A stretch of 39,827 nt of DNA from Bacillota bacterium (lineage in GTDB: Bacteria; Bacillota; Limnochordia; Darwinibacteriales; Darwinibacteriaceae): assembly GCA_012837925.1 (NCBI GenBank), contig DUQE01000048.1:1-39827 (forward strand), written 5' to 3'. Below are positions 1 through 39,827 of this stretch, piece after piece. The first letter of the stretch is position 1, and each line of letters opens with the position of its first letter. The position numbers and the translations under genes were made by a program. The notes beneath the pieces are model-generated. The model was not told where the DNA came from and did no database searches. It worked only from the letters and a program-made list of their open reading frames with translations.

Positions 1-30
1 CCTGCCGTTGAGGTTGAGGAACAAGAGTAA
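1..30 (+). CDS. C-terminal end of an upstream gene (PAVEVEEQE*), possibly trigger factor
   Basis: Frame 1 reads an acidic tail to TAA at 28-30. Trigger factor often precedes clpP/clpX; identity is inferred from position only. Confidence 0.3.
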   Translation, partial: PAVEVEEQE

Positions 31-59
31 AATCAACGTAATAGAAAGGCGGGAGACAA

Positions 60-668
60 TTGAGTGTTTTAGTCCCAATGGTTGTAGAACAGACAAATCG
101 AGGAGAGCGGGCCTTCGACATTTACTCCCGGCTCCTAAAAGATCGCATCATCTTCATCGGTGGTCCCATCGATGATCAGGTGGCAAATCTTGTTATTGCA
201 CAGTTGTTGTTCTTAGAGTCCGAAGATCCTGACAAGGATATCCACTTGTATATTAACAGTCCAGGTGGGGTAATCTATTCCGGATTGGCAATTTACGATA
301 CGATGCAGTACATCAAGGCCGATGTTTCCACGATTTGCGTGGGCATGGCCGCCAGTATGGCTGCTCTCCTGCTCGCTGCAGGAGCCGATGGAAAACGTTA
401 CGCTCTACCGAATTCTCGAATCATGATTCATCAACCCCTAGGGGGAGCACAAGGTCAGGCCAGCCAGATTGAGATTCAAGCCAAGGAAATCTTGTTCCTG
501 AAGAGCCAGGTTAACAAGATCCTGCAACACCATACTGGCCAGCCACTGGCGAGAATTGAACAAGACACAGACCGTGATTACTACATGACTGCTCAAAGCG
601 CACAAGAGTACGGTTTGATCGACGGTGTGCTAACGAAGCACCAGACTGGGAACAAGGACAACATGTAG
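60..668 (+). CDS. clpP: ATP-dependent Clp protease proteolytic subunit ClpP
   Basis: ClpP core with GMAASMA (catalytic Ser) and [10 protein letters not shown] (catalytic His); TTG start after GGCGGGAG. Confidence 0.97.
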
Positions 669-709
669 CAATGGATAACAGACCGTGACGAGTGAGGTGG
701 GGTGATTAG

Positions 710-1972
710 ATGTTCAAATTTGGCGATGAAAAAGGACAGTTAAAGTGTTCTTTTTGCGGGAAGATGCAAGAGCAGGTTAAGAAGCTCATCGCCGGACCAG
801 GGGTCTATATTTGTGACGAATGTATAGAGCTCTGTAACGAGATCATCGAAGAAGAGTTCACCGAGGACCATGATATTGAACTGGATAGCGTTCCTAAGCC
901 AAAAGAGATTAGGGCAGCGCTAGATGAATACGTGATTGGGCAAGACGAAGCCAAAAAAGCACTGTCGGTGGCTGTCTATAATCATTACAAACGTATCAAG
1001 AGTAATGAGAAGACGGACGACGTTGAGTTACAGAAAAGTAACATACTCATGCTTGGACCAACCGGAAGTGGAAAGACGTTCTTGGCCCAGACTTTGGCGA
1101 AGATTCTCAATGTACCCTTTGCCATTGCCGACGCAACAAGTCTGACAGAGGCAGGCTATGTGGGAGAAGACGTGGAAAACATCCTCCTCAAGCTGATTCA
1201 AGCAGCTGATTATGATGTGGAACGGGCTGAGCTCGGGATCATCTACGTCGATGAGATTGACAAGATTGCTCGCAAGTCTGAGAATCCATCGATTACCCGG
1301 GATGTATCTGGCGAAGGTGTCCAACAGGCGCTCTTGAAGATTCTCGAAGGAACGGTAGCCAGCGTTCCGCCGCAGGGTGGACGCAAACACCCCCATCAAG
1401 AATTCATCCAGATCGACACGACGAACATTTTGTTCATTTGTGGTGGCGCCTTTGATGGGCTTGAGAAGATCATCGAACGCAGAATCGGGCATAAGACAAT
1501 CGGCTTTGGTGCTGATGTGATGACCCGGGAAGAGAAGAAAATTGGCGATATTTTGCGCCAGAACATGCCTGAGGATCTGTTGCGCTATGGGTTGATCCCC
1601 GAGTTTATCGGCCGTGTCCCCGTAGTATGCACTCTCGATGCTTTGGATGAAGAAGCTCTGATTCAGATTCTCACCGAGCCCAAGAATGCTTTGGTCAAAC
1701 AGTTCCAGAAGCTTCTGCAAATGGACGGAGTGGTTCTGGAGTTCGAACCCGAAGCTCTGCGTATGATTGCAGCCAAGGCTTTGGAGCAGAAGACTGGGGC
1801 GAGAGGTTTGCGCACTGTTGTTGAGGGAATCATGCTGGATGTCATGTATAACGTGCCGTCTGAAGAACATGTTTCCAAGTGTGTGATCACTCGTGGTTCT
1901 GTGGAGAAGGAAGAACAGCCTTTGATTGTGCGAAGCAAATCGAAGGGCAAGGGAAAAGAAGAAAGCGCTTAA
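710..1972 (+). CDS. clpX: ATP-dependent Clp protease ATP-binding subunit ClpX
   Basis: N-terminal C4 zinc finger ([14 protein letters not shown]), Walker A GPTGSGKT, Walker [15 protein letters not shown] sensor 2. Confidence 0.98.
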
Positions 1973-1999
1973 CGCTAACAAGAACTATAGATTTATCAA

Positions 2000-2031
2000 G
2001 GATAAGTCCGTATCTAGGACTTATCCTTTTT
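2000..2031 (+). terminator. Intrinsic terminator after clpX
   Basis: GGATAAGTCC-GTATCTA-GGACTTATCC followed by TTTTT. Confidence 0.85.
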
Positions 2032-2072
2032 CTATCCTCCGGGCATAATAGGAGAGTAAGTCTCGGAGAGGA

Positions 2073-3782
2073 GTGATAATGATAATGGGAATTCTCGGAT
2101 TGATCAATCTGTTTTTTGCTATTGTCATTGGTCTGTACTTTTGGAATCTCCTTCGGCAACAGCAGGGAAGCAAATCCGCTGTTGATCGAGAATCAAGGAA
2201 AGAAATGGACAGGTTAAACCGCCTCAAGTCCATCTCGCTGACGGAGCCTTTGTCAGAAGTGACTCGGCCACGTGATTTTCGCGAGATCATTGGACAAGAT
2301 GACGGGCTCAAGGCTCTGAGGGCAGCGCTTTGCGGACCAAATCCTCAACATGTCATTGTTTATGGCCCACCGGGTGTAGGCAAGACGGCAGCTGCACGGG
2401 TTGTGCTAGAAGAGGCCAAGGCGAATCCGTTGTCTCCTTTCAGACAAGACGCTGTATTTGTCGAAGTTGACGCTACAACAGCTCGTTTTGATGAGCGCGG
2501 GATAGCCGATCCTCTCATGGGGTCTGTCCATGATCCGATCTACCAAGGGGCAGGTCCCCTCGGAGTAGCAGGTATCCCTCAACCCAAGCCCGGGGCCGTT
2601 ACCAAGGCGCATGGAGGCGTGTTATTTATTGACGAGATCGGGGAACTCCATCCCACCCAGTTGAACAAGTTGCTGAAGGTTTTGGAGGACCGCAAGGTCT
2701 TTCTTGATAGCGCTTACTACTCCTCCGAAGACCCCAATATTCCCGCGCACATTCACGAGATCTTTGAAAACGGTCTCCCGGCCGACTTTCGACTCATCGG
2801 TGCCACAACCCGGATGTCGTCTGAGCTTCCCCCCGCGCTACGATCACGCTGCTTAGAGGTGTACTTCCGCAACCTAAGTTCTGAAGAAATCGGCGTGATC
2901 GCGTCAAACGCTGCATCCAAGATTCATTACCCTATGAGTCTGGAAGCGCTCGAAGAGATCAAACGTTTCGCCAGTAATGGGAGGGACGCGGTGAACATTG
3001 TACAGATTGCTGCTGGTGTTGTCACAGGTGAGGGGCGCAAATCCATAGAGAAGGCCGATGTTGAGTGGGTTCTCAGCTGCGGTCAGTACGCACCAAGGCC
3101 CCAGAGTCACGTGCGGAAGGAACCTACCGTGGGAGTCGTCAACGGACTCGCCATGTATGGTCCCAACATGGGTACGGTGATAGAGGTAGAGGCTACTGCA
3201 ATCCCGGTGGAACCAAATCAAGGTAAGACGCAGGTAACAGGTGTCATGGAGGAGGAAGAGTTCGGGAGGCAGGGGCGAACCATGCGACGTCGGTCGCAGG
3301 CTCGCTGTTCTGTAGATAATGTCTTAACAGTCTTAAAGTCCTGCCTGGGGCTAAGACCACAGGACTATGATATTCACATCAACTTTCCTGGTGGAATACC
3401 GGTTGATGGACCTTCTGCAGGGATTAGTATGGTCACCGCCGTGGCTTCAGCGTTGACCAATCGACCAGTAACGAGTCTTGTGGCTATGACGGGAGAAGTG
3501 ACGATTCATGGTTTGGTGAAGCCTGTGGGTGGTGTTGTGCCCAAAGTTCGGGCAGCTCTGGAATCGGGCATTACCAAGGTGCTGATTCCTGCAGACAACT
3601 GGCAAGAAATTTTCGAGACTCTTGAAGGTGTCGAAGTCGTCCCAGTTGAGAAGATAACAGATGTCCTGGATCATGTGTTATTGCATTCCCATAGAGAGCA
3701 GATGTCACCAACTGCATCCCTAAGGAGACCGAGTGACTTATTAGGAGCCTCTCCCAAAATCTCTCCGGGGATAATTCCCTGA
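2073..3782 (+). CDS. lonB: LonB-type (sporulation-associated) ATP-dependent protease
   Basis: N-terminal TM segment, Walker [12 protein letters not shown], Walker B GGVLFIDEIGEL, Lon Ser/Lys dyad DGPSAGIS..KPVGGVVPK; lies directly upstream of lon. Confidence 0.93.
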   Translation: MIMIMGILGLINLFFAIVIGLYFWNLLRQQQGSKSAVDRESRKEMDRLNRLKSISLTEPLSEVTRPRDFREIIGQDDGLKALRAALCGPNPQHVIVYGPPGVGKTAAARVVLEEAKANPLSPFRQDAVFVEVDATTARFDERGIADPLMGSVHDPIYQGAGPLGVAGIPQPKPGAVTKAHGGVLFIDEIGELHPTQLNKLLKVLEDRKVFLDSAYYSSEDPNIPAHIHEIFENGLPADFRLIGATTRMSSELPPALRSRCLEVYFRNLSSEEIGVIASNAASKIHYPMSLEALEEIKRFASNGRDAVNIVQIAAGVVTGEGRKSIEKADVEWVLSCGQYAPRPQSHVRKEPTVGVVNGLAMYGPNMGTVIEVEATAIPVEPNQGKTQVTGVMEEEEFGRQGRTMRRRSQARCSVDNVLTVLKSCLGLRPQDYDIHINFPGGIPVDGPSAGISMVTAVASALTNRPVTSLVAMTGEVTIHGLVKPVGGVVPKVRAALESGITKVLIPADNWQEIFETLEGVEVVPVEKITDVLDHVLLHSHREQMSPTASLRRPSDLLGASPKISPGIIP

Positions 3783-3835
3783 TTTTCCAAACTATGATAC
3801 AATGAATGTACATCATGAAATCTGGGGGTGTAGAA

Positions 3836-6247
3836 ATGGTACAACAAACTATGGCAAGATCTCTTCCGTTGCTACCTCTCCGTGGAACGCTGGTGTTTCC
3901 TCACATGGTGACACCGCTCGAAGTGGGGCGTGAACGCTCCATCGAAGCCGTTGAGCAGAGCATGCTCAGAGACGGGCGTATTGTCTTGGCAGCACAGCAT
4001 CAGTTGGCCGTGGAAGATCCGCAGCCTGAAGATATTTATAGTGTCGGTACTCTCTGTGAGATCAAACAGCTCCTGAAGGTACCCGAAGGCCAAATCCGAG
4101 TCTTAGTGGAAGGCCTTGCTAGAGTTACATTAGACCATATTGATGATGCTGACGGGTATTATGAAGTATTTGTGACAGAAGTCCCTGAGACAAACGGAGA
4201 CATGGACAACTATGAACGCGAGGCGCTTATGCGCATTGTTCGCGATGAATTTGAGAAGTATGTGAGGCTCAGCAAGAAAATTCCTGCTGAAGTGCTAATG
4301 TCGGTGAGCAGCATTGACGATATTCATCGTTTTGCTGACACAATTGCCAGTCAAATGAACGTGATGTTCAAGGAAAAGCAAGACTTACTTGAGATCTTTC
4401 CCGTTGATAAGCGACTTGAGGCTATCCTCGGGCTACTCTACCGCGAGGGAGAAATTCTTGGCCTAGAGAAGAGTATCCAGCAACGGGTGCGCAAACAGAT
4501 GGAAAAGGCCCAGCGGGAATACTATCTCCGCGAGCAAATCAAAGCCATCCAAGTTGAACTGGGTGAACGGGATGAAAAAGGAAGCAGCGAGATTGAAGAA
4601 CTCAAGGAAAAACTAGAAAAAGGCAAGCTTCCGAAAGAAGCGAAAGCCAAGGTTCTGCATGAAATCCATCGCTTAGAACGCATGGCGCCTATGGCCGCCG
4701 AAGCTACTGTTGTGCGCAATTATATTGATTGGATGCTATCTTTGCCATGGTCAAAACGGACGAAAGACCGTTTAGATCTGAATTTGGCTGAGGAACTCCT
4801 TGATCGTGATCATTACGGTCTCGAAAAAGTCAAAGAGCGTATTCTAGAGTTCTTGGCTGTTCGTCAATTGACAAAATCGTCGAAGGGGCCAATTCTGTGC
4901 TTGGTCGGTCCACCTGGAGTGGGTAAGACCTCGCTGGCACAATCGGTGGGATCGGCATTGAATCGTAACTTCTCCCGCCTTTCGTTAGGCGGTGTACGTG
5001 ATGAGGCCGAAATTCGAGGCCATCGCCGCACGTATATTGGATCGATGCCTGGACGTATTATCCAGACCATGAAAACGGTGGGAAGCCTCAACCCCGTAAT
5101 CGTCCTGGACGAAGTCGATAAACTCGCTTCGGACTTTAGGGGAGATCCTGCCTCTGCGCTCTTGGAGGTACTTGATCCTGAGCAGAACAACCGCTTTGGT
5201 GATCATTACCTGGAAGTTCCCTTTGACCTGTCTGAGGTACTCTTTATTACAACAGCCAATGTCCTGCATTCCATTCCGGCCCCTTTGAGAGACCGAATGG
5301 AGGTCATTGAGATTCCTGGGTATACCGAGTATGAGAAGTTCGAGATTGCGAAGCGTCATCTCTGGCCTAAACAGCTCGAGAACAACGGTCTTCGAGAAGA
5401 CCAGCTTCAGATTTCGGACAATACAATTTACAAGATCATCAGTGAGTACACCAAAGAAGCTGGAGTGCGTACGCTAGAACGACGACTTGGCACGGTGTGC
5501 CGCAAGGTTGCCACTGAAATTGTGAAGGGACAGATCACCAGCGCCCGGGTCAATGTCAGTAACTTGCACAAGTATCTAGGAGCGCCGCGTTACTTGCATA
5601 GCCAGGTTAATCTCGAAGACAAGGTTGGTGTCGCCACCGGCTTGGCGTTTACACAGGTGGGCGGAGAGACGCTAACGATTGAGGTCACTGTTGTCGATGG
5701 AAAAGGAAAGTTGACTTTAACGGGTAAGCTCGGCGAGGTCATGCAGGAATCTGCGCAAGCTGCATTAAGCTATCTGCGTTCTCGTGCCGTGGAACTTGGC
5801 ATCGATCCGAAGTTTCATGAGTGCAAGGACATTCATATGCATATTCCAGAAGGAGCGATTCCCAAGGATGGTCCATCGGCTGGTATCACGATTGCGACAG
5901 CTCTGGCCAGCGCCTTGACCAATCGGCCAGTGCGGCATGATCTGTCCATGACGGGAGAGATCACGCTCCGGGGCAGAGTGCTTCCTATCGGAGGAGTAAA
6001 GGAGAAACTCTTAGCAGCCCATCGAGCAGGGATCACCCATGTCTTATTGCCTGTTGAAAACGAGAAAGACTTAGAAGAGATTCCAGCTAGCGTGTTATCG
6101 AAGTTGAAAATCTCCCTGGTGGAGCATATGGATGAGGTCTTAGCACACGCTCTCTACGCAGAGTCTGTGAGCGAGCAACCTTTACCTTTTGTTGTGCCCG
6201 ATGTACCACCAGTGGTGAATGACGAGACGTGGATGGGAGATCAGTAA
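3836..6247 (+). CDS. lon: Endopeptidase La (Lon)
   Basis: LON substrate domain, [33 protein letters not shown]. Start refined to ATG 3836 with GGGGGTG RBS (ORF track starts at 3806). Confidence 0.97.
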
Positions 6248-6248
6248 T

Positions 6249-6824
6249 ATGGCTCTCAACTTGCATAACGCAGAATTCTTGACCAGTGCGGTGAACCAGC
6301 AGGGCTATCCACCGCACGGTCTCAAAGAGATTGCTCTAGTGGGGCGATCCAATGTGGGCAAATCGTCCCTTATCAACACCCTGGTGGGTCGTAAAAAGTT
6401 TGCCCGAACCTCCAACCAACCGGGAAGAACACAGACCATCAATTTCTATCGCGTGGACACGCTCTGCCTTGTGGACCTGCCCGGCTATGGATTTGCCAAG
6501 GTGCCAGAGGGGGTTCGAAAAAAGTGGGGTCCCATGATTGAAGGTTATCTTACGGGCCGCCCAAATTTGGTGGGAGTGCTCCATCTCGTTGATGTACGTC
6601 ACAAACCTACTGCGGACGATCAGACGATGAATTCGTGGTTACGCGAGATGGACATGCCCTATGTCCTCATTGCGACCAAAGTCGACAAGATTAGCCGCGG
6701 AAAGTATGGCCAACACTCCAAAGTGATCAGGGAGTGTCTAGGAGTCGATCCAATACTCTTTTCGGCTGAAAGCCGCCAAGGAAGGGAACAGGTCTTGGTG
6801 CTGATCCATGATATGATGGCATGA
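6249..6824 (+). CDS. engB: Ribosome biogenesis GTP-binding protein EngB/YsxC
   Basis: GRSNVGKSSLIN, DLPGYGFAKV, ATKVDKI; ATG 6249 just after the lon stop. Confidence 0.95.
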   Translation: MALNLHNAEFLTSAVNQQGYPPHGLKEIALVGRSNVGKSSLINTLVGRKKFARTSNQPGRTQTINFYRVDTLCLVDLPGYGFAKVPEGVRKKWGPMIEGYLTGRPNLVGVLHLVDVRHKPTADDQTMNSWLREMDMPYVLIATKVDKISRGKYGQHSKVIRECLGVDPILFSAESRQGREQVLVLIHDMMA

Positions 6825-6867
6825 TCTTAAGTCGGCGGAAGTTCTATACCAATTTTCTGGAAATCGG

Positions 6868-6895
6868 ACAGGATATTGCCTTTGTGTAAAGAATT
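6868..6895 (+). promoter_or_regulatory. Sigma-H-like promoter upstream of diguanylate cyclase 1
   Basis: ACAGGATAT-N11-AAAGAAT, matching RnAGGAwWW-N11-RnnGAAT; about 34 nt before the GTG start. Confidence 0.6.
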
Positions 6896-6929
6896 AATCC
6901 TTAATTGTCATGGGGATGGGGGTGTTTCT

Positions 6930-8123
6930 GTGCTACAGAGGGATTCTAAACGAGTCCACTTCAATATGTACGTCGTGATCGTACTCACCATCGTTTTAGG
7001 GGTCGTCTTTTACCGCGGGTTTGACAAGTTTAACTGGCTTGTCGCGTTGTTTTTTACTGCTCTTTCCATTTTCCTGAAGGAGAGCGTAGTGAATGTGGAC
7101 GAGCGTAGTGACATGTCCCTTGGTATCACTGTGATCCTCCCTATGATTTATCTTTGTGGTGCTACTCCAGCTATGCTTATCTCTGCGTCCAAGGGCATCT
7201 ATGATGGATTGCGATACAAGAAATCATGGCAGCGTACGATGTTCAACTCGGCTCAGTTTGCCCTTTCAACCCTCTTGGCCGGCATCACAATCGAGTATTT
7301 GGCTAGTCTGTGGGGAGAGACAGGTATCGGCGGTGTTCTTGCCATGTCTGTTGCGACCATCGTGTACATGTTCTTCAACAAGGGGCTAGTGGCTCGGATT
7401 GGTGCTGTTCGAAGAGGAATTCCTTGGCGGACGGAAATGGCAGCCAGACTGGGGACCGGTTTTTATAGCCATGTGACAAGTGGGTTTATCGGGATTCTCT
7501 TTACTTTCTTTATCATGAGCTACGGCTATTGGGGTATGATTGTCTTCTCGGCCCTCGTTGTTAACTTGTCAACCTTGTTGAAAGCAGCCGCCGATGTGCA
7601 TGTTGAACGTGGGCAGAGGAAGAAACTCCAGGAAGAACTAGTTATTGATGAGATGACCGGAGCCTACAATTTCCGGTACTTGAACAACTGGCTGAATGAT
7701 CCGTCGGAAACAGAACTGGCCCTGTTGTTCATGGACATTGATGACTTTGCCATTTTCAACAATACTTATGGACATGCAGAAGGCGATAAGGTGTTGCGCC
7801 TACTTGTGGAGAAAATTAAGGAGAGTATCCGATCCGAGGATCAAGTCATTCGTTACGGTGGTGACGAGTTTGTCGTGTTCTTGCACGGCATGGATGCCGA
7901 AGGAGCTAGGCAAGTGGCTGATCGCATCATGGATAATTTGGCTACCGTGAGCAATCCAAGGTGGAAGGAACCCCTTACAGTTTCGTTGGGGATTGCAGCT
8001 ATGCCGCAACATACTAGGGATAAGCGTCAACTGTTGCTGTTTGCCGATCAAGCGATGTATCAAGCGAAGGAGTTCGGAAAAAATAATGCCAAAATGTGGA
8101 ATATAGCGAAGGACCCTGCCTAG
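6930..8123 (+). CDS. Membrane-anchored diguanylate cyclase (GGDEF), paralogue 1
   Basis: Multi-TM N-terminus, RYGGDEFVV active site, RSED I-site five residues upstream. GTG 6930 follows a G-rich RBS (ORF track starts at 6876). Confidence 0.92.
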   Translation: MLQRDSKRVHFNMYVVIVLTIVLGVVFYRGFDKFNWLVALFFTALSIFLKESVVNVDERSDMSLGITVILPMIYLCGATPAMLISASKGIYDGLRYKKSWQRTMFNSAQFALSTLLAGITIEYLASLWGETGIGGVLAMSVATIVYMFFNKGLVARIGAVRRGIPWRTEMAARLGTGFYSHVTSGFIGILFTFFIMSYGYWGMIVFSALVVNLSTLLKAAADVHVERGQRKKLQEELVIDEMTGAYNFRYLNNWLNDPSETELALLFMDIDDFAIFNNTYGHAEGDKVLRLLVEKIKESIRSEDQVIRYGGDEFVVFLHGMDAEGARQVADRIMDNLATVSNPRWKEPLTVSLGIAAMPQHTRDKRQLLLFADQAMYQAKEFGKNNAKMWNIAKDPA

Positions 8124-8138
8124 GCGGGAGTCCTTTTT
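8111..8138 (+). terminator. Terminator overlapping the stop codon of diguanylate cyclase 1
   Basis: GGACCCTGCC-TA-GGCGGGAGTCC then TTTTT; the TAG stop lies in the apex. Confidence 0.7.
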
Positions 8139-8191
8139 GTGTGCGTACGCAGGTCGTGTAGTGAACCACTGACTAGTCGCTGAGGGGACGT

Positions 8192-9379
8192 GTGCCAGTG
8201 AATACGCGGGTAAACTTGAATATCTACATTGTAACCATGATGACCGTGGTCTTGGGTGTCATATTCTACAGTGGATTTCGTGAAGCCAGTTGGCTTGTGA
8301 TGCTCATCTTTGCACTTCTGCAGATCTATTTAGCCGACGTAAAGGTACGTATTAGTGAGCGCACCGACGTTTCGCTGGGTGCTGCCGCTGTACTGCCCAT
8401 GGTTATCATGTGCGGCGTAACCCAATCGATGCTCATTTCTGTTCTTCTGGGCATCTATGATGGTGTGAAGGGTAAGAAAGAATGGCAACGTTCCATGTTC
8501 AATGCCGCGCAACTAGCCTTGTCAGCTTTGATGATGCGCTTGAGCTTTGTGTATGTTCGCGATGCATTGGCGGGCACTGGTTTTGAACTTGCAGTCGCGG
8601 CAATCGTGGCAACGGCGGTGTACATTGTCTTTAACATTGGGTTGGTGTGTCGCATGGCCGCTATCTCCAGGGGTGTTTCCTGGCTTGCTCACTTTAGACT
8701 AGTGTTTCCTCTCCTGATGTACAGTAGCTTTAGTAGCGGCTTTATTGGCATTATCTTTGCATTCTTTATCTTGAGTTATGAGTTCTGGGGACTGGTGGCC
8801 TTTTCCGTCCTCCTGATCAGCCTGTCGGGGCTACTGGAGGCTGCTGCAGCGGTCAGTGTGGAGCGGGAGCAGAGGAAGCAGCTCGAAGAAGAGCTGGTCA
8901 TTGATGAGATGACGGGTGCCTACAACTTCCGCTACTTGAATAACTGGCTCGGTGAGCCTTCGGGCGAAGCGATGAGTCTGCTGTTCATGGATATTGATGA
9001 CTTTGCTCTCTTCAATGATACCTACGGCCATGCTGAGGGCGACAAGGTTCTAGCGCTCTTGGTTGAGACGATCCGCAAGAGTGTGAGGGAAGACGATCAC
9101 GTCATTCGCTACGGCGGTGATGAGTTTGTGGTGCTATTGCGAGGGGTTGACGCAGAAGGAGCAAGGCGACTTGCAGGTCGCATTGTAAAGAACTTGACTC
9201 TGGTGACGACCCCTACCTGGAAGGAACCTATTACGGTCTCCCTCGGCATCGCGGTCAAACCTGAGCACACGAAGGATAAACGTCAGTTGCTCTTGTATGC
9301 CGACCAGGCGATGTACAAGGCTAAAGAGGCGGGTAAGAATAATGCACAAGTCTGGAGCGAAGTTCAGGACATCGCGTAG
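8192..9379 (+). CDS. Membrane-anchored diguanylate cyclase (GGDEF), paralogue 2
   Basis: Same architecture as 6930-8123; RYGGDEFVV, I-site REDD. Confidence 0.92.
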   Translation: MPVNTRVNLNIYIVTMMTVVLGVIFYSGFREASWLVMLIFALLQIYLADVKVRISERTDVSLGAAAVLPMVIMCGVTQSMLISVLLGIYDGVKGKKEWQRSMFNAAQLALSALMMRLSFVYVRDALAGTGFELAVAAIVATAVYIVFNIGLVCRMAAISRGVSWLAHFRLVFPLLMYSSFSSGFIGIIFAFFILSYEFWGLVAFSVLLISLSGLLEAAAAVSVEREQRKQLEEELVIDEMTGAYNFRYLNNWLGEPSGEAMSLLFMDIDDFALFNDTYGHAEGDKVLALLVETIRKSVREDDHVIRYGGDEFVVLLRGVDAEGARRLAGRIVKNLTLVTTPTWKEPITVSLGIAVKPEHTKDKRQLLLYADQAMYKAKEAGKNNAQVWSEVQDIA

Positions 9380-9430
9380 CATTCTAACAGGTATCATTCG
9401 CATCTTTTTTCACGAGCATCCCTCAACGAA

Positions 9431-9458
9431 GCAGGATATTGGGAAAAAGCAAAGAAAT
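9431..9458 (+). promoter_or_regulatory. Sigma-H-like promoter upstream of diguanylate cyclase 3
   Basis: GCAGGATAT-N11-AAAGAAA; shares the 10-mer CAGGATATTG with the site at 6869; about 38 nt before the start. Confidence 0.55.
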
Positions 9459-9496
9459 TACCAATATCGGCGAGGTAGCGGTAAGGGGGTGTTGGC

Positions 9497-10693
9497 TTGC
9501 CGGATGCGAATGTAGAACGACGGATGGACCGTGCTATGGATTTGCTAGCAGCCATTGCGGTCATCTTGGGTGTTATTTTTTACAGTGGTGTTCGTGAAGG
9601 GACTTGGCCAACCATTCTTGTCCTCGGCGCTCTGCAGGTATACTTGCAGGGTGTTTCGGTGCGTATAAGTGAAAGAACAGATATCTCGCTGGGTACAGCC
9701 GTAGTTATGCCCATGGCACACATCGCCGGCGTTACACCATCGATGTTGATCGGTGTGCTTCAGGGAGTCTATGATGGTGTGCGAAATAGAAAACTCTGGC
9801 GACGAACCATGTTTAATGCAGCACAGTTTGCCATTTCCAGGCTCGTGGCAACATTGGTGCTGGAGTATTTGAAACAAGTCCTGGGAACGACAGGGGCTGG
9901 ATTGGTCGTTGCACTGATGGTGGCGACGGTTGTCTATATCGTCTGTAATATCGGGTTTGTTTGCTATGTGGTGGCGAACTGGAGAGGCATTTCCTGGTTT
10001 ACGCAGATGCGCCTGGTTTTGCAGATGGGATCCTTTAGTAGTTTCAGCAGCGGGTTTATTGGAATCATCTTTACGTACTTTGCCATCAGTTATGGTTTTT
10101 GGGGCATCGTGTTATTCGCCATCTTGTTGGTTAACCTCTCAGGGCTCCTAAAGGCAGCGGCCGAAGTAAGTGCGGAGCGAGCGCTCAGACAAGAACTAGA
10201 GGAAGAGCTGGTCATTGATGAGATGACGGGTGCCTATAACTTCCGTTTTCTCAACAATTGGCTGAGTGAGCCTTCAGACGAAGCAATGAGTCTTCTTTTC
10301 ATTGATGTTGATGATTTCGCCGTCTTCAACAATACCTATGGTCATGGGGAGGGCGATAAGGTCCTCAAAGAGTTGGTCGAGACCATTACAAAGAGTGTTC
10401 GGGCCGATGATCAAGTCATCCGCTATGGGGGCGATGAGTTCGTCGTATTCTTGAAGGGAATGGATGCCCAGGGAGCGCAGCGCGTCGCCGAGCGCATTAG
10501 GGAGAACCTATCCACATGTAAGAATCCCACGTGGAAGGAATCGATTACTGTTTCTTTAGGAATTGCGGCCAAACCCTATCATACGTCGGATAAGAGGCAG
10601 CTCCTGCTTTTTGCGGATCAAGCAATGTACCAGGCTAAGGACGCTGGTAAGGACACGATTCAAATGTGGAGCGCTATCAAGGACCCTGCTTAG
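9497..10693 (+). CDS. Membrane-anchored diguanylate cyclase (GGDEF), paralogue 3
   Basis: Same architecture; RYGGDEFVV, I-site RADD; TTG start after AGGGGGTG. Confidence 0.92.
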   Translation: MPDANVERRMDRAMDLLAAIAVILGVIFYSGVREGTWPTILVLGALQVYLQGVSVRISERTDISLGTAVVMPMAHIAGVTPSMLIGVLQGVYDGVRNRKLWRRTMFNAAQFAISRLVATLVLEYLKQVLGTTGAGLVVALMVATVVYIVCNIGFVCYVVANWRGISWFTQMRLVLQMGSFSSFSSGFIGIIFTYFAISYGFWGIVLFAILLVNLSGLLKAAAEVSAERALRQELEEELVIDEMTGAYNFRFLNNWLSEPSDEAMSLLFIDVDDFAVFNNTYGHGEGDKVLKELVETITKSVRADDQVIRYGGDEFVVFLKGMDAQGAQRVAERIRENLSTCKNPTWKESITVSLGIAAKPYHTSDKRQLLLFADQAMYQAKDAGKDTIQMWSAIKDPA

Positions 10694-10698
10694 GGTCT
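10683..10698 (+). terminator. Short hairpin overlapping the stop codon of diguanylate cyclase 3
   Basis: GACCCT-GCTT-AGGGTC then TTTACCTTTT; stop TAG within the hairpin. Confidence 0.5.
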
Positions 10699-10724
10699 TT
10701 ACCTTTTGCACTGGAGGTAGAGAT

Positions 10725-11648
10725 GTGAACTCGGTATTTGACTATAGCGGGTTTCTCGAGGAGACCCTGCAGGAAAGTAGGAAACACGCAGAACGTGGCC
10801 AAGTAGCTTCGTATATCCCTGAGTTGAAAAAGGCAGACCCAAGAATGGCTGGTGTGGCCTTAATGACCCCGCAGGGCCTTTTTGAGGCAGGTGACTCCCG
10901 CGTTGACTTCACGCTGCAGAGCATATCCAAGGTAATTAGTCTCTTGGTGGCCTTGGAACAGCGCGGAGTAGAGGCAGTGTTTTCCAAAGTGGGTTCTGAG
11001 CCCACCGGAGACTCGTTTAACAGCATTGTTAAGCTGGAAACCTCGGAGCAAAAGCCACTCAATCCGATGATCAATGCCGGAGCTATTGCCGTCTGTTCAC
11101 TGATTCCTGGTTCTTCTGTCGAAGATCGTTTTGCACGTATTGCCGACCTTTTGGAGAAGATTCTGGGGAGGCCGGTAGAGGTAGACGAGTCGGTGTACAA
11201 ATCCGAGAAGGAGACAGGACATCGCAATCGTGCCCTGGCTTATTTTCTCAAGGACATTAACGGCCTTGAGGGTGATGTAGAAGAGGTACTGGACCTTTAT
11301 TTCCGGCAATGTTCAATTTTGGTTAATTGTGCCGATCTAGCCCGCATAGGCATGTTCTTGGCTACGAAAGGTATAGGTGACGATGGGACTCCAATCGTGT
11401 CAGCCAAAGCCGTGCGCCTAGCCTCGGCCTTTATGGTGACATGTGGCATGTATAATGGGTCGGGAGAGTTTGCCATTCAGGTCGGGATTCCGGCCAAGAG
11501 TGGCGTTTCTGGCGGGATTTTGGGAGTCGTTCCCGGGCAGTATGGTGTGGCCACGTTTGGGCCGGCTCTAGATCGTAAAGGAAACAGCGTTGTTGGCATC
11601 AGCATGCTAAGGCGCTTATCGGAGGTTCTAGACTTCAGCATCTTTTAG
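10725..11648 (+). CDS. glsA: Glutaminase
   Basis: LQSISKVISL (Ser-x-x-Lys), NPMINAGAI, SGVSGGILGVVPG. GTG 10725 with GGAGGTAG RBS; the N-terminal extension in the ORF track is out-of-frame translation of the preceding gene. Confidence 0.93.
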   Translation: MNSVFDYSGFLEETLQESRKHAERGQVASYIPELKKADPRMAGVALMTPQGLFEAGDSRVDFTLQSISKVISLLVALEQRGVEAVFSKVGSEPTGDSFNSIVKLETSEQKPLNPMINAGAIAVCSLIPGSSVEDRFARIADLLEKILGRPVEVDESVYKSEKETGHRNRALAYFLKDINGLEGDVEEVLDLYFRQCSILVNCADLARIGMFLATKGIGDDGTPIVSAKAVRLASAFMVTCGMYNGSGEFAIQVGIPAKSGVSGGILGVVPGQYGVATFGPALDRKGNSVVGISMLRRLSEVLDFSIF

Positions 11649-11659
11649 GGGAGAGTGCT

Positions 11660-12631
11660 ATGGGTACAGAACGCGTAACTTTTTCCACGAGGAGATTCTT
11701 GGTGGGTAAGGCTGGTCCTTTTCCGCGCCTCGTTTTTCGTGAGGAAGTCATGCTCGCTTTGGACCAGTTCTCCCATTTGCATTCCGAGGGGGAGCATGGC
11801 GGATTCTTGATCGGAAGAAAACACGAGCTGAAGACCGCCGAGCAATACGAGCTCACTGTCGAGCGTTTTGTCCCGATTCCCCAGAGAAGCGACGCGTCGC
11901 GCTTAGTCATCCACCAGGACCACTACCGGACCGTCGAGTTAGCGTTAAAAAATGGTGAAGAAGTGTTGGGCTGGGCACATACGCATCCTGGTTTTGGTGT
12001 GTTCCTCTCCAATTTTGACAAACAGCAGCATCAAAGGTTCTTCCCGGAACCTTGGCAGATAGCCTATATTATGGACAACCAGGCGCAAGAACGTGCAGTT
12101 TATCGATTGGTTGACGATGAGTGGAGGCGCCTGGACGGTTACTATGTTTTGCGTGACATGGCGGAAAACGAAGTCGGCATTACGTCGGGGGCTCGCACTG
12201 GGGGTCCTTGGTTACGCGTTCTGGCGACCGTCTTAACGATTCTAGTGTTGGTAGCTGGTGTAGCGATTGGTTGGCCCCTTGTGAGGGATTTGCTGACCGA
12301 ACCCGAACCTGCGAGACAACTCGCAGTAGAACCAGAACCAGTTGTACAGCAAGCGCAGACAGAGGAGACTTCTACTCCAAGTGTCGTGGACGCAGCTCCA
12401 TCGGAGGTGGAGACAGAACCCAGAGTCGTCACCATCACTCCGCCGCCAACGATACCACGTTACGTAGATTACGTAGTGCAACGTGGCGATACGTTGTGGT
12501 CCATTGCGGGAAAACTGTGGGGAGACCCGAGTTTGTTCCGTCTGATCGCTGAGGAGAATGACATCGCCAATCCGAGTTCTATTCGTGTGGGACGAGTTTT
12601 GCGTGTTCCTGCCGATCCTCACCAAAGATAA
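11660..12631 (+). CDS. JAB/MPN (JAMM) metalloprotease-like domain + TM helix + C-terminal LysM domain
   Basis: GEHGGFLIG and HTHPGFGVFLSNFD (HxHP-x7-S-x2-D), hydrophobic LRVLATVLTILVLVAGVAIGWPLV, Glu/Pro-rich linker, LysM YVVQRGDTLWSIAGKLWGDPSLFRLIAEENDI...IRVGRVLRVP. Confidence 0.88.
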   Translation: MGTERVTFSTRRFLVGKAGPFPRLVFREEVMLALDQFSHLHSEGEHGGFLIGRKHELKTAEQYELTVERFVPIPQRSDASRLVIHQDHYRTVELALKNGEEVLGWAHTHPGFGVFLSNFDKQQHQRFFPEPWQIAYIMDNQAQERAVYRLVDDEWRRLDGYYVLRDMAENEVGITSGARTGGPWLRVLATVLTILVLVAGVAIGWPLVRDLLTEPEPARQLAVEPEPVVQQAQTEETSTPSVVDAAPSEVETEPRVVTITPPPTIPRYVDYVVQRGDTLWSIAGKLWGDPSLFRLIAEENDIANPSSIRVGRVLRVPADPHQR

Positions 12632-12680
12632 TAGAATTGTCAGACATAAGGTAGGAAAATTCACAAAAAAATAAAAATAA

Positions 12681-12708
12681 GCAGGAATTCCTAACTTCAA
12701 CTCGAATT
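12681..12708 (+). promoter_or_regulatory. Sigma-H-like promoter upstream of orphan ORF
   Basis: GCAGGAATT-N11-CTCGAAT; about 31 nt before ATG 12740. Confidence 0.6.
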
Positions 12709-12739
12709 GCAGTAACATCCGGGGAAGGGTTGAGGAGGT

Positions 12740-13192
12740 ATGCTTATTAATCGTTTAGATCCATCATTTGTACAGTCATCATTAGAACTTTTAGGTAAGG
12801 CTTGTGAGGGACATCCTCACTTGCGGGTGAAAATCGCTGTTGATTGTGTGCAGAAAGGGTATGCTACCCATGAACAAGTGGCTGACTTTTTGGGCCTGAG
12901 TGTGGATCGCTGGAGGTCGTTTTATGAGCACTTCCAGGAGGGCGACGTTGCCAGGATACCAAATAAACTCCGAAATGTCGTCCCTGCTATTGATTTGCGC
13001 CTTCTAACAGGTTTCACCGATGATCAGTTGAACATATTAGAAAGGGCACTGGAAGTGCCGATCTTGATGGCGGAAGGAGTCGATGAACACCATCCTCTGC
13101 TACAAGAACTGAGGTTTTTGATGGTTTTTGGGGTCTTGTTAAAAGGCAAACATGATCGGTTCAAAAGCTATTCCCTGCGGATTGCCTGGTAG
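12740..13192 (+). CDS. Hypothetical protein with HTH-like segment
   Basis: ATG with GAGGAGG RBS; segment YATHEQVADFLGLSVDRWRSFYEHF resembles a helix-turn-helix; family not recognised. Confidence 0.75.
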   Translation: MLINRLDPSFVQSSLELLGKACEGHPHLRVKIAVDCVQKGYATHEQVADFLGLSVDRWRSFYEHFQEGDVARIPNKLRNVVPAIDLRLLTGFTDDQLNILERALEVPILMAEGVDEHHPLLQELRFLMVFGVLLKGKHDRFKSYSLRIAW

Positions 13193-13200
13193 TAAAGAAA

Positions 13201-13235
13201 AGGAGTCGATTTGCCTTGCGGCAATCGACTCCTCT
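13201..13235 (-). terminator. thrS intrinsic terminator
   Basis: Minus strand AGGAGTCGATTGCC-GCAA-GGCAAATCGACTCCT followed by TTTCTTT. Confidence 0.85.
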
Positions 13236-13238
13236 TAC

Positions 13239-14972
13239 TTAGTCTTGTCTCTTCTCAGCAATGGTTTGCTTGATCTGACGCAAGAATTCGTCTACGCTGA
13301 GCGAACCGAGGTCGCCTTGTCTACGATGTCGAACAGAGACCTCTCCGGCTTCTTGTTCCTTTTGCCCTACAACAAGCATGTAGGGGATCTGTTGTAATTG
13401 TGCTTCGCGAATCTTCTTGCCAAGTTTCTCTCCTCTGCGGTCCACTTCAACTCGGATACCTGCTTCAAAGAGCTTTGCCTCCACTTGGTCCGCGTAGTTG
13501 AGATAGTCATCACCCACTGGGATCACCTGAACTTGAACAGGTGCAAGCCAAGTGGGGAAAGCACCGGCTGTGTGTTCCACCAAGATGGCCATGAAGCGTT
13601 CTAGCGCCCCGTAGAGCACGCGGTGGATCATGACAGGCCGTTTGCGTTCGTTATCTTCATCAATGTAGGTGAGATCAAAACGCTCGGGCATGGCAAAGTC
13701 TAGCTGAATGGTTGCACATTGCCATGTTCTACCGATGCTATCTTCGAGATGGAAGTCGATCTTCGGTCCGTAGAAGGCACCATCGCCTTCGTTGACCACA
13801 TAGTCCAGCTTTTTCGCTTGGAGGGACTGTCGGAGTGCCTCTGTAGCTACATCCCACATAGCATCATCGCCAATGGCGTTTTCTGGTTTGGTCGAGAGCT
13901 CAACATGGTATTTGAAGCCAAAGGTCTTGTAGACCTCATCCACAAAATTGATAACTCCTTCAATTTCCTCCTGGATTTGGGAGGGTAACATGAAAATGTG
14001 CGCATCGTCTTGGGTAAAGGCGCGTACACGCATCAAACCGTGCAGTGTTCCAGATAGTTCATGACGGTGCACCAGACCCATCTCAGCCATGCGAATGGGC
14101 AGATCCCGATAGGAGTGGAGTTTACGTTTATAGACGAGCATAGAACCTGGGCAGTTCATTGGTTTAATGGCAAAGGTTTGCTCATCAATTGTGGAGAAAT
14201 ACATGTTGTCTTTGTAGTTCTCCCAATGTCCTGATCGGTGCCAGAGATCTTCATGAAGCATGATGGGGGTTTTGATCTCCACATAACCATGCTTGCGATG
14301 CTCTTCACGCCAATAGTCCTCCAAGACGTTCCTCAGTACCATGCCCTTGGGATGGAAGAAGGGGAACCCAGGTCCTTCGTCTTGAATACTGAAGAGATCG
14401 AGTTGTCGACCCAAGACGCGGTGGTCGCGTTTGGCGGCTTCCTCTAACATACGCAGATGGGCTCTGAGGTCCTTGCCGTTTAGAAAAGCCAGTCCGTAAA
14501 TTCTCTGAAGCATCGGCCTCTTGGAGTCGCCTCTCCAGTAAGCTCCTGCCACGTTCTGCAATTTGAAGTGCTTAACCTTTGAGGTAGACTCCAAGTGGGG
14601 CCCCCTGCACAAATCCATGAACTCCCCTTGACGGTAGATACTGACGTCATTATCGAGCCCCTCTAGAAGTTCCAGCTTGTAATCTTGGTTTTGCTCAGCA
14701 AAGATCTTCACTGCTTCACTATTTGACAGTTCCTCGCGAACAATGGGTAGGTCCTCGTCGATGATCTTATGCATCTCTGCTTCAATTGTCTCTAAGTCTT
14801 CTGGAGTAAAACGATGTTCGAGATCAAAGTCATAGTAAAATCCGTTCTTAATTACTGGTCCAATCGCGATCTTCGTTTCGGGCCATAACCTCAAAACAGC
14901 TTGTGCCATGATATGGGCTGCCGTATGACGCATGACCTCCTCTTGGTTAATCATTCCGATGTTTTCATCCAC
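13239..14972 (-). CDS. thrS: Threonyl-tRNA synthetase (TGS-less form)
   Basis: HTAAHIMAQAV editing motif, class II core (MNCPGSMLVYK, RMAEMGLVHRHE), anticodon-binding domain. Start refined to GTG 14972 (AAAGGAG RBS); upstream ORF-track residues are T-box leader. Confidence 0.95.
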   Translation of the reverse strand: MDENIGMINQEEVMRHTAAHIMAQAVLRLWPETKIAIGPVIKNGFYYDFDLEHRFTPEDLETIEAEMHKIIDEDLPIVREELSNSEAVKIFAEQNQDYKLELLEGLDNDVSIYRQGEFMDLCRGPHLESTSKVKHFKLQNVAGAYWRGDSKRPMLQRIYGLAFLNGKDLRAHLRMLEEAAKRDHRVLGRQLDLFSIQDEGPGFPFFHPKGMVLRNVLEDYWREEHRKHGYVEIKTPIMLHEDLWHRSGHWENYKDNMYFSTIDEQTFAIKPMNCPGSMLVYKRKLHSYRDLPIRMAEMGLVHRHELSGTLHGLMRVRAFTQDDAHIFMLPSQIQEEIEGVINFVDEVYKTFGFKYHVELSTKPENAIGDDAMWDVATEALRQSLQAKKLDYVVNEGDGAFYGPKIDFHLEDSIGRTWQCATIQLDFAMPERFDLTYIDEDNERKRPVMIHRVLYGALERFMAILVEHTAGAFPTWLAPVQVQVIPVGDDYLNYADQVEAKLFEAGIRVEVDRRGEKLGKKIREAQLQQIPYMLVVGQKEQEAGEVSVRHRRQGDLGSLSVDEFLRQIKQTIAEKRQD

Positions 14973-14998
14973 GACTGTTCGCTCCTTTCTTGGGAAAA

Positions 14999-15290
14999 TA
15001 AAAAAACCTGCATCCACATGGGACGAGGTTGTCGCGGTTCCACCCAAATTGACTGTCTTGGACACTGTGATCCAAGAAAGCCCACTCTTAGCAGCATATA
15101 ACGGTGCTACCGGCCTGGCTTACTCTGAGAAACACGATGTTCTCGTTCAGCTGGCAACTCCTAGGTGGTTTTCACCAAGACGTCCCTGGGGGAGCTTTCA
15201 GCTCATGGGTATTGTATAACAGTCTCCATGGCTCCCATTCTCTGTCAGGTTGATAATGGCTACTCTTCCTACTCATCGTTTTTGTCTATT
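14999..15290 (-). ncRNA. T-box riboswitch leader of thrS
   Basis: Minus strand: GATGAGTAGGAAGAGTA (AGUA-box region), T-box GGGTGGAACCGCG (15033-15045), terminator AACCTCGTCC...GGATGCAGGTT-TTTTT (15005-15030). Specifier codon not assigned. Confidence 0.92.
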
Positions 15291-15296
15291 GCCCTA

Positions 15297-15325
15297 AGGA
15301 TAATTCTCTTTAACCTGTTTGTCAA
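15297..15325 (-). promoter_or_regulatory. Sigma-A promoter for T-box/thrS
   Basis: Minus strand TTGACA-17-TATCCT. Confidence 0.8.
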
Positions 15326-15345
15326 GGGACATTTTTCTAAAGTGC

Positions 15346-15375
15346 TTGACAAACAACTCCAGGCACTCCTTTAAT
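15346..15375 (+). promoter_or_regulatory. Candidate sigma-A promoter for aroA
   Basis: TTGACA-18-TTTAAT, divergent from the thrS promoter. Confidence 0.5.
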
Positions 15376-15393
15376 TAGGTAGGGGGGATCGCA

Positions 15394-16671
15394 TTGCTGA
15401 CGATACAAAAGGTAGAGCGAATCGAGGGCCGAATCTCGGTCCCGGGCGACAAATCCATCTCCCATCGGGCTGTTATGCTCCTAGGTATCAGTAGGGGCAG
15501 CGGCAAAATCGACGGATTCTTGCCTGGCGAAGACTGCCTGGGCACGATTCGTTGTTTGCGCCAACTAGGAGTTGAAATTGAGCAACATGACAGCGTGGTT
15601 GTAGTTCACGGCCGTGGACGCAGAGGTTTGACCAAGCCCGAGGGCGTACTTGATGTGGGCAATTCGGGAACTACCATGCGATTGATGGCTGGAATCCTTG
15701 CTGGGCAAGACTTTGCATGTACAGTTACTGGAGACGCATCGCTCCTAACAAGGCCCATGGATAGGATCGCTGTTCCTTTGCGTCTGATGGGTGCCGATAT
15801 TGGAGGTACGGGCGACAATGACTCGCCTCCCTTACGCATTCAAGGGAAGAGTCTGAAAGCCATCGACTATATACTTCCCGTCGCCAGTGCGCAGGTGAAG
15901 TCTGCTATCTTGCTGGCTGGACTTTATGCGGACGGAGAGACCACTGTAAGGGAGACGGTTCCTGCACGCAACCATACAGAGTGTATGCTGGAGTACCTAG
16001 GAGCGCAAATCAGCATGAGTGATGGTCAGACGACGGTAAGGAAATCGGATCTCGAAGCACGCGATATCCATGTGCCTGGGGACATTTCTTCGGCGGCCTT
16101 CTTTATAGCTGCTGCAGCTGCGCTCCCGGGATCGCACTTGATTATAGAAAACGTGGGGCTGAATCCAACTCGGACAGGGATCATCGACGTGCTTCGTGAC
16201 ATGGGAGCCGACATTGCCATCGAAAACCTCGTTCTCGATCATGGAGAAGCTCGTGGCGATCTGATCGTGAGGGGAAAAGCACTCCACGGTACGACGGTTT
16301 CGAGCGAGATGATTCCCAGGTTGATCGATGAAATACCGGTTCTTGCCGTTATTGCGGGACTCGCCGAAGGGCAGACCAGAATTCTTGGGGCCGGGGAGCT
16401 GCGGGTCAAGGAGTCGAACCGCATCGCGTCATTGGTCTCAGAACTCAGTAAGCTGGGTATGACGATTCGTGAGCTTCCAGATGGCCTAGAGATAGAAGGA
16501 CCCAGTTGCGTTCGCGGTGCTGTGGTCGAGAGTTACGGAGATCACCGTATGGCTATGGCACTTGCTATCGCGGGCTTGTTTGCTCAAGAGACCGTCAAGG
16601 TGCGTGATAGCCGTTGTATCAATGTGTCGTTTCCCGGATTTGAACATGTGCTGCAGAGTATCGTGAACTGA
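15394..16671 (+). CDS. aroA: 3-phosphoshikimate 1-carboxyvinyltransferase (EPSP synthase)
   Basis: PGDKSISHRAVML, GNSGTTMRLM, RVKESNRI, YGDHRMAMAL; TTG start after AGGGGGG. Confidence 0.97.
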   Translation: MLTIQKVERIEGRISVPGDKSISHRAVMLLGISRGSGKIDGFLPGEDCLGTIRCLRQLGVEIEQHDSVVVVHGRGRRGLTKPEGVLDVGNSGTTMRLMAGILAGQDFACTVTGDASLLTRPMDRIAVPLRLMGADIGGTGDNDSPPLRIQGKSLKAIDYILPVASAQVKSAILLAGLYADGETTVRETVPARNHTECMLEYLGAQISMSDGQTTVRKSDLEARDIHVPGDISSAAFFIAAAAALPGSHLIIENVGLNPTRTGIIDVLRDMGADIAIENLVLDHGEARGDLIVRGKALHGTTVSSEMIPRLIDEIPVLAVIAGLAEGQTRILGAGELRVKESNRIASLVSELSKLGMTIRELPDGLEIEGPSCVRGAVVESYGDHRMAMALAIAGLFAQETVKVRDSRCINVSFPGFEHVLQSIVN

Positions 16672-16691
16672 CGAAGGAAGGGTGGGTTACG

Positions 16692-17753
16692 ATGGAAACC
16701 TTACATGTAAACCTGGGTTCGCAAAGTTATCCAATTCATATCGGAGCGGACCTGCTGACCAATCTACCCGCTTTCTTGGGTTCAGCGGAGTCTTGGGTAG
16801 TGATGACCGATGAAACAGTGCATGGCCTCTATGGTCAGGTTCTGATGGAAAGCTGGAACCACAGCAAGGTTCACACCATCCTTCTGCCACAGGGTGAGGA
16901 TGCAAAGAGCCTGACAACGGTGGAAGCGGTTTTAGACAGAATGCTCGATCTTGGAGTAACAAGGCGTTCAAGCATACTTGCTTTAGGCGGGGGAGTTGTG
17001 GGCGATATAGCTGGATTTTGTGCCTCTGTTTACTTGAGAGGTATTCCCTACATACAGGTGCCCACCACGTTATTGTCCCAGGTAGACAGCTCCGTTGGTG
17101 GGAAAACAGGAGTCAATTTATCGCGAGGTAAAAACTCTGTGGGCAGTTTTTATCAACCCCAGGGGGTTTTCATCGACACAACGACGCTGGCAACCTTACC
17201 TCAAAGGCAGCTGATTAGTGGGCTCGCCGAAGTAATCAAGTATGGTGTGATCTCTGATTATGCGTTCCTTGGCTTTCTTGAAACCCACTTTGCCGACCTG
17301 CTGCAACTTGAAGATGAGATCATGCGACACGTCATTTCGGTTTGCTGCCAGATTAAGGCGCGCATTGTTGCAGAGGACGAAAAGGAGCAAGGGGTTAGGA
17401 AAATCCTCAACTACGGACACACTATAGGTCATGCTTTAGAAATCGTGACGGACTATAAAGAATACACCCATGGAGAAGCGGTGCTAATCGGCATGCACGT
17501 AGAAGCCCGTATGGCCCGGGAACTGGAAATGATTGATCAGGAATACTGTCGTCAGATCCTGAGTCTGATTGAAAGGACTGGCATCACAGTCGACGTAAAG
17601 GACCTTTCGATACAAGACATCATCCGTAGTATGGAGAAGGACAAGAAAAATCGAGATGGCAAAGTATCCTTCATCCTTCCCAGCAATAAAGGCGAAACCA
17701 CTGAGGTCCTGCTAACACAAAAGGAGGCCTGTAGCCTCCTGGAGATGCTATAA
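16692..17753 (+). CDS. aroB: 3-dehydroquinate synthase
   Basis: GGGVVGDIAGFCAS, PTTLLSQVDSSVGGKTGVN, NYGHTIGHALE. Confidence 0.97.
   Translation: METLHVNLGSQSYPIHIGADLLTNLPAFLGSAESWVVMTDETVHGLYGQVLMESWNHSKVHTILLPQGEDAKSLTTVEAVLDRMLDLGVTRRSSILALGGGVVGDIAGFCASVYLRGIPYIQVPTTLLSQVDSSVGGKTGVNLSRGKNSVGSFYQPQGVFIDTTTLATLPQRQLISGLAEVIKYGVISDYAFLGFLETHFADLLQLEDEIMRHVISVCCQIKARIVAEDEKEQGVRKILNYGHTIGHALEIVTDYKEYTHGEAVLIGMHVEARMARELEMIDQEYCRQILSLIERTGITVDVKDLSIQDIIRSMEKDKKNRDGKVSFILPSNKGETTEVLLTQKEACSLLEML
17722..17740 (-). terminator. Terminator of the C69 peptidase gene, inside the aroB 3' coding end
   Basis: Minus strand AGGAGGC-TACAG-GCCTCCT followed by TTTTGTGTT, just beyond the minus-strand stop at 17748. 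Confidence 0.65.
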
Positions 17754-19058
17754 ACCAAGTTTCTCCGTCTGCTTTTTCCAATAGCGCCGAAAGCGAAGAC
17801 TACCTTTTATCTCTCCGGCATTGGGTCTGCTGCGCACGACGGTTGTGCGAACAAGCTTGTGCTCATCCTGCCATGCTCCCTCCATGATGGCATCCAACTC
17901 GCTAGGGTTCCTGTTGTCACCGAGTGACTCTACTGCGTCAAGGCTCTTCTTTTCCAATACTGCACCTTCCTCAAGGTGCTTTTTTAGTTTGAAGACCTTG
18001 TTCTGCAACACTAAGCGATGGAGTTCCTCTCGTAACATCCAATAGTCCAATGCTTCCTGCTCTTGTTCCTCCCCAAACACGAAGTGGTTGTCTGTCATCC
18101 AGTATGGTTTGAAGATGGAGATGCAAGGGGTGGATCCTCCGGTGAGCCAATGGGTATCGAGGGGCTCGCCAAGTGATGCCACGTAGCTTCCTGTGGTGTG
18201 ATCGCCCACGAGTCCACCTCCATGCATGCACACGCTACCCAAGGAATGGCGATCGAATGGACGCATCGTACCGTGTTTGGGGTCGTGGGATCGTAGAATT
18301 TGCATCATGGTTTCCACGGTGATCTGTCCCTTTTCTTGTTCCAGACGGGTGGAACAGATGGCATGCCTGCTTGCAGAGCCGCTGAAGCGGGTGACAAGAT
18401 GATTAGAGTAGCAGCGTGCGAAATCAAAGTCACTTTCTGAACGACACCACCGCTTGGCAATGGCATGCTTGATAAGATCAGGGTGGGCCAGATCGAACTC
18501 TTTGCCGATTGTCAAACGATTAGAAATGGCCCGAACATCTTTAACCTTTTCTGCAGCCCAATAGGGACCGGAAGTCTCTAAGACCCAGGCTGAATTACGG
18601 TCGGCAATCAAGAAGGAGTTGTGATAGACGAAGTTCTTCTGATAGCCGCAGTTTCCGCCTTGGCCATATTTCTCCAAAAGCTCTGTAATGAGATGGAGGG
18701 CATCAGTACTTGTTTTGCAGCGCTCCAGAGCTAAACGTACCAGGTCCATACCCAGAAGTGCTTTAGGTCCCTGCTTGACCTTGGTGAATACTGCTTCATT
18801 GCCGATAGCGAGGCCATACTCATTGGCCCCCATTTCGGCACCCCACATCCAGGACGGCTTAAGAAGTAGTACATCGTAGGTTTCTCTCGCTTGATCGATG
18901 GTAATATATGTGCACTTGAGCTGAGTACCTTTGGAATGTCGTTGCCGTGGTACTCGGAGCATAAGCAAAGGTTCGTTGGGCTGGCGATCACTATTCTTGG
19001 CAAAAATCACGTTCCCGTTTGCCGTTGCGTTGCCTAAGGCAACCATGGTATCACACAT
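17748..19058 (-). CDS. C69-family (secernin/dipeptidase-like) N-terminal-Cys hydrolase
   Basis: MCDTMVALGNATANGNVIFAKNSDRQPNE N-terminus; Cys2 is exposed after Met removal. Confidence 0.88.
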   Translation of the reverse strand: MCDTMVALGNATANGNVIFAKNSDRQPNEPLLMLRVPRQRHSKGTQLKCTYITIDQARETYDVLLLKPSWMWGAEMGANEYGLAIGNEAVFTKVKQGPKALLGMDLVRLALERCKTSTDALHLITELLEKYGQGGNCGYQKNFVYHNSFLIADRNSAWVLETSGPYWAAEKVKDVRAISNRLTIGKEFDLAHPDLIKHAIAKRWCRSESDFDFARCYSNHLVTRFSGSASRHAICSTRLEQEKGQITVETMMQILRSHDPKHGTMRPFDRHSLGSVCMHGGGLVGDHTTGSYVASLGEPLDTHWLTGGSTPCISIFKPYWMTDNHFVFGEEQEQEALDYWMLREELHRLVLQNKVFKLKKHLEEGAVLEKKSLDAVESLGDNRNPSELDAIMEGAWQDEHKLVRTTVVRSRPNAGEIKGSLRFRRYWKKQTEKLGL

Positions 19059-19091
19059 CTGTACTCCTCCTTAAGCAGAGTTCGTGTGTTT

Positions 19092-19119
19092 ACTTCGCTT
19101 CTCGAATCCTCTTTCCTGT
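19092..19119 (-). promoter_or_regulatory. Sigma-H-like promoter upstream of C69 peptidase
   Basis: Minus strand ACAGGAAAG-N11-AGCGAAG; about 33 nt before the start codon. Confidence 0.45.
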
Positions 19120-19261
19120 TTCGTTTAGCCACACGCATGAAACCAAGAGGGTGTTGCGATGTGACGCAGAGCATAGGAACGTTAGGCCACGAATTTTGGT
19201 TCTAATCAGCGAAAATTGGCGATCATGACACGTAAACTGCGACAACCGGCACTCGCTCCCT

Positions 19262-19289
19262 TTGATTATTACATCACAAATGGTATAGT
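19262..19289 (+). promoter_or_regulatory. Sigma-A-like promoter for the Mrp operon
   Basis: TTGATT-16-TATAGT with upstream TGG (extended -10-like). Confidence 0.55.
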
Positions 19290-19330
19290 GAACATTGTAA
19301 CAAGCACTGTCGATGGATGAGGTGAAAGTA

Positions 19331-19819
19331 TTGCGTAAACGCCAGGTCGTTCTTTTTTTTGCCCTATTATTGTTCTGGCTATTGCTGTCTTCAGATTATG
19401 ATTCTCAACACATCATTACGGGTTTAGTACTATCAGCCCTGTTGACATGGTTTTGGAGGGATCTTGCGACATTCCTTCCTAGTCAATGGGTGGCTGGCAG
19501 ACTTCCTGGTCTTATTTGTTTTGTTTCGACGCTTCTCTGGGAGATTGTATTAGCCAATATTGGCGTTGCGAAAGCAGTACTCTTTAGCCGATGCATGGAT
19601 TCGGGATTTGTCTCATTTAAGCCCGACCTTCACACCTCTTGGGGACAGGTCTTGCTGGCTAACTGCATTACAATTACTCCAGGTACTGTGACCATAGACG
19701 TGAATCCGGACACAGGGGTGTTTATGGTTCATGGGCTGACCGAGAGCATGCGTGAAGGTTTGGCAGAAGGCCGTTTAGTCAAGTGTATTAAGCGGTTAGA
19801 AGGGGGGCGAGCTCAATGA
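19331..19819 (+). CDS. mrpE: Mrp/Mnh antiporter subunit E
   Basis: MrpE-like with NCITITPGTVTIDV; TTG 19331 preceded by GAGGTG (ORF track starts at 19313). Confidence 0.88.
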   Translation: MRKRQVVLFFALLLFWLLLSSDYDSQHIITGLVLSALLTWFWRDLATFLPSQWVAGRLPGLICFVSTLLWEIVLANIGVAKAVLFSRCMDSGFVSFKPDLHTSWGQVLLANCITITPGTVTIDVNPDTGVFMVHGLTESMREGLAEGRLVKCIKRLEGGRAQ

Positions 19820-20145
19820 GTGTGGTATTGATCGTGATTATCCTGATAGGAGTCTTCGCCTTACTGGATTTCGTACGTGCTGTAAAAGGTCCGACAGCAG
19901 TCGACCGCCTTGTTGCATCCTCAGCTATTTCTACTAAAGGTATGGCCGTCATTCTACTCTTGGCCTACGTCAATGATAACATGAGCTACATTGACGTTGC
20001 TCTAGTCCTTGCTCTTTGCGGTTTTGTCGGTCTATTGGCAATGTTACGTTCGTTGTTGCCCGAAGATGCTGATATTCTGACCAAGGATCTGGTGGATAGG
20101 CCAGCACAACTCGTTCATTTTATCGGTGCCGAGGAGGAAAAATAA
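19816..20145 (+). CDS. mrpF: Mrp antiporter subunit F
   Basis: Small three-TM protein, RAVKGPTAVDRLVA; ATGA overlap with mrpE. Confidence 0.88.
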   Translation: MSVVLIVIILIGVFALLDFVRAVKGPTAVDRLVASSAISTKGMAVILLLAYVNDNMSYIDVALVLALCGFVGLLAMLRSLLPEDADILTKDLVDRPAQLVHFIGAEEEK

Positions 20146-20493
20146 ATGGTCATCGCTTATGTCTTTTTCTTTATAGGTATATTCTTTTTCGCTTTGACCA
20201 GTTTGGGTCTGCTGCGAATGCCCGACGCCTATAGTCGTTTGCATGCTGCATCCCTAGGAGATACCTTTGGATTTGGCTTTATCACCTTAGGTCTGATTCT
20301 ATTGGTTCCTGGTGTGGCCAATATAGCCAAGCTCCTTATGGTATTAGGGGTCGTCTGGGTCATTAACCCCACTACGTCGCACTATGTAGGCAAGGTGGCG
20401 TTGCTCCGTGGTAACTGGGTTATCCTCGCCGAACGCTATCGTTCCGAGAGTGACGAACAGGAGGTAGAGGCTAATGAACCCACAAGTCACTGA
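20146..20493 (+). CDS. mrpG: Mrp antiporter subunit G
   Basis: GLLRMPDAYSRLHAASLGDTFG. Confidence 0.92.
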   Translation: MVIAYVFFFIGIFFFALTSLGLLRMPDAYSRLHAASLGDTFGFGFITLGLILLVPGVANIAKLLMVLGVVWVINPTTSHYVGKVALLRGNWVILAERYRSESDEQEVEANEPTSH

Positions 20494-20725
20494 TTTATTG
20501 AACATAGCTTTCCTGGGCTTTCTTGTTGTGATTGCAATCGCCGTCTCTTACGTAAAGGACTTGCTTTATGCTGCAATCCTCTTAGGAGCGTATAGCGTAA
20601 CAATCGCTTTGGTTTGGCTACTCATGAGTGCACCTGACCTGGCCATCACTGAGGCAGCCGCTGGAATAGGTATGACGACCCTTATGATTGCCGTTATCAG
20701 TAAAATCGGGCGAAAGGTGGAGTAG
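20474..20725 (+). CDS. MbhD/MrpA-C-terminal-like (DUF4040-type) subunit
   Basis: VKDLLYAAILLGAYSVTIALVWLLMSAPDLAITEAAAGIGMTT. Confidence 0.85.
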   Translation: MNPQVTDLLNIAFLGFLVVIAIAVSYVKDLLYAAILLGAYSVTIALVWLLMSAPDLAITEAAAGIGMTTLMIAVISKIGRKVE

Positions 20726-20728
20726 GGA

Positions 20729-21022
20729 ATGGCCAATAAAGTAGCAATTGTCCTCTTGGTCTGTATTGGCATGGTGGTACTTCTGGCCATTTCAGAGTTG
20801 CCCCTATATGGTTCACCAGATACGCCGGCCCAGAATTATGTGGCTGAGCGTTACATTCAAGGCGCCTTAGATGATACCGGTGCCCTAAACATGGTCGCAG
20901 CCATCGTCATTGACTACCGCGCGTACGACACATTGATTGAAACGACGGTGTTATTCACGGCCATTATTGCTGTGTTTTTGGTGTTGAAAAAGGGAACTGA
21001 AGGAAAGGGTGAGCAGAAGTGA
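20729..21022 (+). CDS. MbhE/MrpB-N-terminal-like subunit
   Basis: Small two-TM protein, NYVAERYIQGALDDTGALNMVAAIVIDYRAYDTLIETTVLF. Confidence 0.82.
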   Translation: MANKVAIVLLVCIGMVVLLAISELPLYGSPDTPAQNYVAERYIQGALDDTGALNMVAAIVIDYRAYDTLIETTVLFTAIIAVFLVLKKGTEGKGEQK

Positions 21023-21444
21023 CGGACTTTGTCTTAAAACGTATGGTAGCGTTAGTGCTACCCTTTGTGCAAATGCTCGGTCTCTATGTCATTTTCCATG
21101 GTCACCTCTCACCTGGTGGCAGTTTCTCTGGTGGCATCATTACCGGGCTATCCCTCATAGCCTTTAGTTTGGTTTTTGGACTGGAAAGAGGGCATGAAAA
21201 GATCTCTGAACGACTGATGGGTCTCATAGAGTCTTTTGGAGCCCTTTGGTATGGTGCTATGGGACTCGTAGGCGTCTTGCGGGGCACAACCTTTCTTATG
21301 AACAAAGGCGCTGGAGTCCCTCTCGGTGAACCGGGGAGGTTGTTTTCTGGAGGATTGATTCTCTTGATTACGCTTGGTGTGGGCCTGAAGGTGGCCAGCA
21401 CCATGGTGACTTTGTTCAATGCCTTAATGGAAGAGGAGGAGTAA
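21019..21444 (+). CDS. mrpB: Mrp antiporter subunit B
   Basis: YVIFHGHLSPGGSFSGGII; GTGA overlap with the upstream gene. Confidence 0.9.
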   Translation: MTDFVLKRMVALVLPFVQMLGLYVIFHGHLSPGGSFSGGIITGLSLIAFSLVFGLERGHEKISERLMGLIESFGALWYGAMGLVGVLRGTTFLMNKGAGVPLGEPGRLFSGGLILLITLGVGLKVASTMVTLFNALMEEEE

Positions 21445-21445
21445 A

Positions 21446-21844
21446 ATGGGCGAGTTTTGGAGTCGGATCCTACAGAACTATCCTTACGTTTTTGCCTTAG
21501 CACTGTTTGCCATTGGCATCTATACCATCTTGACCCATTCCAACCTGTTCAAGAAGGTCATTGGCATCAATATTATGGAAGGTAGCATATATATCTTGTT
21601 TATCGCTGCCGGTAATGTCAGAGGTGGGGTAGCTCCCATCCTAGATATGACCGACACGACTCTTACGTATGTACATCCTTTGCCACAGGCTCTGATGCTC
21701 ACAGGTATCGTTGTTAGTGTGAGCGTTACTGCCTTGTCACTGGCTTTAATTATGAAGTTGTATCGTTTTTATGGAACCGTGGATGCCAAAGAAATCATGA
21801 GAATTAGAACTGAGGTGAGGGCCAATGGCGCTCGCATTTCGTGA
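21446..21844 (+). CDS. mrpC: Mrp antiporter subunit C (NuoK-like)
   Basis: NLFKKVIGINIMEGSIYILFI and HPLPQALMLTGIVVSVSVTAL. Confidence 0.92.
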   Translation: MGEFWSRILQNYPYVFALALFAIGIYTILTHSNLFKKVIGINIMEGSIYILFIAAGNVRGGVAPILDMTDTTLTYVHPLPQALMLTGIVVSVSVTALSLALIMKLYRFYGTVDAKEIMRIRTEVRANGARIS

Positions 21845-23333
21845 CAACCTAGCTGTCCTCGTCGTGGTCGCGTTGCTCTCCACGGCCTATATTATGCCCT
21901 TGTTGACGAAGATTCGGAGGTTTCGCGTGGCGGAGTACTTCGCCGTCGCTATGTTGGGTTTAGCGCTATCTGGCGGTATCTACCTTGCCCGGGAAATTCT
22001 ACTGCATGGCACTTTCACGTACGCAGTAGGGGGCTGGCCTGCTCCATGGGGAATCGAACTGTCGCTCGATGCAGTCTCGGGGTTCTTCTTAATCACAATA
22101 GGTGTTGTTGCCACACCGATTATGCTCTATGCTTCCGTGGACTTGATTAAAGAAGTTGGCAGTCGGTCAAGGGCCGCTTGGTTTTTGACACTATTCTTGC
22201 TCCTGGTTGCCGCTCTTTGTGGTTTGGCTGTTACGGGCGACCTTTTTAACATCTACGTCATGGTAGAAGTAGCAACCATTGCGAGTTGCGCCATCGTGGC
22301 GGCACGCAATGATGCGACGTCCGTGGAGGCAACGTTTAAGTACCTGATGTTGGCGACTATTGGTTCAGGGTTTGTGTTGTTGGGCATTGGCTTTCTCTTC
22401 GTGCTCACGGGCAATCTCAACATGAATTTTATCGCCCAGGAGCTTAGTATGTCGTGGCAAAAGTACCCGACAGCCCTTTGGGTATGCCTAAGCTTTTTTA
22501 TGGTCGGCTTTGGGGTAAAGTCAGCACTCTTCCCGCTCCATGTGTGGCTACCTGACGCACACTCTACAGCCATAGCGCCCTCTAGCGCTATGTTGTCGTC
22601 CTTAGCCATTAAGGGCTACATCATCGCACTTTTGAAGGTGTTTTATGTCGCAGTAGGTGCGAAGATCATCACAAGACTCCCGATTACCGACATTCTCACC
22701 CTGTTGGGTATGGTAGCGATCATTGCCGGGGCTTTGTTTGCTCTGGCGCAAGATGAACTTAAGCGTCGCCTCGCCTTTTCCACGATATCTCAAGTGGGGT
22801 ACATTTTCTTGGGTATCGGCTTGGGGAACATTCATGGTTTGACCGGAACCTTCATGCATATTTTGAGCCACGCTACAACGAAAGCACTACTTTTCTTAGC
22901 TGCAGGGGCCATGATCAAACATACTGGAAAGAGTCGCATTAGCGAAATGGCAGGAGTCGGCGCTGCAATGCCTGTGACAGTAGGAGCGTTTGCAGTGGGT
23001 TCATTGTCCATGATTGGCATTCCTTTGTTTTCAGGATTCGTGAGTAAGTGGCAACTGCTCTTGGGTAGCTTAGCCAATGGCAACTATCTTGCAGTCCTTG
23101 TCTTGGTCGGGGGTAGTCTGTTAGCCGCTGCTTATCTGCTTCCAGTGCTACGTATGGCCTTCTTTGAGCGTCCTCTTCAGAAGCCCGTTGTGGCAAACGT
23201 GTCCTATGTTCAACTAGCGGCTCTGTTGTTCTTGGTCGTCGTCATTATTTCGGTAGGTGTGGTGCCCGATGGGGTATTGCAGTTAGCATCTGAGGCTGCC
23301 ACTGCACTCTTAGGTTTGGAGGTATTGCCATGA
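21825..23333 (+). CDS. mrpD: Mrp antiporter subunit D-like (NuoL/M/N family), copy 1
   Basis: Proton_antipo_M-type: NIYVMVEV Glu, GFGVKSALFPLHVWLPDAHSTA, LAIKGY. Confidence 0.9.
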   Translation: MALAFRDNLAVLVVVALLSTAYIMPLLTKIRRFRVAEYFAVAMLGLALSGGIYLAREILLHGTFTYAVGGWPAPWGIELSLDAVSGFFLITIGVVATPIMLYASVDLIKEVGSRSRAAWFLTLFLLLVAALCGLAVTGDLFNIYVMVEVATIASCAIVAARNDATSVEATFKYLMLATIGSGFVLLGIGFLFVLTGNLNMNFIAQELSMSWQKYPTALWVCLSFFMVGFGVKSALFPLHVWLPDAHSTAIAPSSAMLSSLAIKGYIIALLKVFYVAVGAKIITRLPITDILTLLGMVAIIAGALFALAQDELKRRLAFSTISQVGYIFLGIGLGNIHGLTGTFMHILSHATTKALLFLAAGAMIKHTGKSRISEMAGVGAAMPVTVGAFAVGSLSMIGIPLFSGFVSKWQLLLGSLANGNYLAVLVLVGGSLLAAAYLLPVLRMAFFERPLQKPVVANVSYVQLAALLFLVVVIISVGVVPDGVLQLASEAATALLGLEVLP

Positions 23334-24799
23334 GTGTAGGCGTTGCACTTGTGTTAGCGTCAATCGTCATCACAACCATCGGAGCCATCTGGGTTGCGGC
23401 AATTCCTGGTGAAGCTAAGACACAGCGCCATTGTATTGTGGTGGGAGCTGCATTGGTTAGTGCGGCCATGGTTTGGTATCTCTTGTATCTTGGTCTTGGT
23501 TCTGGAACGTATCCTGCATTCCGCGTGGGGATAGCCTCCTTAAGCTTGGATCTTACCCTTGATCCCTTGGGTTTAACCTATGGCATTCTAGCATCTACTT
23601 TGTGGGTGTTCGCAAGTATTTATTCAGTAGGTTATATGGAGCACGACACCAAACAACGACAGTATTTTACGTTTTTCTTGGTGTCAGCAGGCATTACTTT
23701 GGGTATTGCCTTTTCTGGTAATCTATTTACATTCTATCTGTTCTATGAACTTCTCACATTCGCGACGTATCCATTGGTGGTGCACAGTGGCACCAAAGAT
23801 GCCCTGGAGGCGGGTAGAAAATATATTCGATACAGTTTAGTGGGAGCCAGTTTCATTCTGGCCGCGATTGTGATGCTCTGGACGCTTACTGGAGGAGTTC
23901 TTGACTTTTCGAGTATACCTGCGGCTTTGGCTACCGCCTCGTCTGGCCAGTTAAGAATTCTGTTCTTTTTGTTCTTGATCGGCTTTGGAGTGAAAGCTGC
24001 TATCATGCCTCTTCATGGATGGTTGCCGTCGGCTATGGTGGCGCCTACGCCCGTTAGTGCACTCTTGCACGCTGTGGCCGTTGTTAATGCTGGTGTCTTC
24101 GGCGTTTTACGCACGGTATACTCCGTATTTGGGGTTGATTTGGTTAAGTCTTTGAGTGTTCGCCCGATCTTACTTGTGCTTTGCTCTGTCACGATCATAC
24201 TGGGCTCTTTGATTGCGCTCAAACAGGATGTCTTAAAAAGGCGTTTGGCGTACTCGACCATAAGTCAGTTGGCCTATATCCTGCTTGGGGCCTTTATCCT
24301 TCATCCCCTCGCATTGGCCGGTGCAATGTTGCACATGATCTTTCACTCCACACTGAAAATTGTGCTCTTTTTTGCAGCAGGGATCGTTGCAGAAGAGACT
24401 GGCTATTTGAAAGTCAGTGAGTTGGGAGGTACGGGTCGTATCCTTCCCGTGACGATGGGTAGCTTCGGGATCATTAGCTTAGGGATGATTGGCATGCTTC
24501 CCTTGAGTGGTTTTTGGAGCAAATATTATCTCATGCGGGGTAGTCTGGCTGCAGATGCATGGATACTTCTCGTTGTCTTATTGCTCAGCGGTCTCCTAAA
24601 CGCTCTTTACTTTATACCGATCACTGTGTCTGCCTTCACAGGGACGTCCGATCTCAAACCGCGCCGCAAGACGAAGGCATTGTTATTTATGCTAGTTCCA
24701 ACCGTGATCATAGCAGCGTTTGGGGTTATCTTCGGCCTGTATCCCGGATTAACCTTGCCCTTGGTGGATGCAGTTGTTGCGCAATTTTTCAGTTTGTAG
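23330..24799 (+). CDS. Mrp antiporter subunit D-like (NuoL/M/N family), copy 2
   Basis: FTFYLFYELLT Glu, GFGVKAAIMPLHGWLPSAMVAPTPVSALLHAVAVVNAG. Confidence 0.9.
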   Translation: MSVGVALVLASIVITTIGAIWVAAIPGEAKTQRHCIVVGAALVSAAMVWYLLYLGLGSGTYPAFRVGIASLSLDLTLDPLGLTYGILASTLWVFASIYSVGYMEHDTKQRQYFTFFLVSAGITLGIAFSGNLFTFYLFYELLTFATYPLVVHSGTKDALEAGRKYIRYSLVGASFILAAIVMLWTLTGGVLDFSSIPAALATASSGQLRILFFLFLIGFGVKAAIMPLHGWLPSAMVAPTPVSALLHAVAVVNAGVFGVLRTVYSVFGVDLVKSLSVRPILLVLCSVTIILGSLIALKQDVLKRRLAYSTISQLAYILLGAFILHPLALAGAMLHMIFHSTLKIVLFFAAGIVAEETGYLKVSELGGTGRILPVTMGSFGIISLGMIGMLPLSGFWSKYYLMRGSLAADAWILLVVLLLSGLLNALYFIPITVSAFTGTSDLKPRRKTKALLFMLVPTVIIAAFGVIFGLYPGLTLPLVDAVVAQFFSL

Positions 24800-24813
24800 G
24801 GAGGTGAGTTGCT

Positions 24814-26709
24814 ATGTATTGGAGTACGGTTTTAATTCTCGTTCCATTCTTGGGTGCGGCGCTTGTGTCACGTTTTCGAAGCTTACGCAGTCAAGCGCTC
24901 CTAGGTATCGCAGTAGGAGCGGTAGGCTTGCTCGCGAGTTTTATGAACTTTCTTGCCCAACGGAGTGGAACTGTCCTACTGTGGAAACTAAACTCGCTTG
25001 GCTTGTTCGAACCTGCATTCCGACTCGATGGATTGTCGGCACTCTTTAGCCTCTTTACCGCTTTTGTGTGGCTGGCTTCAGGGATTTATATGTACACATA
25101 CATGCAACACGAAGAGCGGTCTGTAAGCTTTTACGTCTTTTATTTTCTTACTTTAGGGGCGGTGCAAGGAGTTTTCTTGGCCGGCAATTTTGTGACGCTC
25201 CTTGTTTTCTTTGAGATTATGACCGTGACATCGTTCTTCTGGGTGATCCATCGCAATGATCGAGAGTCTTTGCGGGCCGGTTACTTTTACTTGTTTCTGG
25301 GAATCGTTGCAGGGCTTTGCATAGCAGGCGCCATAGCCATACTCTTGGCTTCTGGAGTGACGCTGGACGTTGGCGTGGCTGCTACATTAGTTGCAAACAA
25401 AGCGACGCTCGGCTGGGCTGTTCTTCTCTTTGTTCTGGGATTTGGAATTAAGGCAGGTATGGTACCGGTACACATTTGGTTACCCATGGCCCACCCTGTT
25501 GCTCCAACTCCAGGTAGTGCCCTCTTGTCTGGAATCTTGATTAAGGCTGGAGCCTATGGCCTGCTCCGTACAGGACAGTTGGTCCAATGGGGACTTGGAG
25601 ATCTTGTACCGTGGCTTGGAACACTCATCGTCATTATTGGTGTTGCGACGATGTTACTCGGGGTAGCTTTCGCTCTTTTGCAGGGTAATGCTAAGCGCCT
25701 CTTGGCTTATCATAGTGTGAGCCAGATGGGCTATATCATCCTCGGTATTGGTACTGCCCTGGTCTTGAGGGGCCATGGCGTTGACGGCGTGGCCGGAGCC
25801 ATTTTTCACTCTCTCAACCATGCGCTGTTTAAGTCCGCTCTCTTTTTGGGTGTGGGCGTAGTATATCTGGGAACTGGTGAGCTTGACCTTTATAAGTTGG
25901 GCGGGCTGTGGAAAAAGTATCCTATGACGGCAATATGCATGCTGATTGCTGCCTTTGGTATCACTGGAACTCCCGGACTCAATGGGTTTATCAGTAAGAG
26001 TCTGCTTCATCATAGTGCCATAGAAGTAGCTCTCTCAGGGAACCCCCTCATGGTGTGGGCCGAACGTCTCTTCAACCTTGTCGGAGTCGGGACTACCGCT
26101 TCGTTTGTGAAACTGATCGGGTTGACGTTCTTGGGTAAGCAGAAGACGGAACTGCGGAAAGGGGCCGGCGAGACTCCATTTGTAGCTGGTTCTATGGCTA
26201 TTTTGGCCGTCGCCATGTTGATTATTGGAACGCAGCCGAATTTGATTGTCAATCTCTTTATCGCACCCGCTACCATAGGGGCAGGAGTCACGGAACTCGG
26301 TCACCTTTCTACCATGAAGTTCTTTGAGGGCTCGGCTATTCGAGACATGATTGTAACTTTACTGATTGGTTTCGCTTTCTTTGGTCTTGGTATGAAGACG
26401 CACCTCTTCCATTACAAACCGCCTAAATGGCTCAGCCTCGAAGCAGTAGGGCAACAGTTCGTACGTCTCTACGTATGTGCAGAGGGTAGTGTGAGCAAGA
26501 TGTACCAGTCTCTCTCTACTACGATTGCCTTAAGTGGAAGGCGCCAATACAAGCGTATGATTGTCATGAACCGCAGATTGGACTTTGAGGGCGGAGGGAT
26601 CTTTACGGTCTTGAGTTTCTCAAACCTCAACTCAAATGCGTTTCTGATTTTGACAGTGTTAGCCGTCTTAGTACTTTATTACTTTGTCAAGTATGTGCTA
26701 GGAGTGTAA
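24814..26709 (+). CDS. NuoL/M/N-family antiporter subunit, copy 3, with C-terminal extension
   Basis: GFGIKAGMVPVHIWLPMAHPVAPTPGSALLSGILIKAG; long C-terminal extension ending in a further hydrophobic segment. Confidence 0.9.
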   Translation: MYWSTVLILVPFLGAALVSRFRSLRSQALLGIAVGAVGLLASFMNFLAQRSGTVLLWKLNSLGLFEPAFRLDGLSALFSLFTAFVWLASGIYMYTYMQHEERSVSFYVFYFLTLGAVQGVFLAGNFVTLLVFFEIMTVTSFFWVIHRNDRESLRAGYFYLFLGIVAGLCIAGAIAILLASGVTLDVGVAATLVANKATLGWAVLLFVLGFGIKAGMVPVHIWLPMAHPVAPTPGSALLSGILIKAGAYGLLRTGQLVQWGLGDLVPWLGTLIVIIGVATMLLGVAFALLQGNAKRLLAYHSVSQMGYIILGIGTALVLRGHGVDGVAGAIFHSLNHALFKSALFLGVGVVYLGTGELDLYKLGGLWKKYPMTAICMLIAAFGITGTPGLNGFISKSLLHHSAIEVALSGNPLMVWAERLFNLVGVGTTASFVKLIGLTFLGKQKTELRKGAGETPFVAGSMAILAVAMLIIGTQPNLIVNLFIAPATIGAGVTELGHLSTMKFFEGSAIRDMIVTLLIGFAFFGLGMKTHLFHYKPPKWLSLEAVGQQFVRLYVCAEGSVSKMYQSLSTTIALSGRRQYKRMIVMNRRLDFEGGGIFTVLSFSNLNSNAFLILTVLAVLVLYYFVKYVLGV

Positions 26710-26722
26710 CACTCACTACGAC

Positions 26723-26758
26723 GACCGGATTGATCGACCGATGATCAACCGGTCTTTT
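26723..26758 (+). terminator. Terminator of Mrp operon
   Basis: GACCGG-A-TTGATC-GACCGAT-GATCAACCGGTC-TTTT. Confidence 0.85.
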
Positions 26759-26791
26759 CGTCATCTAGGGATGCTTTTGAGGAGAAAACTG

Positions 26792-26821
26792 TTGACAATA
26801 TAAGGCTATCTGTTGTACGAT
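26792..26821 (+). promoter_or_regulatory. Sigma-A promoter for flavodoxin gene
   Basis: TTGACA-18-TACGAT; implies the true start is downstream of the ORF-track start 26813. Confidence 0.6.
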
Positions 26822-26869
26822 GTTAGTGCACTAGTTTACTGGTACACCCAGTCGGAAAGGGGTATGGTA

Positions 26870-27289
26870 ATGAAAGGCGTACGAGTGGTCTATGCAACCA
26901 AGACAAAGCACTCCAAGAAGATAGCTGAAGCCATTGGCAAGGAGCTAGGCACCAAGGCGATCAACGTTACGGACAACCCAAGTGTAGAGAAAATCGAATT
27001 ACTATTTATTGTAGGGGGAATCTACGGAGGTGACAGTCTACCAGAACTCCTGGGCTTCGTGGACCGCCTTGATCCAGATAATGTCAAGCGAGTGGCCTTA
27101 GTCACATCGTGTGCATCAAAATCCCAAGGCCAGGAGAACGTGCGCAAACGCCTTGAGGAGAAAGGGATAGACGTTATTGATGAGCGGCTCATCCAGGGGA
27201 GTTTTTTGCTGTACAAACTTGGTCGCCCCAACAAGGCAGATATCCAGGAAGCAGTGGATTTTGCACGGACACTTCAGGAAAGATTGTGA
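26870..27289 (+). CDS. Flavodoxin-family protein
   Basis: VRVVYATKTKHSKKIAEAIG phosphate-binding loop, FIVGGIYGG; ATG 26870 preceded by GGAAAGGGG. Confidence 0.82.
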   Translation: MKGVRVVYATKTKHSKKIAEAIGKELGTKAINVTDNPSVEKIELLFIVGGIYGGDSLPELLGFVDRLDPDNVKRVALVTSCASKSQGQENVRKRLEEKGIDVIDERLIQGSFLLYKLGRPNKADIQEAVDFARTLQERL

Positions 27290-27293
27290 AACA

Positions 27294-27322
27294 TTGAATG
27301 AACCCAGGCACTCGGGTATACT
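27294..27322 (+). promoter_or_regulatory. Sigma-A promoter for Lol-like cassette
   Basis: TTGAAT-17-TATACT. Confidence 0.65.
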
Positions 27323-27352
27323 TATGATATTAGGGCTAAAGGAGAGGTTCAG

Positions 27353-28066
27353 ATGGGCATTGTTGAGCTACATAATGTGAGGAAGGTCTACACTCTAGGC
27401 AAAGCCGAAGTTCATGCAGTGCGGGGTGTGACTTTTTCTATAGAAAAAGGTGACTTTGCTTCGATTGTCGGACCATCGGGTTCAGGAAAATCTACCATCC
27501 TCAATTTAATCGGGTGTATTGACCAACCGACGGACGGGGTCGTGAGCATCAATGGAACTGTGACGCAAGGTCTAAACGATAAGGCCCTCACTAGACTGCG
27601 TCACGAGACTCTAGGTTTCATTTTTCAATCCTTTAACCTGATCCCAGTGCTCAATGTCTATGAGAACATTGAGTTTCCACTGCTCTTGGGAAAGGACAGA
27701 CCGGGAAAGAAGGAAATGCGAGAGTGGATTGAGTTCCTGGTTGAGGCGGTAGGACTAGCCGATCACATGCACCACAAGTCCAATGAACTATCCGGCGGGC
27801 AACGTCAGAGAGTGGCCATTGCCAGAGCTTTAGCTACAAAGCCGCAGATTGTGCTAGCCGATGAACCAACAGCCAACCTTGATTCCAAGACAGGGCAGAG
27901 TATCATTGAACTCATGAAGAAGATGAATGCGGAACTCAATACAACATTCATCTTTTCGACGCACGACACTACCATCATGGACATTGCTGATCATGTGATT
28001 CAACTTCTCGATGGCCTCATCGTGGAGGACACCAAGAAGAGTGCCAAGGTGGGGAGTCTGTCATGA
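27353..28066 (+). CDS. ABC transporter ATPase, LolD/MacB type
   Basis: Walker A GPSGSGKST, signature LSGGQRQRVAIARAL, Walker B IVLADEPTANLDS. Confidence 0.95.
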   Translation: MGIVELHNVRKVYTLGKAEVHAVRGVTFSIEKGDFASIVGPSGSGKSTILNLIGCIDQPTDGVVSINGTVTQGLNDKALTRLRHETLGFIFQSFNLIPVLNVYENIEFPLLLGKDRPGKKEMREWIEFLVEAVGLADHMHHKSNELSGGQRQRVAIARALATKPQIVLADEPTANLDSKTGQSIIELMKKMNAELNTTFIFSTHDTTIMDIADHVIQLLDGLIVEDTKKSAKVGSLS

Positions 28067-29553
28067 AGATTATCCTGACAATTGCCTGGCGCAATATTCG
28101 GCAACACAAGGTAAAGACGCTGATCATTGGCCTGATTATGGTGATTGGTATCATGGTGCTGGTGGTCGGCAACTCCTTTATGGATTCAGCTGCAGCGGGC
28201 ATCGAAAAATCGTACATCCAAAACTACACAGGTCATCTCATGATTACAGGTGAGAGCAAAGGCTACCTAACCTTGTTTGGCTTTCAAGACACTACAGCCA
28301 TGGAGCGGGCGGTACCGAGAATTCCTGAGTATGCAGAGATTGTAGAGTTTGCGAATTCCCTTCCCTATGTGGAAGCGATCAATCCGCAAGTATCAGCCAC
28401 GGCCATGATTTCGCGAGGCGACAACATGATTGCTGCGACTCAACTCTTCGGAATCCTACCGGAACAGTACCAGGTCATGTTTCCTGACAATGTGGAGCTC
28501 TTAGAAGGAGACTTTTGGGCCCCAGGTGAGCAGGGAGTTCTCTTGAACAAGACTGTAGTAGACCTCATGGAAAAGCAGGTTGGGTTCACGTTTAGACCTG
28601 GTGACAAGGTCTTGTTTACGTCTGTGAGCACCTTAACAGGCATGAGAATTCGTGAAGTCGAGATCACGGGGATATTCCAGTTTAGGCAATCGAACATACA
28701 GCTAGATATGGTTTCCCTCATGGACATTTCCAACGTACGAGCCCTCGCAGGTATGGTGGTGGGTCATGCTGCACCCGCTGATCTGAGTGCTGACGAACAG
28801 TCGCTTCTAGGTGCCATTGATGAAGATAGCTTTTTTGACTCCTTTGATTCCCTGGATTCGCTTTTCGCACCCGTTGAGGTTGAACAGGACATGTCTGATG
28901 ATGACTATTGGTACTCGCTCTTGGGTGAAACTGAGTCGAGAGACTTGTCTAACCTGGAAGATACAGGAGCCTGGCAATACCTCTTGGTGCGCTTGACGGA
29001 CGAAGGATATACAAGGCAAGCCCAGATAGATTTCGCCAAGTTCTTTGCGGACAATAATACTGCAGCACAGACGCGCGATTGGATGCAGGCCGCCGGATCT
29101 ATGGCCCAGTTATCAAGCGGGATCAAGAGCATTTTCAACAGTGTAGTTTTTCTCATCGCTATTGTGGCCGTGATCATCATCATGAATACTTTGGTCATTT
29201 CCGTGACTGAACGCATGGGTGAAATCGGGACGATGCGTGCTATTGGTGCTCAAAAGGGTTTTGTGAGGCGCATGGTGATGTGGGAAACCCTCATTCTCTC
29301 TGGTCTTGCTGGAACGATCGGTATTCTCCTTGGAGCGCTTGTGCTCTTTATCCTAAATCGGGTAGGGCTTGAGGCCAGCAACATGTTCTTCGAGATCATC
29401 TATGGTGGCCCCGTACTGCGCCCTGAACTGTCTCTATCGTCGGTTATTATGTCTTTTGTGGTGATTGTGGTTGTTGGGGTTGTCTCGAGCATCTATCCCA
29501 CAAGCATTGTGATGAAAACATCGCCACTCAAGGCTATGGAAAGTTCGAGGTGA
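28063..29553 (+). CDS. ABC transporter permease, FtsX/LolCE type, with acidic ectodomain insertion
   Basis: N-terminal TM, large ectodomain, three C-terminal TMs, ERMGEIGTMRAIGAQ; ATGA overlap with the ATPase gene. Confidence 0.92.
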   Translation: MKIILTIAWRNIRQHKVKTLIIGLIMVIGIMVLVVGNSFMDSAAAGIEKSYIQNYTGHLMITGESKGYLTLFGFQDTTAMERAVPRIPEYAEIVEFANSLPYVEAINPQVSATAMISRGDNMIAATQLFGILPEQYQVMFPDNVELLEGDFWAPGEQGVLLNKTVVDLMEKQVGFTFRPGDKVLFTSVSTLTGMRIREVEITGIFQFRQSNIQLDMVSLMDISNVRALAGMVVGHAAPADLSADEQSLLGAIDEDSFFDSFDSLDSLFAPVEVEQDMSDDDYWYSLLGETESRDLSNLEDTGAWQYLLVRLTDEGYTRQAQIDFAKFFADNNTAAQTRDWMQAAGSMAQLSSGIKSIFNSVVFLIAIVAVIIIMNTLVISVTERMGEIGTMRAIGAQKGFVRRMVMWETLILSGLAGTIGILLGALVLFILNRVGLEASNMFFEIIYGGPVLRPELSLSSVIMSFVVIVVVGVVSSIYPTSIVMKTSPLKAMESSR

Positions 29554-29557
29554 TCCG

Positions 29558-30886
29558 ATGTTCTTGACAATGAAAGTCGCGTTTCGCAACATTTCTCGAC
29601 AGAAAAAACGCAGTTTCCTTTTGGCTGGAGCCATAGCCTTTGGTATGCTCGTCATTACTCTGATGAATGCCCTCACCGGTGGAGTCGTGGGAACCATCCG
29701 GGATAACTTTTCCCACGCTTTAGGTGGTCACGTGTTCATTACGGGACAAGAGTGGACCGATGCGGGCCAGATGATCATGAAGATTCGTCCCGATGAGAAC
29801 CTTGATCGACTCCTCGAAGAGAATGCGACACAGATCGAAGCGTTTACGAGAAGAAGCCAAGCCATGCCCACCATGATTTTTGGTTCAAAGCAAACCATGC
29901 AGATGCTTTATGGAGTAGACTTTACGGAGGAAGACAAACTCCTTGACAGTCTGGTGGTCACCCAAGGGAGGCTTGCCGACGTCTTGGTGGAGGAGAATGC
30001 GGTCATCCTGCCCCAACCGGTTGGAGAACGTTTAGGGGTCCAAGTGGGCGAGACCATCTTGATCCGCCTCGAAACTCTGACAGGACAGCAGAACGTTGGG
30101 GAGCTAAAAGTGGTTGCATTTATTGAAGACCAGGAAGAACTAGGCTTATCAGCAGCCTTTACAAGCCGCTCCTACCTGAATACCTTGTTGGGTATGGATC
30201 AACATGAATACCAGATTCTCAACATGTTTGTCACGGACTTGAGTTTAGTGGACAGTTTTGCCCGCATCTTTCGAGAGGGATTAAGAACGCCTGACGAAGG
30301 TGAGGAAGAGGCGGAGCCACAGGTGGCCGTGATGGTAGCTGGAGTGCCTCTGGATCCTCTGGCCGAAGCGGAGGAGATTACCCCTTGGGAAGGCACACGC
30401 TACAGGGTGATGCACATTAACCAGATTATGGAGGCCGTGGAACTTGTAGTAGGTGTACTGAACCGAGTTGGCCTTGTCATCTTTTTAATCCTGCTCGTGG
30501 TGACTATGGTGGGTATAACGAACACCTTCAGGATGATGATGATTGAGCGGACGAAGGAAATTGGCACGATGCGTGCCTTTGGTATGCATCAGAAACAGGT
30601 GAAGAACATCTTCCTTTGGGAAGCAACATTCCTTGGGTTATTGGGATGCGTGGGAGGTCTGGTTCTGGCTGGCGTCATTTCCCTTATCGTCGGGAATATC
30701 ACCTTTGATGCGGATCCTTCACTCCAGTTCTTCCTAAACCAGGGGCAAGTCGTCTTTGATGTGTCCCTTGCCAGCGTTATCGGTAACACGGCCATTGTAG
30801 TTTTGATCAGCTTGCTTGCCGCATACTGGCCTGCACGGGCTGCAGCTCGAATGTCGCCCATGAAGGCACTCAGTTCTCACACATAG
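29558..30886 (+). CDS. ABC transporter permease, FtsX/LolCE type
   Basis: Same topology, ERTKEIGTMRAFGMHQKQV. Confidence 0.92.
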   Translation: MFLTMKVAFRNISRQKKRSFLLAGAIAFGMLVITLMNALTGGVVGTIRDNFSHALGGHVFITGQEWTDAGQMIMKIRPDENLDRLLEENATQIEAFTRRSQAMPTMIFGSKQTMQMLYGVDFTEEDKLLDSLVVTQGRLADVLVEENAVILPQPVGERLGVQVGETILIRLETLTGQQNVGELKVVAFIEDQEELGLSAAFTSRSYLNTLLGMDQHEYQILNMFVTDLSLVDSFARIFREGLRTPDEGEEEAEPQVAVMVAGVPLDPLAEAEEITPWEGTRYRVMHINQIMEAVELVVGVLNRVGLVIFLILLVVTMVGITNTFRMMMIERTKEIGTMRAFGMHQKQVKNIFLWEATFLGLLGCVGGLVLAGVISLIVGNITFDADPSLQFFLNQGQVVFDVSLASVIGNTAIVVLISLLAAYWPARAAARMSPMKALSSHT

Positions 30887-30897
30887 GGGGTCTTTCG

Positions 30898-31662
30898 ATG
30901 AAGAACATGATGTCTGTTGTTGTAGCTTTAGTGCTGTGCGTTCTTGTGACGGGACTGCCAGCCCAGGCCCAGGACTTTAGTCATATTGAGGCAATATTGG
31001 AGCGTCTTGATGCGCAGTCGCGTTTTGATAACACCGATTTTTCATCGGTCTTGACCATGGTCGTGGAAGATGTGGAAAAGGGTATTGAGAAGATGGTGGT
31101 ACGCCAGTTTAGGCGTGATGATGGCGAGCGTTTCCTGCTCTTGATCCAGGAACCTGTCACGGAGAAGGGACAAGGGTACCTGCTAGAGGGGGACAACTTG
31201 TGGTTCTACGATCCTTCCAGCCGCCAATTTGCACATACCTCGCTCAAGGAGAACTTCCAGGACTCGGATGCTCGTAATGCGGACTTCGGATCCAACAGTT
31301 ACTCTTCGTCCTACGAAGTGGAGGGTTATCTGGAAGGTACCCTAGGTAACTTTGAGGTGTACATTATTGACCTGAAGGCTGTGGATGATACTGTTCCCTT
31401 TCCTTTCGTTAAACTGTGGGTGACCAAAGACTCGGACTTGGTGTTAAAGACCGAGGAGTACAGCTTAACGTATCGGCTGATGCGTACTGGCTTGTTCCCT
31501 AAGTACACAAAGGTTGGAGATGTGGTCATGCCTGTGCAGATGGTCTTCATTGACGAGCTTGTACCCGGGAACAAGACCCAGATTTCCGTCAGCGAGATCT
31601 CCGTCAGCGACATTCCTGATCACGTCTTTACCAAGGCCTATATTGAACGAGTGAACCGTTAG
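30898..31662 (+). CDS. LolA-like outer membrane lipoprotein-sorting protein
   Basis: Signal peptide ...TGLPAQAQ; LLLIQEPVTEKGQGYLLEGDNLWFYDPSSRQF resembles COG2834-type LolA-like proteins. Confidence 0.82.
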   Translation: MKNMMSVVVALVLCVLVTGLPAQAQDFSHIEAILERLDAQSRFDNTDFSSVLTMVVEDVEKGIEKMVVRQFRRDDGERFLLLIQEPVTEKGQGYLLEGDNLWFYDPSSRQFAHTSLKENFQDSDARNADFGSNSYSSSYEVEGYLEGTLGNFEVYIIDLKAVDDTVPFPFVKLWVTKDSDLVLKTEEYSLTYRLMRTGLFPKYTKVGDVVMPVQMVFIDELVPGNKTQISVSEISVSDIPDHVFTKAYIERVNR

Positions 31663-31672
31663 GAGGTAGATC

Positions 31673-33028
31673 ATGCGAAAAACGACGATTTTCCTGAGTG
31701 TACTCGTACTTCTCTTCGCTTTGAATAGTACCGTGTGGGCCATGGATTTTGACGATCTCTTTGGTGATGACTTGTTTGTAGAACTTGAAGAAGAAGAGAA
31801 AACGATAGCTCCTGAGGAAGCCCTCCTGGTACAGGATGGTTGGGATGTAGGGGGTAACTATCGTCTAGCTGTTAATGCCAGCAGAAGGTTTATGGGGAGT
31901 TCTAAGGTAGGAGACATGTTTGGCACCTCACTAGGCGGACAAGTCTACTTGGATGCCAGGCCAGATCCAAACTTTCGGGTTTTTGGAAAAGTTGGTCTGA
32001 ACTACGCAGTAAGCAAGACGATAGGTGAAGATGGCACCAACAAGGATCCATTGAAACTTCGCCTGGAAGAGCTTTTCTCCGACTTTAACTACGACAACAA
32101 AGTGTTCTTTAGAGGCGGAAAGCAGAATGTGAAATGGGGCGTGGGTTATTTTTATAGCCCGGCCGATGTCATCAGTATTGGACGCATCGATCCCATGGAT
32201 CCCGATCTCGACCTCGAAGGTCCGGTAGCGCTGAAGGTACATTACCCTAAGGGTAGCACAAACTATTATCTCTACACCATTCTTGACGGCGTAGACGCCC
32301 TTGACAAAGTCGCCCTGGCTCCGAAGATGGAGTTTGTCATTGGCGGAACCGAAGTTGGACTTGGCGCGTTTTATCAAAAGGATAAGGCACCAAGGGCGAT
32401 GGCCACCGTCTCTTCGTCTTTAGGCAATTTGGCCGTTTTCGGTGAAGCGGTGGTCAGCAAGGGGTCAGACAAGGGGTTTGTAACTGGAACCACGATGGAC
32501 TATCCTGTATACAAACGTGATCAGCTTTTCTTTCACGCCACAGCAGGGGCCAGATATAGCCATAAGGATCCCGATGGGCTCTTTAACCTAACGCTAGCCG
32601 GTCAGTATTACTTCAACGGCGAGGGTTATCAGAACCAGGAGGATATACAGTCCTTCAAGGAATACTACGCGACCTTACTCATGATGGCACAGACAGACGA
32701 TCCAATGAAGAAGATCGCACAGGAGGCCCTGGCCAAGCTGAACGTCAATGCCTCTGACCTGACTTCCACTGGGCGTCATTACTTAGCCGCTATGGTAGGG
32801 TGGAGCAATCTGCTGAATACGAAACTGTCGTTGTCGACCTTCGTCAACGCCAATCTTTCTGACAAGTCAGGTATCGTGCAGACAACACTCAGTCTGCCTT
32901 CCTTGAGCAAGATTTCTCCAAGTGTAGGTGTCGCTTTCAACTATGGTGATCCAACTACGGAATTTGGGTCTCTTGAACGTAGCACAACGGTGTTTGCGGC
33001 CATAACCTTCGGAAGCGGCTCGTTCTAA
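31673..33028 (+). CDS. Predicted outer-membrane beta-barrel protein
   Basis: Signal peptide (...STVWA), many alternating amphipathic beta-strands (YRLAVNASRRF, FRVFGKVGLNYAV, VFFRGGKQNVKWGVGYFYSP), C-terminal Phe (ITFGSGSF). Confidence 0.82.
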   Translation: MRKTTIFLSVLVLLFALNSTVWAMDFDDLFGDDLFVELEEEEKTIAPEEALLVQDGWDVGGNYRLAVNASRRFMGSSKVGDMFGTSLGGQVYLDARPDPNFRVFGKVGLNYAVSKTIGEDGTNKDPLKLRLEELFSDFNYDNKVFFRGGKQNVKWGVGYFYSPADVISIGRIDPMDPDLDLEGPVALKVHYPKGSTNYYLYTILDGVDALDKVALAPKMEFVIGGTEVGLGAFYQKDKAPRAMATVSSSLGNLAVFGEAVVSKGSDKGFVTGTTMDYPVYKRDQLFFHATAGARYSHKDPDGLFNLTLAGQYYFNGEGYQNQEDIQSFKEYYATLLMMAQTDDPMKKIAQEALAKLNVNASDLTSTGRHYLAAMVGWSNLLNTKLSLSTFVNANLSDKSGIVQTTLSLPSLSKISPSVGVAFNYGDPTTEFGSLERSTTVFAAITFGSGSF

Positions 33029-33040
33029 AGGTAGAAAAAT

Positions 33041-33075
33041 GCCCGATTCAGGCGAACGGTTTTGCCTGACCGGGC
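33041..33075. terminator. Bidirectional terminator between OMP gene and cheX
   Basis: GCCCGATTCAGGC...GCCTGACCGGGC, T-run on the plus side (GTTTTTTT) and on the minus side (ATTTTTC). Confidence 0.85.
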
Positions 33076-33081
33076 GTTTTT

Positions 33082-33543
33082 TTATTTGCCATGTAAGGAG
33101 ATACTTACTTCTAGTGTGCCTATATCGGTTATAAGTGGAAGGACGATAGCCTTCTCCGTTGACATGGAGAGGGTGCCCTCACTACCGATAAATGCTTGTG
33201 GCGGCGAAATGTCACAGACCAGAGCGTTCTTCGAGAGATAGGTCAAGGCATTGCCACTGATGATGTTTGCCACTTCGCTCAACGCAGAAGTAACAAATGC
33301 ATCAAGCTTGGTCATACGCATGCCCGACATAATGTGAACCATTTCAAGAGCCATAGCTTTAGGGAAACTATAAAGCAGTGATCCCCGTAAATCGCCTGTA
33401 ACACCTATTCCTACATTGGCCTCGCTTACAGGAACAAGTTCCTCCACGGCCTTCAGGGTCCCTCTTTTTGGTTCGAGACTGAGCATGACGCGAAATACAT
33501 CTAAGGTTGCTTGATAAAAGGGATTTATGTACTCTACTCTCAT
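33082..33543 (-). CDS. CheX-like chemotaxis phosphatase
   Basis: CheX-type E-x2-N motif (SEVANIISGNA) within a CheX/CheC-like fold pattern. Confidence 0.82.
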   Translation of the reverse strand: MRVEYINPFYQATLDVFRVMLSLEPKRGTLKAVEELVPVSEANVGIGVTGDLRGSLLYSFPKAMALEMVHIMSGMRMTKLDAFVTSALSEVANIISGNALTYLSKNALVCDISPPQAFIGSEGTLSMSTEKAIVLPLITDIGTLEVSISLHGK

Positions 33544-33956
33544 TTGTGACCTCCTTGCGAACGCAGGAACTCACCAATCTTTTGATCTTCTCTACCTACG
33601 TGCATAATGAGCCACGTCATCACCTTGGCACTGAATTCCTGTACTTTCTCTTCATCAAAACCCTCACGTTCTACCGTCTGGGCAAAAGCTTGAATTTCTG
33701 CTTTGAAGTCGTCGTGAATCTTTCTGTGTCTTTCCAGTTCGGGGTAGCCGATTTCTGCTTGCAGCTTCTCTTCGTCGGCAAAGTGGATGACTACATAGTG
33801 CTGCATGAAAACCAGGGTTTCTTGCACTTGCGCGAGCCTTTCAACCCAAGGGCCATCTCCTTGCACGACCCGGATAAAACTTGATACTCGCTTAAAGAGT
33901 TCCTGGTGCTGGGTATCGATCAAATCGGACCCCACCCGATAGTGTTCTTTCCACAT
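33540..33956 (-). CDS. Bacteriohemerythrin
   Basis: DTQHQELF, HFADEEKL, HRKIHDDF, HVGREDQKIG. ATG 33956 with upstream AAAGGAG; ATGA overlap with cheX. Confidence 0.93.
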   Translation of the reverse strand: MWKEHYRVGSDLIDTQHQELFKRVSSFIRVVQGDGPWVERLAQVQETLVFMQHYVVIHFADEEKLQAEIGYPELERHRKIHDDFKAEIQAFAQTVEREGFDEEKVQEFSAKVMTWLIMHVGREDQKIGEFLRSQGGHK

Positions 33957-33982
33957 ACAGTCGCTCACTCCTTTCCGACACA

Positions 33983-34010
33983 GTTTCTACTTATCCTTGG
34001 CAGTTCCTGC
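33983..34010 (-). promoter_or_regulatory. Sigma-H-like promoter upstream of hemerythrin-cheX
   Basis: Minus strand GCAGGAACT-N11-GTAGAAA; about 26 nt before ATG 33956. Confidence 0.45.
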
Positions 34011-34023
34011 CTGGGAAGTGTGG

Positions 34024-34029
34024 TATAAT
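34024..34029 (+). promoter_or_regulatory. -10 element TATAAT upstream of cyclophilin gene
   Basis: TGTGGTATAATG; no well-spaced -35 seen. Confidence 0.5.
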
Positions 34030-34061
34030 GAGTTCATTGAAAGAAGATGGAGGATGATGCA

Positions 34062-34670
34062 ATGGATTATGGATATCTCGTGTTTGTCGTAATTGCACTA
34101 GCAGTGGCCCTTTTGGTGCACCCATGTCGGGTCTATGCTGAAGAAGTGACGACCCAGAATCCTATCGTAACCATGGATTTTGGTGACCGGGGGACCATCA
34201 AAATTGAGCTGTTTCCAGGGATAGCTCCCAACACGGTAAACAACTTCATCGCACTGGTCCAGCAGGGGTACTATGATGGGGTAACGTTTCACCGGGTCAT
34301 TCCTGGGTTTATGATCCAGGGAGGAGATCCTTCCGGAACCGGTGCTGGTGGACCGGGTTATAGCATTAAGGGTGAGTTTACGCAAAATGGATTTCGAAAT
34401 GATCTCAAGCATAGCCGCGGAGTGATCTCTATGGCTCGCACCAATTGGCCCGACTCGGCCGGGTCCCAGTTCTTCATTATGGTGGCTGATTCTCCTCATT
34501 TGGATGGAGCCTATGCTGCGTTTGGGCAGGTTATAGAGGGAATGGAAGTGGCGGATTCCATCGTATCCGTTCCCCGTGACAGGATGGATAAGCCGCTTGA
34601 AGATCAACGGATAGAAAGGGTAACAGTGGATACATTCGGGATCGAGTATCCTGAGCCTGAGAAACTCTAA
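34062..34670 (+). CDS. Exported cyclophilin-type peptidyl-prolyl isomerase
   Basis: [43 protein letters not shown]-terminal hydrophobic segment with signal-peptide-like CRVYA-EE. GGAGG precedes ATG 34062. Confidence 0.92.
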
Positions 34671-34690
34671 GTGTCTATGGAGGGATGAAA

Positions 34691-35674
34691 ATGAGTTTGA
34701 AGATTGTGGGTCAGAAGCTACCGAACATACCTTGGGAGGATCGTCCGGCGGGGAATAGCGACGTGCTGTGGCGGTATTCGCAGAACCCTGTTATTCCTCG
34801 GGACTTGATTCCCTGCTCGAACAGCATATTCAATAGTGCCGTAGTTCCCTATGGCGACGAATTTCGCGGTGTGTTTCGCGTGGACAACAAAGCGCGTGAA
34901 ATGCGCATTCATTCCGGCCGAAGCAAGGATGCCCTAAGCTGGACAATCGAGCATGAACCCATCAAGTTCGTCTGTAATGACGAGGAAATCGGCAACTTTG
35001 TCTATGGTTATGATCCTAGAGTTGTTTGGATCGAGGATCGCTACTATGTTACCTGGTGTAATGGTTATCACGGTCCCACCATTGGAGTAGGCTACACAGA
35101 GGACTTCGAAACCTTTTATCAGTTGGAAAACGCATTTCTGCCGTTTAATCGCAACGGCGTGCTTTTCCCGCGGAAGATCAACGGCAACTTTGCCATGGTT
35201 TCCAGACCGAGCGACAATGGACATACGCCATTTGGCGACATCTTTTACAGTGAAAGTCCCGACATGACCTATTGGGGTAAACACCGCCATGTGATGAGCA
35301 CAACGGTGGGCTGGCAGTCCACGAAAATCGGGGCGGGTCCCATCCCCATCGAGACGTCCGAAGGATGGCTGATGATCTATCATGGTGTTTTGACGTCCTG
35401 CAATGGTTTTGTCTACAGTGTGGGGGCCGCTTTACTGGATCTCGATCAACCCTGGAAAGTGGTGGCTCGGACCAAACCATACATCTTGTCACCGCAGACC
35501 TATTATGAATGCGTGGGTGATGTTCCTAACGTGGCATTCCCATGTGCAGCTTTAGTAGACAGTGAAACAGGTCGCCTAGCCTTGTATTACGGCGGAGCTG
35601 ACACTGTAACGGCGGTAGCTTTTGGTTACGTTCAAGAGATTGTGCAGTTCACAAAAGATAACTCAGACATCTAA
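34691..35674 (+). CDS. Glycoside hydrolase family 130 (beta-1,4-mannosyl/oligosaccharide phosphorylase-like)
   Basis: [76 protein letters not shown]. Confidence 0.9.
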
Positions 35675-35689
35675 GTGAGGAGGGAGTTT

Positions 35690-36862
35690 ATGCTTGACTT
35701 TACGTTTTCAAACACGACGAAGATCATCTTTGGTCGTGGCGTCGAGGAACAGGTTGGTAAAGAAGCTGCAGTTTGGGGTAAGAAGGTGCTGCTGCACTAT
35801 GGCGGAGGGCATATCGTCAAGAGTGTTCTGAAGGGCCGTGTCGTAGCATCGCTTCAAGAGGCTGGTTTAGAGATTGTGGAGTTAGGTGGAGCGCAGCCCA
35901 ATCCCAGATTGAGCCTGGTCAAGGAAGGTATCGAGCTTGCCCGTAAGGAGCGGATCGATTTGATTCTCGCTGTCGGTGGAGGAAGCGCCATTGATTCCGC
36001 GAAAGCCATTGCCATGGGTGTGCCTTATGAGGGCGATGTGTGGGACTTTTATGCCGGCAAAGCAAAACTAAAAGAGAGTCTACCCATTGGTGTTGTTCTG
36101 ACCATTCCAGCCGCAGGTAGTGAATCAAGCCCTAGCACGGTGATCACTAACGAGGATGGCTTGCAGAAGGTCGGCTTTGGTTCGATCCTCTTGCGGCCTA
36201 AGTTCGCCCTGATGAATCCCGAGTTAACGTTTTCTCTGCCAGCGTACCAGACCGCTTGCGGTGTAGCGGACATGATGGCCCATATTATGGAGCGGTACTT
36301 CACGAGGGAACCAGACGTTGGCTTCGGCGATCACATGTGCGAGGCTGCCCTGCGTAGCATCATTCAGGAGGCACCGAAGGCTATTGCTGAACCGGAGAAC
36401 TACGGACCCAGAGCCAATATCATGTGGGCTGGAACATTCGCCCACAATGACATTTTGGGCGTAGGCAGGAGCGAAGACTGGGCATCGCACAACATTGAGC
36501 ATCAACTGAGTGCCTTGTATGACATCGCGCACGGTGCTGGACTTGCCATCGTTTTCCCTGCCTGGATGAAGTATGTGTACAAACAAGATGTTAATCGCTT
36601 TGTGCAGTTTGCTGTTCGTGTCTTTAACGTGGAACAGGACTTCCACAACCCAGAGCGCACTGTGCTGGAAGGAATCCGACGCCTGGAAGACTTCTTCCAC
36701 CGTATTGGACTGCCGACCACCTTGGCCGAAGCGGGCATTGCCCCCGACCGTCTTGCCGAGATGGCCGATATGGCGACAGCGGGAGACACCGTGACACTAG
36801 GAAGCTTTATGCCTCTGGCGAAGGAGGATGTCCTGGCTATTTATGAGCTTAGCAAAGGTTAG
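35690..36862 (+). CDS. Iron-containing alcohol (butanol-type) dehydrogenase
   Basis: GGGSAIDSAKAIA, PAAGSESSPSTVITN, HNIEHQLSALYDIAHGAGLAIVFPAWM. ATG 35690 after GGAGGGA. Confidence 0.95.
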   Translation: MLDFTFSNTTKIIFGRGVEEQVGKEAAVWGKKVLLHYGGGHIVKSVLKGRVVASLQEAGLEIVELGGAQPNPRLSLVKEGIELARKERIDLILAVGGGSAIDSAKAIAMGVPYEGDVWDFYAGKAKLKESLPIGVVLTIPAAGSESSPSTVITNEDGLQKVGFGSILLRPKFALMNPELTFSLPAYQTACGVADMMAHIMERYFTREPDVGFGDHMCEAALRSIIQEAPKAIAEPENYGPRANIMWAGTFAHNDILGVGRSEDWASHNIEHQLSALYDIAHGAGLAIVFPAWMKYVYKQDVNRFVQFAVRVFNVEQDFHNPERTVLEGIRRLEDFFHRIGLPTTLAEAGIAPDRLAEMADMATAGDTVTLGSFMPLAKEDVLAIYELSKG

Positions 36863-37623
36863 ATCTTACGTAGGATAGTGATGGGGCGGATGATTTCGCC
36901 CCGTCCTTCTCCAAGGGGCCGATTCCAGTTCCAGTCATTCCACCATCCCAAGAGTTCAAAATCGTTCAGTTTTGTGGCGGCTAACACGAACTCCTGGGGG
37001 AAAATAGCACGCCGGATGCCCGTATGCAGCAGTTTTTGCTGTCTACCCCGATCTCGAATAGTAAAGAGAATGTTCTCTTCATAGAGCTGTTCTGCGGCAT
37101 TACGCAGGCGTGTCGTATAACGAGTGGAGACGGTTATGCCGTCACGGCGCATGACCCAGCTATCCTCGCTGTTGTCGAGGGGAGAAAAGTCAATGCACCA
37201 ATCGAGAAAGTAAAGGCCTCCCGGCTTGAGGGCCTTATAAACATTGGAAAAATGGCTGACGAGCTCGTCTGCATTGTTGACGTAAAGTGAACCGAGCATA
37301 ATGTAGATGAAGTCCTTGGGCCCTTCGAGCCTAAAGTCGATGAAGTTGGCCAGGTAGAACCGTACATCAAGATTATGTGCTGACGCCTTGTTTTGGGCAA
37401 ACTCAATCATGGTCGGATTTAAGTCTAGACCACAGTATTCATAGCCGCGTGTAGCGAGTTCCACCATATGGGGACTGTTTCCGCAGGCTAGTTCCAAAAC
37501 GGTATGTACGGGAATCTTGGAATATTTGCGGATGGCTTCTTCCATGACATCCACTTCTGCAGGGATATTTCGGTATGAATACGCTATTTCATAGTAGTGG
37601 GGATATCTATAGATAGAATCCAA
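36859..37623 (-). CDS. Class I SAM-dependent methyltransferase
   Basis: VLELACGNSPHMVELATRGYEYCGLDLNPTMI. TTG 37623 preceded by AAAAGGTG (ORF-track start 37674 lies inside msrA). Confidence 0.85.
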   Translation of the reverse strand: MDSIYRYPHYYEIAYSYRNIPAEVDVMEEAIRKYSKIPVHTVLELACGNSPHMVELATRGYEYCGLDLNPTMIEFAQNKASAHNLDVRFYLANFIDFRLEGPKDFIYIMLGSLYVNNADELVSHFSNVYKALKPGGLYFLDWCIDFSPLDNSEDSWVMRRDGITVSTRYTTRLRNAAEQLYEENILFTIRDRGRQQKLLHTGIRRAIFPQEFVLAATKLNDFELLGWWNDWNWNRPLGEGRGEIIRPITILRKI

Positions 37624-37665
37624 GCGATCACCTTTTCTTGACAATAATTTGAAGGGACGAGAACC

Positions 37666-38199
37666 ATGAATCACTTGAAGGCCACGCTCGGTGGCGGATG
37701 TTTTTGGTGCCTAGAAGCGATTTTCACTGACTTGGCGGGCGTAATTAGCGTTGTCCCTGGTTATAGTGGGGGGCATGTAGAAAATCCCACCTATAAGCAG
37801 GTGTGCACGAACGAAACAGGTCACGCCGAAGTCATTCAGATCACCTATGATGGTGACGTAATCACCTATAAGGAGCTCTTGGAGGTCTTTTTCAGTATCC
37901 ATGACCCTACAACCCTAAACAGGCAGGGTGGAGATATTGGCTCCCAGTATCGTTCCGTGATCTTCTATGAGACTCCCGAAGAACGAGAGATCGCCCAAGA
38001 GGTTATGACCCGTATGGCCGAACTATGGGATGACCCCATCGTTACGGAACTGACAGAGCTCACCGTTTTCTATCCCGCCGAGGACTATCATCATGACTAC
38101 TACGCCCAGAACAGCCAGCAGGGCTACTGCAAGATGGTCATAGCCCCGAAGGTGGTTAAGTTTCGCAAGCAGTTTCAGGATAAACTAAAGTCGCGCTGA
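37666..38199 (+). CDS. msrA: Peptide methionine sulfoxide reductase A
   Basis: LGGGCFWCLEAIF, GYSGG, GHAEVIQITYD. Confidence 0.97.
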   Translation: MNHLKATLGGGCFWCLEAIFTDLAGVISVVPGYSGGHVENPTYKQVCTNETGHAEVIQITYDGDVITYKELLEVFFSIHDPTTLNRQGGDIGSQYRSVIFYETPEEREIAQEVMTRMAELWDDPIVTELTELTVFYPAEDYHHDYYAQNSQQGYCKMVIAPKVVKFRKQFQDKLKSR

Positions 38200-39444
38200 G
38201 CGTACCGGCAAGTTCAGAGTCGCAAAATAGTCTTCTGGCGTCTCTGCGCGTCGAATGAGTTCTGTGCTCCCGTCAGCCTTAAGCAAGACTTCTGCTGAGC
38301 GCAGTTTCCCATTGTAGTTATAACCCATGGAAAAACCGTGGGCACCTGTATCATGAATGATGACCAGATCCCCTAGTTCTATCTCAGGTAGATGTCGGTT
38401 GACGGCGAACTTATCGTTGTTTTCGCACAAACCGCCCACGACATCGTAGAGATGATCATGGGGATCGTTTTCTTTACCAGCGATCGTTATGTGGTGGTAC
38501 GAACCATACATGGCCGGACGCATGAGATTGGCCGCTGAGGCATCAAGACCAATATAGTGCTTATAGGTGTTTTTCCGTCGAATTGCCGTCGCAATCAGAT
38601 GACCATAGGGAGCGAGCATGAAGCGACCAAGCTCTGCGGCGATGGACAGATGTCCCAATCCCGCTGGTACGAGCACTGCGTTAAAGGCTTCCTCAACGCC
38701 TTTGCCCACTGCCATAATGTCCACCGGCTCTTCGCTGGGATGGTAGGGAACACCGATGCCACCCGATAGGTTCACAAAAGAAAAGTGGGCTCCCGTCTCT
38801 GTGTGGAGATCTCGAACCAGCTCAAAGAGGATTCTGGCCAAGGTGGGGTAGTAGTCGTTTGCCCGGGTGTTGCTGGTCAAGAAGGCATGAAGACCGAACT
38901 TGCGAACACCCATGTCTAACAGTTGCTCGATGGCCGCTTTGAGCTGCGACCGCGTCATGCCGTACTTGGCTTCACCGGGGGTATCCATGATTTCATTGCT
39001 GATGGAAAAGTTCCCCCCTGGGTTATAGCGCAAGCAGACCTTCTGTGGAATGCTGGAGAGCTTCTTGATATAGTCTACATCCGTAAAGTCATCAAGATTG
39101 ATGATAGCTCCAAGCTTGTGAGCAAACTGAAAGTCTTCAAGGGGTGTCATATTCGATGAAAACATGATCTCCTGACCTTCAAACCCCAGTGCCTCCGCGA
39201 GCAAAAGCTCCGTGTATGTTGCGCAGTCCACTCCGCAGCCTTCTTCTCTCAGAATGTTCAAGATTGCAGGGTTCGGCGTTGCTTTGACTGCAAAGTACTC
39301 TTTGAAACCTGGGTTCCAGGCAAAGGCGCGATGAAGCAGACGGGCGTTTTCGCGAATTCCCCGTTCATCATAGAGGTGAAAGGGAGTAGGGTGCTCAGCT
39401 ACAATTTGGCGTAGTTTGTTAGCATCGACAAATGGTTTTTTCAT
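38185..39444 (-). CDS. lysA: Diaminopimelate decarboxylase-like PLP (fold III) decarboxylase
   Basis: FAVKATPNPAIL (PLP Lys), GGIGVPYHPSEEPVD, GGLCENNDKFA. ATG 39444 with GGAGG. Confidence 0.85.
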   Translation of the reverse strand: MKKPFVDANKLRQIVAEHPTPFHLYDERGIRENARLLHRAFAWNPGFKEYFAVKATPNPAILNILREEGCGVDCATYTELLLAEALGFEGQEIMFSSNMTPLEDFQFAHKLGAIINLDDFTDVDYIKKLSSIPQKVCLRYNPGGNFSISNEIMDTPGEAKYGMTRSQLKAAIEQLLDMGVRKFGLHAFLTSNTRANDYYPTLARILFELVRDLHTETGAHFSFVNLSGGIGVPYHPSEEPVDIMAVGKGVEEAFNAVLVPAGLGHLSIAAELGRFMLAPYGHLIATAIRRKNTYKHYIGLDASAANLMRPAMYGSYHHITIAGKENDPHDHLYDVVGGLCENNDKFAVNRHLPEIELGDLVIIHDTGAHGFSMGYNYNGKLRSAEVLLKADGSTELIRRAETPEDYFATLNLPVRSARL

Positions 39445-39500
39445 GGGAACCTCCAACAACGTATGAATATGAGTTCGTATGGCTGTTTGTCGGTGAGCAA

Positions 39501-39524
39501 AACCCAACCCAAGGGGGTTGGGTT
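39501..39524 (-). terminator. Candidate terminator of deoD overlapping its stop codon
   Basis: Perfect 10-bp stem AACCCAACCC/GGGTTGGGTT, minus strand followed by TTGCTC; weak T-tract. Confidence 0.5.
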
Positions 39525-39827
39525 AGAGACTGATTGCAAGCTCCAAAGCGATTTCCATCATCTTAGTGAAGCTCACCTGACGCTCATGGGCCGGTAGTTC
39601 CTTACCACTATGTAGCTCATCGGAAATGGTAAGCATACACAGAGCATTCTTTTTGGCCTTCGCTGCATTCATGTACAAAGCAGCAGCTTCCATCTCGACA
39701 GCTAACACGCCCATTTCCTTCCAGGCTGCACTGCCAAGTGGGTTATAGAATATGTCGGCCGATAAGATATTGCCCACAAAGAACGTTTGGTCCTTTTGCC
39801 GGGCAATGTGAACTGCTTTCTCGAGGA
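39523..39827 (-). CDS. deoD: Purine-nucleoside phosphorylase, DeoD type (truncated by window edge)
   Basis: [46 protein letters not shown]; frame open to the window end. Confidence 0.92.

Follow-up and report, generated by a model that had tools for sequence, protein, structure and literature searches.

Operon Layout and Gene Products

The window, the whole 39,827-nucleotide stretch of Bacillota DNA analysed here, carries five consecutive open reading frames on the + strand. Their domains and folds match the five-protein cassette (ATPase, two permeases, LolA-like protein, and barrel) recognised in an earlier note on this DNA and show that it is real. The genes, the features within them, and the terminator are listed below.

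27353..28066, + strand: LolD/MacB-type ABC ATPase, 237 aa (Pfam and NCBIfam)
28063..29553, + strand: permease 1, type VII (MacB/LolE/LolF-like), 496 aa (Pfam, structure-profile alignment, AF2)
28753..28974, + strand: insertion of permease 1, acidic and disordered, within its periplasmic domain, roughly aa 231-304 (mostly at a block pLDDT of about 41-56)
28819..28842, + strand: LF motif copy 1, DEDSFFDS, aa 253-260 in the permease 1 insertion (F258 invariant, 53/53)
28855..28866, + strand: second motif copy, DSLF, aa 265-268 of the same insertion (sequence)
29558..30886, + strand: permease 2, type VII (MacB/YtrF/LolF-like), 442 aa, without LF motif (Pfam, profile)
30898..31662, + strand: periplasmic carrier of LolA fold (PF17131), a secreted protein of 254 aa with signal peptide (Pfam, 3buu)
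31673..33028, + strand: outer-membrane beta-barrel of a DUF1302-like superfamily, 451 aa, C-terminal Phe (AF2, Foldseek, hhalign)
31742..31834, + strand: disordered tail at the N-terminus of the mature barrel protein, roughly aa 24-54 (pLDDT <50 at residues 17-45)
31745..31765, + strand: DFDDLFG motif in the barrel tail, aa 25-31 (F30 in 55/57)
33034..33082, + strand: intrinsic terminator at the operon end (-28.1 kcal/mol, z -6.4)

The ATPase and permease 1 genes overlap by 4 bases, and the following gaps measure 4 (permease 1 to permease 2), 11 (permease 2 to carrier), and 10 bases (carrier to barrel). The tight packing and single terminator described earlier are thus borne out, whereas the single promoter is weak, as the promoter scan gave 9 promoter-like sites versus 6.5 expected. 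No cargo gene adjoins the operon, no LolB-like gene lies within it, and neither a membrane-fusion protein (MacA) nor a TolC-type duct is found among its proteins.

The ATPase matches ABC_tran (PF00005, 2.3e-32), and its top NCBIfam match is LolD_lipo_ex, with 229.7 bits, which is below the TIGR02211 cut-off of 307.75. Both permeases contain FtsX and MacB_PCD domains (1e-20 and 2.2e-8 in permease 1, 1.3e-21 and 2.4e-10 in permease 2) and score 82.1 and 72.2 bits, respectively, against the LolC/LolE equivalog TIGR02212, below its cut-off of 362.45. The permease 1 family profile covers the transmembrane and periplasmic domains of the LolF/LolE structures. In the AF2 model of this protein (pLDDT 80), a short-turn hairpin (strands 182-189 and 193-207) is found where the Hook region of LolF aligns; Hook sequences of LolC/LolF are poorly conserved (PMC10865981).

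The LolA fold of the carrier and the barrel fold of the last protein, both put forward for checking in the earlier note, hold. The carrier matches LolA_like (PF17131, 1.2e-38) and the solved LolA-superfamily protein 3buu (4.9e-24), reaches only 12.2 bits against the LolA family proper (TIGR00547, cut-off 112), and has no lipobox visible in its sequence. The AlphaFold model of the barrel (mean pLDDT 86.6, pTM 0.82) has an all-strand body, and its Foldseek matches are porins, e.g., MOMP, Occ, AlgE, and OmpM1 (best E 5.8e-14). The window barrel matched no Pfam family and gave no Omp85 match either; 24 of the 57 members of its family show weak matches to DUF1302 (PF06980; best 3.8e-5), and 69 of 72 relatives also end in Phe.

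Host Genome and Conservation of the Cassette

The earlier note had placed the operon in a diderm Firmicute and proposed a search for BamA and a comparison of gene order. The genome is that of a diderm, Limnochordia-type Firmicute: BamA, LptF/G, and LpxB are present, and Omp85 was found in all 61 genomes of the class that were searched. Complete cassettes with the same gene order and operon-like spacing number 58, come from two phyla, Bacillota and Spirochaetota (Rectinema subterraneum is one named spirochaete with a cassette), and have varying flanks. Conservation on this scale lies far outside what chance would give, so the system is real. It rules out that the barrel is an isolated orphan or sits there by accident, and the identical order in dozens of independent assemblies rules out an assembly or annotation artefact. 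In the concatenated tree, a branch with support 75 sets the Bacillota cassettes apart, beside Spirochaetota rows; the tree was rooted at the midpoint only and so gives no direction for a horizontal origin.

Carrier–Barrel Pairs with Other Pumps

A second locus of the same genome encodes, in order, a TetR regulator, an MMPL pump (5.9e-46) fused to PF17131, and a DUF1302-like barrel. Across the class, the order pump, PF17131 protein, and barrel recurs with MMPL pumps or with a second ABC type. Profile comparison shows homology among the barrels of these three systems (hhalign 99.5%, 98.0%, and 99.7%, the first value being that of window-type versus MMPL-linked barrels) and among their carriers (99.7%), and some MMPL-linked barrels match PF06980 with values down to 5.1e-13. 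The earlier suggestion that the barrel is either recipient or cargo can be narrowed to recipient, in keeping with the LolA fold, the barrel, and the diderm genome; the barrel as cargo is not supported because its family follows the carrier gene even with a pump of another class.

Proteobacterial relatives have the order ATPase, permease, PF17131 protein, and barrel-like protein (hhalign 97.5%). They adjoin ketoacyl synthases, a malonyltransferase, a P450, and a phosphopantetheinyl transferase, as in polyketide-type clusters, although these are neighbours of distant relatives, with about 25% carrier identity. We found no literature on this carrier inside biosynthetic clusters.

An Acidic LF Motif on Permease 1 and the Barrel Tail

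A new acidic motif of the DxxLFG type is common to the permease 1 insertion and the barrel tail, with its Phe kept in 53/53 and 55/57 sequences, respectively. At a threshold of at least 9 bits, a motif profile built from permease 1 only recognised 94% of barrels versus 4% of 585 other ORFs, and 0–9% of the other cassette proteins. The profile recognised 95% of real barrel tails versus 9% of composition-shuffled tails, which rules out a by-product of acidic composition. In the window genome, the barrel tail is the only [DE][DE]LFG match directly after a signal peptide. The insertion and the tail are absent together from the sister systems: permeases of type-2 cassettes (411-429 aa) have no insertion, and MMPL-linked and type-2 barrels have no disordered tail. 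The most divergent cassette (L056) retains both. A general tail of outer-membrane proteins is not supported, given that MMPL-linked and type-2 barrels are without the motif and that it follows no other signal peptide in the genome.

Permease and barrel motifs match each other by lineage to a modest degree (17 of 2000 permutations within clades were as high), and the control with paralogues from one genome succeeded in only one of three genomes; these data lend weak support to co-variation of the two motifs. The shared motif is a candidate site at which the carrier may dock, although its ligand could instead be a fourth partner encoded elsewhere.

Proposed Function and Alternative Explanations

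On balance, the operon probably specifies a transport line with three stations, along which hydrophobic cargo travels from the inner to the outer membrane. The cargo would be a lipid or an amphiphilic small molecule, with a lipoprotein less probable, and the system would be an ABC counterpart of AmeABCD. The ATPase would drive a heterodimeric exporter of permeases 1 and 2, which would lift the cargo from the outer leaflet of the inner membrane; the LolA-fold carrier would shield it across the periplasm, and the DUF1302-like barrel would take it and insert it in the outer membrane or pass it across. The LF motifs of permease 1 and the barrel tail may dock one carrier at both ends, a task that falls to the LolC Hook in E. 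coli. The analysis establishes the genes, their folds, the conserved operon, the homology to carrier–barrel pairs driven by RND pumps, and the shared motif; which way the cargo moves, what it is, and what the motif binds are inferred. The dedicated envelope-trafficking route of the earlier note is supported by the diderm genome, the LolA fold, and the barrel.

The Lol lipoprotein route of that note is not: a name other than “Lol lipoprotein pathway” would suit the system better because all equivalog cut-offs were missed, neither Lnt nor canonical LolA was found in the genome, and the carrier–barrel pair also occurs with RND/MMPL pumps. A genuine but divergent Lol pathway, with the exporter extracting diacylated lipoproteins, the LolA-like carrier moving them, and the barrel or its tail replacing LolB, seems unlikely, even though LolD tops the NCBIfam matches for the ATPase, LolF/LolE give the best alignment to the permease 1 profile, over the periplasmic domain too, and the carrier has a LolA fold. 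The absence of LolB from most diderms (PMC11784454) and the Lol name given to a similar Halanaerobiales cluster (Antunes et al. 2016, PMC5007114) would also suit it. Besides the missed cut-offs and the RND pumps paired with homologous carriers and barrels, it is opposed by Lnt, which had no match at E <= 0.001 in the window genome (assembly 94% complete) and exceeded the cut-off in 0/61 genomes, and by canonical LolA (PF03548), over the cut-off in 1/61. Moreover, 12 of 15 tested spirochaetes hold canonical LolA beside the cassette, and some diderm relatives lack the cassette.

The opposite direction, in which a hydrophobic nutrient would enter through the barrel and be handed inward by the carrier, with the ABC complex as importer or mechanotransmitter, is quite improbable. 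Some DUF1302 systems may serve uptake, a point against the export reading, as P. putida requires its DUF1302/DUF1329 genes to grow on Tween 20 (PMC10866462). Foldseek neighbours of the barrel include Occ-family uptake porins. The neighbours of the relatives in Enterobacter and Paraburkholderia are, however, biosynthetic and not catabolic. Permeases of the MacB/LolCDE type are known exporters or mechanotransmitters and are not known to act as importers. We consider still more remote a tripartite efflux of toxic amphiphiles of the MacAB-TolC type, with the LolA-like protein as adaptor, the barrel as duct, and two-component or TetR regulators sensing the toxin. The MacB_PCD domains of both permeases would fit it, as would the response regulator and histidine kinase encoded downstream of the cassette in spirochaetes and of related cassettes in Aliiroseovarius and Vibrio, and the TetR upstream of the MMPL version; yet the cassette lacks the fusion protein and duct of such pumps, and its carrier has a lipid-binding fold.

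Relation to Known Systems

AmeABCD of Castellaniella defragrans and PP_0765/0766/2018/2019 of Pseudomonas putida likewise combine a LolA-superfamily periplasmic protein, a DUF1302-type barrel, and an inner-membrane pump; these RND-linked systems of DUF1302 and DUF1329/LolA-superfamily proteins are tied to hydrophobic compounds, namely monoterpenes (AmeABCD, PMC6394551) and Tween 20 (PP_0765/0766, PMC10866462). Their pump is an HAE3 RND/MMPL protein and their carrier a DUF1329 protein with an extra periplasmic protein, AmeC, whereas the window system has an ABC pump and a PF17131 carrier; no LF-motif insertion or tail is described for AmeABCD-type systems. E. coli LolCDE-LolA-LolB shares the type VII ABC exporter, the two different permeases, and a LolA-fold carrier, but there the carrier is PF03548 and LolB stands in place of the barrel; the window genes run D-perm-perm-A-barrel and score under all equivalog cut-offs, and Lnt was not found in the genome.

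Describing the cassette as under-described was fair, although two similar clusters have been reported. The Halanaerobiales cluster, also from a diderm Firmicute, has LolA beside two LolC/E permeases and the LolD ATPase; the portion of the report available ties it to Lnt and mentions no barrel, while the window operon ends in one and Lnt was not found (PMC5007114). The analogous Borrelia cluster BBJ23-29 comprises an ABC transporter with one homodimeric permease, a LolA-like protein, TPR proteins, and an Omp85-family barrel, and the available text of its report mentions no shared motif (PMC13078400); the window barrel has no Omp85 match and porins as nearest folds. The Borrelia cluster was rejected as a close relative: when plasmids were searched for permease 2 and the carrier, no Borrelia record was among the matches listed.

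Significance

Possibly, though we propose it tentatively, one short linear motif, on a disordered loop of the inner-membrane exporter and on the disordered tail of the outer-membrane receptor, steers a LolA-fold carrier between the membranes; such a two-ended docking relay, unlike the Hook/LolB logic, would belong to an ABC-driven lipid/metabolite export system common to diderm Firmicutes and spirochaetes. It offers a single-residue hypothesis (permease F258, barrel F30). Terrabacteria and spirochaetes lack LolB, and a system of five defined genes that brings its own receptor bears on how their lipids and lipoproteins get to the outer membrane. The data suggest that many PF17131 proteins labelled “outer membrane lipoprotein-sorting protein” are lipid/metabolite carriers that keep the same barrel partner while ABC and RND pumps can replace each other.

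The Five-Gene Cassette and Its Diderm Host

The tightly packed five-gene operon proposed in the earlier note is borne out by open reading frames whose neighbours are spaced or overlap by 4–11 bases:

27353–28066 (+), ABC ATPase
28063–29553 (+), permease 1, FtsX and MacB_PCD domains
29558–30886 (+), permease 2, FtsX and MacB_PCD domains
30898–31662 (+), carrier, PF17131 (LolA_like)
31673–33028 (+), barrel protein, no Pfam family

The terminator thought to close the operon is real (z −6.4), and the signal for the single promoter claimed for it was no better than chance. The expected LolA fold is supported by membership of the carrier in PF17131 and by its match to 3buu (4.9e-24). The barrel was also confirmed: its AlphaFold2 model, built with 57 sequences, has a mean pLDDT of 86.6 and a pTM of 0.82, with residues 17–45 disordered, and Foldseek returned the porins MOMP, Occ, AlgE and OmpM1 (best E 5.8e-14). 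With a TM score of about 0.47, the modelled barrel has a fold of the same kind as these porins and is no close relative.

The window genome (2.24 Mb, 94% complete) carries one cluster encoding BamA with POTRA domains, LptF/G, an LptB-like ATPase, a FabZ-like protein and LpxB, and Omp85 was present in all 61 genomes of the class that were searched. The guess that the host is a diderm Firmicute, of the Limnochordia type, is therefore correct. Immediately 5′ of bamA in this cluster lies a SpoIVB-type S55 peptidase gene (L036, 15984–17792). The T-box leader at 15016–15285 (−) of the window, scoring 99.4 bits, is confirmed as a Firmicute-type regulatory element.

Distribution and Gene Order

The barrel was matched, whole or in part, in 23 of 23 genomes searched of the window's family, and its distribution across the remaining families of the class is patchy. 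When 85,462 species genomes were scanned, 80 barrel loci were retained, hosted by Limnochordia-type Bacillota and, unexpectedly, by many Spirochaetota, a named strain, Rectinema subterraneum, among them. In both phyla, nearly all contigs that permit a view show the genes running ATPase, permease 1, permease 2, carrier, barrel. Median gaps in 58 complete cassettes are −1, 9, 17.5 and 16 bases, with one gap value distorted by an extra ATPase paralogue at locus L089. In a tree of the four non-barrel proteins, the Bacillota fall to one side of a branch with support 75, next to the Spirochaetota, some of which carry two cassettes. The four aligned proteins of the R. subterraneum cassette show no difference from those of a cassette on a contig attributed to Smithella sp. 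SCADC (loci L134 and L135 for the two); the latter contig is probably contamination in the Smithella assembly. A contig from a Trueperaceae MAG (L144, Deinococcota) bears a cassette that groups with the spirochaetes, reflecting either transfer or a binning error.

The cassette is followed in many spirochaetes by genes for a response regulator of the OmpR type and for a histidine kinase, which suggests control responsive to the envelope or the cargo. Such two-component systems follow the barrel at L087, L088, L100, L134 and L140, as well as the related cassettes of Aliiroseovarius and Vibrio (L168, L185).

Relation to the Lol Pathway and the Possible Cargo

The proposed Lol-type trafficking route held only in part. 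The exporter end is predicted to work like LolCDE, because the permease 1 profile aligns with LolF/LolE across the transmembrane and periplasmic domains. However, membership of the Lol pathway itself fails on the features tested. The ATPase reaches 229.7 of the 307.75 bits required for LolD; both permeases (82 and 72) miss the LolCE cut-off of 362, and the carrier (12) misses that of 112 for LolA. Lnt had no match in the window genome and was above the cut-off in none of the 61 genomes searched. Canonical LolA (PF03548) exceeded its cut-off in 1 of the 61, and is encoded elsewhere in the genome in 12 of 15 cassette-bearing spirochaetes.

Relatives on plasmids of Proteobacteria consist of an ATPase, one permease, a PF17131 protein and a barrel-like protein, whose homology to the window barrel shows in profile comparison (97.5%). 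The relative in Enterobacter bugandensis lies in a cluster with ketoacyl synthases and a malonyltransferase, on a mobilizable plasmid of hospital source:

L170, plasmid pEC105227L, 154464–167147, ketoacyl synthase, ABC ATPase, permease, PF17131, barrel-like protein

The Paraburkholderia relative is clustered with a P450 and a phosphopantetheinyl transferase, and that of Aliiroseovarius lies near an anthrone oxygenase and a ketoacyl synthase. Among RND versions, AmeABCD has been tied to monoterpenes (PMC6394551) and another to Tween 20 (PMC10866462). These biosynthetic neighbours and RND ties point to hydrophobic small molecules or lipids, rather than lipoproteins, as the likely cargo of the wider system kind.

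Sister Carrier–Barrel Systems

A second PF17131 protein of the window genome is fused to an MMPL pump:

L035 (G000:C48), 8414–13427, TetR, MMPL/LolA-like fusion, DUF1302-like barrel

An assembly slip was ruled out as the source of this fusion, since open frames of ~1000 aa recur around this copy in at least ten family members. Divergent from this locus, a patatin-like phospholipase (L035, 6627–8291) has a long C-terminal extension, apparently strand-rich, and is possibly a patatin–barrel fusion.

Across the class, where flanks suffice, PF17131 genes are nearly always preceded by a pump, either MMPL or a shorter ABC exporter of a second type (type-2), and followed by a secreted barrel-like protein. 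The exceptions are locus L064, without permeases between ATPase and carrier, and the rearranged loci L157 and L163; at L153 the carrier was not picked up by the script. In profile comparisons, window-type barrels match MMPL-linked barrels at 99.5% and type-2 ABC-linked barrels at 98.0%, and the carriers match across systems at 99.7%. DUF1302 (PF06980) was matched by 24 of 57 window-type barrels and 12 of 18 others.

A Motif Shared by Permease 1 and the Barrel

The periplasmic domain of window-type permease 1 contains an acidic insertion of roughly 75–100 residues (about 231–304, modelled with low confidence), with a motif like DEDxLFG whose phenylalanine, F258, is invariant (53/53). The mature barrel starts with a disordered acidic tail bearing the same motif (F30 in 55/57). 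With a profile built from permease 1 alone, 94% of barrels reach 9 bits or more, versus 4% of 585 other ORFs, 0% of ATPases, 3% of carriers and 9% of permease 2; the reciprocal profile picks up 91% of permease 1. This score is reached by 95% of real tails versus 9% of composition-shuffled ones. Both insertion and tail are absent from the type-2 and MMPL systems; both are kept in the most divergent window-type cassette (L056), with 25–31% identity in permeases, carrier and barrel. In the window genome the pattern [DE][DE]LFG occurs at chance frequency, and after a signal peptide only in the cassette barrel.

Permease 1 and barrel alike carry GDMVDT at L137 and DDELFG..SLV at L134. Past the clade level such matching is modest (17/2000 permutations), and among three two-cassette genomes own-pair preference appeared in Rectinema only (64/51 vs 37/26).

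One motif on two proteins of different membranes should have a common binding partner. The obvious candidate would be the carrier, as the sole soluble periplasmic protein of the operon. It has basic (R72, R73, R193, R196, K117, K246) and aromatic (F71, F111) residues conserved specifically in the window type, a specificity that may simply mirror ancestry.

Concluding Remarks

Sequence and model together show an exporter, carrier and barrel architecture. Judging from the protein families, the type VII exporter would extract cargo at the expense of ATP, the LolA fold would shield it, and the barrel would receive it; the LF motif may serve docking at both ends of the route. The component parts and the general plan are already known. 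A literature search found no paper on the five-gene ABC–barrel unit or the shared motif, though one may exist. What is new is an ABC version that has a DUF1302-like barrel of its own and is conserved across two phyla as a unit of five genes, together with the motif common to permease 1 and the barrel.
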